A stretch of DNA of 64,000 nucleotides, from the NCBI RefSeq assembly GCF_003325355.1, contig NZ_CP030850.1:2728001-2792000 (forward strand), written 5' to 3'. The position numbers and the translations under genes were made by a program. Each line of letters starts with the position of its first letter. Position 1 is the stretch's first letter. Shown here piece after piece: positions 1 to 64,000 of the stretch. The DNA comes from Runella rosea (lineage in GTDB: Bacteria; Bacteroidota; Bacteroidia; Cytophagales; Spirosomataceae). The notes below the pieces were generated by a model, which worked only from the letters and a program-made list of their open reading frames with translations, did no database searches and was not told the DNA's origin.

Positions 1-1476
1 GTTAAAGAAATTCTGGGGAAACTCGGCATTCCCGACGTTACAGTCAAAATAGGAACCATGTCGGGTGGACAACGCAAACGCGTTGCCCTGGCCAAAGTAC
101 TCATTGAAAGCCCCGATTTATTGATTCTGGATGAGCCTACCAACCACCTTGACTTGAGCATGGTGGAATGGCTCGAAAATTACCTCAATACCCAAAACAC
201 CACACTCCTGCTCGTAACCCACGACCGGTATTTTCTGGATACCGTCTGTAACGTGATTGTGGAGTTGGACAACGGCACGCTCTTTACCTACAAAGGGAAT
301 TACGCCTATTTTCTGGAAAAGAAAGCCGAGCGCGAAGCCATAGAAGCCTCCGAAGTAGATAAAGCGCGCAACCTATACCGCAAAGAACTTGATTGGATAC
401 GCAGGCAGCCCAAAGCGCGCGGAACCAAAGCTAAATACCGCGTAGACGCCTTTGAAGACACCAAAGATAAAGCCAGTCAACGCAAGTTTGACAATCAAAT
501 AGAACTCAACGTAAAATCGGCGCGACTGGGTAGCAAAATTGTTGAATTGCACAGTGTGGGCAAACATTTTGGCGGCAAAACCGTCGTTGACAATTTTTTA
601 TACACCTTCAAAAAAGGCGATAGAATTGGAATTGTCGGCAAAAATGGAGCAGGGAAATCTACATTGCTCAACATGATTACGGGCGAGCTACGCCCCGACA
701 ACGGCCAAGTGGTACGTGGTGATACAGTTCAGTTTGGTTATTACAAACAAACCGACCTTGAGTACAAACCCGGTCAGCGGGTGGTAGACTGGGTAAAAGA
801 TGTGGCTGAGGTCATTCGCCTCGGCACGGGCCAGACCGTAACGGCTTCGCAATACCTAAACGCCTTTCTGTTTCCACCCCATAAGCAGGGCACACTCATC
901 GAAAAACTCAGCGGGGGCGAAAAGCGCCGCCTTCAACTGCTCCGTATTTTGATGGCCGAGCCTAATTTCCTGATTCTGGATGAGCCGACCAACGACCTCG
1001 ACATCACGACCCTCAATATTCTGGAGGAGTTTTTGATGAACTTCCCCGGTTGTTTGATTATCGTTTCCCACGACCGGTATTTCTTAGACCGCCTCGTCGA
1101 CCACTTGTTTGTGTTTGAAGAAAGCGGCGGCATCCGCGATTTTCCAGGAAACTATACCGATTACCGAAACTTTCTTTCTGAAAACAACGACCTAAAATCC
1201 GAAGCCAAAGCACAAACTACGTCCGTACCCACCAAGGCCGACACGCCTGCAGCGGCACCAAAGCGTAAACTAAGCTACAAAGAGCAGAAGGAACTGGAAG
1301 GGCTAGATGCTGAAATGGCCGCTTTGGAGAAACAAAAAGAAACTTTTATTGAGAAACTGAACGCTGGCAGTGGCTCGCACGAAGACCTCGTTCAATGGGC
1401 GCGCGAAATTGAAAATATCAATGCTAAAATTGAAGAAAAGGAAATGCGCTGGCTAGAGTTGAGCGAATTGGCTTGA
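1..1476 (+). CDS. ABC-F family ATP-binding protein, 5' truncated by window edge
   Basis: Soluble duplicated ABC ATPase of the ABC-F class (Uup-like). These proteins have no membrane domain and act on ribosomes or nucleic acids. The reading frame is open from base 1, so the N-terminal half of domain 1 lies outside the window; the ATG at 58 is internal and falls in the first signature motif (MSGGQ). Visible in order: signature SGGQ and Walker B LILDEPTNHLD of domain 1, a charged linker, then Walker A GKNGAGKST, signature LSGGEKRR and Walker B LILDEPTNDLD of domain 2. The C-terminal ~70 residues are a Glu/Lys-rich coiled coil (KEQKELEGLDAEMAALEKQK), typical of Uup rather than ribosome-protection ABC-F proteins. 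The exact subfamily is inferred. Confidence 0.93.
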   Translation, partial: VKEILGKLGIPDVTVKIGTMSGGQRKRVALAKVLIESPDLLILDEPTNHLDLSMVEWLENYLNTQNTTLLLVTHDRYFLDTVCNVIVELDNGTLFTYKGNYAYFLEKKAEREAIEASEVDKARNLYRKELDWIRRQPKARGTKAKYRVDAFEDTKDKASQRKFDNQIELNVKSARLGSKIVELHSVGKHFGGKTVVDNFLYTFKKGDRIGIVGKNGAGKSTLLNMITGELRPDNGQVVRGDTVQFGYYKQTDLEYKPGQRVVDWVKDVAEVIRLGTGQTVTASQYLNAFLFPPHKQGTLIEKLSGGEKRRLQLLRILMAEPNFLILDEPTNDLDITTLNILEEFLMNFPGCLIIVSHDRYFLDRLVDHLFVFEESGGIRDFPGNYTDYRNFLSENNDLKSEAKAQTTSVPTKADTPAAAPKRKLSYKEQKELEGLDAEMAALEKQKETFIEKLNAGSGSHEDLVQWAREIENINAKIEEKEMRWLELSELA

Positions 1477-1577
1477 GTAAACCCTTTTCCAGTCTTATTT
1501 TTAGAAAGATAATAAACAAAGCAAGACTTATTCGGTTGGTTATTTCCCCGTGAACCGGAAGTTATGTAATTTTGAGC

Positions 1578-2216
1578 ATGGATTCAATTACTGACTTTTT
1601 CCAATATCTCGTTAATTCTGAAGAAATTATCCGTACTGGTGGATTGGTGCTAATAACGCTCATCATTTTTGCCGAAAACGGTCTATTCTTTGCGTTCTTT
1701 TTACCGGGCGACTACCTTGTGTTTTTGGCGGGGGTTTTTTGTGCGTTAAAAATTCTGGACGTTCCTATTTTTCTACTTTTAGGATGTCTTTTTGGGGCCG
1801 CTATTGTGGGCTCACTGACGGGGTATCTTACCGGTCGTTTCTTTGGCGACCGCATTCAAAATCGCCCAGACTCTATTTTTTTCAAGAAAAAACACATCGA
1901 AACCACTCGTATTTATTTTGCAAAATACGGCAGTCGAACGCTCGTTATCAGTCGTTTTTTGCCCGTAGTACGCACTTTTGCCCCTATTTTAGCAGGACTG
2001 GTCAAAATGAAATGGCCTGGGTTTATGCTCTATAATGTATTAGGGGCGGGATTATGGATTTTTGGATTGACGGGTGGAGGGTATTATTTTGGCGAAAAAT
2101 TTCCCTGGATTATTGATTATGTTCATTATATTATCTTTTTCTTTTTGGGAATTACTACATTCACGGTGGTGAGGGGATATTTTAGCGCAAAAAAAGACAT
2201 AAGCAACGAGGGATAA
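1578..2216 (+). CDS. DedA family membrane protein
   Basis: Inner-membrane protein of the DedA/SNARE-associated (PF09335) family, implicated in other bacteria in membrane lipid (undecaprenyl-phosphate) recycling and envelope homeostasis. About 212 residues with five or six hydrophobic segments. Family motifs: FFLPGDYLVFLAG near residue 43, GYLTGRFFGD near 80, and the block ISRFLPVVRTFAPILAG followed by N-x-x-G-A-x-x-W. The ATG at 1578 is chosen over the TTG two codons upstream. It lies 101 nt after the ABC-F gene and 51 nt before cdaA, so all three may be co-transcribed. Substrate unknown. Confidence 0.9.
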   Translation: MDSITDFFQYLVNSEEIIRTGGLVLITLIIFAENGLFFAFFLPGDYLVFLAGVFCALKILDVPIFLLLGCLFGAAIVGSLTGYLTGRFFGDRIQNRPDSIFFKKKHIETTRIYFAKYGSRTLVISRFLPVVRTFAPILAGLVKMKWPGFMLYNVLGAGLWIFGLTGGGYYFGEKFPWIIDYVHYIIFFFLGITTFTVVRGYFSAKKDISNEG

Positions 2217-2267
2217 AATGTAGTCTAAAAGGGATAAGCCGCCGTAGTACAGTTAACTAAACAAATT

Positions 2268-3071
2268 ATGTTTTTATTCCAGATAGGTTTTTTAAACATC
2301 GAATGGGTAGATGTATTGGACATCCTGCTCGTGGCATTTTTACTGTATCAAATCTACTACTTAGTACGTGGAAGTTTGGCGAGCCGCGTATTTCTGGGCT
2401 ATTTACTGATTTATCTTTTCTATTTGGTCGTACGTGCCATTGGCCTTGAGCTTTTGACCAAAATTCTGGAATATTTCATGGGCGTAGGAGCCGTAGCGTT
2501 GATTGTGATTTTCCAACAGGAAATTCGACGCTTTCTGCTGTTTATCGGAAAATCGACCGCTTTTGCCAACAACCGCCTTCTGGGTCGTTTTTTGCGGCAG
2601 CCTACTTCAACCGAAAAAATAAACGAAATCAAACCCATCATTGAAGCCGTTCGGGCCATGGCGTCTGAATTTACGGGCGGCCTATTGATTATCAAGAAAA
2701 ACGACGAACTCGACAAATACCTCCAAACTGGCGAGGAAGTCGACAGCGTACTTTCCAAGCGTCTTTTTCTTTCATTGTTTAATCAATACAGCCCCATGAA
2801 CGACGGTGGTGTGATTGTGGCCGACGGGCGCATCAAAGCCGCACGCTGTATTTTACCCGTTTCTGACAGCGACGATTTCGGTAATTTAGGCTTTCGTCAC
2901 CGGGCGGCGTTGGGCATGAGTGAAGTAACGGATGCCGCCGTCATTGTGGTCTCTGAAGAAACAGGGCGTATTTCGCTCGCCATTGAAGGAAATCTATTGA
3001 GCAATATTCCCGCTTCTGAAGTCGAAGAACGGCTTCGAAAATACCTGTTTGAACAAAGTAGTAAAAAATAA
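2268..3071 (+). CDS. cdaA: Diadenylate cyclase CdaA (c-di-AMP synthase)
   Basis: Membrane-anchored diadenylate cyclase that makes c-di-AMP from two ATP. The N-terminal ~90 residues hold three hydrophobic helices, followed by the QQEIRRFL linker and a DisA_N-type cyclase domain to the end (267 residues, usual CdaA length). The RHR motif is intact (GFRHRAALGMSE) and the C-terminal strand VVSEETGRIS is normal. The usual LHDGA substrate motif reads MNDGG, a departure noted under findings. No CdaR-type regulator gene is adjacent. The gene ends 3 nt before the stop codon of the convergent sulfatase gene. Confidence 0.93.
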   Translation: MFLFQIGFLNIEWVDVLDILLVAFLLYQIYYLVRGSLASRVFLGYLLIYLFYLVVRAIGLELLTKILEYFMGVGAVALIVIFQQEIRRFLLFIGKSTAFANNRLLGRFLRQPTSTEKINEIKPIIEAVRAMASEFTGGLLIIKKNDELDKYLQTGEEVDSVLSKRLFLSLFNQYSPMNDGGVIVADGRIKAARCILPVSDSDDFGNLGFRHRAALGMSEVTDAAVIVVSEETGRISLAIEGNLLSNIPASEVEERLRKYLFEQSSKK

Positions 3072-3074
3072 TTA

Positions 3075-4487
3075 TTAGTTCTTCATCTGTTCGGTCTTTG
3101 CTGAGTTGCCGTAGTAAGGATACGTTTCAAAAGGTTGCTTTCCCGCCATGCGAGGGTCGGCAGTCTCTTTTCGCCATTGGGTCAATTTCATCGACAAATC
3201 CTTCTTGATGGACTGATAGTTGCCATTTTCGGCCAAATTATTCACTTGTTCGGGGTCTTTCTTTAAATCATACAGCTCTTCTGCTGGACGCTTGGCAAAA
3301 CACAATCGGTAATAATAGGCGTACTTGGCGGAATCTTGTAAGATAACATCCTTGGTAGGCCCAGGATCAACGTCTCCGTAAGCCCCTACGGCAAAATAAG
3401 GCTGCGGATCGCCAGCGGGCCATTGCTTTGGCGCAAGGTTTTGAATGTATAAAAAATCACGGGTACGAATGGCGCGGATAGGGTAACTTCGGTCGCCCCT
3501 GCGCACATTGGCGTGTCGTTCGCGTTCAAGGAAAACTTCATTTCGATGATTTTGAGTCTGATTTATCAGTAAAGGCCACAGGCTTTTACCCGACATTTCT
3601 TTGGGAATAGGCAGACGGGCCACTTCCAAAAAGGTAGGCGCAAAGTCGACAAAACTCATAAAGGTATTGGTAGCATGAGCTGCAATTTTGCCTTTCCAAT
3701 AAAATACCAACGGTAAGTTCGTTCCAGCATCGTACACATTAGCTTTGGCGCGCGGGAAGGGCATTCCGTTGTCGGAGGTAACAACTATGAGGGTATTTTC
3801 TAGCTCACCGATTTCTTCCAGCTTTTTGATAAACTGGCCCACTTCCCGGTCAAAACGTTGTACCTCATAATAATAATCCAGCACATCGTTGCGGATTTCG
3901 GGCGTATCGGGCCAGTAAGCAGGTACACGCACATCGGCAGGATTCATTCCTGAGGCTTTTCCCGTTCCTGCTTCATATACCCGGTGCGGATCTTGGCTAC
4001 CAAACCAATAACAAAAAGGGCTATCGGCTGGCCGTTTTTCCAAGAATTCATCAAAGTTTTTGTAGCTTTTACCCGCAGGGTTTTGTTCATAACCACCGAC
4101 TTTAAAATCGCCCGGCCCCCATCCCTTGCGTTCCAGCCCCACATGGTAGCCATTTTGAGCCAATATTGAAGCATAATTAGGCAGCTTGGTTTGCAGTGTA
4201 CTCCAAAGATTTCCGCTTTCTTCATTTTGATGCGGGTAGCGTCCCGTCAAAATCGTTGCCCGGGAGGGTGTACACGACGGGGAGCCACAAAACGCATTGG
4301 TAAAAACGACACCTTCGCTGGCTAAACGGTCAAAATTGGGCGTTTTAACGACTTTATTCCCATAGATTCCCGCATGCTTTCCCCAGTCATCGGCAATGCA
4401 GAAAAGGATATTAGGCTTTTTTTGCGCCCACAGAGGATGCCCAAATAAGTATAACAAACCAAAAGTTAGGAACTTGATAACTTTCAT
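3075..4487 (-). CDS. Secreted sulfatase (type I, formylglycine-dependent)
   Basis: Hydrolyses sulfate esters, probably on a polysaccharide or its breakdown products in the periplasm; substrate unknown. 470 residues from the ATG at 4487, which begins a signal peptide ending LWAQ. An upstream extension of the frame has no signal-like start and was rejected. Metal-binding D33-D34 (IADDWG) and the sulfatase signature C72-T-P-S-R, where the Cys is converted to formylglycine, are present, plus the LTGRYPHQ block and a distal SDNGMP metal-site motif. C-terminal sulfatase subdomain ends YPYYGNSAK. Third gene of a three-sulfatase run, 40 nt after the preceding one. No maturase gene (anSME or FGE) lies in the window. 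Confidence 0.92.
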   Translation of the reverse strand: MKVIKFLTFGLLYLFGHPLWAQKKPNILFCIADDWGKHAGIYGNKVVKTPNFDRLASEGVVFTNAFCGSPSCTPSRATILTGRYPHQNEESGNLWSTLQTKLPNYASILAQNGYHVGLERKGWGPGDFKVGGYEQNPAGKSYKNFDEFLEKRPADSPFCYWFGSQDPHRVYEAGTGKASGMNPADVRVPAYWPDTPEIRNDVLDYYYEVQRFDREVGQFIKKLEEIGELENTLIVVTSDNGMPFPRAKANVYDAGTNLPLVFYWKGKIAAHATNTFMSFVDFAPTFLEVARLPIPKEMSGKSLWPLLINQTQNHRNEVFLERERHANVRRGDRSYPIRAIRTRDFLYIQNLAPKQWPAGDPQPYFAVGAYGDVDPGPTKDVILQDSAKYAYYYRLCFAKRPAEELYDLKKDPEQVNNLAENGNYQSIKKDLSMKLTQWRKETADPRMAGKQPFETYPYYGNSAKTEQMKN

Positions 4488-4527
4488 AATGAAAAAATAT
4501 AAGACATGGGAGAAGCCACTACAAGTA

Positions 4528-6060
4528 TCAATAATTTCCCTTATAAATGTGGTCGTTGCGTTTTTGTTGAATCCGTTTGAGCGGAATCTGCAAACCATTC
4601 GTACTCTCCAACCAGCCCCAAACTTGGTCGCGCAGGTCTTTCGCAATCGTCTGGTGCTGAGGACTTCTGATTAGGTTATTGATTTCCTCGGGGTCGGTTT
4701 GGAGGTCGTAAAGTTCGTTGGCATCCCACACGCCGTGGTTGAAAATGTATTTGTAACGGTCGGTTCGTACAGCAAACATCGTGGGAGTTTGAGGAAAATC
4801 ATATTCCCAGTAATATTCATAAAATGCCCGGTCTTTCCACTCCGTTTTTTGTCCTTTCAGCAACGGAAGAAACGATTTCCCCTGCATTTGAGCGGGCGTA
4901 GCCAAGCCCGCATAGGCCAAAATCGTGGGCGCAATGTCGATGTTCTGAATCACATTGGTGAGCTTGGTTTTGGGTTTTATCACCGACGGGCAACTCACCA
5001 ACATCGGCACCCGCATGGATTCTTCATAAGCATGGCGTTTGTCAATCAGACCGCGTTCACCAAAACTAAACCCGTTGTCGCCCATATAAATCACCAAAGT
5101 ATTTTCGGCCAATCCATTATCTTCCAAGTATTTCATCACCCGACCCACGCTTTCATCGACTCCGATCAGGGTTTCGCAATACTGACGATAAAAATCATTG
5201 AAGCTGATGGTTCCATGGTAAAGATAATCCACTCCGTGCCAGCTATAACGCTGATTTTTGACCCAATTGGGCATATCTTTCATGTTGCTTTTGACCTCAC
5301 CCGTCTCGGGGTCTTTTGCATTTTTTCCCCAAATTTTACTGGTATCGCTTTTGGTCAGGTACATTGAGGCAGGGTACTGAATCGGCATGTCTTTATACTT
5401 ACCCGCATGGCGCTTGGCGGGTTGAAAATCGGCGTGAACGGCCTTGTGCGAGAGGTACAAAAAGAACGGTTTGTTTTTGTCCTGCTTGCCCATCCACTCA
5501 ATGGCGTAGTCGGTCAGCAAATCGGTCGTATAGCCATCTTTGTGGCTTACCTGTTTGCCGTTGATGTTGAATGTGGGATTGTAATACTGCCCTTGTCCTT
5601 TAAAACTCAACCAATAATCAAAGCCCGGTTGCGGGGCGTCGTCGGCGTTACCCATGTGCCATTTGCCCAAGAAAGCCGTTTTGTAGCCCGCCTTTTGCAG
5701 ATACATCGGAAAAAACTTGGTATTGGGCGGCAAGGGCGCAAAGTTGTCAACCACCTGGTGCGTGTGCGCGTATTGACCCGAAAGAATGCTCGCCCGGCTC
5801 GGCGAACAAAGGGCCGTGCTCACAAAGGCGTTTTGTACGTGCGCCCCATTGGCAGCCATTTTATCCAGGTTAGCGGTCTGTAAACCCGAGAACTTTTCCA
5901 TAAAACCCATGGCATCGTAGCGGTGGTCATCGGCCAAAATGAAGATGACATTTTTGGGAGAAGCAGCAACGTTTTTTGTGTTTTTCGACGGATTAAATCC
6001 CGTCAAAGCAAAGATACCAGCCGTAGCCGCGATACAAAAGAGAAAGGCTTTTTTGAACAT
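4528..6060 (-). CDS. Secreted sulfatase (type I)
   Basis: Second member of the sulfatase run; 510 residues. N-terminal signal peptide (MFKKAFLFCIAATAGIFALTG). D44-D45 (ILADDHRYD) bind the metal and C85-S-P-S-R is the formylglycine signature, followed by ILSGQYAHTH. A distal MGDNGFSFGERG motif supplies further active-site residues. The region from about residue 430 (FYEYYWEYDFPQTP ... ELYDLQTDPEEINNL) matches the C-terminal domain often found in N-sulfoglucosamine sulfohydrolase/iduronate-2-sulfatase-like proteins; the substrate is only inferred. 83 nt separate it from the upstream sulfatase, so one transcript is likely. Confidence 0.92.
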   Translation of the reverse strand: MFKKAFLFCIAATAGIFALTGFNPSKNTKNVAASPKNVIFILADDHRYDAMGFMEKFSGLQTANLDKMAANGAHVQNAFVSTALCSPSRASILSGQYAHTHQVVDNFAPLPPNTKFFPMYLQKAGYKTAFLGKWHMGNADDAPQPGFDYWLSFKGQGQYYNPTFNINGKQVSHKDGYTTDLLTDYAIEWMGKQDKNKPFFLYLSHKAVHADFQPAKRHAGKYKDMPIQYPASMYLTKSDTSKIWGKNAKDPETGEVKSNMKDMPNWVKNQRYSWHGVDYLYHGTISFNDFYRQYCETLIGVDESVGRVMKYLEDNGLAENTLVIYMGDNGFSFGERGLIDKRHAYEESMRVPMLVSCPSVIKPKTKLTNVIQNIDIAPTILAYAGLATPAQMQGKSFLPLLKGQKTEWKDRAFYEYYWEYDFPQTPTMFAVRTDRYKYIFNHGVWDANELYDLQTDPEEINNLIRSPQHQTIAKDLRDQVWGWLESTNGLQIPLKRIQQKRNDHIYKGNY

Positions 6061-6143
6061 GATAAAAGAAAGGTGAATAATCTCTTAATAATAAGCGTAA
6101 CAGAAGACGCTTTTACTTAAATAATTCAGGTAGATGCACGCGG

Positions 6144-7484
6144 CTACTTTTGCCAGTTTACCGCACCTGCTTTTTGAATATGCCGTCTTAGCTTTTTTTC
6201 TAGTGCGTCATAAATTGGCTTGTTGGCTTTTCTAAAGTCCGTTGTTTCGAGGGAATCTTTCGACATATCGAAAAGCTGAAACGGCTCAAACGGCGTGTTT
6301 TGCAAGATTTTCCAGTTTCCCTCTCGCAAAGCGTAATACTCTTGTCCGCCATACGCACCACCTTCCCGCCGTACCCAGAAAGTGGGCCTATCCGAGCTTG
6401 TTTTGGGCTCTCCCTTCAGCACGGATAAAAAAGACTTCCCGTCCACGAAGGGTGGGAGTTTCGCCCCCGCAGCTTCACAAAAGGTGGGGAGTAAATCCAT
6501 GGTAAGCGCCCGAAAATCCGTTTTCGTGTTGGCGTTGATTTTATTCTTCCAAACGGCGATGGTCGGCACCCGGATTCCTCCTTCGTACATTGTTTGTTTG
6601 CCTCCTTTCCAAATGCCGTTATCGGCTTCATCCGACAGCAGGCCACCGTTATCGCTGCTGAAAACAATGAGCGTATTGTCGGCCTGCCCATTTTGGCGCA
6701 GTACCTCCATTACTTTACCAATACTTTCATCCAAATGCTCAATCAGGGCCGTGAGTTTGGCTCGTTTTTCAGAGAGATTAGGGTTCCGTTTTTTTACTTT
6801 TTCCAGCCATTCTTGGGGCGGTTGAACGGGGAAATGAGGAGCATTGTACGCCAGATATAAAAAGAAAGGTTTTGGGTTTTTCTTTTGGGTATTCAAGTAA
6901 TCAATGGCCCATTGGGTAAACAAATCGGTGGCGTGGCCTTGTGGGTCAATGACCTGTCCGTTGAGCCGCATCCAGTTTTTTCCTTCGCGGAGGTGCGTGT
7001 AGTAATCATCCATCATGTCTTCCAAAAACCCGTGAAAATGCGTAAATCCCCGTCGATTGGGGTGATTTTCGGGCTCCAGTCCCAAGTGCCATTTCCCGAC
7101 CATCGCGGTCTGATAGCCTGCCGTTTTTAATACCTGAGGGAGCGTTATGGCTTTAGGAGAAAAGTACCCCCAACTATTTTCAACGTTGCCCCGAATCACG
7201 CCAGGCACACCCACCAAATCGGGATAACGGCCCGTCATAAGGGCGGCCCGGGTAGGCGAACACACGGTTGAATTGGCGTAAAAATTCGTGAATCTCATTC
7301 CCTGCTTAGCAAGGTTGTCCAGATGAGGGGTTTGACAATATTTTGAGCCGTATACACCTACTTCGCCCCAACCCATATCGTCCACCAAGATCATAACGAT
7401 GTTGGGTTTTTGTTGGGCAAAAGCCAAAGAAGTGAAAAATAAAAGAAAACAGAGGGAACGAACGCAAGAAGGCAAAAGGCTCAT
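6144..7484 (-). CDS. Secreted arylsulfatase-like sulfatase (type I)
   Basis: First gene of the sulfatase run; 446 residues with a clear signal peptide ending AFAQ. D35-D36 (LVDDMGWGEVGVYG) and the signature C75-S-P-T-R are present. The fourth signature position is Thr rather than Ser, a variant tolerated in the family. The block MTGRYPDLVGVPGV and the GKWHLGLEP motif are of the arylsulfatase A type. Downstream SSDNGG is the distal metal motif. Its divergence from the two following genes suggests a different sulfate position or sugar target (inference). Confidence 0.92.
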   Translation of the reverse strand: MSLLPSCVRSLCFLLFFTSLAFAQQKPNIVMILVDDMGWGEVGVYGSKYCQTPHLDNLAKQGMRFTNFYANSTVCSPTRAALMTGRYPDLVGVPGVIRGNVENSWGYFSPKAITLPQVLKTAGYQTAMVGKWHLGLEPENHPNRRGFTHFHGFLEDMMDDYYTHLREGKNWMRLNGQVIDPQGHATDLFTQWAIDYLNTQKKNPKPFFLYLAYNAPHFPVQPPQEWLEKVKKRNPNLSEKRAKLTALIEHLDESIGKVMEVLRQNGQADNTLIVFSSDNGGLLSDEADNGIWKGGKQTMYEGGIRVPTIAVWKNKINANTKTDFRALTMDLLPTFCEAAGAKLPPFVDGKSFLSVLKGEPKTSSDRPTFWVRREGGAYGGQEYYALREGNWKILQNTPFEPFQLFDMSKDSLETTDFRKANKPIYDALEKKLRRHIQKAGAVNWQK

Positions 7485-7540
7485 GTTGTTTTTTATGATT
7501 TACCATTGCTATAAATCACAAAAGCCGCTATTCTAACCTT

Positions 7541-7726
7541 CTATTCACCGCTTTTTAACAGATACTTTCTGCGCACATCATTGATTAAAAACTTTTTTTG
7601 GGCGGTGAAGCTCTCGGGGTGTACTTGTGCATACAGCGTTTCCCATTCCTGAAAACGCTCCGCTTCGTGTTGGCGAAATGCCTTTATGTCAATTTTTTTG
7701 GTGATAAGGTATTGTTCAAAGGTCAT
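7541..7726 (-). CDS. Small conserved hypothetical protein (61 aa)
   Basis: Predicted cytosolic protein of 61 residues, no signal peptide or membrane segment. Sequence features are TFEQYLITKKID at the start, an acidic/aromatic middle (FQEWETLYAQVHPESF) and a basic C-terminus (NDVRRKYLLKSG). The composition is that of a genuine folded small protein, and proteins of this shape occur next to housekeeping genes in Cytophagales (recollection, not a search result). It starts 74 nt from the divergent HtrA-like gene. Function unknown. Confidence 0.6.
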   Translation of the reverse strand: MTFEQYLITKKIDIKAFRQHEAERFQEWETLYAQVHPESFTAQKKFLINDVRRKYLLKSGE

Positions 7727-7800
7727 TGTCTGTCAAAATGTCGTTTTTTATACAATGGAACGGGGATTGAAGCACTGGGTTTTTCTCATTCTCAAACACC

Positions 7801-8811
7801 ATGATAACTTTCACTAACTCAATTACTGACGTCGCCGAGGGCGGAAGTTCAGTCTTTAAAGATGATGCACCTTTACTCGATGCTTACTCCCAAACGGTGG
7901 TAAATGTAGCTAAAAAAGTCAGCAACTCGGTCGTTCAAATCAAAGTGAGCGGCAAAAAAGAACCCCGCAGCCGCACCCCAAACGAAGGGCAGGGAACCGG
8001 CTCTGGGTTTGTGATTTCGTCCGATGGGTTTGTGATTACCAACAACCACGTCGTGGCGGGTGCTACCAAAATTTCGGCACTGCTACAAGACGGGCGTGAG
8101 TTTGAAGCCCAAATTATTGGGCGTGACCCCGCCACCGACATTGCCGTGTTGAAAATCTACGGAGATGCCTTAAAGGCCGTTGCATTTGGCAACTCCAAAA
8201 ACCTTCAGGTAGGCCAAATCGCCATTGCCATCGGCAACCCCTACGGATTTCAGTACACCGTTACGGCGGGTGTCATCAGCGCCTTGGGTCGCACGTTACG
8301 CTCAGAGTCGGGGCGTTTGATTGACGATGTCATTCAGACCGACGCTTCACTCAATCCGGGCAATTCTGGCGGGCCGTTGGTCAACTCCCAGGGTGAAGTC
8401 ATCGGCGTCAATACCGCCGTTATTTTACCCGCACAGGGGCTGTGTTTTGCGGTATCTTCCAATATCACCGCGCAAGTAGCCGGTCAGCTTATCATGCAGG
8501 GGCGTGTACGCAGGGGGTATTTAGGGATTGCGGGCCAACTCATCAACCTCACCGACCGCATCATGCAGTACAATCAATTACAGACCAAAACAGGAATCTA
8601 CATCGTGAGCGTAGAGGCCGACGGCGTGTCGTACAACTCGGAATTCAGGGCGGGCGACATTATTGTGGGCTTTGAAGGAAACCCAGTTGGCTCTGTGGAT
8701 GATTTACACAAATTGCTTACCGAAACCACCATCGGTAAACGCAGTGAAGTGACGATTTTACGGAATAATTTGGCGAAGAAAATAAGCGTTATTCCGGGTG
8801 AATTGAAATAA
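7801..8811 (+). CDS. HtrA/DegP-like serine protease without signal peptide
   Basis: Trypsin-fold S1C protease with one PDZ domain; 336 residues. Catalytic triad visible: H83 (NNHVVAG), D113 (DPATDIAVLKI) and S189 (NPGNSGGPL). PDZ domain about residues 235-330 (IYIVSVEADGVSYNSEFRAGDIIVGF, split here as two blocks of the carboxylate-binding fold). The N-terminus (MITFTNSITDVAEGG) is polar and has no hydrophobic stretch, unlike the periplasmic HtrA/DegP proteins, so a cytosolic location is inferred. Starting at a downstream Met would not create a signal. Probable role: degradation of damaged proteins or regulated proteolysis. Confidence 0.9.
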   Translation: MITFTNSITDVAEGGSSVFKDDAPLLDAYSQTVVNVAKKVSNSVVQIKVSGKKEPRSRTPNEGQGTGSGFVISSDGFVITNNHVVAGATKISALLQDGREFEAQIIGRDPATDIAVLKIYGDALKAVAFGNSKNLQVGQIAIAIGNPYGFQYTVTAGVISALGRTLRSESGRLIDDVIQTDASLNPGNSGGPLVNSQGEVIGVNTAVILPAQGLCFAVSSNITAQVAGQLIMQGRVRRGYLGIAGQLINLTDRIMQYNQLQTKTGIYIVSVEADGVSYNSEFRAGDIIVGFEGNPVGSVDDLHKLLTETTIGKRSEVTILRNNLAKKISVIPGELK

Positions 8812-8821
8812 TTTCAGTGAT

Positions 8822-9073
8822 TTACTCATTTCGTTCTATTGCTTCCTGAAAATCGGTGTGCATTTGATTGAAACGCGCAAAAATGGTTTTCAGGAATACT
8901 TCGTCCGTAAAGAGCTTACGAATATCAGCTTCGTCACCCAAAAAATCCATTTCACTGACTTTGTACGTTTGCTCATACAAGCCTGCTTCGACCTTGACGA
9001 TGTACTTTCCGTTCCATGTATAAAGGGCGATTTTATAATGATCGGTGCTCGATATATCTCCTACGTAACGCAT
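8822..9073 (-). CDS. Conserved hypothetical protein (83 aa)
   Basis: Cytosolic protein of 83 residues with no recognised domain. It begins MRYVGDISSTDHYKIALYTW, continues with a beta-rich segment (NGKYIVKVEAGLYEQTYKV) and ends with an amphipathic helix (FLKTIFARFNQMHTDFQEAIE). The pattern of a beta half followed by a helical half, and the sensible codon use, support a real gene. Its stop lies 10 nt from the stop of the convergent HtrA-like gene. Function not recognised. Confidence 0.65.
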   Translation of the reverse strand: MRYVGDISSTDHYKIALYTWNGKYIVKVEAGLYEQTYKVSEMDFLGDEADIRKLFTDEVFLKTIFARFNQMHTDFQEAIERNE

Positions 9074-9163
9074 GACAGTAAGTGAAAGCGGCTACTCATA
9101 ACCGCGTTTTTTGAAGGGGAAGACGGCTGCTTACAACCGACCTTGTTTTTTTTATATTGCTCG

Positions 9164-9191
9164 GGGGCAGAGGCCGCTGCGGCCCTGCCCC
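9164..9191. other. GC-rich hairpin after NTF2-like gene
   Basis: Arms GGGGCAG (9164-9170) and CTGCCCC (9185-9191) with an inner GGCC/GGCC pair. It begins just after the stop of the minus-strand gene, but no U-tract follows it on that strand, so its role as a terminator is uncertain. Confidence 0.35.
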
Positions 9192-9195
9192 TACC

Positions 9196-9654
9196 TTATT
9201 CACAACCCTCTTTGCGACGGGTATCGATGATGCTCAGAATTTTCCAACCAGCGGCAGTTTTGACCAATTGAAACGCATTAACCCCGCAATGACTGAAATT
9301 GCCTTTGAAATAAAATTTATAAGGCGTCCAAGCCGTAGCCATTTCACCGTCGATACGGATGTCGACCGCGCTCAGGCGTTCGTCTAAATCACCCGGGGTA
9401 GCTTTGCCAATACTTTTCAAAAACCCTTCAAACGAATCGGAACGTACCGTGACTTCACCAGATTTGTTTTTGGCAATCGACTCAAGGCGTGCGCCTGGCA
9501 TCAACGATTGGCGTACCAAGGTCGAATCGCTCTTTTTCATTCCGTCAAATAGCTGCTGGATAGGCACTTTGACCGCTGCCTCTTCGGCCAATTGGGCAAA
9601 AACGCCAACGCTGCAAAAGAGCGAAATACTCAAAATTTGGAATAACTTTTTCAT
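9196..9654 (-). CDS. Secreted NTF2-like/DUF4440-type protein
   Basis: 152-residue exported protein. The ATG at 9654 starts a signal peptide (MKKLFQILSISLFCSVGVFAQ); a longer frame upstream is Arg/Leu-rich noise reading through the neighbouring intergenic region. The mature part has the layout of a SnoaL/NTF2-like cone: N-terminal helix with two charged turns (IQQLFDGMKKSDSTLVRQ), then strands ending GVNAFQLVKTAAGWKILSI. Such proteins are often called putative lumazine-binding or ketosteroid-isomerase-like; no catalytic residue can be assigned. A free Cys lies in the C-terminal GCE. Confidence 0.8.
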   Translation of the reverse strand: MKKLFQILSISLFCSVGVFAQLAEEAAVKVPIQQLFDGMKKSDSTLVRQSLMPGARLESIAKNKSGEVTVRSDSFEGFLKSIGKATPGDLDERLSAVDIRIDGEMATAWTPYKFYFKGNFSHCGVNAFQLVKTAAGWKILSIIDTRRKEGCE

Positions 9655-9733
9655 AAGAAAATGAGTTTTTAGGAAACAAAAGAAGCGACGCTTATTCAAA
9701 CGTCGCTTCGTATTTATATCAAATGCCAAAAAT

Positions 9734-10033
9734 CTATTTGGCCGCAGGTGCTGTTGAATCAGCCGCTGCAGGTGCCGCCGCTGGAGCTGTCGTTTCAGCC
9801 GTAGCTGCTCCAAACATTTTTTCACGAATACTGTTGGTACGTAGTTCTAGTTCAGGCTTAGCCGTATATTTAATCTTGGTCTGACGAGCCGCCGAATCAG
9901 GATGCACACCGTAAACGTATTCATCGCCGGCGCGTACATCTGTTTGATCAATCTTATTGTTCTTTTGATACTTACAAGAGGCCAAAGAAACAACCAACAA
10001 CAAAGCACTTATTTTCAAAAAGTTACGTTTCAT
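9734..10033 (-). CDS. Small lipoprotein with Ala/Pro-rich tail
   Basis: 99-residue predicted lipoprotein. Start at the ATG 10033: MKRNFLKISALLLVVSLASC gives a signal peptide with lipobox L-A-S-C. The mature chain is polar (NNKIDQTDVRAGDEYVYGV), followed by a helix and a low-complexity Ala/Pro/Thr C-terminus (TTAPAAAPAAADSTAPAAK). Function unknown; likely anchored in the outer membrane facing the periplasm. A well-formed promoter lies 28 nt upstream, listed separately. Confidence 0.75.
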   Translation of the reverse strand: MKRNFLKISALLLVVSLASCKYQKNNKIDQTDVRAGDEYVYGVHPDSAARQTKIKYTAKPELELRTNSIREKMFGAATAETTAPAAAPAAADSTAPAAK

Positions 10034-10060
10034 CTTCAAGATTCGTTTATCAAATTTGTA

Positions 10061-10091
10061 CAAAAATAGAGCTCAAATTTGAAATTGCCAA
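10061..10091 (-). promoter_or_regulatory. Bacteroidota-type promoter of the lipoprotein gene
   Basis: Read on the minus strand: TTG (complement of 10089-10091), 20-nt spacer, TATTTTTG (complement of 10061-10068), an exact match to TTG-N19/21-TAnnTTTG. It sits 28 nt before the ATG at 10033. Confidence 0.6.
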
Positions 10092-10097
10092 CGTTTC

Positions 10098-10105
10098 TAC
10101 ATTTG
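10098..10105 (+). promoter_or_regulatory. Possible -7 element for hslU
   Basis: TACATTTG fits TAnnTTTG exactly and ends 24 nt before the hslU ATG. The nearest TTTG upstream (10078-10081) leaves only a 16-nt spacer, so the promoter is less certain than the divergent one it overlaps. Confidence 0.35.
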
Positions 10106-10129
10106 TTTTGTAAAATTTTAATCGCATTT

Positions 10130-11566
10130 ATGTCCTTACACTTAGACAAATTGACACCGCGCGAAATAGTCGCCGAGCTTGATAAATACATCATCGGACA
10201 ACACGATGCCAAGCGCAACGTAGCCATTGCCCTCCGAAACCGTTGGCGGCGCATGAACAGCACGCCCGAAATGCAAAAGGAAATCATTCCCAACAACATC
10301 CTCATGATTGGGGCCACGGGGGTCGGGAAGACCGAAATTGCCCGCCGATTGGCCAAAATCGCCAATGCACCTTTCGTAAAAGTGGAAGCTTCGAAGTTTA
10401 CCGAAGTGGGTTATGTGGGTCGCGATGTAGAAAGCATGGTGAGGGATTTGGTAGAACAGGCCGTTAATCTGGTCAAAACCGAAAAGAAAGAAGCCGTCAA
10501 ACAAAGAGCGCAGGAAATCGTCGAAGATATTATTTTGGACGTGTTGATCCCTCCGATGTATCCCAACAATACCAACCAAAACCAGCACCGCCCCAGCGTT
10601 GGATTTGCCATTACAGATGATGCTGACATGGTGCAAACCCCGCCGCCAATTTCTTCCATGCCCGACCACGAGCTCAACGAACGGACACGCGGGCGTTTTC
10701 GGGAAAAACTGCGCGCAGGCGAGCTCGAAGACCGCAAAATCGAAATAGATATGCAGGCATCGGCCGCACCCAACATCGGCGTCATGGGTGGTCCCATTGA
10801 TGATATGTCGATGATGAATATTCAGGAAATGCTGGGCAATATGATGCCTAAGCGCAACAAAAAGCGCAAGGTGACCATCGCCGACGCCCGCAAGATTTTG
10901 CTCGAAGAAGAAGCCGCCAAGCTCATCGACATGGACGAGGTCAAAGAAGAAGCCATCGCCAAAGCCGAAGATTTAGGCATTATTTTTATTGATGAAATTG
11001 ACAAAATCGCCAATTCAAACGGAAAGGGTGGCGGCCCCGATGTGAGCCGCGAAGGCGTACAACGCGATTTGTTGCCGATTGTGGAAGGCTCTACGGTCAA
11101 CACTAAATACGGCCCCATCAAAACCGACCATATTTTGTTTGTGGCGGCGGGGGCATTTCATGTTTCGAAGCCCTCTGATTTGATTCCCGAATTGCAGGGA
11201 CGTTTCCCGATTCGGGTCGAATTGCAAAGCCTTACGGAAGATGATTTCTACCGGATTTTGAAAGAGCCCCGCAACTCTCTGACTCGCCAATACCACGCGC
11301 TGATGGAGTCTGAAGGTGTAGAACTGACGTTTAACGACGACGCCCTGCGCGAACTCGCCAAGCTAGCTTTTACCATCAACTCCGACGTCGAAAACATCGG
11401 GGCGCGTCGTTTGCAGACGGTGATGAGTACCTTACTCAATGATTTTATGTACGACATTCCCGACGTCATCGGTGCCAATTCACACGTGTTGGTCACCAAA
11501 GAATTGGTACAACAACGTCTGTCAAGTCTGGTCAAAAACCGCGATTTGAGTCAGTATATTTTGTAG
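10130..11566 (+). CDS. hslU: ATP-dependent protease ATPase subunit HslU (ClpY)
   Basis: AAA+ unfoldase that feeds substrates to the HslV peptidase in the cytosol. 478 residues from the ATG at 10130 (MSLHLDKLTPREIVAELDKY); the longer frame upstream has a hydrophobic prefix not found in the family. Walker A GATGVGKT at residues 61-68, the pore motif GYVGRD near 93-98, a Pro/Asn-rich I-domain insertion at about 135-245, Walker B IIFIDEIDKI and the conserved C-terminal tail ending YIL that docks into HslV. No hslV is beside it, unlike many bacteria. Convergent with the LytTR regulator gene across a shared hairpin. Confidence 0.95.
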   Translation: MSLHLDKLTPREIVAELDKYIIGQHDAKRNVAIALRNRWRRMNSTPEMQKEIIPNNILMIGATGVGKTEIARRLAKIANAPFVKVEASKFTEVGYVGRDVESMVRDLVEQAVNLVKTEKKEAVKQRAQEIVEDIILDVLIPPMYPNNTNQNQHRPSVGFAITDDADMVQTPPPISSMPDHELNERTRGRFREKLRAGELEDRKIEIDMQASAAPNIGVMGGPIDDMSMMNIQEMLGNMMPKRNKKRKVTIADARKILLEEEAAKLIDMDEVKEEAIAKAEDLGIIFIDEIDKIANSNGKGGGPDVSREGVQRDLLPIVEGSTVNTKYGPIKTDHILFVAAGAFHVSKPSDLIPELQGRFPIRVELQSLTEDDFYRILKEPRNSLTRQYHALMESEGVELTFNDDALRELAKLAFTINSDVENIGARRLQTVMSTLLNDFMYDIPDVIGANSHVLVTKELVQQRLSSLVKNRDLSQYIL

Positions 11567-11570
11567 TGAA

Positions 11571-11618
11571 TAACGTCGGCGAGGTTTGTAAGGGGAAGCC
11601 CGGTCCTCGCCGACGTTA
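11571..11618. terminator. Bidirectional hairpin between hslU and the LytTR regulator
   Basis: Perfect 14-bp arms, TAACGTCGGCGAGG (11571-11584) and CCTCGCCGACGTTA (11605-11618), with a 20-nt loop. It fills the whole gap between the two convergent stop codons; no long T-tract. Confidence 0.7.
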
Positions 11619-11623
11619 GTATG

Positions 11624-12406
11624 TTACCGCACCACGATCTGATGCCCCAATCGTTCTAAAAGCGATTCTCGGTACTGCATCCCTATCGGAATCTGTACAT
11701 TAGAGAGCAGTCCCAACATGTTTCCGCTGATGCCTTTGATTTTGGTGAGGTTGGCAATGTAGGATTTATGAACCCTGGCAAACATCGCCGAAGGCAGACT
11801 TTCTTCCATTTTTTTCATGGTCAGGTACGTAACAATAAAGCGGTTTTCGACATAAATCTTTACGTAGTCCTTCATCGCCTCCACGTACTGAATATCGGTA
11901 AATTGAATTTTGACGAGGTTTCCGTCTTCTTTCACAAAAATATGTTCTTCAGCGTTTGAGCGCGGTGTACCGGTTTCCTCAACGGGAGGCTTGGGAAGGG
12001 AAATTTCAGGATTCCCTTGTCGCCTTTGTCCCAATATTTCTTTGGCTTCAAATCGCTCTTTCACTTTCTGTACCGCCCTTAAAAATCGCTCAAACGCAAT
12101 GGGTTTCAGCAGATAATCCGTTACATCTAACTCAAACCCTTCATGGGCATATTGATGAAAAGCGGTGGTCATGACGACCTGCGGGCGTTGCGGCAATGAT
12201 TTGAGAAATTCGAGCCCGGAGATTTGAGGCATCTCAATGTCACAAAAAATCAAGTCAATGGCATTTCGGGAAAGCTCATCGTAGGCTTCAAAAACGTTAT
12301 TGGTTTTCGCCACCAATTCCAAAAAAGGAAGACGCCCGATAAACGTTTCAATAATTTCCTGCGCAATAGGCTCGTCTTCAACGATTAAACAGCGTATTTT
12401 TTTCAT
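11624..12406 (-). CDS. LytTR-family response regulator
   Basis: DNA-binding response regulator of 260 residues. Receiver domain 1-125: acidic pocket E10-D11, phospho-acceptor D56 (LIFCDIEMP), conserved Thr/Lys near 80 and 102 (MTTAFH, LLKPI). A linker of ~35 residues (Pro/Glu-rich) leads to a LytTR DNA-binding domain from about 155 (IFVKEDGNLVKIQFTDIQYV) to the end. Last gene of a three-gene operon with two LytS-type kinase genes; 37 nt separate it from the second. It is presumably phosphorylated by the canonical kinase; targets unknown. Confidence 0.93.
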   Translation of the reverse strand: MKKIRCLIVEDEPIAQEIIETFIGRLPFLELVAKTNNVFEAYDELSRNAIDLIFCDIEMPQISGLEFLKSLPQRPQVVMTTAFHQYAHEGFELDVTDYLLKPIAFERFLRAVQKVKERFEAKEILGQRRQGNPEISLPKPPVEETGTPRSNAEEHIFVKEDGNLVKIQFTDIQYVEAMKDYVKIYVENRFIVTYLTMKKMEESLPSAMFARVHKSYIANLTKIKGISGNMLGLLSNVQIPIGMQYRESLLERLGHQIVVR

Positions 12407-12443
12407 AAAATCTTTTTCTCCGGCAGCGAAATATCGTCGGTTT

Positions 12444-13535
12444 TTAATTCATTAATTTCTTTTCAGTCATGATGCTTTCCAATTCCAATCTCAACTCCAT
12501 TTTATAGACATATTCGTTCTCAATCAGCTGAAGACGGTGTTTATTTGGGTACAGATAAGTCAAGCGTTTTTGGGTATTTTCGAGAGCGTTATTTTGACAT
12601 GAATTGATTTTGTCGGCTTCGACTCTAAGCGTCAGCACTGATTTTTCGACCAATAAATCAATGTCACACTCTGATTTTAAGCATTTGAAAGCACTGTTTA
12701 TCAAGGGAAAAAGAAGCATCGGGGCAATCTGTAAATACTCGCTTTGTTCCGTTTTGAGCCTGAAATTAACGTTGACTTGGTTGGGCAGACGACTTTCTTC
12801 CAGATCAATGCAATTGATGATAAAGTCCAATTCTTTCGGCAAAGGCACGGCATCCACGTCGGTTTCGTAAAGGGTATAGCGGGTTGTGTTTGACAATTTA
12901 AGCACCATTTGGGCCGCCTGCTCCGGGGCTGTGGCAGTCAGTTTTTTGATATTTTCCAACGCCCCATTGATAAACTGAGGATTGATCTGCGATTTTAACA
13001 GCTTGATTTCCAAATCCATTTTGTTTTTCTCCAGCAAATTATTTTTCCGTTGATTCATGACCAAATCTATCATCAGTTTCAGTGAAATAGGAAACCACCG
13101 GCTGGGCTGCGACAGGAAAAAATCAGTATTAAAAAGCAAAAATTGCAGCCTTTTCAACATCCCACCGCCTTCTATATTAATCATGTGATTATAATCTTTA
13201 GTGAAGGTTCCGAAGTCAAAATAACGAAGCGCAATTTGCCAGAATATTTCACCTACTAACGCTCTGAACCCATAACCGGCAAAAAACAACACGATCAGAT
13301 AGAGAACATACTTTGATTCTGTAAACATCCGATGCACGCAAACCAACGCCAACCGGTAGATGCTGTACGAGGCAAGCGTGCTTCCCACGGCCCAAACCAT
13401 CGCCCCTGATGTAAACATATTTGCCGATGCGCCTACATAAAAACACCCATACATGTACCAAAACAGCCAAAATAGCCATTCACCGATGACGGCGCGTTTG
13501 TTATAAATATAGCTTGAGATTAACTTCATACTCAT
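12444..13535 (-). CDS. Degenerate LytS-type sensor kinase (predicted pseudokinase)
   Basis: 363-residue membrane protein related to its upstream neighbour: several N-terminal hydrophobic helices (to about residue 100), a further hydrophobic stretch near 130-160 and a coiled-coil-like lead (NNLLEKNKMDLEIKLLKSQ) into a His_kinase-type region. The H-box reads KSQINPQFINGALENI, so the phospho-acceptor His is Gln187. The N-box reads LINSAFKCL where the partner has FVENAFKHG, and the G-box (GGIGLVNI in the partner) reads NNALENTQ. All three catalytic motifs are thus lost while the frame is intact. It overlaps the upstream kinase gene by 35 nt, implying translational coupling. Best read as a non-catalytic partner or sensor. 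Confidence 0.88.
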   Translation of the reverse strand: MSMKLISSYIYNKRAVIGEWLFWLFWYMYGCFYVGASANMFTSGAMVWAVGSTLASYSIYRLALVCVHRMFTESKYVLYLIVLFFAGYGFRALVGEIFWQIALRYFDFGTFTKDYNHMINIEGGGMLKRLQFLLFNTDFFLSQPSRWFPISLKLMIDLVMNQRKNNLLEKNKMDLEIKLLKSQINPQFINGALENIKKLTATAPEQAAQMVLKLSNTTRYTLYETDVDAVPLPKELDFIINCIDLEESRLPNQVNVNFRLKTEQSEYLQIAPMLLFPLINSAFKCLKSECDIDLLVEKSVLTLRVEADKINSCQNNALENTQKRLTYLYPNKHRLQLIENEYVYKMELRLELESIMTEKKLMN

Positions 13536-14646
13536 TGGGATTGTCTTGAATCGTCAGCAAATGGTTGGGATACAACAGCGAAAGCCTGCGCTTGATATTG
13601 ACCAGGCCGATACCACCGACCTTGGTTTTGCTGATTTTCAATACCGGCTTCGTATTTCTTACCGTAAAGTTCAATTGCCTGTCTTTAAGGGTTAAACGAA
13701 TTGATATCTGCGCTTGGTCGAGGTTATTGAGCAGGCCGTGTTTGAAAGCATTTTCAACAAACGGCAGCAGCACCCGCGGTGCAATTTCTTGATTTTGCAT
13801 TGCAGCTTCATCGGTATCAAAATCAATCGTTACGTTTTTATCGTGCCTTATTTTTTCCAGATTAACGTAGTTTTTGAGGTAATCAACTTCCGATTGCAGA
13901 GGAACTTTACTGCCCAACGAATCATCAAAAGATTGTTTCAGCAGGCTCTGCAATTGACTGATGGCGGTTTGGGTTTCGGGCTTTTGATTGAGGATCAATC
14001 CATAAATATTGTTAAGAGAATTGAACAGAAAATGGGGATTGAGCTGGCTTTGCAAAAACTTCGATTCAAGGTGATGATTAAGGTCGTTGAGCTGTTTTTG
14101 TTTGATGGTATTCTCAATAAAATACTTCATCGTTTTGGCTAAAACAATAAGCCCGAATTGGTTTCTGAATTCATAAAATACCGTGAATGCAAAGGACAGA
14201 CTCGTGAAATGCCCCAACAGCCCGCGTTCGTTGAAAGTATCTACAAAGGCCAACAGGGGATTGTCCTCGCGGGACGTAGAATACGCGTTGACCTTATTAA
14301 GCCCGTATATCTCCTGAACAAATAAAAAAGTACCGTACGTAAAGACGGTAAAATACCAAAAGGCCACCGCCGAGAAGAAGGCAAGGTATTTTTCGCGAGC
14401 AAAGTACTTGGGAAACAAATAGTAGAAAATAAAGTACCCGGCCAAAATATTACTGCCCAAATAGAGATAAAAATAGGTGGAATAGCGCAGGTTTTCGACG
14501 TAAAATTCAGCCATTAAGTTTTTATAACTGAAATACAGATAACTCAGGTGAACCAAAACCCGCAGCCAGAGCCCCTCATTATAAAAATGAAGGACCTTCT
14601 CCATAAAGTCAAATGCCTTGGTATTCTGTTGGTCGAGCCGATTCAT
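13501..14646 (-). CDS. LytS-type sensor histidine kinase
   Basis: Membrane histidine kinase (His_kinase PF06580 type) of 381 residues. ATG at 14646 (MNRLDQQNTKAF) is preferred to an in-frame TTG at 14670. Four hydrophobic helices in the first ~170 residues form the sensor region. The catalytic part has the intact H-box SQLNPHFLFNSLNNIYGL (phospho-acceptor His about residue 205), N-box FVENAFKHG and G-box VGGIGLVNIKRRL. It opens the operon followed by the pseudokinase and the LytTR regulator. Signal sensed is unknown; LytS systems elsewhere respond to envelope or metabolite cues. Confidence 0.92.
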   Translation of the reverse strand: MNRLDQQNTKAFDFMEKVLHFYNEGLWLRVLVHLSYLYFSYKNLMAEFYVENLRYSTYFYLYLGSNILAGYFIFYYLFPKYFAREKYLAFFSAVAFWYFTVFTYGTFLFVQEIYGLNKVNAYSTSREDNPLLAFVDTFNERGLLGHFTSLSFAFTVFYEFRNQFGLIVLAKTMKYFIENTIKQKQLNDLNHHLESKFLQSQLNPHFLFNSLNNIYGLILNQKPETQTAISQLQSLLKQSFDDSLGSKVPLQSEVDYLKNYVNLEKIRHDKNVTIDFDTDEAAMQNQEIAPRVLLPFVENAFKHGLLNNLDQAQISIRLTLKDRQLNFTVRNTKPVLKISKTKVGGIGLVNIKRRLSLLYPNHLLTIQDNPNEYEVNLKLYL

Positions 14647-14785
14647 GCGTTCGTCTAAAAGTTTGGGCAAATTTCGGGAGAATTGGGTAGTATCTCTTGC
14701 GAAATCTCCTCGTTTGTCTAATTCTCTTTGTCAATCCGGCCATTGTTTCGAGTTTTGCAGTCGATAAAACAATCTATTCAAAACC

Positions 14786-16204
14786 ATGAGAAAAACCGTT
14801 GCTGCTTTTATTTTCATTCTTCATTGTCTAATCGGCAAGGCCCAAACCTGCGATTGCGCCACGATGTTAACGGCCGTTATTCAAAAAACAGAGGACAATT
14901 ATTCGGGTTATTTTGATAAAGTGAACGCTAAAACCAAACCCCGTTATCATCAATTGACCGACAGCCTGCGTACAGCCTCGAAAGGCATAACCGGTGAGAA
15001 AGACTGCTATCAATTGCTGAGAATCTACAAGCGCTTTTTTCGTGACGGACATTTTCAACTTTCCTACAATGCCCCCGAAGTAGTAGTTCCAATCCGGACT
15101 ATCAACACCGACGAAGCAAAGGCCAAAGCCTATTTTGACGCCCATTCGGCTACATTACACCCCCTTGAAGGCATTTGGGAAGCGGTAGACGGCAGCTACC
15201 GCGTGGCGCTCATGCGCGACCCACTCCAAGCCGACAAAATTGCGGCGGTAGTATTGGCGGCCCAAAACAAAAAATGGCAACCAGGCATGGTCAAATTTGA
15301 GGCCAATGCCGACGGTGCAAGTCCTTATAAAGGCATTTATTGGGCGGGCGATCTGTCATCGTCGGAGCGGACGTTTCCGTTGGAAAGAAACATGATGAAT
15401 ATCCCGAACTCAGGCTATTGGGCACGGGAATATCCGCAAAAGGCTACCCCCGAAGAGCTTGCCAAAGCCCAACAGGGAGACGAAGTATTTCAAGTGAAAG
15501 CCATTGATCCACAAACGTTTTATATAAAAATACCCTCCTTTGGCATCTCGTTTGAAATGGTCGACAGCGTTTTGAAAGCCCATGATGCCGTGATTAGAAA
15601 CTCGCCTCATTTGATTGTGGATATTCGGGACAATGGCGGCGGTATGAACAGTTCGTTTCCGGCCCTTTTGAAATACCTCAATACCAACAACTTCAAAGAC
15701 ATTTATTCGCATTTTAGGAGTACTGCCGATAACCTGCAAGCCGAGCAGGAAATCATAGACCGAGCCTTATCCGAGGGTTGGATTTCGGCCAAAGAAGCCA
15801 AACCTTGGCAGGAGAGCTTAGCTAAGAACCGCAAACAAATCGGCAAAATGGTGAAATACCCCGCCGAAAATATGAAATACAAAGAAGTAATGGCGAATCC
15901 GCAGAAAGTGTCGGTTTTGATGAATGAACACTGTTACAGCAGCGCCGAGTATTTTGTGTTTTACGCCAAACAAAGCAAAAAAGTAACGCTTTTCGGCAAT
16001 CATACGGGCGGTATGATGGACTACGGCAACGTGCGCGAGCACAAACTCCCCTGCCCCACGTTTGAGTTGCGTTTGCCTACTACGCGCACAGGTTGGGTGG
16101 ACTATGCCCCGATTGACAACGTAGGTTTTCAACCCGACGTAAAGATCCCGGATACCGAAAAAGATTGGGTGAAATTTGTGCTCAACCATCGACAAAATCA
16201 ATGA
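14786..16204 (+). CDS. Secreted S41-family peptidase
   Basis: Exported peptidase of the C-terminal processing/tricorn-type S41 clan; 472 residues with a signal peptide ending GKAQ. The core begins near residue 240: IKIPSF strand, then LIVDIRDNGGGMNSS (the conserved D-R-x-N-G-G block) at about 277-291, and the nucleophile region HCYSSAEYF at 382-390, with S385 or S386 as the serine. A later GNHTGGMMDYGNV forms the oxyanion side. No PDZ domain is obvious. Divergent from the kinase operon (139-nt gap); followed by the outer-membrane barrel gene 108 nt downstream. Confidence 0.88.
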   Translation: MRKTVAAFIFILHCLIGKAQTCDCATMLTAVIQKTEDNYSGYFDKVNAKTKPRYHQLTDSLRTASKGITGEKDCYQLLRIYKRFFRDGHFQLSYNAPEVVVPIRTINTDEAKAKAYFDAHSATLHPLEGIWEAVDGSYRVALMRDPLQADKIAAVVLAAQNKKWQPGMVKFEANADGASPYKGIYWAGDLSSSERTFPLERNMMNIPNSGYWAREYPQKATPEELAKAQQGDEVFQVKAIDPQTFYIKIPSFGISFEMVDSVLKAHDAVIRNSPHLIVDIRDNGGGMNSSFPALLKYLNTNNFKDIYSHFRSTADNLQAEQEIIDRALSEGWISAKEAKPWQESLAKNRKQIGKMVKYPAENMKYKEVMANPQKVSVLMNEHCYSSAEYFVFYAKQSKKVTLFGNHTGGMMDYGNVREHKLPCPTFELRLPTTRTGWVDYAPIDNVGFQPDVKIPDTEKDWVKFVLNHRQNQ

Positions 16205-16312
16205 GTGGGCGTTGGTCGAGCCACGTCATCGTTCATCTAAAAAAATTTCCAGCGGCGTAACAACGGGGCAATTTTGTGTCCATAACCAAACAACACAAAC
16301 CTGTTAACAGCT

Positions 16313-18754
16313 ATGAACCGTTTTTCTACCGCTGCCCTGTTATTGTCAGTACTGACTTTTTTTCAGGCCATGAGCCAAGTAAAAGGCACCATCAGAGGCC
16401 GCGCCTTAGACGGCAGCACTCGCAGACCCGTCGAGTTTGCGAGTGTCGCCTTACTTTCTTCCGCCGATTCCTCGCTTGTCAAAGGAGCTATGACCGATAC
16501 CTCCGGCATTTTTGTGATTTCCAACCTTGCCGAAGGTAACTACCTCATTACGCTTTCGAGCGTTGAGTACCAAAGGGTTTTTAAAGGGCCGTTGCTGATC
16601 AACGATTCTCACCCGGAACTGGACTTGGGAGACTTGCCGATGGTTACCGACCAAAAACTGCTGGAAGAAGTAATCGTAAAAGGCAACAAGCCCGTTTTTG
16701 AACAAAAATTGGGGACGATCATCGTCAACGTAGACAGTAAGATGTTCAAAACCTCGGCCAATGCCCTCGAAATCCTGCGGCGCTCGCCGGGACTGCTGGT
16801 AGATATGACGGGCAATGTGACGTTTAGAGGGACTTCGCCCAAGATTTTGATCGATGGCAAAGACCTCAGGATGACCGACGAGCAGGAGAAAAACTACCTG
16901 CGCTCCCTCGCCCCCGAGCAGATCGAAAGCATTGAGCTAATTCCCAATCCTCCCGCTAAGTACGAGGCATCATACCAAACGGTCATCAACGTTAAACTCA
17001 AACGTGACCAAAATTTGGGGCTGAAAGGCAGTGTCTATGGTTCATACCGCCAACACCGTTTCAGCGACAGCGAAGCGGGCGGGAATGTCACCTTCAAAGC
17101 CCCTAAAATGGCGTATTCGCTCAATTTGGGCGTAAGCAACGCGAATTGGTTTCAGAATTTGACCGACCGCCGAGTAATGGGCAGCACCGCGCAAAAGGAT
17201 GTTTTTGAGTCATTTGCGTTCATCCGAAACCCAACAAAAAGCCTCAATTTTCTCGCCGGAGCCGAATACACCCTCAACGCTAAAAACAGCATTGATTTCA
17301 AACTGACTGGCGATTTTTCCAACTCACCCAATATCACCTATGCCGAAAACAAATCCACGATTCAGGACGTAGAGCAGCCTTTTTTAGTGAGCAATAATCA
17401 AATGAGCGAAAGAGGCAAAACCCTAACGGGCTTGTTGGGGTATCGTTACCAAAATAACAAAGGCCGCGAGTTTATGGCAGAAGTAGCCATGGCCGACAAC
17501 CAAAAACCCGGCTCGCAGGATTTGATTTCGGAGTATTACCGAAACGATCAACCGGTGCGGGGCATTTCGCGCCAACGCAATGAGCAGCAGGCCAATTCAA
17601 ACTTTAAAACGCTGAATGTGAGCTATGCCGACTTGATATTTAAGCAATGGAAGCTGGAAACGGGTTTTAAAATCAATTATGTACAAAACGCCGCCAAAAT
17701 AGCTTTTGACACGCTCACCCGTGCCGATGCCACCAAAAACACGCCGCTTACCGATGCTGATTTCAGCAAAGATGCAGGTCGAAGCAATGAGTTTACGTTT
17801 GACGAAAATATCAATATGTTTTTCCTGCAAATGAGTCGGCAATTCAAAAAACTGGGTTTTTCTGCGGGAGTTCGGGGCGAAAACACCGTAACCCAAGGAG
17901 AATCCGTGACCCTGAAATCATTGGTCAATCGTAATTATTGGAACATCCTGCCGAGCCTGACCTTACAGTATAAAATCAACGACAACAGCAACTTGGTGTG
18001 GGCATCGTCGCGTAAGCTGTCGCGCCCTACGGTGTGGCAGTTGAATCCCTTTCCGTTTTTTATAGACCCACTCACCGTGGCCATGGGCAATCCGTTTCTC
18101 TTTCCACGCATCCGGAATGTGTCCGAACTCACCTATACAAACAAAAAACTGATGTTGATCACGGGCTATAATCTGAATCAAAATGCCGTGTCGCAGTTGC
18201 CTCTTTACAACGCCTCTACGCGCCTCACTACCTGGCAGCAGGTGAATACCCAAACCCAAAGGGTGTTTTTTGACGTGAGCCATTCGGCCCCAATTTTGCC
18301 GAAATGGAACTATCAGATGTACCTGAGCGTGGCCTATGGCAGTGAAAAAGTACGGGTAAACGACCGAGACAATCAAATTAGCGGTCTATCGGCTTCGCTG
18401 TGGGTTTCCAACCTATTTACATTGCCCAAAGGCTACAATTTAGAGGTGTCGGGCTGGTACAATGTGCCTAATCCATCGGGTTTTTATAAGTCTAAAGGCA
18501 TGGGAGCCGTCAATATGGGCGTGCAAAAAAGCTTTAAAAACAACCGATGGAATGCGCAATTGAACATCAATGATATTTTCCTGACGAGCATTTTCAGGGC
18601 CCATATTCAGGTTGACAACAGCGACATGACCTTCATCAACCGACAGGCCAACCGCAACGCTTCGCTGCGAATTACCCACAATTTCGGGAAGTCAAAATAC
18701 CAAGCCAAAGGCCGCAAATCAAGTGTCAGTGAAGATGCTGAGCGGTTGCGTTAG
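16313..18754 (+). CDS. Outer-membrane beta-barrel receptor with carboxypeptidase-regulatory domain
   Basis: TonB-dependent-receptor-like protein of 813 residues (outer membrane protein beta-barrel family). Signal peptide ending AMSQ; carboxypeptidase-regulatory-like beta-sandwich at about 25-105 (GTIRGRALDGSTRRPVEFAS); plug domain about 110-225 (LEEVIVKGNKPVFEQ ... ILIDGKDLR ... IESIELIPNPPAKYEA); the rest alternates amphipathic strands of a barrel and ends with a basic Ser-rich tail rather than the usual terminal aromatic. No SusD partner or TonB box is evident, so the ligand may be a peptide, metal chelate or small polymer; unknown. Confidence 0.9.
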   Translation: MNRFSTAALLLSVLTFFQAMSQVKGTIRGRALDGSTRRPVEFASVALLSSADSSLVKGAMTDTSGIFVISNLAEGNYLITLSSVEYQRVFKGPLLINDSHPELDLGDLPMVTDQKLLEEVIVKGNKPVFEQKLGTIIVNVDSKMFKTSANALEILRRSPGLLVDMTGNVTFRGTSPKILIDGKDLRMTDEQEKNYLRSLAPEQIESIELIPNPPAKYEASYQTVINVKLKRDQNLGLKGSVYGSYRQHRFSDSEAGGNVTFKAPKMAYSLNLGVSNANWFQNLTDRRVMGSTAQKDVFESFAFIRNPTKSLNFLAGAEYTLNAKNSIDFKLTGDFSNSPNITYAENKSTIQDVEQPFLVSNNQMSERGKTLTGLLGYRYQNNKGREFMAEVAMADNQKPGSQDLISEYYRNDQPVRGISRQRNEQQANSNFKTLNVSYADLIFKQWKLETGFKINYVQNAAKIAFDTLTRADATKNTPLTDADFSKDAGRSNEFTFDENINMFFLQMSRQFKKLGFSAGVRGENTVTQGESVTLKSLVNRNYWNILPSLTLQYKINDNSNLVWASSRKLSRPTVWQLNPFPFFIDPLTVAMGNPFLFPRIRNVSELTYTNKKLMLITGYNLNQNAVSQLPLYNASTRLTTWQQVNTQTQRVFFDVSHSAPILPKWNYQMYLSVAYGSEKVRVNDRDNQISGLSASLWVSNLFTLPKGYNLEVSGWYNVPNPSGFYKSKGMGAVNMGVQKSFKNNRWNAQLNINDIFLTSIFRAHIQVDNSDMTFINRQANRNASLRITHNFGKSKYQAKGRKSSVSEDAERLR

Positions 18755-18769
18755 GAAGTAAAATCCAAC

Positions 18770-18843
18770 TTACACGGAGTACCCCAGAGCGTTTACAAAA
18801 AGAACCACAGAGTTTGTTTTTCTCTCTGTGGTTCTCCGTGTAA
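18770..18843. terminator. Nested hairpin between receptor and uxuA
   Basis: Inner stem GAACCACAGAG (18802-18812) with CTCTGTGGTTC (18824-18834), 11 bp perfect; outer arms TTACACGGAG (18770-18779) and CTCCGTGTAA (18834-18843). It fills the gap between two convergent genes and probably ends transcription from both sides. Confidence 0.65.
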
Positions 18844-18855
18844 TGAAATGTTTTT

Positions 18856-20049
18856 TTAGGATAACAAACTCCGTTCAATGCCCATTTCCAATCCTCTCAA
18901 CTCCGCCAATCCGCGCAAACGACCGATGGCTGTGTAGCCAGGATTGGTCCTTTTTCCCGCGTTGAGGTCGTCGAGCATTTTGTGGCCGTGGTCGGGGCGG
19001 AACGGCATTTTTAAATCGGTACGTCCCTCTTCTTTTCTTCTTTTCTGTTCCAGCAATAATGCTTTCATGACGCCATACATATCCACATTTCCTTCCAAGT
19101 GATTGGCTTCGTGGAAGTTCCCTTCTTCGTCGCGCTGAGTAGCACGCAGGTGGATGAAGTGAATGCGGTCGCCGAGACGCTCCACCATGCCTACCAAGTC
19201 GTTATCGGCCCGTACGCCGTAGCTTCCTGTACAAAAACACAGACCGTTGGCCGATAAATCGGCAGCAGCCAGTAGTTGCTTAGCGTCGGCTTCGGTACTG
19301 ACGACACGCGGCAATCCCAAGATCGGATACGGCGGATCGTCCGGGTGAATCGACAATCGAATCCCCGCATCTTGCGCCACGGGCACAATTTCCCGTAAGA
19401 ATGCGTACAGGTTTTCGCGTAATTCTTTGTCACCTACATATTTATACGTATCCAACACGTCCCTAAACTGCTCTACGGTATAGCTTTCTTCCGAACCTGG
19501 CAAACCCGCAATGATGTTACGCACCAACCGTGTGACATCCGCCTCGTCGGCTTTATCAATCCACGCTTTGGCCTTCAATTTTTGGGTCTCAGTATAGTGC
19601 GCTTCTGCCCCTACACGTTTTAAAATATACAGTTCAAAAGCGGCAAATTCGTTAAAATCAAACCGCAATCCCGTAGAACCGTCGGGCATAGGCGCGTTCA
19701 AATCCGTCCGTGTCCAGTCCAAAATAGGCATAAAATTATAGCAAACGGTATCAATGCCGCAGGCCGCCAAATTGGTGAGCGATTCTTTATAGTTTTCGAT
19801 GTATTGCTTAAAATTTCCCGATGCTTTTTTGATGTCTTCATGAACGGGCACACTTTCTACCACCGACCAGCTCAAACCAGCCTCTTCGATGATTGCTTTG
19901 CGTTGCTGAATATCTTCTACCGTCCAAACCTGACCGTTCGGAATTTGGTGCAAGGCGTTTACAATGCTCGTTGCGCCGGCTTGTCTTACATCCGACAGAC
20001 TTACGGGGTCGTTGGGGCCAAACCACCGCCATGTTTGTTCTAATGCCAT
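18856..20049 (-). CDS. uxuA: Mannonate dehydratase
   Basis: Converts D-mannonate to 2-keto-3-deoxy-D-gluconate in hexuronate (glucuronate) breakdown (EC 4.2.1.8). 397 residues, the family length, with the hallmark start [13 protein letters not shown] and blocks [30 protein letters not shown] and FCTGSYG; the His and Asp residues of these blocks lie in the metal-bearing TIM barrel. Downstream FRPDHGHKM is also typical. It stands alone, with no uxaC or kdgK beside it. Its leader carries the hairpin GTGCTAAAGCAC 8 nt before the ATG, shared with the symporter gene at the other end of the window. Confidence 0.95.
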
Positions 20050-20057
20050 ATTTTGAT

Positions 20058-20069
20058 GTGCTAAAGCAC
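20058..20069. promoter_or_regulatory. GTGCT-AA-AGCAC palindrome in the uxuA leader
   Basis: Five-base arms around AA, 8 nt upstream of the uxuA start codon. The adjoining ~25 nt (TTAATTGTTATCTGTTAAT) closely matches the leader of the symporter gene (63720-63760). Role unknown: operator, RBS-masking hairpin or dispersed repeat. Confidence 0.45.
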
Positions 20070-20253
20070 TGTTAATTGTTATCTGTTAATCGTTATTTAT
20101 TAATTCTTCTACCCTCAATAAGTTGGTAAGCAAAAAATAAAGTCAGCAAAGGAAAAAAATTACTTCACAAATTTGCTAAAAACAGCCATCCGCTATTGTT
20201 TATGCAAATTTTGTCCTATATTTTGGCGTTTAATTCCTAAAATCTTCTTGACC

Positions 20254-21387
20254 TTGAAAATTGCGATTTTAAAAGAAACGAAAGCCTTCGAAAGGCGCGT
20301 TGCTATCACACCTGATATTGTTAAATCTCTTCTGAAAGCAGGTTTTACGTGCGCCATCCAGTCGGGTGCGGGCGAAAACTCCTCCCTTCTGAACGCAGAC
20401 TACGAAAAAGCGGGCGCCACCGTTGCCGCCGACACCCAAACCCTTCTGGCTGATGCCGACGTGGTGCTGAAAGTCAACGCCCCCACGCTCGACGAAGTAG
20501 CGCAAATGCGCGAAGGTGCCATTTCGATTTCGTTTTTGTACGCCTACACCCAGCCCGAGTTGGTCAAGGCTCTCAATGCGAAAAAGATTTCGGCTTTCAG
20601 CATGGATGCCGTACCCCGCACAACCAAAGCCCAAAGCATGGACGCGCTCAGTTCGCAGGCCAACCTGGCTGGCTATAAGGCCGTGCTGCTCGGTGCCAAC
20701 GCGCTCGGCAAGATTTTCCCACTCATGATGACCGCCGCCGGCACCATCAAGCCTTCCAAGGTACTTATTTTTGGCGCGGGCGTGGCGGGCTTACAGGCCA
20801 TTGCCACCGCCAAGCGCCTCGGGGCCGTCGTGGAAGTGTCTGACGTGCGCCCCGAGACCAAAGAACAAGTGGAATCGTTGGGCGGAAAATTCTTGAGCGT
20901 GGAAGGCATGGAAGCCAACAAATCGGAAGGCGGCTACGCCAAAGAAGTGTCGGCGGAGTTTTTGCAGAAACAACAGGACCTCATTAAACAACGCATCAAA
21001 GACGCCGACATCGTCATCACAACCGCCCTCGTGATGGGCAAAAAAGCCCCGATTCTGGTCACAGAAGAGATGGTGCAGTCCATGAAAACGGGTAGTGTCA
21101 TCGTGGACATGGCCGTAGAATCGGGCGGCAACTGCGCCCTGAGCGAAGCCAACCAAACCGTGGTCAAAAACGGTGTCACGATCATCGGAGAGTCTAACCT
21201 CCCCGCCTTGCTATCGACCAACGCCAGTGATTTATACGCCAAAAACATCAGCACACTTCTACTGCATTTGGCCAACAAAGACGGTTTTAAGTGGGAATTG
21301 GAGGAGGAAATCACCAAAGGCAGCCTCATTACCCACCAAGGTACGTCGGTACATGCGTTTACAAAAGGGATTCTGGAAAAGAAGTGA
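20254..21387 (+). CDS. pntAA: NAD(P) transhydrogenase subunit alpha, soluble part
   Basis: NAD(H)-binding domain I of proton-translocating transhydrogenase, which uses the proton gradient to make NADPH from NADH. I place the start at the TTG 20254 (KIAILKETKAFERRVAITP), giving 377 residues as in other split alpha subunits; an ATG at 20173 would add 27 Cys/Trp-rich residues not seen in the family. Key blocks: the N-terminal alanine-dehydrogenase-like KETKAFERRVA, and the dinucleotide loop IFGAGVAGLQAIATAKRLGA. It lacks membrane helices, which are encoded by the next gene 88 nt downstream, as in Rhodospirillum-type split enzymes. Confidence 0.93.
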   Translation: MKIAILKETKAFERRVAITPDIVKSLLKAGFTCAIQSGAGENSSLLNADYEKAGATVAADTQTLLADADVVLKVNAPTLDEVAQMREGAISISFLYAYTQPELVKALNAKKISAFSMDAVPRTTKAQSMDALSSQANLAGYKAVLLGANALGKIFPLMMTAAGTIKPSKVLIFGAGVAGLQAIATAKRLGAVVEVSDVRPETKEQVESLGGKFLSVEGMEANKSEGGYAKEVSAEFLQKQQDLIKQRIKDADIVITTALVMGKKAPILVTEEMVQSMKTGSVIVDMAVESGGNCALSEANQTVVKNGVTIIGESNLPALLSTNASDLYAKNISTLLLHLANKDGFKWELEEEITKGSLITHQGTSVHAFTKGILEKK

Positions 21388-21475
21388 GGAGCGAGAAATG
21401 AGGAGTGAGAGTTTTGACTCCAATCTTTTTCATCAATGACCAATCACCGCCCACTAACCACAAATCAATAATTAA

Positions 21476-21784
21476 ATGGATTCAATCATCACGTTTATTG
21501 GAGAAAATATCCAGCTTATTTATATCCTCATCCTATCCATTTTTGTGGGGATCGAGGTCATTTCCAAAGTGCCGTCGGCGCTGCATACGCCGCTGATGTC
21601 GGGCGCCAATGCCATCCACGGGGTGGTGATTATCGGGGCTATCATCGTCATGGGCCACGCTGAAGCTGGCAACTGGCCCGCATTGATTTTGGGCTTTTTG
21701 GCAGTAATTCTCGGTACGCTCAACGTCGTCGGCGGTTTCGTAGTCACAGACCGAATGTTGGAAATGTTTAAAAAGAAGAAATAA
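21476..21784 (+). CDS. pntAB: NAD(P) transhydrogenase subunit alpha, membrane part
   Basis: Short membrane subunit of the split transhydrogenase; 102 residues with three or four helices. Typical sequence: IFVGIEVISKVPSALHTPLMSGANAIHGVVIIGA, broken here into the SKVPSALHTPLMSG loop and the following AIHGVVIIGAIIV helix. The C-terminus is basic (FKKKK). It sits between pntAA and pntB, 78 nt before the latter's start, and forms part of the proton channel (domain II) with PntB. Confidence 0.93.
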   Translation: MDSIITFIGENIQLIYILILSIFVGIEVISKVPSALHTPLMSGANAIHGVVIIGAIIVMGHAEAGNWPALILGFLAVILGTLNVVGGFVVTDRMLEMFKKKK

Positions 21785-21862
21785 AATTTAGTTAGCAGTT
21801 AGCAGCCCATGGTAAAAAGGGAAAGCGACTGCCAGCTGTTTACTGTAAACTGCACACTCACA

Positions 21863-23266
21863 ATGCTTCAACAATACTGGTTATACCTCATTTACCTTTT
21901 GGGTTCCGTGTTTTTTATTGTAGGCTTGAAAATGCTCTCTGGACCCAAAACCGCCCGTAATGGCAATTTTTTGGCGGCAGCGGGCATGACACTCGCCATT
22001 TTGGGCACCATCTTCATGCACAAAAACGAAGACGGCGAATCCATCGGCAATTACGGCTGGATTTTCGGCGGCATTGCCATCGGAACCGTACTAGGCTGGA
22101 TTTCGGCCAAGAAAGTTAAAATGACGGCCATGCCCCAAATGGTGAGCCTTTTCAACGGCATGGGCGGTGCCTGCGCAGCCTTGATTTCGTTGGTAGAATT
22201 CGGCCATTTGCACGGCGACACCCCGCCCGTTACGATTCTGACTATCGTGGCGGGACTCGTCATCGGGAGCGTTTCGTTTTCGGGCAGTATCATCGCCTAC
22301 GCCAAGTTGCAGGAAATTCTGAAAAAGACTTTCAAGCTTCCCGCCCAAAATATCCTTACCATCATACTTATGGCGAGTATTTTGGGGCTAAGCATCTATC
22401 TCTCCTTCGGACAGGCTTCGACGGGACTGCTGTACGTTATTTTTGCCCTATCACTTGCCTACGGCATCCTGTTTGTGTTGCCCATCGGCGGTGCGGATAT
22501 GCCCGTGGTGATCTCGCTGTTGAACTCCTTTACGGGTGTTGCGGCGGCCTTCGGCGGTTTTTTGTACGACAATCAGGTCATGCTCACGGGCGGGATCCTG
22601 GTGGGTTCGGCGGGTACGCTACTCACGATTTTGATGTGTAACGCCATGAACCGTTCCCTCACCAATGTTATCTTCGGGTCGTTTGGCGGCGGCGGTGCGG
22701 CGGCGGGCGAAGCCAGCACCTTTGCGGGCGGCTCAGTAAAAAGCAGCACGCCTTCCGACATTGCCATCTTGATGAACTACGCCCAAAAAGTAATCGTAGT
22801 GCCAGGCTATGGGTTGGCGGTGGCGCAGGCGCAGCACGTGATTCACGAACTGGAAGCGATTCTTGAAAAACGCGGCGTGGAGGTCAAATACGCCATTCAC
22901 CCCGTAGCAGGACGGATGCCCGGCCACATGAACGTGCTCTTGGCAGAATCCAACGTAGCCTACGACAAGCTCGTGGAAATGGAAGAAATCAACGATCAGT
23001 TTGCCACTACCGACGTGGTGTTTGTGGTAGGTGCCAACGACGTAGTCAACCCCGCCGCTCGCAGCAACCCGGCCAGCCCAATTTACGGCATGCCGATCCT
23101 CAACGCCGACAAAGCCCGCACGGTGATCGTGAGCAAACGCTCCATGGCGGCCGGCTACGCGGGCATCGACAACGAACTTTTCTACTACCCCAACTGCCTC
23201 ATGCTCTTCGGCGATGCCAAAGACTCCATCACCAAAGTTGTGGCGGAATTGAAGGGAATGGATTAA
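21863..23266 (+). CDS. pntB: NAD(P) transhydrogenase subunit beta
   Basis: Membrane and NADP(H)-binding subunit of transhydrogenase; 467 residues from the ATG at 21863 (MLQQYWLYLIYLLGS). About eight or nine helices to residue ~260, then the NADP-binding domain III, with GYGLAVAQAQHVIHEL as the dinucleotide loop, HPVAGRMPGHMNVLLAE, GANDVVNPAAR and the SKRSMAAGYAGI block that binds the NADP phosphate. A start at 21809 would add a non-conserved, charged prefix. Last gene of the pnt operon. Confidence 0.94.
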   Translation: MLQQYWLYLIYLLGSVFFIVGLKMLSGPKTARNGNFLAAAGMTLAILGTIFMHKNEDGESIGNYGWIFGGIAIGTVLGWISAKKVKMTAMPQMVSLFNGMGGACAALISLVEFGHLHGDTPPVTILTIVAGLVIGSVSFSGSIIAYAKLQEILKKTFKLPAQNILTIILMASILGLSIYLSFGQASTGLLYVIFALSLAYGILFVLPIGGADMPVVISLLNSFTGVAAAFGGFLYDNQVMLTGGILVGSAGTLLTILMCNAMNRSLTNVIFGSFGGGGAAAGEASTFAGGSVKSSTPSDIAILMNYAQKVIVVPGYGLAVAQAQHVIHELEAILEKRGVEVKYAIHPVAGRMPGHMNVLLAESNVAYDKLVEMEEINDQFATTDVVFVVGANDVVNPAARSNPASPIYGMPILNADKARTVIVSKRSMAAGYAGIDNELFYYPNCLMLFGDAKDSITKVVAELKGMD

Positions 23267-23390
23267 GAAAGTAACGTTTGATAAATTTTTAGAAGAGATT
23301 TTGCCTTTTTTTAGGCATTAGAGGACATATTGATTAGCATTGTATACAGGTGGCTCAGTTGAGTTACCTGTTTTTTTGTTTTGTACTTTT

Positions 23391-23463
23391 CCCCCGTTGT
23401 GCGGAGTCTTCCAATGGGAGACTTCGTACCAAAAATAAAGACAGTGTTTGTAACACGGTAATT
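23391..23463. repeat. REP-like hairpin repeat, copy A
   Basis: Begins CCCCCGTTGTGCGGAGTC; the arms GTGCGGAGT and ACTTCGTAC pair with wobbles. It shares the downstream AAAATAAAGACAGTGTTTG block with copies B and E but stops at CACGGTAATT. Confidence 0.7.
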
Positions 23464-23465
23464 GC

Positions 23466-23580
23466 CCCCGTTGTGCGGAGTCTTCCAATGGGAGACTCCG
23501 CACCGAAAATAAAGAGAGTGTTTGCAACACGGTAAGTGCTAATTCATAACCATCAAGGCTAAAGCCCATAAATCAGCCCC
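23466..23580. repeat. REP-like hairpin repeat, copy B
   Basis: 115 nt: hairpin GTGCGGAGTCTTCC/GGGAGACTCCGCAC, AT-rich middle, CAACACGGTAAGTGC block, and the small palindrome GGCTAAAGCC at 23557-23566. Differs from copy E at only two internal positions over 114 nt. Confidence 0.8.
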
Positions 23581-23722
23581 GTTGTTCGTAGTCTTCCTTC
23601 GGAAGACTGCGAACGCAAAATAACAAGAGTGTTTGCAACACGGCAAGCACCACCCAAAACTCATCAGGGCTAAAGCCCATACGTTGCCCCCTTTTTTCAT
23701 GCCCCACCCTAAAGCGTGGAGT
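23577..23722. repeat. REP-like hairpin repeat, copy C (diverged)
   Basis: Hairpin GTTCGTAGTCTTCC (23584-23597) with GGAAGACTGCGAAC (23601-23614): bases differ from copy B on both arms but still pair. It ends with palindromes GGGCTAAAGCCC (23667-23678) and a decayed CCACCCTAAAGCGTGG (23704-23719). Confidence 0.75.
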
Positions 23723-23787
23723 TATAAGACAAGATAAATCACTGCTCCTTCGATCGCACGCGGGGAACTTAGGCAAAATCGAATCCC

Positions 23788-23852
23788 TTCCGTGTTGGGG
23801 AGACTTCCTATCAAAAATAAACACAGTATTTATGATACGCTGAGTGCTAATC
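23788..23852. repeat. REP-like repeat, degenerate copy D
   Basis: Lacks the left hairpin arm but keeps GGGGAGACTTCC, a CAAAAATAAACACAGTATTT block and ATACGCTGAGTGCTAAT, all recognisable from copies A and B. No gene is seen in 23267-24090 apart from these repeats and the promoter region. Confidence 0.5.
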
Positions 23853-24020
23853 CTCCCCTTAAGCTCATCCTTCCGTGAGCAGAAACCTAAAACGCAGTCA
23901 TTTGTAAAACCTTCCCTTCCGATCTGCATTGTCGCCTCAATAATGCGCTTATTACAGCTTCCGTGGCTCAACGCTCCAACATCGTTGTCCGGCACAATCC
24001 CCGCGGTGTTTTTTATAAAA

Positions 24021-24055
24021 AATAAATATTTATTGATAATCAATAAATATTTATT
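24021..24055. promoter_or_regulatory. Twin 14-bp palindromes: putative operator of DUF2975/HTH operon
   Basis: AATAAATATTTATT occurs at 24021-24034 and 24042-24055; each copy is a perfect palindrome, and the 35-nt whole is symmetric about base 24038. Centres are 21 bp apart, two helical turns. It overlaps the promoter, so it is a good candidate site for the HTH protein encoded in the operon. Confidence 0.65.
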
Positions 24056-24062
24056 ATGTTTG
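24033..24062 (+). promoter_or_regulatory. Promoter of DUF2975/HTH operon
   Basis: TTG at 24033-24035, 19-nt spacer, TATGTTTG at 24055-24062 (exact TAnnTTTG). It lies 28 nt before the ATG at 24091. The right operator half fills the spacer. Confidence 0.6.
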
Positions 24063-24090
24063 CATCATCACTTATCATCCTGCAATCCTC

Positions 24091-24570
24091 ATGAAACGAA
24101 TTTCAACCCTGTTTCTTCAGGCAGTCGTTGTGCTGATCGGCCTTGTCGCCTTGTTCATTTTGATTCGCGTTCCCCTCACCGAGGGAAGAGCCGTCAACTT
24201 AGACCTGTTCCATATTTACGCCGACCCGCTCATCCTATACGGGTACACGGCCTCCATTGCTTTTTTTACGGCGCTCTACCATGCGTTCAAATTATTGGGA
24301 TACATCGGGCAAAATAAAGTATTCTCCCCGCCCTCGGTGATGGCTTTAAAGAAGATCAAGTATTGTGCGATCATACTGTGTATTTTCATTGTGGGGGCAG
24401 GACTTTATATCATGCTCACTCATCCTAAAGATGACGACCCGGCGGGCTTTATTGCCCTTTGTATCGTCACTTCGTTCGGTTCCGTGGTCATAGCCACAGC
24501 GGCAGCCATCTTTGAAAAGATCTTACAGAATGCCGTGGAGATGAAATCAGAAAATGACCTAACCATTTAA
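24091..24570 (+). CDS. DUF2975 domain membrane protein
   Basis: 159-residue integral membrane protein with four hydrophobic helices (about 8-26, 45-62, 85-105, 117-138), matching the layout of DUF2975. Loop features: YADPLILYGYTASIAFF and FSPPSVMALKKIKYCAII, the second being the conserved cytosolic turn of the family. Such proteins are nearly always encoded beside a small Cro/CI-type HTH protein, here 3 nt downstream, and the pair is thought to act as a membrane-modulated regulator; the mechanism is not established. Start ATG follows a promoter with a twin palindrome operator. Confidence 0.85.
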   Translation: MKRISTLFLQAVVVLIGLVALFILIRVPLTEGRAVNLDLFHIYADPLILYGYTASIAFFTALYHAFKLLGYIGQNKVFSPPSVMALKKIKYCAIILCIFIVGAGLYIMLTHPKDDDPAGFIALCIVTSFGSVVIATAAAIFEKILQNAVEMKSENDLTI

Positions 24571-24573
24571 GCG

Positions 24574-24801
24574 ATGCCGATTATTGTAAACTTAGACGTG
24601 ATGATGGCAAAGCGAAAAATTTCGCTGAATGAACTCTCCGAAAGGGTTGATTTGACGTTATCCAATCTTTCCATCCTGAAGACAGGGAAGGCAAAAGCCA
24701 TTCGGTTCAGTACCTTAGAAGCCATTTGCAAGGCATTGGACTGCCAACCGGGGGATATTTTGGAATATGCCCATGAGGAAAAAAGTGCCGCGAACCGCTG
24801 A
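24574..24801 (+). CDS. Cro/CI-type HTH regulator (YozG-like)
   Basis: 75-residue DNA-binding protein: MPIIVNLDVMMAKRKISLNE opens a Cro/CI helix-turn-helix of the HTH_26 type, with the recognition helix around LTLSNLSILKTGKAKAIRFS and the capping block LEAICKALDCQPGDILEY. Only a short polar tail follows, so dimerisation must involve the HTH itself. Translated with DUF2975 (3-nt gap). It likely binds the two 14-bp palindromes over its own promoter (inference). Confidence 0.88.
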   Translation: MPIIVNLDVMMAKRKISLNELSERVDLTLSNLSILKTGKAKAIRFSTLEAICKALDCQPGDILEYAHEEKSAANR

Positions 24802-24890
24802 CATCCGTTTTACCGACAGATGTATGTTTGCGTTAGCCTGCTTATCCGTACGGGCTCAAAAAGCCAAACCTAAAGTTGGCTCTCTGATGA

Positions 24891-25040
24891 CCCCGTTGTG
24901 CGGAGTCTTCCAACGGGAGACTCCGCACCGAAAATAAAGACAGTGTTTGCAACACGGTAAGTGCTAATTCATAACCATCAAGGCTAAAGCCCATAAATCA
25001 GCCCGTTTTTTTCAAGCCCTACGCTAAAGCGTGGAGTTTG
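24891..25040. repeat. REP-like hairpin repeat, copy E
   Basis: Almost identical to copy B (two internal differences over 114 nt) and in the same orientation, so B and E form direct repeats around the DUF2975/HTH pair. It carries palindromes GGCTAAAGCC (24982-24991) and ACGCTAAAGCGT (25021-25032). The rest of 24802-25166 shows no gene. Confidence 0.8.
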
Positions 25041-25166
25041 CTGAGAATGCGTAACGCTCCATTGTTACATAAAAATTATTCTGTTATCGCTTCCGCTGTC
25101 TCTGAAAACTTTGTGTTTTACCAATATCTTTGTTAAACATCAATCCGAGACTTGTTGCACTTTTTT

Positions 25167-25679
25167 ATGACGCACGCATCCTACACCATCGAAGAGTGGG
25201 AGGCCACCCACCCGCGCTATCCCGACTTCCTGAACTGCCTCCACGAAACCGCCCCCGACCAAGCCCCGTTTGTGACGGGAGGATATTATGGCACCCTGCC
25301 CACTCGGCTGTGGGTAGCTAAGGTACAAAATCAAGTAGTAGGCTTTTTAAGAATCGTGCTTCAGCCCATTGGCCCAGAAGCCCGTTGCCCGCCTCTTGAG
25401 GTAAAAAAGGTCACGTTGATTGAAGCCAAAATTCATGCCTTTGCAGTACGGGAAGAATTTCGAAACCAGGGCATTGGCCGCGCTTTGCAGCAAAAGGCGA
25501 TTCAACGAGCGCGGGAATTGGGCTGCTTTCAACTGTCATCCTACAGCCCTTATGAATGTACCGCCAACCATCGGCTTAAGTTAGGGTTGGGTTTTGCGGC
25601 CCAACCCGAAACCCACCTGGAGGAAGGCCGAGAAGTCAAAGGTGTATACTTTTTGATGCCATTGGCTGCGCAATATTGA
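25167..25679 (+). CDS. GNAT family N-acetyltransferase
   Basis: Acyl-CoA-dependent acetyltransferase of 170 residues. ATG at 25167 (MTHASYTIEEWEATHPRYPD) preferred to the in-frame TTG at 25152. Strand 4 (IEAKIHAFAVREEF) leads into the acetyl-CoA loop RNQGIGRAL and helix 3 (QQKAIQRARELG), then the motif-B block SSYSPYECTANHRLKLGLGF. The substrate cannot be read from sequence. Stands alone between repeat copy E and the ppsA operon. Confidence 0.88.
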   Translation: MTHASYTIEEWEATHPRYPDFLNCLHETAPDQAPFVTGGYYGTLPTRLWVAKVQNQVVGFLRIVLQPIGPEARCPPLEVKKVTLIEAKIHAFAVREEFRNQGIGRALQQKAIQRARELGCFQLSSYSPYECTANHRLKLGLGFAAQPETHLEEGREVKGVYFLMPLAAQY

Positions 25680-25787
25680 TGAAGTAAAATAAGGAATAGG
25701 CCACATGGAATCACAGCACGGCAAATAGACAAACAACTGTTTATCAGCACACAATCATAATATCCCCCTAAAACGTCAGCTTAAAAC

Positions 25788-25801
25788 ATGATAATTGTCA
25801 T
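25788..25801. promoter_or_regulatory. Near-palindrome upstream of the ppsA operon
   Basis: ATGATAATTGTCAT has arms ATGA/TCAT around AATT, symmetric at 12 of 14 positions, ending 59 nt before the first ATG. This is the form of a Crp/Fnr-class site; two such regulators are encoded at 53.3-54.5 kb. Weak evidence. 25680-25860 holds nothing else. Confidence 0.3.
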
Positions 25802-25860
25802 TCCTTACTACTGCTAAATTCATGACCTTACTTCAAGGAATTTAACTCCTTTGGTAGAAC

Positions 25861-26247
25861 ATGGAAACACAGAAAAAACACATTGACGAATTGCACGCTG
25901 AACATCAAACATGGCTGATGGAGGCGAAATTTTACGCAGATGAATTGGGTATTTTCAACAAAAGATTGGAAGAAATAGCCGCTGAAAACACCGCGCAAGA
26001 GGTAAAAATACAGGTTGAACATTTCCAAAATCAATTCATTATCCAACAAGAGCAATTGGACACGCTCAATCATGAAGCCGTCATTCATGAACAATGGCTG
26101 GCCAATTACGCCAAAGAAAATCCCGTAGCGATAGACCGACGTCTTTTTGGCGACCACCAAGCCACCCACGCTAAAATCGCCACCTTCAAAGAAATCTATG
26201 CCGATCTAAAAGCGGAGTTTAATCGCTTTTTGGCCGATCGAATGTAA
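25861..26247 (+). CDS. Coiled-coil hypothetical protein (128 aa)
   Basis: Cytosolic, highly charged, almost entirely helical protein. The heptad-rich segments QKKHIDELHAEHQTWL, FNKRLEEIAAEN and FIIQQEQLDTLNHEAVIHEQ suggest a long coiled coil; the C-terminal part ends LKAEFNRFLADRM. No enzymatic motif. It is 15 nt upstream of ppsA and probably co-transcribed, so a role in the same stress or carbon-switch response is possible (inference). Function not recognised. Confidence 0.75.
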   Translation: METQKKHIDELHAEHQTWLMEAKFYADELGIFNKRLEEIAAENTAQEVKIQVEHFQNQFIIQQEQLDTLNHEAVIHEQWLANYAKENPVAIDRRLFGDHQATHAKIATFKEIYADLKAEFNRFLADRM

Positions 26248-26262
26248 CGCAATCAACGTGTT

Positions 26263-28635
26263 ATGAATTACTGCGTCAACTTCAGGGATATAAAGCTCAC
26301 TGACCTGCCGTCGGTGGGTGGTAAAAATGCTTCGTTGGGTGAAATGCTCAACACTCTTTCGCCGCTCGGCATCCAAATCCCCGATGGATTTGCGCTGACC
26401 GCCGACGCTTTTCGGTTATTTCTACACGAAAATAATTTCGTGGAGCCACTCACCGAATGGCTTACTGAACTGGATATTAACACCCTTTCCAACCTCCCCG
26501 AAATCGGCCAAAAATGCCGTAATCTGATTGGTAGCGGGGTACTTCCAGATGCCGTAAAGCAGGAAACGCTGCTTGCCTATCGCCTTTTGGAGAACGATGC
26601 GCCTATTTCGGTAGCCGTAAGGAGCAGTGCCACCGCCGAAGATTTGCCAACGGCCAGTTTTGCGGGGCAGCACGATTCTTTTTTGAACGTCGAAGGCGAA
26701 GAAAACCTGTTGAACGCTGTCATAAAATGTTACGTTTCGCTGTTCAATAACCGCGCCATCAAGTACCGTATCGACAACGGATTTGAACACTTGAAAGTGG
26801 CGCTTTCGGTGGGGGTTCAGCAGATGATTCGGTCTGACAAAGGCTCGGCGGGGGTGGCATTTACGCTGGACCCCGAAACGGGTTTTACCAACGTAATTTA
26901 CCTTACGGGTGCTTGGGGACTGGGCGAAAACGTCGTACAGGGAGCTGTAAACCCTGATGAATTTTACCTGTTCAAACCCGCCATTCAAGCAGGCCAACGG
27001 AGCATTATCCAGCACCGTATGGGTGCCAAAGAAAACATGATGGTGTATTCAACGGGCACCGAACGACCGATTATCAACATTGCCACACCCCGCGAAAAGC
27101 GAGATGTATACTGCCTTTCAGACACGGATGTCGAACAGCTTGGACGCTGGTGTTCTCAAATCGAACAACACTACGGAATGCCCATGGACATCGAATGGGC
27201 CAAAGACGGGCTGACAGGAGAGCTGTTTATCGTACAAGCTCGCCCCGAAACCGTACAAACCCAAAAACAGGCCAAAGGCATTGGCATCAAAGAATACAAA
27301 ATTCATACGAGCGCGTTGCCCATCTGTAAAGGAAAGGCCGTGGGGCGCTCCATTGTAAGCGGTCGGGTGAGCATTGTGGAATCGCTGGCAGATGCGGGAA
27401 AAGTCCAACAAGGCGACATTATCGTGGCCGACATTACCAATCCCGACTGGAACGCACTCCTCAAAAAAGCGGTCAGTATCGTCACCAACAAAGGAGGACG
27501 TACCAGTCATGCGTCGATTGTGGCGCGCGAATTGGGTATTCACGCGGTAGTGGGTACGATGGATGCAACCCAAAAGCTCAAAGACGGCCAGATTATTACT
27601 GTTTCCTGCATTGAAGGCGATGAGGGGCGGGTGTATGATGGCAAATTGGAATGGGAAGAGCACGAAATTAATTTTGGCAACGATACCCAGACCCGCACCA
27701 AGCCGATGTTTATTTTGGCCGACCCCGACAACGCCTTCCGTCTCTCGTTTTATCCGAATGAGGGCGTGGGTTTGCTGCGCATGGAGTTTATCATTGCCAA
27801 CGCTATTCGGATTCACCCGATGGCGCTCGTGCTGTACGACACCCTGCCCGACAGTAACGACAAAAAGGCGATTGAAGCCATCACGCGGCATTATCACGAC
27901 AAAAAGAAATACTTTATTGAAAAACTCTCCGAGGCCGTGGCCACGGTGGCGGCGGCCTTTTATCCTAAGGATGTCATCATTCGCATGAGTGATTTCAAAA
28001 CCAACGAATACAGTCAGCTCATTGGTGGAGCGCTTTACGAGCCCAAAGAAGAAAACCCAATGCTGGGCTTCCGGGGCGCATCAAGGTATTATCACGAACG
28101 TTATCGCGAAGGATTTGGCATGGAATGCGAGGCCATCCGCATCGTGCGGGATGAAATGGGCCTCACCAACGTGAAGGTGATGATTCCTTTTTGTCGCACG
28201 GTAGATGAGGGGCGCAAAGTCTTAGACGTGATGAAAAGCTTTGGGTTAGAACGAACCAAAAACGGTTTAGAAGTCTACGTCATGGCCGAAATTCCGAGCA
28301 ATGTGATTTTGGCAAAACAATTCGCCGAGATTTTTGACGGATTCTCCATCGGCTCCAACGACCTCACCCAGCTCACGCTCGGTATCGACCGCGACTCCTC
28401 CATCATCAGCGGGTTGTTTGATGAAAACAACGCCGCCGTGAAAGAAATGTTGGCCATGGTGATTCGGTCAGCCAAACAATCAGGCACTAAAATTGGCCTC
28501 TGCGGGCAAGCTCCAAGCGACTATCCAGCCTTTGCCCAATTTCTGGTAAAAGAAGGAATCGACAGTATTTCGTTTACGCCCGATGCGCTATTGAAAGGTA
28601 TTGAAAACATTGTTATCGCCGAAAAGGCACTTTAA
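26263..28635 (+). CDS. ppsA: Phosphoenolpyruvate synthase
   Basis: Makes PEP from pyruvate and ATP (EC 2.7.9.2) for gluconeogenesis. 790 residues, very close to the E. coli length. N-terminal ATP-grasp domain starts SVGGKNASLGEML; VAVRSSATAEDLPTASFAGQ binds ATP. The swivelling domain carries the phosphohistidine H416 in GGRTSHASIVARELG. The C-terminal barrel has the signature IGSNDLTQLTLGIDRDS and the catalytic Cys in GLCGQAPSD. Second gene of a likely three-gene operon with the coiled-coil protein and the SDR that follows 22 nt later. No PEP-synthase regulatory protein gene is nearby. Confidence 0.96.
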   Translation: MNYCVNFRDIKLTDLPSVGGKNASLGEMLNTLSPLGIQIPDGFALTADAFRLFLHENNFVEPLTEWLTELDINTLSNLPEIGQKCRNLIGSGVLPDAVKQETLLAYRLLENDAPISVAVRSSATAEDLPTASFAGQHDSFLNVEGEENLLNAVIKCYVSLFNNRAIKYRIDNGFEHLKVALSVGVQQMIRSDKGSAGVAFTLDPETGFTNVIYLTGAWGLGENVVQGAVNPDEFYLFKPAIQAGQRSIIQHRMGAKENMMVYSTGTERPIINIATPREKRDVYCLSDTDVEQLGRWCSQIEQHYGMPMDIEWAKDGLTGELFIVQARPETVQTQKQAKGIGIKEYKIHTSALPICKGKAVGRSIVSGRVSIVESLADAGKVQQGDIIVADITNPDWNALLKKAVSIVTNKGGRTSHASIVARELGIHAVVGTMDATQKLKDGQIITVSCIEGDEGRVYDGKLEWEEHEINFGNDTQTRTKPMFILADPDNAFRLSFYPNEGVGLLRMEFIIANAIRIHPMALVLYDTLPDSNDKKAIEAITRHYHDKKKYFIEKLSEAVATVAAAFYPKDVIIRMSDFKTNEYSQLIGGALYEPKEENPMLGFRGASRYYHERYREGFGMECEAIRIVRDEMGLTNVKVMIPFCRTVDEGRKVLDVMKSFGLERTKNGLEVYVMAEIPSNVILAKQFAEIFDGFSIGSNDLTQLTLGIDRDSSIISGLFDENNAAVKEMLAMVIRSAKQSGTKIGLCGQAPSDYPAFAQFLVKEGIDSISFTPDALLKGIENIVIAEKAL

Positions 28636-28657
28636 TGTACCATTTAACCAAAAGAAT

Positions 28658-29410
28658 ATGAGCCGTTTACAAAACAAAGTTGCCATCATTACGGGAGCCG
28701 CAGGAGGCATGGGAGAATCCGAAGCCAAGCTGTTTGCCGAAGAAGGGGCTAAAGTACTGGCCACCGATGTTCAGTTTGAAAAAATGCAACAATGGGTCTC
28801 CGAAGCCCAAAAGGCAGGGTTAGCTATTGAATGCATTGCCCACGATGTGACATCGGAAGCTGATTGGAAAAAAGTGGCCGACAAAGCCGTTGAATTATAC
28901 GGAAAAATTGATATTTTAGTCAACAACGCGGGCGTCTATCCCGCAGGAGCAACTACCGATAATACCGACAAAGCCAGTTGGGACAAAATCATTGCTATCA
29001 ATCTCACGGGGCCTTTTCTGGGCGTGAAAGCAGTGGTACCAGCCATGAAACAAAACGGCGGCGGGAGTATCGTAAACGTGGCATCCATTGCGGGAAACGT
29101 GGGCGGTAACGGGCCCGCCTATACGGCATCCAAAGGTGGGCTTCGGTTGTTGACCAAAGATATGGCCGTTGAATACGCCAAAGACAACATTCGCGTTAAT
29201 TCCCTGCATCCAGGCGGTGTACTGACCCCCATGACCGATTTCTTTACGCACGTACCTGGCGCTGAAGACCTCATCAAAACTACTTCGCCGCAGGGACGCC
29301 TCGCCGACCCGAAAGAACTCGCCTACGGTGCATTGTTCATTGCCTCCGATGAGTCTTCTTTTATGACGGGAGCCGAGTTGGTGCTCGACGGTGGGTCTAT
29401 TGCCCGGTAG
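28658..29410 (+). CDS. Short-chain dehydrogenase/reductase
   Basis: Classical NAD(P)-dependent SDR of 250 residues from the ATG at 28658. TGAAGGMGE at 12-20 is the dinucleotide loop, with D37 (ATDVQF) at the end of strand 2 favouring NAD. NNAGVYPAG, the catalytic Ser in VASIAG and Y-T-A-S-K are all present. The C-terminus ends GAELVLDGGSIAR, typical of 3-alpha-hydroxysteroid or cyclohexanol-type members, but the substrate is unknown. 22 nt after ppsA; ended by a hairpin at 29422-29460. Confidence 0.92.
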   Translation: MSRLQNKVAIITGAAGGMGESEAKLFAEEGAKVLATDVQFEKMQQWVSEAQKAGLAIECIAHDVTSEADWKKVADKAVELYGKIDILVNNAGVYPAGATTDNTDKASWDKIIAINLTGPFLGVKAVVPAMKQNGGGSIVNVASIAGNVGGNGPAYTASKGGLRLLTKDMAVEYAKDNIRVNSLHPGGVLTPMTDFFTHVPGAEDLIKTTSPQGRLADPKELAYGALFIASDESSFMTGAELVLDGGSIAR

Positions 29411-29421
29411 GTACGTATTGA

Positions 29422-29460
29422 TGACGGCGGATTCTTGACTTGAATACGCCGTCAGTTTTT
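29422..29460 (+). terminator. Rho-independent terminator after SDR gene
   Basis: TGACGGCG (29422-29429) pairs with CGCCGTCA (29447-29454), followed by GTTTTT. Ends the coiled-coil/ppsA/SDR transcript. Confidence 0.8.
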
Positions 29461-29627
29461 GGCTGATTATTAGGCCCTTTTCTCCCCATTTTTACAAAAA
29501 CTTAAGCAGCGCGACCAGTTTGAAACTACGCGCAAAGATTCGGGCCATTATTGAAAAATAATCTGTGCTTATAACCGTAGTTCAGAGGCCATTCTAGCTT
29601 TTCTAAGCAATAACCTATCATATACGA

Positions 29628-30401
29628 ATGAAAAGAAGAAAATTTATGGCGGCCTCTTCGCTGCTTGGGCTGGGAGCGGTTGCACCAGCATTGGCCACAC
29701 AATCTCCCAAAAAGAACGATAAAGAAGTCTACGAATTACGGTCGTACGAGACGAAAATGGGCGGTATGGGTCGTTTAGAAGCCTACATACAAACCGCTTT
29801 GATGCCCGCCCTCAACCGCATGGGTGCGAATAAGGTCGGGGTATTTAAGGAAATGAGCAAAGACGACCCCGCTAAATTGCACGTGCTGATTGCCTACGCT
29901 ACGCAGGAGCAGTACTTCCAAATCCACGGTCTACTGAAAACCGATACCGACTACCTCAGCGCCGCCGATGCGTACCTAAAAACCCCCGTCGATAAAGCAA
30001 CTTTCGACCGTATGAGTAGTTCTTTGATGGTTGCATTTGACGGGATGCCCAAATTGGCCACGCCCTCCAAAGAGCCGCGAATCATGGAACTTCGTACCTA
30101 CGAAAGCTACAACGAAGACGCTGCTCGTCGCAAAATCAAGATGTTTAACGAAGGAGAAATTGCCGTTTTTAACAAAGTCAAACTCAACATTGTCTTCTTT
30201 GGAGAAGTGCTCATCGGACCACGAATGCCGTGTTTAACCTATATGCTAACCTTTAAAAACATGGAAGAGCGCAACGCCAACTGGGCACAATTTAGCGCTG
30301 ACCCCGACTGGAAGCAGCTCTCCCAAGCGCCCGAATACGCCAATACTGTTTCTAGAATTGCGCGTATTTTTCTGGAACCCACGGCCTATTCACAGATTTA
30401 A
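29628..30401 (+). CDS. NIPSNAP family protein with Tat-like signal
   Basis: 257-residue exported protein. The N-terminus MKRRKFMAASSLLGLGAVAPA has a twin-arginine-like RRKFM motif followed by a short hydrophobic stretch. Two copies of the NIPSNAP ferredoxin-like fold: VYELRSYETKMGGMGRLEAY ... at about 33-130 and IMELRTYESYNEDAARRKI ... at about 147-250. Function in bacteria is unknown; they often accompany sugar-oxidising secreted enzymes, and here the neighbour across a shared terminator is a PQQ dehydrogenase. Confidence 0.9.
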   Translation: MKRRKFMAASSLLGLGAVAPALATQSPKKNDKEVYELRSYETKMGGMGRLEAYIQTALMPALNRMGANKVGVFKEMSKDDPAKLHVLIAYATQEQYFQIHGLLKTDTDYLSAADAYLKTPVDKATFDRMSSSLMVAFDGMPKLATPSKEPRIMELRTYESYNEDAARRKIKMFNEGEIAVFNKVKLNIVFFGEVLIGPRMPCLTYMLTFKNMEERNANWAQFSADPDWKQLSQAPEYANTVSRIARIFLEPTAYSQI

Positions 30402-30430
30402 GATAAATTGGGAGGAAAACGGAGGAACGG

Positions 30431-30475
30431 AAAACGGGTGGTTTTGCAGCTAACGCTCGCAAAACCACCCGTTTT
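30431..30475. terminator. Bidirectional terminator between NIPSNAP and PQQ dehydrogenase
   Basis: Perfect 17-bp stem, AAAACGGGTGGTTTTGC (30431-30447) and its complement at 30459-30475, with an 11-nt loop. T-runs occur on both strands at the stem base, fitting the two convergent genes. Confidence 0.85.
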
Positions 30476-30506
30476 GTATTAATTCTCTTGACAAAAAATG
30501 TATAAT

Positions 30507-32630
30507 CTACGGCAGCGCGAAGGCTACGTAACTGTCGCCTTTGGGTGTGCCGAGTTTGGTGCCGCCGCACGCAATGACCACGTATTGTTTTCCGTTGGCC
30601 TGATAGGTGCTTGGCGTGGCAAAACCCGCCGCTGGGAGTTTGGTTTCAAACAACAGTTGTCCCGTTTTTTTGTTGAACGCCCTGAACATCCCATCTTTGG
30701 TGGCGGCAATAAACAACACACCGCCCGCAGTAATGACGGGGCCGCCGTAATTTTCGCAACCCGTTGGGGCTATTCCTTTGGCCGTTAGTTCTTTAAACTC
30801 TCCTAGTGTGATTTTCCAAGCGTATTCACCCGTGTTGAGATTGATGGCACTCAACTGCCCCCACGGTGGATTGATGCCGGGGTAGCCGTCTTTATCCAAA
30901 AATTTATTGTAGCCAGTGGTTTTGTAAGGCACACTCGAAAACTTGTCTTCCACCACCGCGCTGCCCGCTTCTTTTTTCTCTTCCCCAAACAAAAAGGCAA
31001 TCAGCGCGTCTTTTTCGGCGGGTTTCAGGTACGAAAACCCTGGCATCATTCCTTTTCCATTGCTGACGAGCGTGTGAATGTAGGCCCGGTCGCGACGGAC
31101 ATTAATGTCTACCAACGACGGATACCCACTCTTGGGATTCCCCTTGCGGTCGGCACCATGGCAGGCGATACAGTACTGCACGTAGGCGCGTTCGCCCGTG
31201 GGAAGCATCGCCAACTTATCCATTTTTGGTTTATCCACAATCGTCATAATCCAAGGCATTTCATTCGAATTTACGTACAGGATGCCCGTTTCGGGGTCGT
31301 AGCCTGCTCCGCCCCACTCCCCACCGCCGTCGTAGCCAGGAAAAATCAACGTTCCTTCTTTGCTCGGTTGCTCAAACTGATTACGATGACGTACACTGCG
31401 CAGCGTAGCGGCCAATTCATCTCGATTAGCGGCAAAGGGATTAATTTCGTCCATAGTCAGGGTTTGCCGCGAAAAAGGCGCGGGCTTGAGCGGGACGGGC
31501 TGCGTGGGCCAAGGTTTTTCGCCGGGCACACCATTGGTAGGTACTGGAATTTCTTTGATGGGGAAGAGCGATTTTCCCGTTACCCTGTCAAAGACAAACA
31601 CAAAACCTGACTTGGTAATCTGCGCCACGGCATCAATCTTTTTCCCTTCCCGATTGATCGTCACGAGCGTGGGAGCCGAAGGTAAATCCCGGTCCCATAC
31701 GTCGTGGTGCACAAATTGGAAGTGCCAAAGTCGCTTACCAGTAGCGGCATCGAGTGCCAACAAACAATTGGCAAACAGGTTTTGCCCAGGCCGATTGCCG
31801 CCGTAGAAGTCATACCCCGCCGAGCCAGTGGGCACAAAAAGAATGCCCCGGTCGCGGTCCACGGCCATGCCAGCCCAATTGTTGGCCGCGCCAACGTCTT
31901 CATTCTTGTAGTTATTTTTCCCCCAAGTTTCATAGCCCACTTCACCGGGATGCGGAATGGTCCGGAAGGTCCAAGCCAGTTTGCCAGTGCGTACGTTAAA
32001 AGCCCGAACGTGGCCTGGAGCCGCATCAGGGCCTTCCGACAGGCGTACGGGCATGATAATCAAATCTTTAAAAATAGTACCTGGGGTATTAGAACAGATA
32101 AATTTATCTTTTGCCGATGCTGGCAAACCATTGTGTAAGTCCATCCGACCATTTTCACCGAAAGATTCAATCGGTTTTCCCGTTTTTGCTTCCAGTGCGT
32201 AGAGCCACTGCCCCGCGCTGAAAAAGATACGTTTGTCGTCGCCGTCTTCCCAGTAAGTCACGCCCCGGTTGGTATTAAACCATTGCGGGTCTTTGGAATC
32301 TTTATATTTCCAAAGTTCTTTTCCCGTGGCGGCATCTAGCGCAAATACCTGCACCGAGGCCGTAGTACCGTACAGGACACCATCGATCATGATGGGGTTG
32401 CACTGAATCTGACCGGTAGTATCACCCGAATGGTATTCCCATGCCACTTGTAAATTTTTGACGTTTTCGGTCGTAATTTGGGTGAGACTAGAATAATGTG
32501 TGCGCTCGGGGCCGCCCAAAAATTCACTCCAACCCGTATATCGGTTTTTATCCTCGGAGCCTGAATACCACGCCGAAACGATAAGGGCCGCGCTGGCAAT
32601 CGTGATTTTAGACAAAGAAATTAATTTCAT
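30507..32630 (-). CDS. PQQ-dependent dehydrogenase with internal cytochrome c domain
   Basis: Periplasmic quinoprotein of the glucose/alcohol dehydrogenase type; 707 residues from the ATG at 32630 (MKLISLSKITIASAALIVS, signal peptide or anchor). Beta-propeller repeats with the tryptophan-docking pattern A-x-D-x-x-T-G-K-x-x-W (ALDAATGKELWKY, ALDAATGKRLWHF, FDRVTGK, FNKKTGQLLFETKL). A haem c domain is inserted in the propeller: CIACH at residues 487-491 and a distal Met in GKGMMPGFSYL. The final blades (NYGGPVITAGGVLFIAATKDGMFRAF, in pieces) close the propeller. Electrons would pass from sugar or alcohol via PQQ to the haem. No pqq biosynthesis genes in the window. Confidence 0.92.
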   Translation of the reverse strand: MKLISLSKITIASAALIVSAWYSGSEDKNRYTGWSEFLGGPERTHYSSLTQITTENVKNLQVAWEYHSGDTTGQIQCNPIMIDGVLYGTTASVQVFALDAATGKELWKYKDSKDPQWFNTNRGVTYWEDGDDKRIFFSAGQWLYALEAKTGKPIESFGENGRMDLHNGLPASAKDKFICSNTPGTIFKDLIIMPVRLSEGPDAAPGHVRAFNVRTGKLAWTFRTIPHPGEVGYETWGKNNYKNEDVGAANNWAGMAVDRDRGILFVPTGSAGYDFYGGNRPGQNLFANCLLALDAATGKRLWHFQFVHHDVWDRDLPSAPTLVTINREGKKIDAVAQITKSGFVFVFDRVTGKSLFPIKEIPVPTNGVPGEKPWPTQPVPLKPAPFSRQTLTMDEINPFAANRDELAATLRSVRHRNQFEQPSKEGTLIFPGYDGGGEWGGAGYDPETGILYVNSNEMPWIMTIVDKPKMDKLAMLPTGERAYVQYCIACHGADRKGNPKSGYPSLVDINVRRDRAYIHTLVSNGKGMMPGFSYLKPAEKDALIAFLFGEEKKEAGSAVVEDKFSSVPYKTTGYNKFLDKDGYPGINPPWGQLSAINLNTGEYAWKITLGEFKELTAKGIAPTGCENYGGPVITAGGVLFIAATKDGMFRAFNKKTGQLLFETKLPAAGFATPSTYQANGKQYVVIACGGTKLGTPKGDSYVAFALP

Positions 32631-32915
32631 AGAAAACAATTTTTAACTGACTCTATAAGCAGCGTTTAGGCATTTTTTCATGTAATAAATCTATAAAAGA
32701 CGCATACCAAATAATAAAAGCCTGCAATATTCTCCAATACAGATATTTGTTTTATAAGCCTTAACTGGTATTTTTACCAACAGTCTGTACCGTTGCTTTT
32801 ATCGGTATAAAATTTTCCTCTTCCAAACCCAATATTTTGTTTTAAGAAAAGTAGTCTGAATGGCACGGTTCGTGTGAAAGATTGTATTGATAGCTACCCA
32901 AAATATTGGTTCGTT

Positions 32916-35159
32916 ATGACTCTAAAAAGGCTTTTTTTGGGCTTGTTTCTGTTGGTATTGACTTCGGCATTACCTGCATTGGCAATGGAAGTTGACTCAA
33001 CCGACACAAATTTTCCTGTACCTTTAAAGCCAACCGCTGGAGTCGCAATTATTCCTCGCCGTAGCCCCGCATCTCTGCCCATCAAAGCGCCTAAAATGAC
33101 GGATAAACGTTTCCGTCAACTCAATAATGCGGGTATTCAACAGGCTTATCAACTTAAACTTCAGACGTCCCAATCGCTCTTCTTGCAAGCGCAAGAACAT
33201 TCTTCTGCCAACGATACCTTATTGTACAATCTCTCACTTACAACGGGTTTGCTCAAAAACTACAATGATGCCTTAGAAATCATGACACAAACGGGCGTTG
33301 GACGGCGGTATTTACACAACAAAGGGGTCTGGGAAGCGCAAAAAGGAGAATTCAATAAAAGCTTGGCGACTTGGGCGTTGGCCCAACCAACCGATACGCT
33401 ATTGTTTAATATGGCCTTGGCCGAGTACCGTCTTCATAATCTATCGGGAGCGCAGGAGCACACCAAACGCATTGGATTTGCCAAAGCCGCCGAATTCCAC
33501 GAACTGTACGCCAACATTGCTTTTCGGTTGGGTGATTACAAAAATGCCGAGAAACTTTACGAAAAAGCCGAGAAATTCACCCTCAAAACAGGCAGAAATG
33601 CTACAGGGCCGAGGCTGTTGGTTCAACGCGGGAACACCCACCTTGCCCAGCACGAATATGAGCAGGCGGAGGTATTGTACCGCGAATATTTAGACTTAAA
33701 AGACCCTTATTATCGTTTTGCAGCCCATTTGGGGCTCGGCCACGCGCTGTATCGACAGCGAAAATACCAACTTGCCGTGTTGGAATACGATGCCGCCTGT
33801 CGCCACAATGAAGCATCGGCCGAAGCGTGGTTGAGCCTCGGCAATGCGTATGTAGGCACCAATGGCCAACGGCAGGCCCAGAAGGCTTTTGAACGCGCCC
33901 TCGACTTGGACTCCACCCAAAAAAGCGCTTGGCTGGGACTAGGAATGGTCAATTATCGCCTACGAAATTTTGGGGAAGCGGTCTGCTGTTTTGACCAAGC
34001 AGGCGAGATTCTGAATGTAAAAAACCGTAACCACGCTGATTTTTTTGCGGCCCGCGCCTTTTGCCGCTTGTACACCGAACAATCAAAACTCGCCAAAGAC
34101 GATGTGCAAACTGCCGTTCGGCTCGCTGGCAATGGGCTGCTGCCGTGTCTGGCCATGAGCGAATATTTACGCATTGAGGGATATTTTCTTTCTTCCCTAA
34201 AATGGCTCGAAAGAGCCATCCAGGCCAATGATGAAGCAAGTGTACGGATGCTCGTAAATCGGGGGAATATTTACCTCAAATGCCGCCAATACGATGACGC
34301 GATGGACGACTTTTCGCAGGCGCACCGCATGGACCCGAGCAATGTAAATGCAAGCAACGGCTTGGCCATTTCGCTCCTAAACAAAGATGAAATCGACCGC
34401 GCAAAGGTATTGTATGACAGCTTGCTACGGCAACGTAGACTTGCCTTGCTCTACAACAACCGGGGCATTGTTCAGTCGTATATGTCGCTGCGGGAGCGCC
34501 ATGAACGCAACCACAAAGATGAGGCCAAATTTTCAACACTGTCGATGCAAGACTTTGATAAAGCACTGGAAGTTGATTCCACCAAAAGACCGTACTATGT
34601 CAATATCGGTAATGTGTATAAAAATCGGAATGAAGAAACCCCCGCCATTGAGAATTATCAACGCTACCTGAGCCCCAACGCCATCAGTAACATGGGCGTG
34701 CTGTTTGCAAAAGAAGCTCGCCGGGATTTTTCAGGGCATTACCTCGACATTGCCATTAGTTACGACACCGCCAACGTCATTTATCTCTACAACCGCGCCA
34801 AACTGTACCACGACTACTTCAAGGATGTGTTTGTGCGTCGCGCTGATTTGAAACAGGCCTTTAAGCTCATGCCCACCAACGACATCAGCCTCAAATACAG
34901 CCCCGACGGATTTGTGACGATTTTTCTGTTTGATTACGATTTTGAAACCTACCATTTCCCAGGCGACCCGCTTTTTGACGTACAGGCGCAGCCCCTTGAT
35001 GATTTTGCGTTTTTGCCCTCTATAGATTTTATCCCGATGGACGGCGGTGGAGATGTCTTTAAAAAAGGAAAAGGAGGTCATTTAGTTACGAAGAACCAAC
35101 TGCGCTTTCGGCCCGCTTCGCGCAGGAGCCGAGGAAAGACAAGCTGCCCAAAGATGTAG
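32916..35159 (+). CDS. Secreted TPR-repeat protein
   Basis: 747-residue exported protein made mostly of tetratricopeptide repeats. ATG at 32916 begins a signal peptide (MTLKRLFLGLFLLVLTSALP). From about residue 70 to 600 there are roughly a dozen 34-residue helical pairs, e.g. ALYRQRKYQLAVLEYDAACR, AWLSLGNAYVGTNGQRQAQK and YYVNIGNVYKNRNEETPAIE, with the usual W/L/G/Y/A/P spacing. The C-terminal ~60 residues are acidic and aromatic, then end in a basic Arg/Lys tail. Probably a periplasmic scaffold; partner unknown. Divergent from the PQQ dehydrogenase gene; the 285-nt gap between them holds no other gene. Confidence 0.88.
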   Translation: MTLKRLFLGLFLLVLTSALPALAMEVDSTDTNFPVPLKPTAGVAIIPRRSPASLPIKAPKMTDKRFRQLNNAGIQQAYQLKLQTSQSLFLQAQEHSSANDTLLYNLSLTTGLLKNYNDALEIMTQTGVGRRYLHNKGVWEAQKGEFNKSLATWALAQPTDTLLFNMALAEYRLHNLSGAQEHTKRIGFAKAAEFHELYANIAFRLGDYKNAEKLYEKAEKFTLKTGRNATGPRLLVQRGNTHLAQHEYEQAEVLYREYLDLKDPYYRFAAHLGLGHALYRQRKYQLAVLEYDAACRHNEASAEAWLSLGNAYVGTNGQRQAQKAFERALDLDSTQKSAWLGLGMVNYRLRNFGEAVCCFDQAGEILNVKNRNHADFFAARAFCRLYTEQSKLAKDDVQTAVRLAGNGLLPCLAMSEYLRIEGYFLSSLKWLERAIQANDEASVRMLVNRGNIYLKCRQYDDAMDDFSQAHRMDPSNVNASNGLAISLLNKDEIDRAKVLYDSLLRQRRLALLYNNRGIVQSYMSLRERHERNHKDEAKFSTLSMQDFDKALEVDSTKRPYYVNIGNVYKNRNEETPAIENYQRYLSPNAISNMGVLFAKEARRDFSGHYLDIAISYDTANVIYLYNRAKLYHDYFKDVFVRRADLKQAFKLMPTNDISLKYSPDGFVTIFLFDYDFETYHFPGDPLFDVQAQPLDDFAFLPSIDFIPMDGGGDVFKKGKGGHLVTKNQLRFRPASRRSRGKTSCPKM

Positions 35160-35250
35160 GGCTTACCGAATAATACCCCCAAAGTTGAAGCTGACCGGCA
35201 CAAGAAAACGCATCCCTTTGAAGCGTTGGCCGTTTTTTAAAAAAAAGCCC

Positions 35251-36666
35251 CTAAAAATACTTCACCAATAAATCCATGATTTTCCTAACATTGGCTGTGT
35301 AAGGCGGGTAAAGAAATTTCATGGTACCAAATTGCCGCTTGGACACGCCGCGCAGGTTGCTGAACTCCTGAAAACCAAAATACCCGTTTGACTTCCCAAT
35401 GCCACTGTTGTTGACCCCGCCGAAGGGCAACTCCGCGTTGCCGAACTGAATCATCACGTCATTGATGACCGTATCTCCCGCCGTGGTGTTGTTCAGGAAA
35501 TAGTCAATGTTTTTCGAATCCGTACTGTGAATGTAGAGCGCAAGCGGTTTTTCTTTGCCATTCACGTACGCGATTACCTCTTCTTTGTTTTGATAAGTCA
35601 ATACGGGCAACAGCGGGCCAAAAATTTCGTCCTGCATGATTTTCATTTCGTCGCTGACGTTGGTGAGCAAGGTTGGCTCTACGTAGTTTTGCTCGTCCAG
35701 TGTTTTTCCACCTACCACCACCGACGCCCCTTTAGCGATGGCATCGTCCAGATATCCTTTCAGGCGGTTGAAGTGCCGATTGTTGACAATTCTGGCGTAA
35801 CTGTCTGATTTTTCAGCGCCTTCACTGTACATTTTTTGGAGCGCTGTCCGATACGAAGTGATGAACTCGTCTTTTTTGGAAGCATGAATCATCACATAAT
35901 CCACCGCGATGCAGGTTTGACCATTGTTAAGGCCTTTGCTCCAAGCCGTCATTTCGGCGGCTTTTTTGATGTCGGCGGTCTCGTCAATGATGTTGGGGGA
36001 TTTTCCTCCCAGCTCCAGCGTTACGGAGGCTAAATGGTCGGCGGCGGCTCGCATGACTATTTTACCGATTGTGGGCGCACCTGTAAAGAAAATATGATTA
36101 AAAGGCAGTTTTAGCAGCTCGGCGGCTACTTCGGCATCCCCCTCAAAAACGGCAATTTCTTCTTCGGCAAACAAATTGCTGATCATTTTTTTTAGAAAAT
36201 GTGAGGTATGGGGCGTAAGCTCGGAAGGCTTCAACATGGCTACATTACCCGCCGCAATGGCCGAAATGAGGGGTTTGATGGCCAAGGCCAACGGATAATT
36301 CCAGGGTGAAATAATCAACACATTTCCTTTGGGCTCGTGTTTGATGTAATTGGAAGTCCCTATCATGCCCAGCGGCGTAGGAACGCGTTGGGGTTTCATC
36401 CAGTTTTTCAGGTTTTTGCGGGCAAATTTTATCTCTGACGTAATCGTATACACCTCTCCCAGTAGCACTTCTACCGCGGGTTTGCGAAAATCATCATACA
36501 TCGCTTTCTCTACGTCGGGCAGGTGAGCCATGAGGTAATCCAACAACACTTTTAGTTTTTCGGCACGCTCATCTGCGTTTGTTAATGCCACGTTGACGGC
36601 ATTTTTACGTTGGGCGTCAAAAACGCGTTGTAGGTCACGGGTTAAGGTTGATTCAGCGACTGCCAT
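35251..36666 (-). CDS. Aldehyde dehydrogenase, ALDH3-like
   Basis: NAD(P)-dependent aldehyde dehydrogenase of 471 residues. SPWNYPLALAIKPLISAIAAGN holds the cofactor-site Asn/Lys region; catalytic Glu in VTLELGGKSPNII and catalytic Cys in NNGQTCIAVDYVM. FGNAELPFGGVNNSGIG is the C-terminal signature. The short N-terminus and the hydrophobic end (RKIMDLLVKYF) are those of class-3 enzymes that act on medium or long-chain and aromatic aldehydes. Stands alone; divergent from the XRE regulator gene. Confidence 0.94.
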   Translation of the reverse strand: MAVAESTLTRDLQRVFDAQRKNAVNVALTNADERAEKLKVLLDYLMAHLPDVEKAMYDDFRKPAVEVLLGEVYTITSEIKFARKNLKNWMKPQRVPTPLGMIGTSNYIKHEPKGNVLIISPWNYPLALAIKPLISAIAAGNVAMLKPSELTPHTSHFLKKMISNLFAEEEIAVFEGDAEVAAELLKLPFNHIFFTGAPTIGKIVMRAAADHLASVTLELGGKSPNIIDETADIKKAAEMTAWSKGLNNGQTCIAVDYVMIHASKKDEFITSYRTALQKMYSEGAEKSDSYARIVNNRHFNRLKGYLDDAIAKGASVVVGGKTLDEQNYVEPTLLTNVSDEMKIMQDEIFGPLLPVLTYQNKEEVIAYVNGKEKPLALYIHSTDSKNIDYFLNNTTAGDTVINDVMIQFGNAELPFGGVNNSGIGKSNGYFGFQEFSNLRGVSKRQFGTMKFLYPPYTANVRKIMDLLVKYF

Positions 36667-36814
36667 GTTGGAATACGTTAATTATTAATGAATTATAAAA
36701 AATAAAGTTGCTCGTTCTAAACCAATTTCTACCCTGACACTTTTAGCCTGTGTCTAACTTTTATTTTATTATTTCTCCTCAAAAATACAATTTTCAAGGA
36801 GATTGTAGATGTAT

Positions 36815-36851
36815 TTTTAGTAAAACTGAAAATTACCTACTTTTACTAAAA
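36815..36851. promoter_or_regulatory. Inverted repeat upstream of the XRE regulator
   Basis: TTTTAGTAAAA (36815-36825) and TTTTACTAAAA (36841-36851) are perfect inverted copies with centres 26 bp apart, ending 17 nt before the ATG at 36869. Candidate autoregulatory operator. Confidence 0.5.
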
Positions 36852-36868
36852 TTTTTATCAAAATTGCC

Positions 36869-37873
36869 ATGAGTATTGTCAGTGATAATATGAAATACCT
36901 GCGCAAACTACACGGAATGACGCAGGATCAGTTTGCCCGTCGTTTGGGCATTAAGCGTGCTTCGGTAGGCGCTTATGAGGAGCAGCGCGCCAATCCTAAC
37001 ATTGATGTGTTGAAGTTAATGTCAAAACTTTTCAATGTGTCGGTGGACGATTTGCTAAAAAAAGACCTGCGCAAAATCCGTGAAACGCCCAATTTGCTCC
37101 CGATAGACAAGCCCGCCGTCGCCCCACTCGTGACCGAGCCTAAAGTGGGAATAGAACCGCAGACGTTATCTAGCATTTTTGAACAATACTATACACCTCC
37201 TGCCGCCGCTCCTCGTCCACAATCCATTCCTGCGCCGCCGTCTGTGCCAGTTGCATCTGTAATTGAGCCGCCCAAACCAGTTGCTCCAGTTCAGCCGCCG
37301 TCTCCCACGTATCAGCCGCCTGCTTTTAATAACCAATACGACAACAGCAACGGGGCTACGATGGTACAAATGCCAACGGCCGAGTACGAAAAAACATCGC
37401 CTCAGCTGATTCCTTACGTGCGCCAAAGTCAGTGGAAAGAGTACATCGAAAAGCACAACAATAGCGATTTTATCAAACGTTTGCCCGTTTTTCAGTGGCC
37501 ACTCTTGCCAAACGGCGCATACCGGGCGTTTGAAGCTGGAGATGATTTTACGTACCCCAACGCATTTTTAATTGGGCAATTTATCGGCAATTGGTACGAC
37601 ATTGCCGACGGTAAAACCTATTTATTGGTGGCCCGAAATCTGGGCGTAGTGTGTCGTAGGGTCTATAATCAGGTCAAAATCAAAGGGACGCTCTTGCTCA
37701 GTTCCGACAAAAATACCATTCCAACCTTTGAAGTGCCTCTAAAGGATGTGTTGGAAGTGTGGGAAATTAAAGCGTTTTTCAGTACGGTTTTGCCCGAGCC
37801 TACCGTATCTTTGGACCATCTTAGGCATCTGGTCAACCAAATGCAAGAAGAATTAAATCAAATTAAAAAGTAA
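36869..37873 (+). CDS. XRE-family regulator with Pro-rich linker and LexA-like C-terminal domain
   Basis: 334-residue transcriptional regulator. HTH at 1-65: MKYLRKLHGMTQDQFARRLG and KRASVGAYEEQRANP form the two DNA-contacting helices. Residues ~90-180 are a disordered Pro/Ala/Gln linker. The C-terminal ~130 residues (LPNGAYRAFEAGDDFTYPNA ... LLVARNLGVVCRRVYNQ ... LEVWEIKAFF) resemble the S24/LexA beta fold, but GDSM reads GDDF and no catalytic Ser/Lys pair is visible, so self-cleavage is unlikely. It may sense a ligand or act as a dimeriser. A perfect inverted repeat lies just upstream. Confidence 0.88.
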   Translation: MSIVSDNMKYLRKLHGMTQDQFARRLGIKRASVGAYEEQRANPNIDVLKLMSKLFNVSVDDLLKKDLRKIRETPNLLPIDKPAVAPLVTEPKVGIEPQTLSSIFEQYYTPPAAAPRPQSIPAPPSVPVASVIEPPKPVAPVQPPSPTYQPPAFNNQYDNSNGATMVQMPTAEYEKTSPQLIPYVRQSQWKEYIEKHNNSDFIKRLPVFQWPLLPNGAYRAFEAGDDFTYPNAFLIGQFIGNWYDIADGKTYLLVARNLGVVCRRVYNQVKIKGTLLLSSDKNTIPTFEVPLKDVLEVWEIKAFFSTVLPEPTVSLDHLRHLVNQMQEELNQIKK

Positions 37874-37965
37874 GGCAGTTAACTGGTATCCGTTAAAGAT
37901 TGAACGTCAAGAAAAAACGCATTACCCCCCTTTAACCTATTAACCGTTAACGATATACCCAACAA

Positions 37966-38769
37966 ATGTCCAAAGTTATTTTAATTACGGGTGCTTCTAC
38001 CGGAATTGGCCGCGCAACGGCTGAATATTTAACGCAGTTAGGGCATCGCGTGTACGGCACCAGCCGAAAACCTTTTACCGAAATCGTTCCATTTCAAACC
38101 CTACTGCTGGATGTGAATGACGAGACTTCCATTCAGGCGGCCATCGCCCAACTACTCCAACGTGAACAGCGCCTCGACGTGCTCATCAACAACGCAGGGC
38201 TGGGAATCATCGGCGCGTTGGAGGAAACCCCCGATACGCTCATTGAGCAGGTGTTTAATACCAATGTTTATGGACTGCTCCGGATGTGCCGCGCGGCGCT
38301 TCCCGTTATGAGGCTCCAAGGCAACGGACTGATTATCAATGTAGCATCTATCGCGGGACGGATGGGCTTACCCTTTCGGGGTATTTACAGCGCCAGCAAA
38401 GCCGCCGTTGAAATCCTGACCGAAACGCTGAATATCGAATTGAAACCCTTTGGCATTCGGGCGTGTAGTATTTTGCCGGGCGACGTCCGTACAAACATCA
38501 ATGCCGCTCGCTTGGTGGCCATGCCTTCGCCAGCGTCACCTTATCGTTCCTTCGTCGAAACCATGAATACTATTGTTAACGACGAAGTGAGCAAAGCCGA
38601 AGACCCACTTTACATCGCCAAAATCATTGAGCAGGCCATCAATAGTTCTTCGCCCAAAATTCACTACATCGCAGGGCCATTTTTGCAGCGGTTTTCACTT
38701 TGGCTCAAACGCTTTCTGCCGAGCCGATTCTTTGAATACCTGCTCCGAGGAAATTATGGCTTAAAATAA
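37966..38769 (+). CDS. Short-chain dehydrogenase/reductase
   Basis: 267-residue SDR. TGASTGIGRATAEYL (8-22) is the dinucleotide loop, and the Arg/Lys of GTSRKPF after strand 2 suggests NADP(H). NNAGLGIIGALEE, the catalytic Ser in NVASIAGRMGLPFRG and the YSASKAAVEIL motif are intact. The C-terminal part (KIIEQAINSSSPKIHYIAGP and a basic hydrophobic end) resembles the retinol/17-beta-HSD-like group. Function unknown. Its stop is 6 nt from that of the convergent protease gene. Confidence 0.92.
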   Translation: MSKVILITGASTGIGRATAEYLTQLGHRVYGTSRKPFTEIVPFQTLLLDVNDETSIQAAIAQLLQREQRLDVLINNAGLGIIGALEETPDTLIEQVFNTNVYGLLRMCRAALPVMRLQGNGLIINVASIAGRMGLPFRGIYSASKAAVEILTETLNIELKPFGIRACSILPGDVRTNINAARLVAMPSPASPYRSFVETMNTIVNDEVSKAEDPLYIAKIIEQAINSSSPKIHYIAGPFLQRFSLWLKRFLPSRFFEYLLRGNYGLK

Positions 38770-38775
38770 AACGCC

Positions 38776-39666
38776 TTATTTTTTCTGGTAAAACTTCACT
38801 CCGTGCTGACGCAGGAAATCCTTAATGATGGTTCCGCTAATGCACACCCCTACGTGCAGAAAAGGGTGGTTGGACACTTTGGCGCGTTGCGTACCAATCC
38901 ATACGTCGCGGTTGACCATGTCAAAGCCCAAATGAAGATGCCGCGTTGATTGTTGCATTCCGTACACCACTCCTTCCGAGTCAAACATGGGCCCGCCACT
39001 CTGGCCCACCAATCCAGGCGTACTCATCTCAATGGCGTAGGCTTGGCCCGTCTCGTCGCCGATGAAGCGAGTCACAATCCCGTCGATAGGAAAGGCGGGC
39101 GTCACGTGCGGTGCCGCACCCGTCCACTCAATATCATCAAGGTCGGCGTTGTATCGAAAATTGTTAAATTCTGAAAATGGATACCCCAAACGACAAAGTA
39201 TTTTGCCTGGTTTTACCGTCTGGTCATCCGACAGAAATTCGGCAGGCCGGCCGTAGTAAGACTTACCGTCGGTGCGAAAACGCAATAGGGCCAAGTCGTA
39301 TTTTTGGTGATACGTTACGTCAATATGCGTCAGACTGTCAAAGCAATTGATAAAGTCCATTTTTTGGGTAATAATCGTTCCCAAAGCCATGCCATGCTTT
39401 TGTTCAAGTCGCTTTTGGTGCAGGCGTAACTGAGGGTCGCGCTGATACTTGCGCAATTCGGCCGCAAACAGCGTATAATTTTGTTGAATCGCCGCGGCAT
39501 TGACAATAATCTCGGCCACGTGTCGGCACGTAACGGCATAGCCGTTTTCGTTGACAAAAAACATGGTCGCGGCCCCGGGCAGTATGTCGGATTGGTGGTA
39601 TAACCGGGTAATGATGTGAATAGGTCTGGTAAACTCGCTGACGCGCTCAATGGCTTCGACAAACAT
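38776..39666 (-). CDS. Cytosolic trypsin-like serine protease
   Basis: S1-fold protease of 296 residues from the ATG at 39666; a TTG 39 nt upstream would also read in frame. Triad: H49 (VTCRHVAE), D124 (KYDLALLRF) and S223 (GQSGGPMFD). There is no PDZ domain and no signal peptide, so it is unlike HtrA and probably intracellular. The long helical insertion between H49 and D124 (about residues 55-110, rich in Gln/Arg/Lys) is unusual. Role unknown; possibly a stress or self-defence protease (inference). Confidence 0.82.
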   Translation of the reverse strand: MFVEAIERVSEFTRPIHIITRLYHQSDILPGAATMFFVNENGYAVTCRHVAEIIVNAAAIQQNYTLFAAELRKYQRDPQLRLHQKRLEQKHGMALGTIITQKMDFINCFDSLTHIDVTYHQKYDLALLRFRTDGKSYYGRPAEFLSDDQTVKPGKILCRLGYPFSEFNNFRYNADLDDIEWTGAAPHVTPAFPIDGIVTRFIGDETGQAYAIEMSTPGLVGQSGGPMFDSEGVVYGMQQSTRHLHLGFDMVNRDVWIGTQRAKVSNHPFLHVGVCISGTIIKDFLRQHGVKFYQKK

Positions 39667-39813
39667 TCTTGAAGGGTTGGTTAGATTTTTGCGAAAGTTC
39701 CACAACTTTTGGGAAGATTAATAGCAATTCCTGTACCAGAAAAAAAAAGACAAAAATCGGAAGTCGGGCAACTGCCATCAAAGTGCTTAATTTCAGGGTT
39801 TTTATATAAAAAA

Positions 39814-39837
39814 AGCCCACAGATGGCTCTGTGGGCT
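39814..39837 (-). terminator. Rho-independent terminator of pckA
   Basis: Stem AGCCCACAGA (39814-39823) with TCTGTGGGCT (39828-39837), 4-nt loop, and on the minus strand a following T-tract (A-run at 39809-39813 of the plus strand). It lies 23 nt past the pckA stop. Confidence 0.85.
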
Positions 39838-39860
39838 AAACAAAAGTCAATGAGCACTCC

Positions 39861-41477
39861 TTAGCCAATCGGCCCACCAGCCAAAATCTGCGGACTGGCA
39901 AAATCTTGGTATCTACTAAAATTATCCCTGAACAAACCCGCTAAATGCAACGCCATGTGGTCATAAGCTTCGGGGTCTTCCCACGTATTGCGCGGATGCA
40001 ACAGCTCACTTGGCACATTCGGGCACGAATCGGGCATTTCGATGCCGAAAATCGGATGTTTTGTATAACTCACTTGGTCTAAATCACCGTTGAGGGCCGC
40101 CGTAATCATGGCTCGGGTGTAAGACAGTTTCATCCGACTGCCCACGCCGTATCCTCCCCCCGACCAGCCAGTGTTAATCAGCCACACGTTCACTTGGTGT
40201 TGGTTGATTTTTTTGCCCAACAAATCTGCGTACCGCGTAGGATGTAACGGCAAAAACGCGGCCCCAAAGCAGGCCGAAAACGTAGCCTGAGGCTCTTTTA
40301 CGCCCATTTCGGTGCCTGCTACTTTGGCCGTATAGCCCGAAATAAAATGGTACATGGCCTGTCCAGCCGTCAATCGGGAAATCGGAGGTAAAACGCCGAA
40401 GGCATCCGCCGCCAAGAAGAAAATATTTTGGGGAGCATCACCGCGCGAAGGACGCATGATGTTGGGAATGTAATGGATGGGATACGCCGTCCGGGTATTT
40501 TGCGTCACCGACCGGTCAGCATAGTTGATGGTACGCTGACCTTCTACAAAACGGGTGTTTTCAACAATCGTTCCGAAGCGAATGGCGTCGTAGATTTCGG
40601 GTTCTTTTTCGCGGGTGAGGTCAACCACTTTGGCGTAGCATCCTCCTTCAAAATTAAACACAGTTTCGTCGGCCCAACCGTGCTCATCGTCGCCAATGAG
40701 GGAGCGATTCGGGTCGGCTGAGAGGGTCGTTTTTCCCGTCCCCGACAGCCCGAAAAAAATTGCCGTATCACCTTCCTTGCCCACGTTGGCCGAGCAGTGC
40801 ATCGAAAGCACTCCGCGTTCGTGAGGTAGTTTGAAGTTGAGTACCGAAAAAATCCCTTTTTTCATTTCGCCCGCGTAGCCCGTTCCGCCAATCAGAATGA
40901 TGTTTTTGCTGAGATTTAGAATGGCAAAATTTTCGCTGCGGGTACCGTCCGTGAGTGGGTCGGCCTGAAATTCAGGAATATTGATAATGGTAAAATCAGT
41001 GTTTGGGCTTAGCAGCGCCTGCTCTTCGGGGCGCATAAACAGGTTGTAACAAAACAGGTTATGCCAAGCCCACGTATTTACGACCGTGATACCGAGGCGG
41101 TAGTTATCATGGTCGCAGGCATGAGCCTGACGTACATACACGGTCTTATCCTCCAAATAATCCAACATTTTGCGGTGCAGTGCGTCAAATTTTTGGGCAT
41201 CAAAAGGAATGTTTATGTCACTCCACCAAACGGCTTGAAGGGTTTTATCATCACTAACAATGTAGCGGTCGTTTGGAGAACGGCCCGTAAATTTTCCAGT
41301 ATCAACCATCAGCGCGCCAGTATCGGCCAACACGCCTTCGCCGTTGAGAATGGCGTGTTCAACCAACGCCGCGGGGGGTAAATTAAAATTGAATTTTTTA
41401 ACCTGTCCCAGTCCTAACAGGTTTTGTACCATGTCTTTTTTGACTTCGGCATTGTCCATTAAAGCATTCATGAGCAT
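39861..41477 (-). CDS. pckA: Phosphoenolpyruvate carboxykinase (ATP)
   Basis: Converts oxaloacetate and ATP to PEP and CO2 (EC 4.1.1.49), first step of gluconeogenesis. 538 residues from the ATG at 41477 (MLMNALMDNAEVKK); a GTG 39 nt upstream was not chosen. TGRSPNDRYIV is the oxaloacetate site, FGLSGTGKTTLSADPNRSLI contains the kinase-1a P-loop, and GDDEHGWADE and FNFEGGCYAKV bind metal. ATP-type as shown by the RTAYPIHYI and NTGWSGGGYGVG blocks. Monocistronic, with its own terminator; works with ppsA in PEP supply. Confidence 0.96.
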   Translation of the reverse strand: MLMNALMDNAEVKKDMVQNLLGLGQVKKFNFNLPPAALVEHAILNGEGVLADTGALMVDTGKFTGRSPNDRYIVSDDKTLQAVWWSDINIPFDAQKFDALHRKMLDYLEDKTVYVRQAHACDHDNYRLGITVVNTWAWHNLFCYNLFMRPEEQALLSPNTDFTIINIPEFQADPLTDGTRSENFAILNLSKNIILIGGTGYAGEMKKGIFSVLNFKLPHERGVLSMHCSANVGKEGDTAIFFGLSGTGKTTLSADPNRSLIGDDEHGWADETVFNFEGGCYAKVVDLTREKEPEIYDAIRFGTIVENTRFVEGQRTINYADRSVTQNTRTAYPIHYIPNIMRPSRGDAPQNIFFLAADAFGVLPPISRLTAGQAMYHFISGYTAKVAGTEMGVKEPQATFSACFGAAFLPLHPTRYADLLGKKINQHQVNVWLINTGWSGGGYGVGSRMKLSYTRAMITAALNGDLDQVSYTKHPIFGIEMPDSCPNVPSELLHPRNTWEDPEAYDHMALHLAGLFRDNFSRYQDFASPQILAGGPIG

Positions 41478-41515
41478 TATTGATTTGAGGAAGTGTACGT
41501 CATTTTGCGACTTCA

Positions 41516-41543
41516 CAAAGTTAGCAATGAACCCAAATTACAA
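41516..41543 (-). promoter_or_regulatory. Probable pckA promoter
   Basis: Minus strand: TTTTTG ending at 41541, 17-nt spacer, TAACTTTG (complement of 41516-41523), an exact TAnnTTTG, 38 nt before the ATG. The spacer is slightly short. Confidence 0.4.
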
Positions 41544-41783
41544 AAATATTCGCCGATGATTTTTATAATTTATTTTGCTAATTTGGTATTGCTCAAACAA
41601 CCTACCGATTTAATCTGGTGGTAGGAATGATTTGCATCAGGCTTTATAAATTTTCGAGGATATAAAACCCAATTTTAGGCCAAATACTTTTAATCACCAG
41701 ACTTTATAACGTAGTGTTTTTGGATTTTTTTAACATAATCTTCGTGATAACAAACCTTTTATCTATATATTTGTCTTACAAAT

Positions 41784-42191
41784 ATGAAACCATCGGAAGG
41801 CAGACATATCATCAGAAGGTTCATTTGCTGGGTATTACTTTTGCAAATGATTCACGTATCTATGGATACTGTCAGTCCGACGGGTTTTTCTGAGAGAGGT
41901 TTTTTCTATCAGGCAAATTCTACTTCTCACCAAGCCAACAGCCTATTTGAATGGCTTGCTGGCAACATTCTCAATCCTTCGATTTTCCATCAGGACGTTC
42001 CTGTCAGTGATAAAAATGAGGAAAGCAGCTTTTTAGAAGAATTCAGTATTTGTCTTATTTGGCCACCACTTGATTTGGAATTTATCCAACGTGGAAACCC
42101 TGAGGGGCTTTCACGCAATTTTGGCCATTATCAGGACAACTTCGTACCGCATTACAGTGAGCCTAATTCACCCCCACCGAATCAGGCTTAA
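41784..42191 (+). CDS. Hypothetical exported protein at head of efflux operon
   Basis: 135-residue protein with a basic N-terminus (MKPSEGRHIIRR) followed by a hydrophobic helix (FICWVLLLQMIHV), consistent with a signal peptide or anchor. The rest is polar with a conserved-looking middle (SIFHQDVPVSDKNEESSFLEEF) and a Pro-rich end SPPPNQA. No known domain. It precedes the RND adaptor gene by 114 nt in the same direction and may belong to the efflux operon. TATATTTG at 41766-41773 fits a -7 element, which would make the transcript nearly leaderless. Confidence 0.65.
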   Translation: MKPSEGRHIIRRFICWVLLLQMIHVSMDTVSPTGFSERGFFYQANSTSHQANSLFEWLAGNILNPSIFHQDVPVSDKNEESSFLEEFSICLIWPPLDLEFIQRGNPEGLSRNFGHYQDNFVPHYSEPNSPPPNQA

Positions 42192-42305
42192 TTTTACACT
42201 TTAGTTCAAAGTGCTTCTTTTTCGTTGAATGCCGAACATCTGCCGTTATGGGTGTTCAGTACGTTCTTTTATATTATCCATTTCTGTTTAATAACCATTA
42301 TTACA

Positions 42306-43427
42306 ATGAGGAAACCATTCGTATGTTTAACGATTGTGGGTATGTCTATGATGGCATGTTCCACGCCCGACCAAGGAACCCAAACCACTCGCGAAAAATT
42401 TCAAGTTACCCAACCCGTGGCGATTGATACGGTGTATAATCAGGATTATGTATCTGATATACACTCCATAAAAAACGTTGAAATCCGCGCCCGGGTCAAA
42501 GGATACATCGAAAGTATTCACGTCGACGAAGGTAAAAGTGTCAGAAAAGGGCAAGTGCTCTTTCGCATCAGCAACCAAGAATATAAAGGCGCGCTTTTGC
42601 ACGCAACGGCGGGCTTGAAAAGCGCCATTGCCGAAGCAAAAACGGCCGAACTAGACCTGCAAAACGTCAAAAAGCTGGTCGATAAAAATGTAGTTTCCAA
42701 AACCGAGTTAGACATGGCCAAGGCCAAGTTGGATGCGCTCTTGGCCCGCGTAGAAGAAGCCGAATCAGAAGAGCAAAGCGCCCGACTTAAACTATCTTAT
42801 TCGGAAATAAAAGCGCCCTTTGACGGCATCATTGACCGTATCCCCAACAAAATAGGCAGCTTGATTGACGAAGGCACGCTGTTGACTACCATTTCAGACA
42901 ACAACGAAGTCTATGCCTACTTCAACGTGTCGGAAAAAGAATACCTAGAATTTGCCTCTGGCAACAAAGAGGAAACGAACCGTAATGAAGTATCGCTCAT
43001 TTTGGCCAACAACGAAGAACATTCGCACAAAGGATACGTCGAAACCATCGAAGGAGAATTTGACAACGCCACGGGTAGCATTGCATTCCGGGCGCGTTTT
43101 GCCAATCCAGAGCGTATCCTCAAGCACGGTTCCAGCGGCAAAATTCGCATTTTGAAAAAAGTCAATCAAGCCTTAGTGATTCCCCAAAAATCTACGTTCG
43201 AAATTCAGGATAAAGTCTACGTGTATGTGCTTGACGGTCAGAACAAAGTGCAAATGCGTAGTTTTGTTCCGAAGTTGCGCATTCCGCACTTATACATCCT
43301 CGAATCGGGCTTGAGCAAGAATGATAAAATCATTTATGAAGGTATTCAGGATATGAAAGTAGGGATGCAGGTTGATCCACAAATGGTTCCTTTAAGGCAG
43401 ATTATCGCGCAATTGGAACAGCAATAA
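42306..43427 (+). CDS. RND efflux periplasmic adaptor (HlyD/AcrA type)
   Basis: Membrane-fusion lipoprotein that links the RND pump to the outer-membrane channel. 373 residues from the ATG at 42306; signal MRKPFVCLTIVGMSMMAC ends in a lipobox Cys. Order: barrel-sandwich half (VEIRARVKGYIESIHVDEGKSV, split lipoyl motif), coiled-coil hairpin about 90-150 (ELDLQNVKKLVDKNVVSK), second lipoyl half (LSYSEIKAPFDGIIDRI), then beta-barrel and membrane-proximal domains. First core gene of the efflux operon, 45 nt before the pump. Confidence 0.93.
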   Translation: MRKPFVCLTIVGMSMMACSTPDQGTQTTREKFQVTQPVAIDTVYNQDYVSDIHSIKNVEIRARVKGYIESIHVDEGKSVRKGQVLFRISNQEYKGALLHATAGLKSAIAEAKTAELDLQNVKKLVDKNVVSKTELDMAKAKLDALLARVEEAESEEQSARLKLSYSEIKAPFDGIIDRIPNKIGSLIDEGTLLTTISDNNEVYAYFNVSEKEYLEFASGNKEETNRNEVSLILANNEEHSHKGYVETIEGEFDNATGSIAFRARFANPERILKHGSSGKIRILKKVNQALVIPQKSTFEIQDKVYVYVLDGQNKVQMRSFVPKLRIPHLYILESGLSKNDKIIYEGIQDMKVGMQVDPQMVPLRQIIAQLEQQ

Positions 43428-43472
43428 CTGGCCTGTTCATTCAATGTTGTCTCACCCTAAAGGAATTTTAGC

Positions 43473-46400
43473 ATGTTTAACACATTCATTCACAGGCCTG
43501 TCCTGTCTATCGTTATTTCTTTGATTATTACGTTACTAGGGCTTTTGGCCATGACCCAATTGCCCGTAACCCAATACCCCGACATTGCCCCTCCGGCCGT
43601 GACGGTAACCACTAAATACACGGGAGCTAACGCGGAAGCCTGCTCTAAGGCCGTGGTAACGCCGCTCGAACGGGCCATCAACGGGGTGCCGGGGATGACC
43701 TACATGACGTCGGTATCTGGCAACGACGGTACAAGTATCATTCAGGTCTATTTCAAAGTTGGAACTGACCCCGATTTGGCCTCCGTAAACGTTCAAACGC
43801 GGGTAGCGACGGTGCTCGACGAATTGCCCGAGGAGGTAATCAAAGCGGGGGTTTCGACCGAAAAAGAGGTCAACAGTATGTTGATGTACATTAACCTCTT
43901 GAGCGAAGATACCACCGCCAACGAAGAGTTTTTGTACAACTTTGCCGACATCAACGTCGTAGCTGAGTTAAAGCGCGTCGACGGGGTGGGTTTTGCCAAC
44001 ATCATGGGGCAACGCGAGTACTCTATGCGCGTATGGCTCAAACCCGACCGCATGACCGTCTACAACGTCTCAGCCGACGATGTGATCACGGCGCTTCGCA
44101 ACCAAAATGTAGAAGCAGCCCCTGGCAAAATCGGGGAAAGCTCGGGGCGAAAGTCGCAGTCGTTGCAGTACGTACTTCGTTATACGGGGAAATTTACGGC
44201 GCAAGAACAATACGAGAATATCATCATTAAGGCAAATCCCAGCGGCGATATTTTACGCCTCAAGGACATTGCCGATATTGAATTTGGTTCGTTGAACTAT
44301 AACGTGTTATCGAAAGAAAACGGCCGTCCTTCGGCGGCGATTTTGCTCAAACAACGCCCGGGTTCCAACGCGAGTCAAGTGATTGCCAACGTGAAAGCCA
44401 AAATGACGGAATTGCAGAAGTCCTTTCCTCCTGGCATGAAATACACCATCAGCTACGACGTATCGCGCTTTTTGGATGCCTCCATCCACGAAGTAATCAA
44501 AACCTTGATTGAAGCCTTTATTTTGGTGGCGTTGGTGGTGTTTATCTTCCTTCAGGACTTCCGTTCTACGCTGATTCCCGCCTTGGCCGTACCCGTCTCG
44601 CTCATTGGTACGTTTTTCTTTATGCAGATGTTCGGATTTTCGATCAACCTCCTTACGTTGTTTGCCTTGGTATTGGCCATCGGAATTGTGGTCGACAACG
44701 CCATTGTCGTTGTTGAAGCTGTTCACGCCAAAATGGAAGAAAAAGGCCTTAATGCCAAAGAAGCGACCATTGAAGCCATGAATGAAATCAGCGGGGCCAT
44801 TGTGGCCATTACGTTCGTCATGACCGCCGTATTTGTACCCGTAGCTTTCATGGATGGCCCGTCGGGGGTTTTCTACCGTCAGTTCTCGATTACGATGGCC
44901 ATTTCGATTGTGATTTCGGGGGTCAACGCGCTTACGCTCACACCTGCGCTTTGTGCCATCATGCTCAAAAGCCACCACGGCCAAAAAGCCACGTTGCTTA
45001 CTCGTTTCTTTGATGGCTTCAATAATTGGTACAACGGCGTATCAGACCGTTACAAATCGCTTATCAATGCCATTGCCAACCGCCGCGTGGTAACATTCGC
45101 CATGCTCATTTTCTTCATTGCGGCTACGTGGGGCACGAATATGTTTCTACCTTCGGGCTTTATCCCAACGGAAGACCAAGGAACGATTTATGCCAATATC
45201 ACGACTCCTTCGGGGGCTACCCTCGAACGGACCGAGGCCGTAGTGGACGAAATTGAAAAAGTGAGCCTAAAACTCGACGCCGTTGAGTCTATTTCGACTC
45301 TATCAGGCTTTAGTTTGATGACTGACGGAGCAGGAGCATCGTTTGGGATGGGGATGATGAACCTTAAACCCTGGGAAAACCGTACCGAATCAGTAGACGA
45401 CGTCATTGCGTTGTTATCTGAGAAAACCAAACATATCAAAGACGCTGACATTCAGTTTTTTCCTCCTCCAGCTGTACCCGGTTACGGAAACGCCAGTGGA
45501 TTTGAGTTTCGCCTTCAAGACCGTACGGGAAGTGGCAACTTGCAAGCGATGGAAAAAGTAACAAAGTCGTTTATTGAAGAACTCAACAAACGCCCCGAAG
45601 TAGTCAATGCCTTTACGAGTTATGATGCGAGCTTTCCGCAGTATTTGATTCACGTTGACAACGAAAAAGCCGCCCAAAAAGGCGTTTCAGTGGACAACGC
45701 CATGAACAACCTGCAATCGCTTATTGGTAGTTTTTACGCCACCAATTTCATTCGTTTTGGACAAATGTACAAGGTCATGGTTCAGGCCTCGCCAGAGTAC
45801 CGCATGCAGCCCGACGACCTGCTCAAATTATACGTCAAAAATACCGAAGGCGAAATGGTACCTTACTCGGCTTTCGTCAGAATGGAGCGGGTATATGGCC
45901 CAGAACAGCTTACGCGCTATAATATGTTTACGGCGGCCATGATCAACGGAGATGCCGCTCCGGGCTTCAGTAGTGGCGACGCCATCAAAGCGATACAAGA
46001 GGTAGCGGCCCAAAAACTACCCAAGGGCTACACGTACGAGTGGTCTGGTATGACGCGCGACGAAATCCTGTCGGGCGACCAGGCCATTTATATTTTCATC
46101 ATTTGTTTAGTGTTTGTGTATCTGCTACTTGCGGCCCAATACGAAAGCTTTTTGTTGCCGCTGCCAGTGCTTTTATCACTGCCTACGGGAATATTTGGAG
46201 CATTTTTCTTCTTGGCCATTTTAGGGTTGCAAAACAACATTTACGCGCAGGTTGCGCTGGTCATGTTGATTGGATTGCTCGGAAAAAATGCCATTCTGAT
46301 TGTAGAGTTTGCGATTCTCAAACGCGATGAAGGCATGAAACCCTTGCAGGCGGCCATCGAAGGAGCCGCTTCTCGTTTGCGGCCCATTTTAATGACGTCC

Positions 46401-46625
46401 TTTGCATTCATTGCAGGACTGATTCCACTCATGATGGCCTCGGGAGCAGGCGCAATCGGAAACCGTACCATCGGAACTGCCGCCGCAGGAGGAATGCTTT
46501 TTGGAACCATCTTCGGGGTAATCATCATCCCCGGGTTGTACGTCATTTTTGCGACCCTTTCCGAGCGTTTTTCCACCCCAAAGAAAAAGAAAGAGATTTA
46601 CTTAAATCAGGAAATTGATGCGTAA
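43473..46625 (+). CDS. RND multidrug efflux transporter (HAE1 family)
   Basis: Inner-membrane proton-driven export pump of 1,050 residues, AcrB/MexB length. Twelve membrane helices arranged as 1+5+1+5 with two large periplasmic loops. It starts MFNTFIHRPVLSIVISLIIT. TM4 holds the proton-relay acids in LVLAIGIVVDNAIVVVEAVH (two acidic residues), and FLPSGFIPTEDQGTIYANI begins the second periplasmic loop. Hydrophobic-substrate (HAE1) type rather than heavy-metal CusA type. Its stop overlaps the next gene by 8 nt. Confidence 0.96.
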   Translation: MFNTFIHRPVLSIVISLIITLLGLLAMTQLPVTQYPDIAPPAVTVTTKYTGANAEACSKAVVTPLERAINGVPGMTYMTSVSGNDGTSIIQVYFKVGTDPDLASVNVQTRVATVLDELPEEVIKAGVSTEKEVNSMLMYINLLSEDTTANEEFLYNFADINVVAELKRVDGVGFANIMGQREYSMRVWLKPDRMTVYNVSADDVITALRNQNVEAAPGKIGESSGRKSQSLQYVLRYTGKFTAQEQYENIIIKANPSGDILRLKDIADIEFGSLNYNVLSKENGRPSAAILLKQRPGSNASQVIANVKAKMTELQKSFPPGMKYTISYDVSRFLDASIHEVIKTLIEAFILVALVVFIFLQDFRSTLIPALAVPVSLIGTFFFMQMFGFSINLLTLFALVLAIGIVVDNAIVVVEAVHAKMEEKGLNAKEATIEAMNEISGAIVAITFVMTAVFVPVAFMDGPSGVFYRQFSITMAISIVISGVNALTLTPALCAIMLKSHHGQKATLLTRFFDGFNNWYNGVSDRYKSLINAIANRRVVTFAMLIFFIAATWGTNMFLPSGFIPTEDQGTIYANITTPSGATLERTEAVVDEIEKVSLKLDAVESISTLSGFSLMTDGAGASFGMGMMNLKPWENRTESVDDVIALLSEKTKHIKDADIQFFPPPAVPGYGNASGFEFRLQDRTGSGNLQAMEKVTKSFIEELNKRPEVVNAFTSYDASFPQYLIHVDNEKAAQKGVSVDNAMNNLQSLIGSFYATNFIRFGQMYKVMVQASPEYRMQPDDLLKLYVKNTEGEMVPYSAFVRMERVYGPEQLTRYNMFTAAMINGDAAPGFSSGDAIKAIQEVAAQKLPKGYTYEWSGMTRDEILSGDQAIYIFIICLVFVYLLLAAQYESFLLPLPVLLSLPTGIFGAFFFLAILGLQNNIYAQVALVMLIGLLGKNAILIVEFAILKRDEGMKPLQAAIEGAASRLRPILMTSFAFIAGLIPLMMASGAGAIGNRTIGTAAAGGMLFGTIFGVIIIPGLYVIFATLSERFSTPKKKKEIYLNQEIDA

Positions 46626-48069
46626 CCTACCCTATAAATATAAAAACACCGTTCTTGTTTGTGCCCTCTTTTTTTTAATTACAGGGTGTAAATTATTAAA
46701 AACACCAGAACAACTGCCTGCGCTCAAACCTATGCCTGAAGCATATCCAGTGGCGCAAAAAGAGGGAAATTCGGCCGATATTCATTGGAGAAACTATTTC
46801 TCAGACACAACGCTCACGGCGCTGATTGATACCGCCTTGCAAAACAACATTGACGTGCGCATCGCATTCCAGCGCATCGAAATGGGCCGGGCCCAAGTAG
46901 AGCAAGCCAAAGGATTGACGCTCCCTTTTGTGTCAGGTGGCGGTTCGACGGGGCAGCGTCGGTTTGGGAAATATACCATGGACGGAATTGGAAATTACGA
47001 CACCAATTTCTCCGATAATATTTCCGAGAACCAGAGAATTCCCGAATACCTGCCCGATTTTACCGTTGGCTTACAAAGCTCTTGGGAGATTGACATTTGG
47101 GGAAAATTGCGCACGCGCAAAGAAGCAGCATTGGCGCGCTATTTATCGACGGTCGAAGGCCGTAATTTTGTGCTCACCAACCTAGTGGCCGACATTGCGC
47201 TGTTGTATTATGAACTACTGGCGTTTGAGAATGAATTAGACCTCATTCGCGAAACCATTACTTTGCAAAACAATGAGTTGAGTATCATCCAAATTCAGAA
47301 AGATGCGGGACGCGCCAACGAGCTGGCCGTAAAGCAGTTTGAAGCGCAGGTGCTAAATTCTAAAAGTATTGAAGTGGAAGTATCCCAACGCATTGTAGAA
47401 ATTGAAAATCGAATCAACTTCTTGCTAGGACGCTATCCGCAGCCTATACGCCGAAACAAATCGCGATTTACGACTCCTTTGCCAGGGCTGGTCAGGGCGG
47501 GCGTTCCGGCAGAATTGCTCAAAAATCGGCCCGACGTGAAGCAGGCAGAGTATGAATTAACGGCCACTAAAGCCAACGTATTTATTGCTAAAGCCGCCTT
47601 TTACCCGTCACTAAATGTGACAGGGGTGTTGGGCTTGCAGTCGTTTCGTCCTGAGTTTTTAATCACACCGCAATCTATTGCGTACAACATCATTGGCGGT
47701 CTGACGGCCCCATTGTTCAATAAAAGTGCGCTGAAAGCAGAACTCAAAACTGCACGCGCGGCGCAGGTAGAAGCGCTCTACAATTATCAGCGTAGTATGT
47801 TGAACGGCTATTTTGAAGTGTATAACCAACTGGTGCTTATTAATAATCTAGAGAAATTGCACGCCCTTAAAACCTCAGAAGCCGATGTGTTGACAAAATC
47901 CATCCAAACTGCTTCCGAATTATTTTCGACGGGTCGCGCTACGTATTTGGAGGTTATTTTGAACCGTAAAAATGCGCTACAATCTAGAATAGAGTTGATT
48001 GACGTTCGCAAGCGGCAATATTACTCCCTCATTCACCTCTATCGGTCTTTGGGTGGAGGTTGGAAATAA
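46618..48069 (+). CDS. Outer-membrane efflux lipoprotein (NodT/TolC family)
   Basis: Trimeric outer-membrane channel subunit; 483 residues. ATG at 46618 overlaps the pump gene by 8 nt, indicating translational coupling. Lipobox LITGC after a hydrophobic signal. Two OEP repeats: LTALIDTALQNNIDVRIAFQ begins the first and LLKNRPDVKQAEYELTATKA the second, each with long alpha-barrel helices. PDFTVGLQSSWEIDIWGKLR is the characteristic strand-helix junction. Completes the tripartite pump; terminated by a strong hairpin 65 nt downstream. Confidence 0.94.
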   Translation: MRNLPYKYKNTVLVCALFFLITGCKLLKTPEQLPALKPMPEAYPVAQKEGNSADIHWRNYFSDTTLTALIDTALQNNIDVRIAFQRIEMGRAQVEQAKGLTLPFVSGGGSTGQRRFGKYTMDGIGNYDTNFSDNISENQRIPEYLPDFTVGLQSSWEIDIWGKLRTRKEAALARYLSTVEGRNFVLTNLVADIALLYYELLAFENELDLIRETITLQNNELSIIQIQKDAGRANELAVKQFEAQVLNSKSIEVEVSQRIVEIENRINFLLGRYPQPIRRNKSRFTTPLPGLVRAGVPAELLKNRPDVKQAEYELTATKANVFIAKAAFYPSLNVTGVLGLQSFRPEFLITPQSIAYNIIGGLTAPLFNKSALKAELKTARAAQVEALYNYQRSMLNGYFEVYNQLVLINNLEKLHALKTSEADVLTKSIQTASELFSTGRATYLEVILNRKNALQSRIELIDVRKRQYYSLIHLYRSLGGGWK

Positions 48070-48132
48070 GCCATAAGTCGCTTTGAGGTATCGACAGAAG
48101 CTGAGAATGAGCTTAGTATATCCGAAAAAGTC

Positions 48133-48196
48133 CCCAATTTGAACATGTCTCACCAAGTCGATGGTGAGACATGTTACAAATTGGGCTTTTTTTTTA
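48133..48196 (+). terminator. Strong terminator of efflux operon
   Basis: Arms AACATGTCTCACCA (48142-48155) and TGGTGAGACATGTT (48162-48175), extended by CCCAATTT/AAATTGGG, followed by CTTTTTTTTT. One small internal asymmetry. Confidence 0.9.
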
Positions 48197-48246
48197 CATT
48201 TGCACTCATCCGAACACTTTACAATCTAACTAAACCCAATCTTTTT

Positions 48247-49764
48247 ATGTCAGATACTACTTCTTCTCGCCATCCTAATGGCCTTTATCTACTCTTTGCA
48301 ACCGAAATGTGGGAGCGGTTTTCCTACTATGGTATGCGTGCCGTGCTGGTTCTTTATCTGACCAAAGCACTCTTTTTTGATAAAGCCATGGCTTCTAATA
48401 TTTACGGAGGCTACGTAGGACTGGTCTATATGACACCTCTCATCGGCGGGTTTATTGCGGATCGCTATTGGGGCAACAGGCGTTCTATATTGACAGGCGG
48501 GATTTTGATGGCACTTGGACAATTTGTCTTGTTTATCTCGGCTTTGCTTCGTCCCGAAACTGCTGCCGAGACCATGAGCCCCATTGCAAGTTTGATGCTT
48601 TTTTTGGGGTTGGGATTGATGATTACAGGAAACGGTTTTTTCAAACCTAATATTTCCTCGATGGTGGGCTCGTTGTACGGCCCCGGCGACCGGCGACGCG
48701 ATTCGGCCTACACCATTTTTTATATGGGTATCAATTTAGGGTCGTTTTTGGGTAACTTAATCACCAGCCTAGTGGGTGATACTGGCAATCCAGACGATTT
48801 TAAATGGGCGTTTTTGGCGTGTAGTGTGGCTATGTTGCTGGCTACCTTTACATTGTGGTGGGGGCAGAATAAATATTTGTATTCGTGGGACAGCCAACCC
48901 GTAGGTGCTACTCCCGCCGATTCTCCTGGTGTCACCAAAGTTTATTTCTGGTTGCCTGCCCTGTTGCTGGCTTCTCTGGGAATTATGTACGTAGATGCTT
49001 TTATTACCAATATTATCTTTCCGTTTTTAATCTTATCGGCATTGGTCATTGCGTATTTGGTATTTGCCGACAAGTCGCTGAGCCGCGTTGACCGTGAGAA
49101 AGTAGGCGTCATTTTTATTGTTTCTTTCTTCGTTATTTTCTTTTGGGCTACATTCGAACAAGCACCCGCTTCTTTAACCTTCTTTGCTGATGAACAAACC
49201 GAACGTGACCTTTTTGGATATACGGTCCCACCTAGTCTTTTTCAAAACCTCAACGGTTTTTTTATTGTAACCTGTGCCCCGTTGATGGCCTTTCTGTGGG
49301 GTTTTTTGGGGAAACGAAACGCCGAACCTTCTTCTCTCTTTAAGATGGCTATTGGTCTTTTCTTGGTAACGTTGGGCTACGTAGTCATTGAGATTCCGGT
49401 CAAGGACCTAGTGCCGGGCATCAAGGTAAGTATGTTTTACTTGGTAGCCTTGTATTTATTACATTCCATAGGTGAACTGTGTTTATCACCCATTGGCCTT
49501 TCTTTGGTTAATAAGCTCTCGCCCCCAAAATATGTATCCCTGATGATGGCAGTATGGTTTTTGGCCCCCGCTATTGCCAACAAAGCAGCGGGTATGATTT
49601 CGGCATTATATCCAGAACCTGGAAAAACGACGCATTTTTTGGGGATTGAAATTCATAATTTGTATGAGTTCTTTCTCATCAACGTAGGTCTTTCGGGAAC
49701 GGCTTCGTTGGTACTATTTCTGTTGGCTGGCCGTCTTCGTAAACTTATGCACGGAGCCCAATAA
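48247..49764 (+). CDS. POT/PTR family peptide transporter
   Basis: Proton-coupled di/tripeptide importer in the inner membrane; 505 residues from the ATG at 48247 (MSDTTSSRHPNGLYLLFATE). An upstream extension would read through the terminator stem. The ExxERF motif is present (EMWERFSYYGMR), as is the family signature YMGINLGSFLG on TM5 and the F-x-x-GGYVGLVYMTPLIGG helix. About twelve to fourteen helices. No peptidase operon partner; the cyclo-ligase gene follows 31 nt downstream. Confidence 0.94.
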   Translation: MSDTTSSRHPNGLYLLFATEMWERFSYYGMRAVLVLYLTKALFFDKAMASNIYGGYVGLVYMTPLIGGFIADRYWGNRRSILTGGILMALGQFVLFISALLRPETAAETMSPIASLMLFLGLGLMITGNGFFKPNISSMVGSLYGPGDRRRDSAYTIFYMGINLGSFLGNLITSLVGDTGNPDDFKWAFLACSVAMLLATFTLWWGQNKYLYSWDSQPVGATPADSPGVTKVYFWLPALLLASLGIMYVDAFITNIIFPFLILSALVIAYLVFADKSLSRVDREKVGVIFIVSFFVIFFWATFEQAPASLTFFADEQTERDLFGYTVPPSLFQNLNGFFIVTCAPLMAFLWGFLGKRNAEPSSLFKMAIGLFLVTLGYVVIEIPVKDLVPGIKVSMFYLVALYLLHSIGELCLSPIGLSLVNKLSPPKYVSLMMAVWFLAPAIANKAAGMISALYPEPGKTTHFLGIEIHNLYEFFLINVGLSGTASLVLFLLAGRLRKLMHGAQ

Positions 49765-49795
49765 GTCCTCTATCACACTTTTTTGCTTTATCAGA

Positions 49796-50374
49796 ATGAC
49801 TAAACAGGAGCTGCGCCGCCTTTTTTCTAATCGACGCCAAGCACTTACTCACGCTCAGGTGGCCGAGGGAAGTCAGGCCATTGCGCGGCTCTTTTTTTCT
49901 TTTTTTGCCATTGAAAACCTCAAGGCTATTCATATTTATCTTCCCATCCGCCGCCAAAATGAAGTAGATACGTTTCCCATCATTTACACAATTCAGGAGA
50001 AATACCTTCATAATCAGGTGGTTGTTCCCCGGGCATTGCCTGAAACGAGCGAAATGGAACATTACCAATGGCTCCCCGACATGAAACTCCAACTCAACAA
50101 ATGGGGAATTTTAGAACCCGACCCCACCTGCAATTTGCAGTATGCCGTTACGGGTATTGATTTGGTCATTTTACCACTGTTGGCTTTTGACCGCAACGGT
50201 TACCGTGTAGGTTACGGCCGGGGTTTTTATGATCGTTTTTTGGCCCAATGCCGCCCCAATGTCATTAAAGTGGGCATTTCGTTGTTTGACCCTATCCTCA
50301 AAATCGACGACATTGATTCGTTTGATATCCAGATGGATTATTGCATTACCCCTACGCAAATTTGGCAGTGGTAA
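49796..50374 (+). CDS. 5-formyltetrahydrofolate cyclo-ligase
   Basis: Converts 5-formyl-THF to 5,10-methenyl-THF with ATP (EC 6.3.3.2). 192 residues. MTKQELRRLFSNRRQAL is the N-terminal substrate arm; IYLPIRRQNEVDTFPII and the C-terminal ATP/metal motif VGYGRGFYDRFL identify the family (YgfA/FAU1). DPIL...IDSFDIQMD follows as usual. In many bacteria this gene neighbours 6S RNA; here a 6S-shaped RNA begins about 165 nt downstream. Confidence 0.95.
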   Translation: MTKQELRRLFSNRRQALTHAQVAEGSQAIARLFFSFFAIENLKAIHIYLPIRRQNEVDTFPIIYTIQEKYLHNQVVVPRALPETSEMEHYQWLPDMKLQLNKWGILEPDPTCNLQYAVTGIDLVILPLLAFDRNGYRVGYGRGFYDRFLAQCRPNVIKVGISLFDPILKIDDIDSFDIQMDYCITPTQIWQW

Positions 50375-50500
50375 CCCGCTACTTTTCCTCTCTGCGGCTT
50401 TGTGTGATTTATTGGAGAAGCATTTTTTCAAAATCTCCCCCTTCTTTTTACCATTTTGACAACCAACAAAGCCCTTTTTTGCAAAAAAGATATTTTTTTC

Positions 50501-50531
50501 TTGGTAAGTTTTAAAGTTTACCTTTATTTTG
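50501..50531 (+). promoter_or_regulatory. Promoter of the structured RNA
   Basis: TTG at 50501-50503, 20-nt spacer, TTATTTTG at 50524-50531 (one mismatch to TAnnTTTG). Predicted transcription start about 50538. Confidence 0.55.
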
Positions 50532-50537
50532 CACCCA

Positions 50538-50660
50538 CATTTTTATCGTCACTGTGAACACAAAGAAATCTAAATAGACACGCGGAGCCTGATGGGATAT
50601 TGACCCCACCATGCCAGCGTGTTTGTCCTGATTCTTAACCTTCACGGTGACGATTTTTTT
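50538..50660 (+). ncRNA. Structured RNA resembling 6S RNA
   Basis: About 120 nt between the cyclo-ligase gene and asd. Closing stem: 14 bp, ATCGTCACTGTGAA (50545-50558) with TTCACGGTGACGAT (50641-50654), one G-U pair, followed by a T7 run. Then a large, nearly symmetric bubble of about 18 nt on each side (50559-50577 and 50623-50640), a second stem ACACGC (50578-50583)/GCGTGT (50617-50622), and an apical part with a TGGG/CCCA hairpin. This is the architecture of 6S RNA, which binds RNA polymerase, and its own promoter lies just upstream. A leader or attenuator for asd is the alternative. The rest of 50375-50705 has no gene. Confidence 0.55.
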
Positions 50661-50705
50661 ATGTACCATTGTCAACTTTAATTTAACTCAAACAAAAGCA
50701 AACCA

Positions 50706-51716
50706 ATGAAAATCGCAGTAGTAGGCGCTACCGGTTTGGTAGGCAGCGAAATCCTCAAAGTACTCGAAGAGCGCAACTTCCCCGTCACAGAATTAATCCC
50801 CGTCGCATCTGAAAGGTCGGTAGGTAAACAGGTGACATTCAAGGGTAAACAATACACCATCGTAAGCTTTGAAGATGCCATTGCTGCAAAACCTGCCATT
50901 GCTATCTTCTCAGCAGGCGGCGGCACCTCTTTGGAATTGGCTCCTAAATTTGCAGAAGCGGGCATTACGGTGGTCGATAACTCTTCGGCATGGCGCATGG
51001 ATCCAACCAAGAAATTGGTCGTTCCCGAAATCAACGCGTACACCCTGACCAAAGAAGATAAAATCATTGCCAACCCTAACTGTTCGACCATTCAGATGGT
51101 GGTAGTGCTGAACCCATTACACAAGCGGTATGGCATCAAACGTGTGGTGGTTTCGACGTATCAGTCAGTAACTGGAACGGGCAAAGCGGCCGTAGATCAG
51201 TTGTTTGCCGAGCGTACAGGCGATACGAGCGTGGCGAAAGTGTACCCGCATCCTATCGACCTCAACGTATTGCCGCACATCGACGTATTTTTGGACAACG
51301 GCTATACCAAAGAGGAAATGAAAATGACCAATGAGACCAAAAAAATTATGATGGACGACAACATAGCCGTGACAGCTACCACGGTGCGCATCCCTACCAT
51401 CGGCGGTCACTCAGAGGCAGTCAATATCGAATTTGAAAATGAGTTTGAACTGAGCGAGATTTATGAAATTTTGGGTCAGGCCGAAGGTGTTGTGATTCAG
51501 GATGACCCAAAAAATAAAATTTATCCGATGCCGCTCACGGCGCACGGAAAAGATGAAACGTTTGTTGGTCGTATCCGTCGCGATGAATCGCAACCCAAAA
51601 CGCTCAATTTGTGGATTGTAGCCGATAACCTCCGCAAAGGTGCCGCTACCAATGCCGTACAGATTGCCGAATATTTGGTAAAACACAACTTGGTAGAAGA
51701 AGCCGAATTGGTATAG
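50706..51716 (+). CDS. asd: Aspartate-semialdehyde dehydrogenase
   Basis: Reduces beta-aspartyl phosphate to aspartate semialdehyde with NADPH (EC 1.2.1.11), the branch point to lysine/diaminopimelate, threonine and methionine. 336 residues. GATGLVGSEILKVL is the NADP loop; the catalytic Cys is in IIANPNCSTIQM; the substrate-site Arg/His lie in IPTIGGHSEAVNIEF. SAGGGTSLELAP is also typical. ATG is 46 nt past the end of the structured RNA. Terminator at 51737. Confidence 0.96.
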   Translation: MKIAVVGATGLVGSEILKVLEERNFPVTELIPVASERSVGKQVTFKGKQYTIVSFEDAIAAKPAIAIFSAGGGTSLELAPKFAEAGITVVDNSSAWRMDPTKKLVVPEINAYTLTKEDKIIANPNCSTIQMVVVLNPLHKRYGIKRVVVSTYQSVTGTGKAAVDQLFAERTGDTSVAKVYPHPIDLNVLPHIDVFLDNGYTKEEMKMTNETKKIMMDDNIAVTATTVRIPTIGGHSEAVNIEFENEFELSEIYEILGQAEGVVIQDDPKNKIYPMPLTAHGKDETFVGRIRRDESQPKTLNLWIVADNLRKGAATNAVQIAEYLVKHNLVEEAELV

Positions 51717-51736
51717 CACTATCGAATTTTGAGCAG

Positions 51737-51775
51737 AGGCGTCAGACGGTTTGGAACCGTCTGACGCCTTTTTTT
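51737..51775 (+). terminator. Terminator after asd
   Basis: Perfect 15-bp stem AGGCGTCAGACGGTT (51737-51751)/AACCGTCTGACGCCT (51755-51769), 3-nt loop, followed by seven T. A decayed relative is at 54505-54570. Confidence 0.9.
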
Positions 51776-51844
51776 GGGTCAACAAAATAAACGAACGGGT
51801 TGCGGAGAAGCCTATGGCAAACGGTTTGGCTGATCCTGTTTTTA

Positions 51845-52885
51845 TTACTTCACTACTTTGTAAATCCTCACCAACTCAGCATTATAGCGTTGAGCTTCTT
51901 CCCAAGCGGGGTCGTGGCCTGAATTTTCGTAAAGAATAAATTCTTTTTTTGGAGCTTTCAATACGTCAAAATACTGCTTTGCCAAAGGTGTAGGATTGAT
52001 ATAATCGAACTTACCTGCAATGAAAAAAACGGGTATTTTTACTTCCGAAACCTGTTTTCTGAGGTCAAAATTGTTATAATCAGCGTCGTTTACGATGTGT
52101 TCGTTGGTAAAATTGGCACCTGTTAAATACGTTTCTTTTTCTTTGGCGGTGTATTCATCCGATTCCTGAAAATTGGCGTATAATTTCTCAATCGTAAACC
52201 CATCATACATTTTTCGGTTCAACTCTAAAAGAATGTATTTCTGTAATGAAAACGCCTCCGGAAAGGCATACATCGTTCTGAAATCACCCCCTTTTGGTTC
52301 ACCGATAAATTCGAGTTGCTGAACAAGCGAATCAACCTTAAACTCTTTCGCCTTCGCGAGCGTATATTGATACGATTGCAGCTCGCCATCGGCTGCGGCC
52401 ACTTCCTGCCCCGTACCCACAAAAGCACTGAAATGCTCGGGGTATTTCTGAACGGCGTACATTCCCAAGCGCGATCCCCACGAATGTCCCACCAAAAACA
52501 GTTTGCTTACGTTGAGTCTGTTTTTGAGATACTTAGCTAAAGTGTTTACGTCTTCAATGTAGTTACTTACTTTGATTTCAGCTTTCGGAAAGTTTTCAAC
52601 GTACGATTTTCCCGCATTGCGTTGATCCCAATAGACCACCACAAAGTCTTTTTCGAGGTCTTTATTGTACTTTCTGAGTCCACCGAGCTCTGATACCCCA
52701 GGCCCGCCGTGCAAATGCAACAAAACTGGATTGCGGTCATTTTCACCCCGAATCATTACAAATTGTTTCGTACCGTTGATGTCCAAATACTTCGCCTCAG
52801 CAATACTTTGGGCAGCTTTGATGGTGTTTTCTTCGGCGCAGGCAAACAGCATTAGTGCTAGAATTACGGTTAATAGCTTTTTCAT
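51845..52885 (-). CDS. Alpha/beta hydrolase lipoprotein, prolyl-aminopeptidase-like
   Basis: 346 residues from the ATG at 52885 with a lipoprotein signal (MKKLLTVILALMLFAC). Alpha/beta hydrolase fold: oxyanion strand LLHLHGGPGVSELG, nucleophile S135 in LVGHSWGSRLG, Asp in FFIAGKFDYINP and His in NSGHDPAWEE. HGGPG and GHSWG are the marks of prolyl iminopeptidase-type enzymes, which remove N-terminal proline. The lipid anchor places it in the envelope. Divergent from the Crp-family genes; the 376-nt gap (52886-53261) shows no gene or clear promoter. Confidence 0.9.
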   Translation of the reverse strand: MKKLLTVILALMLFACAEENTIKAAQSIAEAKYLDINGTKQFVMIRGENDRNPVLLHLHGGPGVSELGGLRKYNKDLEKDFVVVYWDQRNAGKSYVENFPKAEIKVSNYIEDVNTLAKYLKNRLNVSKLFLVGHSWGSRLGMYAVQKYPEHFSAFVGTGQEVAAADGELQSYQYTLAKAKEFKVDSLVQQLEFIGEPKGGDFRTMYAFPEAFSLQKYILLELNRKMYDGFTIEKLYANFQESDEYTAKEKETYLTGANFTNEHIVNDADYNNFDLRKQVSEVKIPVFFIAGKFDYINPTPLAKQYFDVLKAPKKEFILYENSGHDPAWEEAQRYNAELVRIYKVVK

Positions 52886-53261
52886 TTTTCTGGTAATTTT
52901 TGAGTGATTAAAAGTTCTAAATGGCTTTTCAATACGCTTTTCAGAATTTGATCCTGCAAAACTACCGGTCGTTTTTGTGGCGTTCATTGACTTTGGTTAA
53001 GAAGCAAAATTTGTTTTTCCACTTTCATTCCCTTTTTTACAGAAGTCAATGCAGATTTTTTGCGCCGTTCATTTGCATCTAACATTTGATATTATTTAAA
53101 TGCCACCACTGACTTACTATGGTCCTAAAACGACAGACAGAGCAAAAGACGATTGGATAAACTATCTGCCTTTTGTCCTGATTATTACGGTTTTTAAATA
53201 AAATCCTGAAAAGAGCCCATCGTATGTATTTATCTTTAGGGAGTATTTTTTTGAAAATTTT

Positions 53262-53837
53262 ATGCGACAAAAACTAATCAATTACTTCGCCGAAATATCC
53301 TCTCTGAGCCACGATGAACTGGCTGAAGTCATGGAACAGCTTGACTTTAGATCGTTTGAAAAAGGTACGGTTTTGATCCACGAGGGACAGGTTCACACCA
53401 AGTGTTACTACATTATTGAAGGGCTTGTAAGACAATACAGTTTGGAAGATGGCTTAGAGAAATCGATTGGTTTTTTTACTGAATATCAAACTGTTATGTC
53501 GATACCAAGCATCACTGAGCAAAAGCCCTCAAAATATTATTTTGTTTGTTTAGAGCCTGTTACCTGTATCGTAGGCGACCCCGCCGAAGAGCAAGAGATG
53601 TATGCCAAATATCCGAAATTAGAAACCCTTACTCGCTTTATGATAGAGCAGGATTTTGGACAAACCCAGGAAGATTTTGCCAATTTTGTAACGTCATCTC
53701 CCGAAAAACGCTATTTGAATTTACTGCAAAATCGCCCAGATTTGCTGCAAAGAGTGCCGCAGCATCAACTTGCGAGTTATCTGGGTATAAAGCCCGAGTC
53801 ATTAAGTCGAATCAGAAAAAGGATTACTAAGAAGTAA
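53262..53837 (+). CDS. Crp/Fnr-family transcriptional regulator 1
   Basis: 191 residues. N-terminal cNMP-binding-like beta-roll (FEKGTVLIHEGQVHTKCYYIIEG at 32-54, read in parts), dimer helix, and a Crp-type helix-turn-helix at the end (HQLASYLGIKPESLSRIRKRI). The cyclic-nucleotide cassette FGE...R is absent (here FFTEYQTVM), and there is no Cys cluster for an Fe-S centre, so the signal is not cAMP or O2 in the classical way. First of two tandem paralogues, 51 nt apart. Confidence 0.9.
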   Translation: MRQKLINYFAEISSLSHDELAEVMEQLDFRSFEKGTVLIHEGQVHTKCYYIIEGLVRQYSLEDGLEKSIGFFTEYQTVMSIPSITEQKPSKYYFVCLEPVTCIVGDPAEEQEMYAKYPKLETLTRFMIEQDFGQTQEDFANFVTSSPEKRYLNLLQNRPDLLQRVPQHQLASYLGIKPESLSRIRKRITKK

Positions 53838-53888
53838 GCACTTGATGTAAATGGAGTTTCAAACTGAAAACCACTGCTCAATAGATAT

Positions 53889-54467
53889 ATGAGAGAAAAA
53901 ATCGTACACTATTTTTCTAAAATAACGCCGCTTTCGGAGGAAGAAGAAAGCGCCATTAAGAGCAGTGCCATGATAAAAAACTACGCAAAAGGCGCTGTTT
54001 TAGTACATGAGGGACAGTTTTCCAAAGAAACCTTTTTTGTACTTAAAGGACTCATCAGGCAGTATAATTTGGCAGAGGGAGAGGAAAAAACAACGGCATT
54101 CTTCACCGAAGAGCAATGGGTAATAGCACTCAACAATCTTGAGGGAGACAAACCCTCGGCCTATTATTGGGTTTGTGAAGAAGACTCAGTTTTGATGTTG
54201 GGCAATGATGATTCGGCTCAGAAAATATTCAATCAATTTCCTCGATTAGAGTCAATTGCTCGAAAAATAGTGGAAAACACCTTTGCCGAATATCAGCAAA
54301 CGATCACGACTTACATGACCGATACACCAGAACGGCGATACTTACGGCTGTTGGAATCTCGCCCCGACCTCATTCAACGCATTCCGCAGTATCAATTAGC
54401 AAGCTACATCGGGGTAAAGCCCGAATCCTTGAGCAGAATCAGGAAGCGGCTGATGAAAAAGCCTTAA
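53889..54467 (+). CDS. Crp/Fnr-family transcriptional regulator 2
   Basis: 192-residue paralogue of the preceding gene, aligned over its whole length: GAVLVHEGQFSKETFFVLKG in the beta-roll and YQLASYIGVKPESLSRIRKR in the HTH. Again no cNMP cassette (FFTEEQWVIAL) and no Fe-S cysteines. The recognition helices of the two proteins are nearly identical, so they probably bind overlapping sites, perhaps as heterodimers (inference). Tandem duplication is the simplest origin. Confidence 0.9.
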   Translation: MREKIVHYFSKITPLSEEEESAIKSSAMIKNYAKGAVLVHEGQFSKETFFVLKGLIRQYNLAEGEEKTTAFFTEEQWVIALNNLEGDKPSAYYWVCEEDSVLMLGNDDSAQKIFNQFPRLESIARKIVENTFAEYQQTITTYMTDTPERRYLRLLESRPDLIQRIPQYQLASYIGVKPESLSRIRKRLMKKP

Positions 54468-54504
54468 TTTCTCTTCGCCATTTGAGCGTATAAACAAACA
54501 TAAC

Positions 54505-54570
54505 GAGGCCTTTAATGGTTTGGATGAGGGTCCCACCAGTGTACCGTTCAAACCGTCAGACGCCTTTTTT
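54505..54570 (+). terminator. Decayed copy of the asd-type terminator
   Basis: Right half AAACCGTCAGACGCCTTTTTT closely matches the asd terminator (shown here in two parts: AAACCGTCAGACGCC then a T-run); the left half AGGCCTTTAATGGTTT is degraded, so the stem is weak. Confidence 0.45.
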
Positions 54571-54695
54571 ATTAAATTTATTTCGTGCTTCCCAATAGGT
54601 TTCCGAACTTTGCGTTATTTTCATTGCAACCCGCAAACGATTTTGCAGGTATTTGGTTTTGATTATCAAGATTATAAGCACAAAGGTTGAAGCTA

Positions 54696-57248
54696 ATGGT
54701 AAAAAATCTTTCTATACTTTTCATTTTACTTTTTGTCACTCATCACTCGTTTGCCAAAGGTTATACTCCCACCGACACCCTTCGTAAAGCCCCCCTTTGG
54801 GCGGCAAAAAAAGGGCCGTACCGCCCCACCCGTGCGCTTAAAAATGACATTCTGCACACCCAATTAGAGATGCGCTTTGACTGGCTCCGTCAGCACGCAC
54901 TTGGCTCGGCAACCATTACATTCAAGCCTTATTTTTATCCCCAAAAAACGCTAGAATTAGACGCAAAAGGCTTCGATATTAAAGGGATATTTCAGCTTGA
55001 TACCCTCACAAGGATAGATTCAACGACCAAACAAGTCGTTACAGAATACATCAATGATCCCCTCGAATATACCTACGACAAACGTCTGCTTACCATCAAA
55101 CTTCGGCGCACCTACAGCCGCTTTGATACGCTGCACGTATTGATTGACTACGTGGCAAAACCCAACGAACTGCCCGTCGGAGTAGCAGGGCCCAAAGGGG
55201 ACAAAGGGCTTTATTTTATCAATGCCGACGGCATGGACGAAGGTAAACCGCAGCAAATCTGGACGCAGGGCGAAACAGAATATAACTCCTGCTGGATGCC
55301 GACGGTCGACAGCCCCAACGAAAAAATGACGCAAGATTTTCGATTGACCGTTGAAAATCGTTTTAAGACCCTTTCAAATGGCAAACTGGTCGAATCTCGC
55401 ATCAATTCCGACAGTACCCGCACCGACCGCTGGGTACAGCGCTTGCCACACGCACCTTATCTGGCGGCTTTTGTGGTGGGAGATTTTGCGGTAGCACGCG
55501 ATACTGTCCGCCCAGGGTTAGAACTGAGTTATTATGTAGAGCCTCAATACGCTCCTTATGCCAAAGCGATTTTTGGCCGAACGCGCGAAATGATTCAGTT
55601 CTTTGAAGAAAAATTTGGGGTGGAATTTCAGTGGGAAAAATATGCCCAAATCGCCGTTCGTGATTTTGTAGCGGGTGCCATGGAAAATACCTCCATGACC
55701 GTTCATGCAGAAAATGTACAGAACGATTCTCGTGCTCTGCTCGACGGCAACTCTGACGACGTGATTGCACACGAACTGATGCACCATTGGTTCGGCAATC
55801 TGGTCACCTGCGAATCGTGGGTGCATTTGCCACTCAATGAAGCCTACGCCAACTATTCAGAATACCTATGGAATGAACACAAAAAAGGCGCGGAAGAAGC
55901 CGATTTGTGGGGGCACGGCGAGTTGCAACAATACCTCGGCGAGTCGGAACAAAAGCAAGAACCGCTCATTCGGTACAACTATACTGATATGGAAGACATG
56001 TTTGACAATCACTCTTATGCCAAAGGCGGGCGAGTGTTGCACATGCTTCGCAAATACGTGGGCGACGAGGCTTTTTTTACCGCTTCTCGCAATTACCTCA
56101 TCCGCCACGGATACGGAACCGCCGAAATCAACGACCTGCGCGAAGCCTTTGAAGACGTGACGGGGGAAGACCTAAACTGGTTTTTTAACCAGTGGTTTTT
56201 ATCGCCGGGCCACGCCAACCTCAAGGTAGAGAAAACCTGGAATGATGGAAAAGTAACGCTGAAAGTAAGTCAATTGCAGGATTCGACCTATACCCCTATT
56301 TACCGCCTGCCACTCAAAGTAGATGTGTGGGTCAACGGCCAGAAAAATACCCACGAAATTGTGGTCAACCGGGCGCGTCAAACCTTTGAGTTTCCCGCCG
56401 CGCAACGCCCCGATTTAGTGGACTTTGACGTCGAAAAACAATTGTTGGGAGAAGTAGATTACGAAAAAACGAAGCCTGAATTGATTTTTCAGTACGGTCA
56501 TTGCGACAAATATTTGGCGCGCTACGAAGCCATCACGCGCTTGGAAGGGCAGATGATTGACTCAACCGTGCGCCACGTGATGATGAGCGCCATGAACGAT
56601 AAGTTCTGGAAGATTCGTCAATTGGCCATCTCTAATTTCTCCGAATACGACGGGCTACAATTCAACGAAGTAGAACGCATCATTCAAAGCAAAGCCCGCG
56701 TGGATGCCCACCCGCGCGTACGCATGGAGGCCGTGATTACACTTGGCTCGTTTGGCGATAATTCCAACGACCCACTCTTTCGCGAAGCACTCAACGACAG
56801 CTCATACCAAGTGGTTTCGGCGGCATTGGATGCGTACTTGATTGGCAAGCCTGATGATGCCGCCGACGTGGCACTTCGGTTCGAAAACGCTCCTAACAGC
56901 GAGATTGTGACCGCCGTGGCCAATTATTATGCTGGCTTGGCCAAACCCGACCAGTATGAGTGGTTCATGCAAAAAATGAGCAAGTTGAAATCGGCCGAGA
57001 TTTATAATTTTTTACAGGTTTTCGGCAAATACCTCATTCGCTCCAATGCCGATGTGCAGCGCAAAGCCCTGCCCATGCTCGAAACCACGGCCCGCAATCA
57101 CCCCGCCTATTTTGTGCGGTTCGGAGCCTATCAGGTGTTGGGATTATTGACCGACATCGAAGGGGTAAAAGCCATGCGCAAAGACATCCGCAACGCCGAG
57201 CGCGACCCGCAATTGAAGAATATGTACGGACAGGTAGGGGATTTTTGA
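54696..57248 (+). CDS. Secreted M1-family aminopeptidase with HEAT-like C-terminus
   Basis: Zinc aminopeptidase of 850 residues, ATG at 54696, signal peptide ending HHSFAKG. The substrate-recognition GAMEN motif (VAGAMENTSMTV) and the zinc site HELMHHWFGN followed by the distal Glu in LNEAYANYSEYLW are intact, as is the catalytic Tyr region YAKGGRVLHML. After about residue 620 the protein is helical repeats of HEAT type (DKFWKIRQLAISNFSEYD, RVRMEAVITLGSFGDN), a common extension in Bacteroidota. Likely periplasmic peptide use. A copy of its last ~44 nt survives at 59351-59394. Confidence 0.94.
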   Translation: MVKNLSILFILLFVTHHSFAKGYTPTDTLRKAPLWAAKKGPYRPTRALKNDILHTQLEMRFDWLRQHALGSATITFKPYFYPQKTLELDAKGFDIKGIFQLDTLTRIDSTTKQVVTEYINDPLEYTYDKRLLTIKLRRTYSRFDTLHVLIDYVAKPNELPVGVAGPKGDKGLYFINADGMDEGKPQQIWTQGETEYNSCWMPTVDSPNEKMTQDFRLTVENRFKTLSNGKLVESRINSDSTRTDRWVQRLPHAPYLAAFVVGDFAVARDTVRPGLELSYYVEPQYAPYAKAIFGRTREMIQFFEEKFGVEFQWEKYAQIAVRDFVAGAMENTSMTVHAENVQNDSRALLDGNSDDVIAHELMHHWFGNLVTCESWVHLPLNEAYANYSEYLWNEHKKGAEEADLWGHGELQQYLGESEQKQEPLIRYNYTDMEDMFDNHSYAKGGRVLHMLRKYVGDEAFFTASRNYLIRHGYGTAEINDLREAFEDVTGEDLNWFFNQWFLSPGHANLKVEKTWNDGKVTLKVSQLQDSTYTPIYRLPLKVDVWVNGQKNTHEIVVNRARQTFEFPAAQRPDLVDFDVEKQLLGEVDYEKTKPELIFQYGHCDKYLARYEAITRLEGQMIDSTVRHVMMSAMNDKFWKIRQLAISNFSEYDGLQFNEVERIIQSKARVDAHPRVRMEAVITLGSFGDNSNDPLFREALNDSSYQVVSAALDAYLIGKPDDAADVALRFENAPNSEIVTAVANYYAGLAKPDQYEWFMQKMSKLKSAEIYNFLQVFGKYLIRSNADVQRKALPMLETTARNHPAYFVRFGAYQVLGLLTDIEGVKAMRKDIRNAERDPQLKNMYGQVGDF

Positions 57249-57274
57249 GAAAATCACTTGGACATAATACACAC

Positions 57275-57312
57275 AAAATCCCCACGTATGGCTCGCCAAG
57301 GTGGGGATTTTT
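57275..57312 (+). terminator. Terminator after M1 aminopeptidase
   Basis: AAAATCCCCAC (57275-57285) pairs with GTGGGGATTTT (57301-57311), 15-nt loop, ending in a T-run. Confidence 0.8.
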
Positions 57313-57472
57313 ATGCGGATACAAATTAGCCTACTATTGATTATTTAGCGATGTTAAAATACCAAATAAGCCTTCGTCTATGATTGTCATCTCTTCGACT
57401 GCTGGCCTTTCCAAGTAATCGAAAGTCAAAATTAATTGAAGTAAATTGTTTGGGTAAGTGCCTCTTAGTTTA

Positions 57473-57538
57473 AGCCTGGGTCAGACGGTAGTCAGACCGT
57501 ACAGGCTCTTATGGTCTGACTACCGTCTGACCTAGGCT
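57473..57538. repeat. Large inverted repeat before amidohydrolase stop
   Basis: 20-bp perfect arms (57479-57498 and 57513-57532), built from GGTCAGACGGTAGTCAGACC and its complement, extended to 26 bp with one G-U pair; 14-nt loop. Probably a terminator for the minus-strand amidohydrolase. The rest of 57249-57582 has no gene. Confidence 0.75.
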
Positions 57539-57582
57539 ATGCGAGCTGAGCCGACTTGTATCCCCACTTCAATTCATTTAGT

Positions 57583-58956
57583 TTACTTTTTCTCTAACTT
57601 TTTCAGTTCCTTTTCGAGGTAGGCTTTTGAAAGCCAGTTTGTACCAATCATTACACCTTCAATCTGTCGGGTCTGATTGATGTCTTTCAGGGGATTGCCA
57701 CTTAGCAGGACCAAATCCGATACATTTCCAGTCTTGATAATGCCCGAATCTGATTTGTTCAAATAAGAAGCTACATTGACAGTTCCAGTACGCAAAGTCT
57801 CATACGGCGTCAGTCCAGCATCCACGAGGTATTTCATTTCGTGGTGAATGGAAAAACCTGGTACATTGAATATTTGGGGAGCATCGGAACCTAACAAAAT
57901 CTCCACCCCATTTTTCTGACATTCGTAGAGCAGCTTTCGGCGAATTTGTATCAGTTTTTCGGCTCGTTCTTTCGAGAAGTTAGGGTTGTTGTTATAGGTA
58001 TTTTTCGTATTTGCCCAACTCTGCACCTGTTCGGGTTTCATGTACTTCATTTCTGGAGCAGTAGTAAACGCCTCCGCAGGAAGTGGCGACTGCCACCGCT
58101 CGGCCAACGCCTGCGTAGGCACAACCCGTATGTGGTTGTTGCGAAGGCCCTCCATTAGTTTTGGAATGAGAGAAGCGTCTGCCCGATCGGCAATCCAAGC
58201 CCCAAACAAACCCGCTTCTTGTTCGACCAGCGTATCAATTCCTGGGGTGAGGGCTTCAATAAAACCATCCAAATGATCAATGGTCGAATACTTTGCATCA
58301 ATAGCCCGCCAAACGCCCACATTAAATGAAACGTGTCCCACAAATGGAATACCAACTTCCTTGGCAGTTTTAGCAATGGCAGGAAAAGTTTCTTTTGTGA
58401 GTCCTGGGTGTAATTTCAGAAAATCGTACCCAGCGGCTTTCTGCTCCCGTACCATTTCTGCACCTCGTTCGGCAGTTTTTACGGTCTGTCCGTTGAATGA
58501 GGGACCCGTTGTGTAAAAATGAGGCCCAAGAATACTTCCATCGTTGATTTTACTCCGTAACTCCAGGTGTTTTTGGTGACCGAGCATCCCTCGAATGGTG
58601 GTGATTCCATTCGCCAGATAAAGCATCAACACCTCTTTCATGGGTTCAAAATCGTCCGTTTGAGGAACGTGGGCGTGGATTTCAGCCCAACCGGGGGTTA
58701 GGTATTTTCCTTTTGCATCAATGACTAAGGCACCTTTACTGACTTTCACCTTTGCCGCGTCGCCCAATGCCGTAATTCGCCCATTTTTGATAATAACCGT
58801 TTGATTTTCCATGACCCGTTCTTGATCCATTGGGATGACGTTAACGGATTTGAAAACGATTTCGCGCTGACTATTATTGACCAGCTCTTGCGCCATAATT
58901 GTGGTGCAGGAAGCCAAAAGCGAGACAATAAACAGGAAAAGAAAGGAGGTTCGCAT
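57583..58956 (-). CDS. Amidohydrolase family lipoprotein (imidazolonepropionase-like)
   Basis: Metal-dependent hydrolase of 457 residues with a lipobox signal (LLASC). Amidohydrolase TIM barrel flanked by a beta-sandwich: metal site HAH in WAEIHAHVPQ (about residues 93-95), the conserved Lys in DFLKLHPGL, His in FVGHVSFN and IDHLDG, and Asp in LLGSDAPQI. The sandwich ends with LVLLSGNPLKDINQTRQI. Such proteins may be prolidase-like or act on amide/lactam drugs; substrate unknown. Envelope-located by its lipid anchor. Confidence 0.92.
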   Translation of the reverse strand: MRTSFLFLFIVSLLASCTTIMAQELVNNSQREIVFKSVNVIPMDQERVMENQTVIIKNGRITALGDAAKVKVSKGALVIDAKGKYLTPGWAEIHAHVPQTDDFEPMKEVLMLYLANGITTIRGMLGHQKHLELRSKINDGSILGPHFYTTGPSFNGQTVKTAERGAEMVREQKAAGYDFLKLHPGLTKETFPAIAKTAKEVGIPFVGHVSFNVGVWRAIDAKYSTIDHLDGFIEALTPGIDTLVEQEAGLFGAWIADRADASLIPKLMEGLRNNHIRVVPTQALAERWQSPLPAEAFTTAPEMKYMKPEQVQSWANTKNTYNNNPNFSKERAEKLIQIRRKLLYECQKNGVEILLGSDAPQIFNVPGFSIHHEMKYLVDAGLTPYETLRTGTVNVASYLNKSDSGIIKTGNVSDLVLLSGNPLKDINQTRQIEGVMIGTNWLSKAYLEKELKKLEKK

Positions 58957-59179
58957 ACAAGTAGATGGTTAGGATTTGTGCGTAGTAATGAAAATTCCTA
59001 TTGGGGCGGGGCCATCTATCAAGGAATGATGCTCATTTCATGACTGATGCTATGGCAATTTGTTAAAAAAAGGACTGACATCAAAAAGCTCAACAAGATT
59101 CTTTGTGAGGTATTGGATATTCTTTCAAAATAGAGAGATTCGAGAGGCACTGATTTTTTACAAGCAAAGATTAACGAAT

Positions 59180-59350
59180 AAAAAAGCGTCCAACTGGCAC
59201 AAAGACCCATTGGACGCTTTTCTATAAATATATCTCAGGAAACTACACCCCTATCTTCTCCACCACCAAATAATGGGCCTACTTGACCGTGTGCTGTTTC
59301 ACCATCATTTCTCCCAAAAAAGAGGGAAAACCCGATGATTATGGCCACTA
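59180..59350 (-). pseudogene. Duplicated 3' end of the GT2 gene with its terminator
   Basis: Plus-strand bases 59180-59350 match 60938-61120, i.e. the terminator, stop codon (59243 equals 61001) and last ~35 codons of the intact glycosyltransferase. The copy has base changes and about an 11-nt deletion near 59321. No 5' part of the gene exists here. Confidence 0.85.
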
Positions 59351-59394
59351 AAGAAATCCGCTATGCCGAGCGCGACGCATAATTGAAGGATATG
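59351..59394 (+). pseudogene. Remnant of the M1 aminopeptidase 3' end
   Basis: 44 nt aligned with 57181-57224 at 37 identical positions, e.g. GCCGAGCGCGAC and AATTGAAG. It abuts the glycosyltransferase tail with no spacer, as expected at a tandem-duplication junction. Confidence 0.55.
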
Positions 59395-59649
59395 AGCCCT
59401 CGACCTCAAACAAAAGAAATTGCGTCGAATCCGATACCCGAACATCAAAATGACCTGTATTATCACTTATCCCAGTCTGTTTTTTACCTAATTTAGCAAC
59501 GGCATAAACCACCCTCTTCTTTAAATCTTCTTTCGTCGTGTTGTCCTTACAACTACCATTGATTCGGATGGAATTATTGGCTTGTGAAACCTTTTGAAGA
59601 TCATTGGCTTATAAGCAAAAAAGCAAGCTGAACAAGTAAGTGTACATAG
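59395..59649 (-). pseudogene. Truncated secreted protein with nonsense codon in signal peptide
   Basis: From ATG at 59649 the minus strand reads MYTYLFSLLFCL, then TAA, then in the same frame ANDLQKVSQANNSIRING, VYAVAKLGKKQTGISDNTG and HFDVRVSDSTQFLLFEVEG until it meets the aminopeptidase remnant. This is a signal peptide plus a carboxypeptidase-regulatory-like beta-sandwich, dead through one stop codon and loss of its 3' end. 58957-59179 and 59650-59732 show no gene. Confidence 0.65.
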
Positions 59650-59732
59650 CTGTTTAGTTTAGATAACAATTAACCTTCTTATTTAACAATTACAAATAAC
59701 GATCAAGTACTTAGATAGCTATACCTATAGAA

Positions 59733-60698
59733 TTAGTACCTGGCATTTTTGTAATCTTTCAAGTGTTCCTGTATAAACTCATTATAGTCCTTATCGGTAC
59801 TTAAACGATAAAATTCATTTAAGTAAGGCTCATACAATGAAGTGTTAGCCCTGTAATTTGGCGTTATAGCAATTTGCTCATAAAGAATGTTCAGCAAAAG
59901 TTGTGAACGGGTGGCACCATAATAATTTTGCCTGATATATTTGAATAAGGCGCTAAATTCCATTGAATCGGGGAATGTATCCTTGCTGTAACAATTACAC
60001 TCTGCCTGAACAAAAGTATATAAGGCAGGCAGTCTAAACATAGAGCCATAATTAAGTGAATCTCCCAACAAGTCATTTTTCATACTTTTGATTTCAAGAG
60101 GAAGATCCTTAAATGATTTATTTCGATGATGTAGCAAAGATGACATCCATTGATAATTACGCTCTTTTTGCAGATAAGCAATGTATTCCTCCGAGAGTTT
60201 ATATTCGACTTGAGATTGCTTTATTATAGAGGTGACATTTTTTTGGATTGAATCCAAATTTTCTTGTACATCCTTCCAATATTTAAAGTTAACACTAAAA
60301 AAATAGGGTTCGGTAAAGGATTGGTGACTGGCAAATTGCTTCATCATTTGCCATTCTTTTGTGTTAGTACCCTCAAAAATCAATTTGCCCAGTGGATCAA
60401 TTCTAACTCTGAGGGTATCTTTCGGAAATACGAAGACAGGAATCATTTTAGCCGGCTGCTCTTCAAACACTAGAACATTAGGAGATTTTCCTGATAAAAT
60501 AACTGTATCAGATTTAAATTTTTCTTTTGCCTGTAAATGGTGGTGGTATTTACGGTTTGGATAAAGATATTTTGTTCTTTCATAAAAAAATAAGTTCTGA
60601 GAAGGAGCTAAATTGATAATGACTATACTATTTGACTGCCCAAAACAATAGGTCATTCCTAACCAAAGTAAACCAAAACTGTTTATTAATTTTTTCAT
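59733..60698 (-). CDS. Secreted hypothetical protein, AT-rich
   Basis: 321-residue exported protein from the ATG at 60698 (MKKLINSFGLLWLGMTYCFG, signal peptide); a longer frame upstream is not signal-like. The N-terminal half has beta-strand character with PVFVFPKDTLRVRIDPLGKL, the C-terminal half is helical (LLLNILYEQIAI, EFIQEHLKDY). The layout recalls the N-terminal domain of Bacteroidota TlpA-type proteins, but there is no CxxC thioredoxin domain. Two Cys lie close together in ECNCYSKD. Base composition is clearly more AT-rich than its neighbours, suggesting later acquisition. Function not recognised. Confidence 0.75.
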   Translation of the reverse strand: MKKLINSFGLLWLGMTYCFGQSNSIVIINLAPSQNLFFYERTKYLYPNRKYHHHLQAKEKFKSDTVILSGKSPNVLVFEEQPAKMIPVFVFPKDTLRVRIDPLGKLIFEGTNTKEWQMMKQFASHQSFTEPYFFSVNFKYWKDVQENLDSIQKNVTSIIKQSQVEYKLSEEYIAYLQKERNYQWMSSLLHHRNKSFKDLPLEIKSMKNDLLGDSLNYGSMFRLPALYTFVQAECNCYSKDTFPDSMEFSALFKYIRQNYYGATRSQLLLNILYEQIAITPNYRANTSLYEPYLNEFYRLSTDKDYNEFIQEHLKDYKNARY

Positions 60699-60936
60699 AA
60701 TTTGCCCTGTGTGGAAATAATATTGTGAGGCGGGTTTAGGTTTGATGTGCAATCTGGTATTAAGGATTAAGCAGGATGAAAACGAAGTATACATAGCTGT
60801 GATAGGTGTTTAACGATAACTATTTACAAATATAAAAGAAAGTTGAGTATATGAAAATGGATTGCAAATCAGTTTTTTTCCCTTTCCTATTATTGCCTTC
60901 AGCATTAATTTTAGACAAATCTCTCCAAAAAGGCAC

Positions 60937-60979
60937 AAAAAAAGCGTCCAATCGGCACAAAGACCCAGTGGACGCTTTT
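60937..60979 (-). terminator. Terminator of the GT2 gene
   Basis: AAAAGCGTCCA (60940-60950) pairs with TGGACGCTTTT (60969-60979); on the minus strand a T7 run follows. 22 nt past the stop. 60699-60936 holds no other feature. Confidence 0.8.
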
Positions 60980-61000
60980 CTATAAATATATCTCAGGAAA

Positions 61001-62059
61001 CTACACCCCTATCTTCTCCACAACCAAATAATCGGCCTGCTTGACCGTGTGTTGTTTCACCATCATTTCCCCCAAAAATCCCGCTAAAAACAGCTGAAAT
61101 CCGATGACGATGGCGACCAAGGCCATGTAAAACAGCGGATTTTCGGTCACATTGCGGAAAGGCGCGTGGGTAAAAATCAGGTAGAGTTTTTTGATAATCA
61201 ACCCAAAAGTGATAACAAACCCCAGCAAAAATGAGAGCGTACCCCACAGCCCGAAAAAGTGCATGGGCGCTTTGCTAAAACGATGTACAAACGTGATAGA
61301 AAGCAAATCCAGAAAACCATTCACAAAGCGCTCCAGACCAAACTTGGTGCTGCCGTATTTGCGCGCCTGATGCTGCACTACTTTTTCACCAATCTTACGG
61401 AAACCATTCCACTTGGCAACCACTGGAATATAGCGGTGCATCTCGCCGTAAAGCGTGATGTTTTTGACCACGCGCTGCTTGTAGGCTTTCAGTCCGCAGT
61501 TAAAATCATGGAGATGGACCCCTGATATGCTGCGGGTTACGGCGTTAAACAACTTGGTGGGCAGGGTTTTTGAAATTGGATCATAGCGTTTTTGTTTCCA
61601 GCCCGACACCAAGTCAAAACCATCTTCGGTAATCATGCGGTACAACTCAGGGATTTCGTCGGGGCTGTCTTGCAAGTCGGCATCCATCGTAATAACCACA
61701 CTGCCGCGCACAAGCTGAAAACCCGTTTGTAAGGCGGGGGTTTTACCATAATTTCGGTTGAAGCGCACTCCTTTGATATGCGGGTCGCTGACGGCCAGTT
61801 TCTGAATCACTTTCCAAGAATCATCGGTACTGCCGTCGTCGACCAACAGTACCTCATAACTGAACTGATGCTCTTCCATGACCCGCCCAATCCAAGCGGT
61901 CAATTCGGGTAACGATTCCTCCTCATTGAAGAGCGGAATAACGACTGATATATCAAGGGCTTCGCCGGGCATAGTATCCAAAATCAATTGCGTATCACGC
62001 AGCAAAGCTACAAATTCTTTTGGTGCTTCCATTGGATTTTGAGGATTAGGGTGTTGCAT
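61001..62059 (-). CDS. GT2 family glycosyltransferase (ArnC/DPM-like)
   Basis: Membrane-bound family 2 glycosyltransferase of 352 residues; ATG at 62059 chosen over an upstream in-frame TTG. GT-A domain: SVVIPLFNEEESL, nucleotide-sugar block LLVDDGSTDDSW, and the metal motif in ITMDADLQDSPDEI. DLVSGWKQKRYD and the KYGSTKFGL block are typical of polyprenyl-phosphate sugar transferases. Two C-terminal membrane helices (LWGTLSFLLGFVITFGLIIK, then FYMALVAIVIGFQLFLAG). It probably loads a sugar on undecaprenyl phosphate for envelope glycans. 45 nt after the symporter gene stop. Confidence 0.93.
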   Translation of the reverse strand: MQHPNPQNPMEAPKEFVALLRDTQLILDTMPGEALDISVVIPLFNEEESLPELTAWIGRVMEEHQFSYEVLLVDDGSTDDSWKVIQKLAVSDPHIKGVRFNRNYGKTPALQTGFQLVRGSVVITMDADLQDSPDEIPELYRMITEDGFDLVSGWKQKRYDPISKTLPTKLFNAVTRSISGVHLHDFNCGLKAYKQRVVKNITLYGEMHRYIPVVAKWNGFRKIGEKVVQHQARKYGSTKFGLERFVNGFLDLLSITFVHRFSKAPMHFFGLWGTLSFLLGFVITFGLIIKKLYLIFTHAPFRNVTENPLFYMALVAIVIGFQLFLAGFLGEMMVKQHTVKQADYLVVEKIGV

Positions 62060-62104
62060 AAAATCCCAAATCAACAAACGTGCCAAAGCCCTTCAAAATT
62101 GCGA

Positions 62105-63706
62105 TTACGCCCCAGTAACGGTCTGTTCTTCGGTCTTTTCGGGCACTTTACCCCGAATTTTTGTCAAAAGAATACCTACCAAAAAGATAGTAAGCGTGCC
62201 CACAACGATAATCATATTGGGATGAAACGCACTCCGTAAATACGCCAAAGAATCGGGAATTTGGGCTGAAAAAGTCATCCAGAGAATGACGAGCAAGCCA
62301 ATCATGGTGGCCGTTAGGGCTTCCACGTTGCGGGTCTGCCGCGAGATGATTCCCAACAAAAACAGTCCCAACATACCGCCCGCAAAAATCCCCGAAAGCA
62401 CCCACCATACATCCAAAATACTCTTGACGCCAATCATCGCAATGCCCGTAACCATGCCCATGAGTCCAAACACCGTGGTGGCAACGTATAATAATCTGAG
62501 TGACTGCTTATCGGTCAGATTTGACTTAATGTAGCGTTGGTAAATATCGACCGAAAACACCGTGGCCGAAGCGTTCATGCCCGAACTGATGGTGCTCATG
62601 GCCGCCGACAAAATCGCGGCTACAATCAGCCCCAACAAACCAGCCGGAACTTTGGTCACCATAAAGTGCGGCATCACCTTATCACCAAAATCGCTCGGCT
62701 TGAGCGTGGCGGCCAATTGTTGGATGGCTTCTTGCGTTCCACCGGGCAGCTTGTCGGCTGCCGCTTGCAATCTCACCGCTTCCATCATTTCTGGATTGGC
62801 TTGATAATACGCGTACAAAGCGGAGCCCAACACAAAGAATATCAACGAAATAGGTACGTATAAGTACACGCATAGCCACACCGACTTGGCTGCTTCTTTG
62901 ATGGATGTGGTGGTATGGTAGCGCTGCACGTAGTTTTGGTCCATCCCGAAATTGTTCAGGTTCATGAAGAACCCATAAAGCAATATGACCCAAAAAGTAG
63001 GTTGGGAAAAGTCGGGCGCGTAGCTGCCCAGACTGAATTTATTGTCGGCCTGCCCAATATCGATGATTTTACCAACTCCTCCCGACATACCATCGACCAC
63101 CAACCACAAAATAATGACCGCACCAGCTGTTTTGATTACGCCTTGCACTACTTCGGTCCAAATCACAGCTTCCATGCCTCCCATGACGGTATAAAGAATG
63201 ATACAAATACCTACCACCACCATAATCGTGGCCATTGGGTAGCCCGTCAGGGCCTGTAGACTAAGGGCAATTCCGAAGAAAATGGAACCCATACGGGCCA
63301 GCTGCGTTAACAAAAAACACACTACCGCATAAGACCGTGCCCAAGGACCAAAACGATTTTCGAGGTTGGTATAGGCCGATACTTCGCCGGTATTGCGGTA
63401 AAAAGGAATGAAAAATTTAGTGGCTACCCACGCCGCCAAAGGCATCGAAAGGCTAAACACAAAGGAGTTCCAGTTGCTCCCGAAGGCTTTGCCAGGCACG
63501 CCCAAAAAGGTATTGCTGCTAAGAAAAGTCGCATAAATCGACATACCGATGGCCCAGCCTGGAATCTGCCCCGAGGCGGTAGTAAACTGCTCGGCGTTGT
63601 TGCTGCTTTCCCGGCTGTTTTTGCGGGAAAAATACACACCAACGCCCACCATTCCGGCTAAATACAATAAAATGATGGCGACATCAATAAGGGGAAGGTT
63701 CTTCAT
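62105..63706 (-). CDS. Sodium:solute symporter family transporter
   Basis: SSS-family Na+-coupled importer of 533 residues with about thirteen or fourteen helices. Starts MKNLPLIDVAIILLYLAGMV; the TSASGQIPGWAIGMSIYATF-like region (here FTTASGQIPGWAIGMS) holds TM2 residues used for Na+ and substrate, and GGMEAVIWTEVVQGV and ISSGMNASATVFSVDIY are family blocks. Sugar or sialate/uronate substrates are common in this subfamily of Bacteroidota; substrate here is inferred only. It reads away from the aldolase gene at the window end; its leader has the GTGCT-AA-AGCAC hairpin shared with uxuA. Confidence 0.93.
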   Translation of the reverse strand: MKNLPLIDVAIILLYLAGMVGVGVYFSRKNSRESSNNAEQFTTASGQIPGWAIGMSIYATFLSSNTFLGVPGKAFGSNWNSFVFSLSMPLAAWVATKFFIPFYRNTGEVSAYTNLENRFGPWARSYAVVCFLLTQLARMGSIFFGIALSLQALTGYPMATIMVVVGICIILYTVMGGMEAVIWTEVVQGVIKTAGAVIILWLVVDGMSGGVGKIIDIGQADNKFSLGSYAPDFSQPTFWVILLYGFFMNLNNFGMDQNYVQRYHTTTSIKEAAKSVWLCVYLYVPISLIFFVLGSALYAYYQANPEMMEAVRLQAAADKLPGGTQEAIQQLAATLKPSDFGDKVMPHFMVTKVPAGLLGLIVAAILSAAMSTISSGMNASATVFSVDIYQRYIKSNLTDKQSLRLLYVATTVFGLMGMVTGIAMIGVKSILDVWWVLSGIFAGGMLGLFLLGIISRQTRNVEALTATMIGLLVILWMTFSAQIPDSLAYLRSAFHPNMIIVVGTLTIFLVGILLTKIRGKVPEKTEEQTVTGA

Positions 63707-63719
63707 GATTTGGGTCTGA

Positions 63720-63731
63720 GTGCTAAAGCAC
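63720..63731. promoter_or_regulatory. GTGCT-AA-AGCAC palindrome in the symporter leader
   Basis: Same 12-mer as at 20058-20069, 13 nt upstream of the symporter ATG; the next ~28 nt (TTATTTGTTATTCGTTAAT) also resemble the uxuA leader. Confidence 0.45.
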
Positions 63732-63917
63732 GATTATTTGTTATTCGTTAATTGTATATCCGTCTAGTGGTGTTCCGAAAATCTGTTTTCTAGTCACGCA
63801 ATCCTTAATACCTTTTTTTATTCGATTAAGACTATTTATAACTTAAAATACTGCATACAAGAAATAGCCTCATTCGCCCAAAGGCAAGTACTGTTTCTAT
63901 CCAACTCAGGAAGACCC

Positions 63918-64000
63918 ATGAGCACCTCAATTACTCCCACGCTACTCCAAAAATTAAAAAATGGTCAAAATGTGTACGGAACGTGCATTACGTCTACCGC
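63918..64000 (+). CDS. Probable HpcH/HpaI aldolase, 3' truncated by window edge
   Basis: Only the first 27 codons are visible: MSTSITPTLLQKLKNGQNVY then GTCITST. LKNGQNVYGT matches the start of HpcH/HpaI aldolases (2,4-dihydroxyhept-2-ene-1,7-dioate or 2-keto-3-deoxy-L-rhamnonate aldolase class), which cleave 2-keto-3-deoxy acids. Divergent from the symporter gene by 211 nt. An aldolase for sugar acids next to a symporter would fit uronate or deoxy-sugar use; identification rests on a short segment. Confidence 0.55.
   Translation, partial: MSTSITPTLLQKLKNGQNVYGTCITST

Follow-up and report, generated by a model that had tools for sequence, protein, structure and literature searches.

A conserved LytS-type pseudokinase encoded between an intact LytS kinase and a LytTR regulator in Runella

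Introduction

In Streptococcus pyogenes, two membrane kinase-like genes, those of FasB and FasC, are co-transcribed with the gene of a ComE-like regulator, FasA; a two-hybrid analysis showed interaction between FasB and FasC but not of either protein with itself, and FasC was proposed by the authors to be a pseudokinase (PMC12675982). Reports of sensor-kinase heterodimers are rare according to the same paper (PMC12675982). Among those described, a dead form of the ChrS kinase of Corynebacterium glutamicum heterodimerises with active HrrS and raises target expression (PMC9491836), and RetS inhibits GacS by heterodimerisation in Pseudomonas aeruginosa (PMC12675982, PMC12189002). A LytS pseudokinase was not found in our literature searches, which included text searches aimed at LytS or LytTR and covered few subscription papers. 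Here, we describe an operon of Runella rosea, within a window of 64,000 nt (the whole stretch of DNA analysed), in which an intact LytS kinase (K1) is followed by a LytS protein without catalytic motifs (K2) and a LytTR regulator.

Results

The operon lies on the minus strand in the order intact LytS K1, motif-less LytS K2, and LytTR regulator (Table 1). The coordinates, strands, frames, and 35-nt overlap of the original prediction were correct upon re-check, as were the three intact boxes of K1 and, by residue position, Gln187, LINSAFKCL, and NNALENTQ of K2. An alternative start is possible for K1 at an upstream TTG (14670), and the regulator matches both the Pfam Response_reg and LytTR profiles. 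K1 and K2 are co-directional and overlapping in all five intact copies of the operon (35, 35, 29, 29, and 29 nt), which suggests joint, balanced synthesis of the two proteins.

Table 1. Features of the K1–K2–LytTR operon, in positions of the window.
Feature	Position	Strand	Basis or remark
K1, LytS-type sensor kinase, 381 aa	13501..14646	−	ORF, profile match, motifs; hydrophobic N-terminal region
K1 H-box NPHFLFNSLNN, from residue 203	14008..14040	−	His205 is the phospho-acceptor by position
K1 N-box FVENAFKHG, from residue 296	13735..13761	−	Intact
K1 G-box GGIGLVNI, from residue 344	13594..13617	−	Intact
K1/K2 overlap, 35 nt	13501..13535	−	
K2, full-length LytS pseudokinase, 363 aa	12444..13535	−	Motif loss and purifying selection
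K2 degenerate H-box region KLLKSQINPQFINGALENIK	12945..13004	−	Within the most conserved part of K2
K2 Gln187 codon (phospho-acceptor site)	12975-12977	−	
K2 degenerate N-box LINSAFKCL, from residue 278	12678..12704	−	
K2 degenerate G-box NNALENTQ, from residue 315	12570..12593	−	
K2 stretch with codons for Cys285, Cys290, and Cys313	12597..12683	−	Between degenerate N-box and G-box
LytTR response regulator, 260 aa	11624..12406	−	Receiver domain (Asp56 by position) and LytTR DNA-binding domain

K2 is recognisably a LytS protein, matching the Pfam His_kinase profile (PF06580, cut-off 25.2 bits) with 60.3 bits, compared to 82.3 bits for K1. Among the 39 His_kinase matches of the genome its score (63.2 bits in that comparison) is the lowest, and it is the one protein of 39 distinct LytS sequences with neither the His nor the N-box Asn, the other 38 having both, indicating that its loss of motifs is more than chance. 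The phospho-acceptor His of the NPHF H-box is replaced by Gln in all five K2 orthologues, the ENAxKH N-box by NSAFKC, NNAFKC, or EKAFKC, and the GxGLxN G-box by NALEN and variants. With its catalytic residues gone, its gene full-length and purifying selection evident (see below), K2 is, by sequence, a predicted pseudo-histidine kinase.

The residue four positions after the phospho-acceptor His is important for phosphatase activity in other kinase families. This residue is Asn in K1 and Gly or Glu in K2, and the LytS profile shows the region between the N-box and G-box to be 12 residues (6 + 6) shorter in K2 than in K1. A K2 that retains some non-canonical catalysis, such as a phosphatase activity or the use of another phospho-acceptor, would fit a catalytic domain whose fold is predicted to be kept, but we consider it highly improbable given that K2 has lost the His, the N-box, and the G-box, has a shortened lid region, and differs from K1 at the residue four after the His. 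By analogy, K2 is probably catalytically inactive, as the H382Q form of BtsS, a His-to-Gln variant of an E. coli LytS kinase, is not phosphorylated (PMC10653868).

The original prediction also held that K2 keeps its membrane helices. A simple hydropathy scan, itself a weak test of this claim, found strongly hydrophobic stretches at residues 49–99 of K2 and 87–111 of K1, and the predicted model of K2 places long helices over residues 13–105.

Intact K2 orthologues were identified in 5 of 13 Runella genomes, belonging to two clades, and intact K1 orthologues likewise in 5 of 13. The residue at the His site is Gln in every intact K2, encoded by either CAG or CAA, no copy has an intact N-box or G-box, and this shared motif loss extends to orthologues with identity down to 58%. 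For four close pairs, dN/dS was 0.074–0.115 in K2 and 0.086–0.125 in K1 by NG86, and 0.13–0.18 and 0.17–0.19, respectively, by YN00; these were the measurable pairs of the ten for K2, with the six between-clade pairs saturated. Purifying selection on K2 was significant in all four (Fisher p ≤ 8.4e-17). The operon itself is dispensable, with no copy found in 7 of the 13 genomes, four of which (G007–G010) are fragmented assemblies of 200 to 790 contigs (G010 being 83% complete), and a broken copy in one more (G004). In that genome K2 is partly deleted and K1 and the regulator are broken as well, marking a loss of the whole operon and not of K2 alone. Outside of Runella, no K2 orthologue was present among the best nine or five candidates scored per genome, nor among the contig-scan matches listed, which may lack records close to that of the window, so that the homologous operons sought across Cytophagales were not recovered among the candidates scored.

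These findings bear on whether K2 is simply a decaying duplicate kinase. Although the operon is often missing and its K2 is a pseudogene in G004, we find decay barely tenable and reject it on the dN/dS of 0.07–0.12, the full-length frame in five genomes of two clades, and the motif loss common to orthologues just 58% identical. Of the signs that would have spoken for decay, an orthologue with an intact His, N-box, or G-box was not seen among the five, and a partly deleted gene was seen, in G004, together with the rest of its operon. The original prediction is partly supported: its core, a selected, non-catalytic protein, is upheld by the conserved Gln, the lost N- and G-boxes, and a dN/dS far below 1, while the roles that it named (heterodimer partner, extra sensor, or inhibitor of the kinase) are candidates.

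The most conserved part of K2 is its dimerisation segment (residues 161–222), with 46 of 62 positions invariant and a dN/dS of 0.00–0.07 in three close pairs. This is nothing special to K2, as the K1 segment is equally conserved (53 of 62 invariant). The segment would equally fit K2 homodimers, a counterpoint to pairing with K1. A K2 homodimer could offer its dead core as a putative docking site, for the regulator for example, and tune the pathway without pairing with K1, much as in the pseudo-histidine kinase DivL, whose catalytic output domain now senses the phosphorylation state of a regulator (PMC4211667). K1, K2, and the regulator share their fate in 13 of 13 Runella genomes (present, broken, or not found together). 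We regard the homodimer reading as fairly unlikely, given that K2 is never found without K1 among these genomes, and the gene overlap suggests joint, balanced synthesis.

The predicted structure of K2, built from a 12-sequence alignment, has a DHp-CA fold with a mean pLDDT of 71.5, and 15 of 16 ten-residue blocks over residues 191–350 fall between 77 and 88 (the remaining block at 67); because active LytS proteins were part of the alignment, the model is biased towards a kinase fold. An earlier model from three sequences was poor (pLDDT 44.8) and was set aside. The top second-look score was to the GanS kinase domain (Z 12.7, 4.7 Å, 169 residues), and other histidine kinases tied with it by scoring less than one unit apart. 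In the Foldseek ranking, the leading match was a plant phytochrome (E 1.1e-5) and histidine kinases came next; whole-model TM-scores were only 0.22–0.34 in the best 50 matches listed, and GanS was outside those 50. When the K2 sequence by itself was searched against solved structures, nothing significant was returned (best E 0.12).

An unexpected extra was a set of three cysteines in the former ATP-binding domain of K2. Cys285, Cys290, and Cys313 are invariant in all five orthologues and can be read even in the broken copy of G004, and the set occurs in none of 58 non-pseudokinase LytS rows (mean 0.33 Cys in the region, maximum 2). Cys285 sits at a position mostly occupied by the N-box His, Tyr, or Asn in other LytS sequences. 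These cysteines raise the prospect that K2 is a signal or cofactor module in which the former ATP domain, through a putative three-Cys site (redox, metal, or iron-sulfur), controls K1. We consider this very unlikely, as the conservation spans just two divergent lineages, about half of K2 is invariant in any case (192 of 353 positions), and the count of Cys in that region is 0 or 1 for the other dead LytS proteins.

Further dead LytS proteins were sought in genomes of the Runella family. A search for replacements of the His, limited to an unbroken F-x-[FY]-N context and to codons with a first base other than C, found at least 10 sites in 222 genomes. Four are full-length LytS proteins in tandem with an active LytS, namely those of G001 and G006, which carry another operon of active LytS, Asp-for-His LytS, and LytTR, and those of G183 and G190, from another genus, with Asp or Asn for His. 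One further site is a short LytS fragment (G098, 126 aa) and five are not LytS, of which the one in G076 matches the profile weakly (8.8 bits). Applied to 396 genomes of the class, this search gave six sites, with LytS at the G001 site only. Scanning the 222 family genomes for QxNPQF gave 106 sites, of which five are K2; none of 30 others inspected by eye was LytS-like, and 71 lay outside the inspection. A single origin of all His-less LytS kinases (9 of 67 rows) was rejected (p-AU 8.4e-6), while a common origin of K2 and the kinase with Asp for His in G001 and G006 was not (p-AU 0.33). K1 and K2 were not sisters in a 59-row tree, and forcing them together was not rejected (p-AU 0.36); that K2 might be a recent tandem duplicate of K1 is not established by that tree. 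A wider reading would be that asymmetric live/dead LytS pairs acting on one LytTR regulator recur in the family, having been built more than once, and that the ATP pocket of K2 was rebuilt as a three-Cys redox- or metal-sensing input domain that switches K1; taken whole, we judge it quite unlikely.

Discussion

We give a somewhat better than even chance to K2 being a non-catalytic subunit that gates K1 and pairs with it along the dimerisation helices. Such a role builds on the observed gene order, the retained loss of three motifs, purifying selection, and all-or-none presence of the operon, together with the predicted fold, and K2 as a partner of K1 is supported by Gln187 in 5 of 5 orthologues, the low dN/dS, the overlap in 5 of 5 copies, the shared fate in 13 of 13 genomes, and the recurring arrangement, with FasBC and ChrS/HrrS as precedents for a kinase joined to a pseudokinase. 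The dispensability of the operon speaks against such a role. From these, we infer a division of labour in which K1 would do all of the chemistry, binding ATP and autophosphorylating His205, from which the LytTR regulator would receive the phosphate at Asp56. K2 would be a dedicated pseudokinase subunit, probably membrane-bound, that keeps its hydrophobic N-terminal helices, its dimerisation and phosphotransfer helices, and a catalytic domain that still folds but is ATP-dead. Contact via the dimerisation helices would let K2 gate K1 activity, in a direction dependent on K1 chemistry. With phosphorylation in trans, K1 would face Gln187, so that the K1:K2 pair would be silent and K2 would act as a brake. 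Phosphorylation in cis could allow an active pair, in which K2 would serve as an extra input or a co-activator.

FasB and FasC belong to an AgrC/ComD-like kinase family, unlike LytS, and the ComE-like domain of FasA is a LytTR domain. The Runella operon, predicted from gene order, overlap, and domains, resembles FasBCA in joining two sensor-kinase genes and a LytTR-type regulator. It differs in that FasC keeps H246 and requires it for activity (PMC12675982), while K2 has no His and thus cannot take phosphate at that site. The dead ChrS form arose by frameshift in laboratory evolution and is not naturally conserved, and its partnership with HrrS joins two separate paralogous systems (PMC9491836). 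RetS and GacS are hybrid kinases, and RetS additionally acts by siphoning off phosphate and by dephosphorylating GacS (PMC12675982, PMC12189002); K2, in contrast, is encoded in one operon with the kinase proposed as its partner and is devoid of the catalytic residues.

DivL of Caulobacter is not known to be a LytS protein, nor is its gene known to share an operon with that of its partner kinase. K2 is like DivL in being a pseudo-histidine kinase with a seemingly repurposed core, although DivL senses a phosphorylated regulator (PMC4211667). BtsS/BtsR of E. coli shares the LytS kinase and LytTR regulator, but comprises one active kinase, with no pseudokinase partner described in the available text of that report (PMC10653868). 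K2 is encoded in one operon with a likely partner kinase and the regulator, combines the loss of three motifs with continued selection, and finds counterparts in related genomes, some of which arose separately. These features make the operon a clean natural system for how, and in which direction, a dead kinase may steer a live one.

Operon Organisation and Loss of Catalytic Motifs

The operon comprises three co-directional genes on the minus strand, encoding an intact LytS kinase (K1), a LytS pseudokinase (K2) and a LytTR response regulator, and lies between hslU and an S41-type peptidase gene. The H-, N- and G-boxes of K1 are all complete. The original observation of a full-length K2 gene overlapping intact K1 by 35 nt, with Gln187 replacing the phospho-acceptor His, LINSAFKCL replacing the N-box and NNALENTQ replacing the G-box, was borne out by the sequence. 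K2 is the lowest-scoring of the 39 His_kinase matches in the genome (63.2 bits); in the LytS profile alignment, the His and the N-box Asn are kept in 38 of the 39 distinct LytS sequences, and both are absent only in K2.

Features of the K1/K2 operon and of related loci (window coordinates, or local coordinates of the named locus)
Feature	Location	Position	Strand	Remark
hslU	window	10079-11566	+	name by eye; flanks operon
LytTR response regulator	window	11624-12406	-	260 aa
K2	window	12444-13535	-	363 aa
Three invariant Cys codons of K2	window	12597-12683	-	former ATP-binding domain
K1	window	13501-14646	-	381 aa
S41-type peptidase gene	window	14786-16204	+	name by eye; flanks operon
Broken K1/K2 operon	G004, L157	about 3039-5145		pseudogenes
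Second operon	G001, L159	1417-4305		Asp at His site
Second operon	G006, L190	1644-4534		Asp at His site
Dead/active LytS operon	G183, L191	2754-5757		other genus of family
Dead/active LytS operon	G190, L192	2466-5605		other genus of family
G-box-less LytS with active LytS	G000, L125	5395-8817		contig C1, 973000-983000

Distribution, Gain and Loss

Intact K2 was found in 5 of the 13 Runella genomes, namely that of the window (G000), G006 (91% identity to the window copy) and G002, G003 and G005 (57–58%). All five carry NPQF, the predicted conservation of Gln at the H-box, together with AFKC, and none has an intact G-box, this motif being absent throughout. The K1/K2 overlap is 35, 35, 29, 29 and 29 nt, and the K2–regulator spacing 37, 32, −4, −4 and −4 nt, in G000, G006, G002, G005 and G003, respectively. 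Across the 13 genomes, those with K1 are those with K2, and regulator orthologues (at least 394 bits; next regulator 246 bits) occur in the five with intact kinases.

Homologues had been anticipated across Cytophagales. An alignment query against 222 family genomes (best 9 candidates scored in each) and 390 sampled order genomes (best 5 in each) separated the K2 orthologues (at least 720 bits) widely from the next candidate (137 bits); among the candidates scored, no orthologue appeared beyond the genus, and the anticipated spread was thus not seen. Six of the nine next-best family loci read (L056, L058, L059, L060, L063 and L064) hold a LytS with intact His in the frames printed for them. The gap for K1 in the family is similar (orthologues at least 551 bits, the broken G004 copy 176, next 171), and a K2 scan of genome_contigs gave, among the matches listed, two Runella records and one weak match (23% identity) in a Lachnospiraceae MAG.

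All three genes are pseudogenes in G004, at the same site by hslU: K1 carries a frameshift, the DNA between K1 residue ~234 and K2 residue ~252 is deleted, and the regulator is fragmented. Decay of K2 in a relative, named at the outset as evidence against a function, therefore does occur, yet K1 and the regulator are broken there too. In G011 and G012, the ~250–300 bp between hslU and the peptidase gene contain no match to K1, K2 or the regulator. On the hslU tree, the operon occupies two clades and is absent from near members of each (G001 and G010; G007), a distribution that suggests one old gain at the hslU site followed by several losses of the whole unit, although transfer between the two clades may also account for it. 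Joint loss of the three genes fits a functional unit, and says that this unit is dispensable.

By eye, LytS/LytTR pairs adjoin lantibiotic-dehydratase-type genes at L058, L060, L064, and L155 and L156 (of G011 and G012), the last two loci holding the nearest relatives of the operon's regulator; a link between LytS/LytTR pairs of the family and peptide natural products is possible.

Selection, Predicted Structure and Cysteines of K2

The K2 dN/dS lies well below 1, as predicted (NG86, 0.115 for G000 versus G006 and 0.074–0.085 within G002, G003 and G005), with close-pair values of 0.086–0.125 for K1 and 0.023–0.049 for the regulator. YN00 gave 0.13–0.18, 0.17–0.19 and 0.04–0.09 for K2, K1 and the regulator, respectively; the six between-clade pairs were saturated, one regulator pair excepted. 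All four close pairs show a depletion of non-synonymous change in K2, with Fisher p ranging from 4e-26 to 8e-17. The dimerisation segment is its best conserved part (46 of 62 positions invariant; the N-terminal part has 77 of 160 and the remainder 69 of 131), which fits a retained dimerisation role but falls short of proof, because K1 shares this pattern (53 of 62).

The K2 model, built from 12 sequences, has a mean pLDDT of 71.5 (65.0–71.5 over five models), with 77–88 in 15 of the 16 ten-residue blocks of residues 191–350 and a helical N-terminal part of lower confidence; its alignment held active LytS proteins, which biases it to their fold. On a second look at the Foldseek matches, the top match was the GanS kinase domain (6swk, 6swj; Z 12.7, 4.7 Å, 169 residues, 17% identity), tied within one unit with other histidine kinases (Z 11.8). 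By sequence, K1 matches GanS (E 2.8e-12) and K2 does not significantly (E 0.18).

Cys285, Cys290 and Cys313, located between the degenerate N-box and the degenerate G-box, are present in all five K2 orthologues and still visible in the broken G004 copy. This set is absent from all 58 non-pseudokinase LytS rows compared over a fixed catalytic-domain slice (K1 orthologues included, two rows identical), of which 40 have no Cys, 17 one and 1 two; in the four further dead LytS rows the counts are 0, 0, 0 and 1.

Other Operons Pairing Live and Dead LytS Proteins

In a scan for LytS H-boxes with a non-His residue at the His site, G001 and G006 were found to carry a second operon, comprising an active LytS (HPHF, GGIGL), a dead LytS (NPDF, N-box ENAFKE, G-box absent) and a LytTR-type regulator. 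Between G001 and G006, these genes have NG86 dN/dS of 0.149, 0.201 and 0.040, respectively. G006 carries both operons and G001 only the second. The dead LytS branches as sister to its own live partner (98/70), a placement suggestive of local duplication. In G183 and G190, tandem pairs of another LytS subfamily have the dead LytS (Asp or Asn at the His site) first, followed by the active LytS and a regulator. A LytS of the window's own genome, directly before an active LytS and regulator (L125), has lost the G-box while keeping the His and N-box Asn, and is possibly able to accept, not make, phosphate; in the tree it falls with the G183 dead kinase (99/92). The tree test is compatible with K1/K2 sisterhood and with a common origin of K2 and the G001/G006 dead LytS; one shared origin for the whole set of dead proteins was rejected (p-AU 8.4e-6).

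Proposed Mechanism and Comparison with Known Systems

Selection on K2, its conserved dimerisation part and the position of its gene, beside and overlapping that of a live LytS, point to a K1:K2 pair, which would form between the two products. BtsS-H382Q, an E. coli LytS kinase with the same His-to-Gln change, is reported to be non-phosphorylatable (PMC10653868), and K2, lacking the His, would likewise not be phosphorylated. Published pairs behave as proposed here: FasB and FasC, a proposed pseudokinase, heterodimerise (PMC12675982), and dead ChrS pairs with HrrS (PMC9491836). K2 differs from FasC chiefly in lacking a His that could take up phosphate; with this residue gone, whether K2 acts to silence or to support K1 would depend on the direction in which K1 autophosphorylates.

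Pseudo-histidine kinases, and kinase pairs feeding a single regulator, are already known; the literature searched, with subscription journals mostly outside its reach, yielded no LytS pseudokinase. What is new is a naturally occurring LytS pseudokinase, under selection, that has lost all three motifs and shares an operon with its likely partner, together with the recurrence of the live/dead LytS design with residues other than Gln in place of the His.
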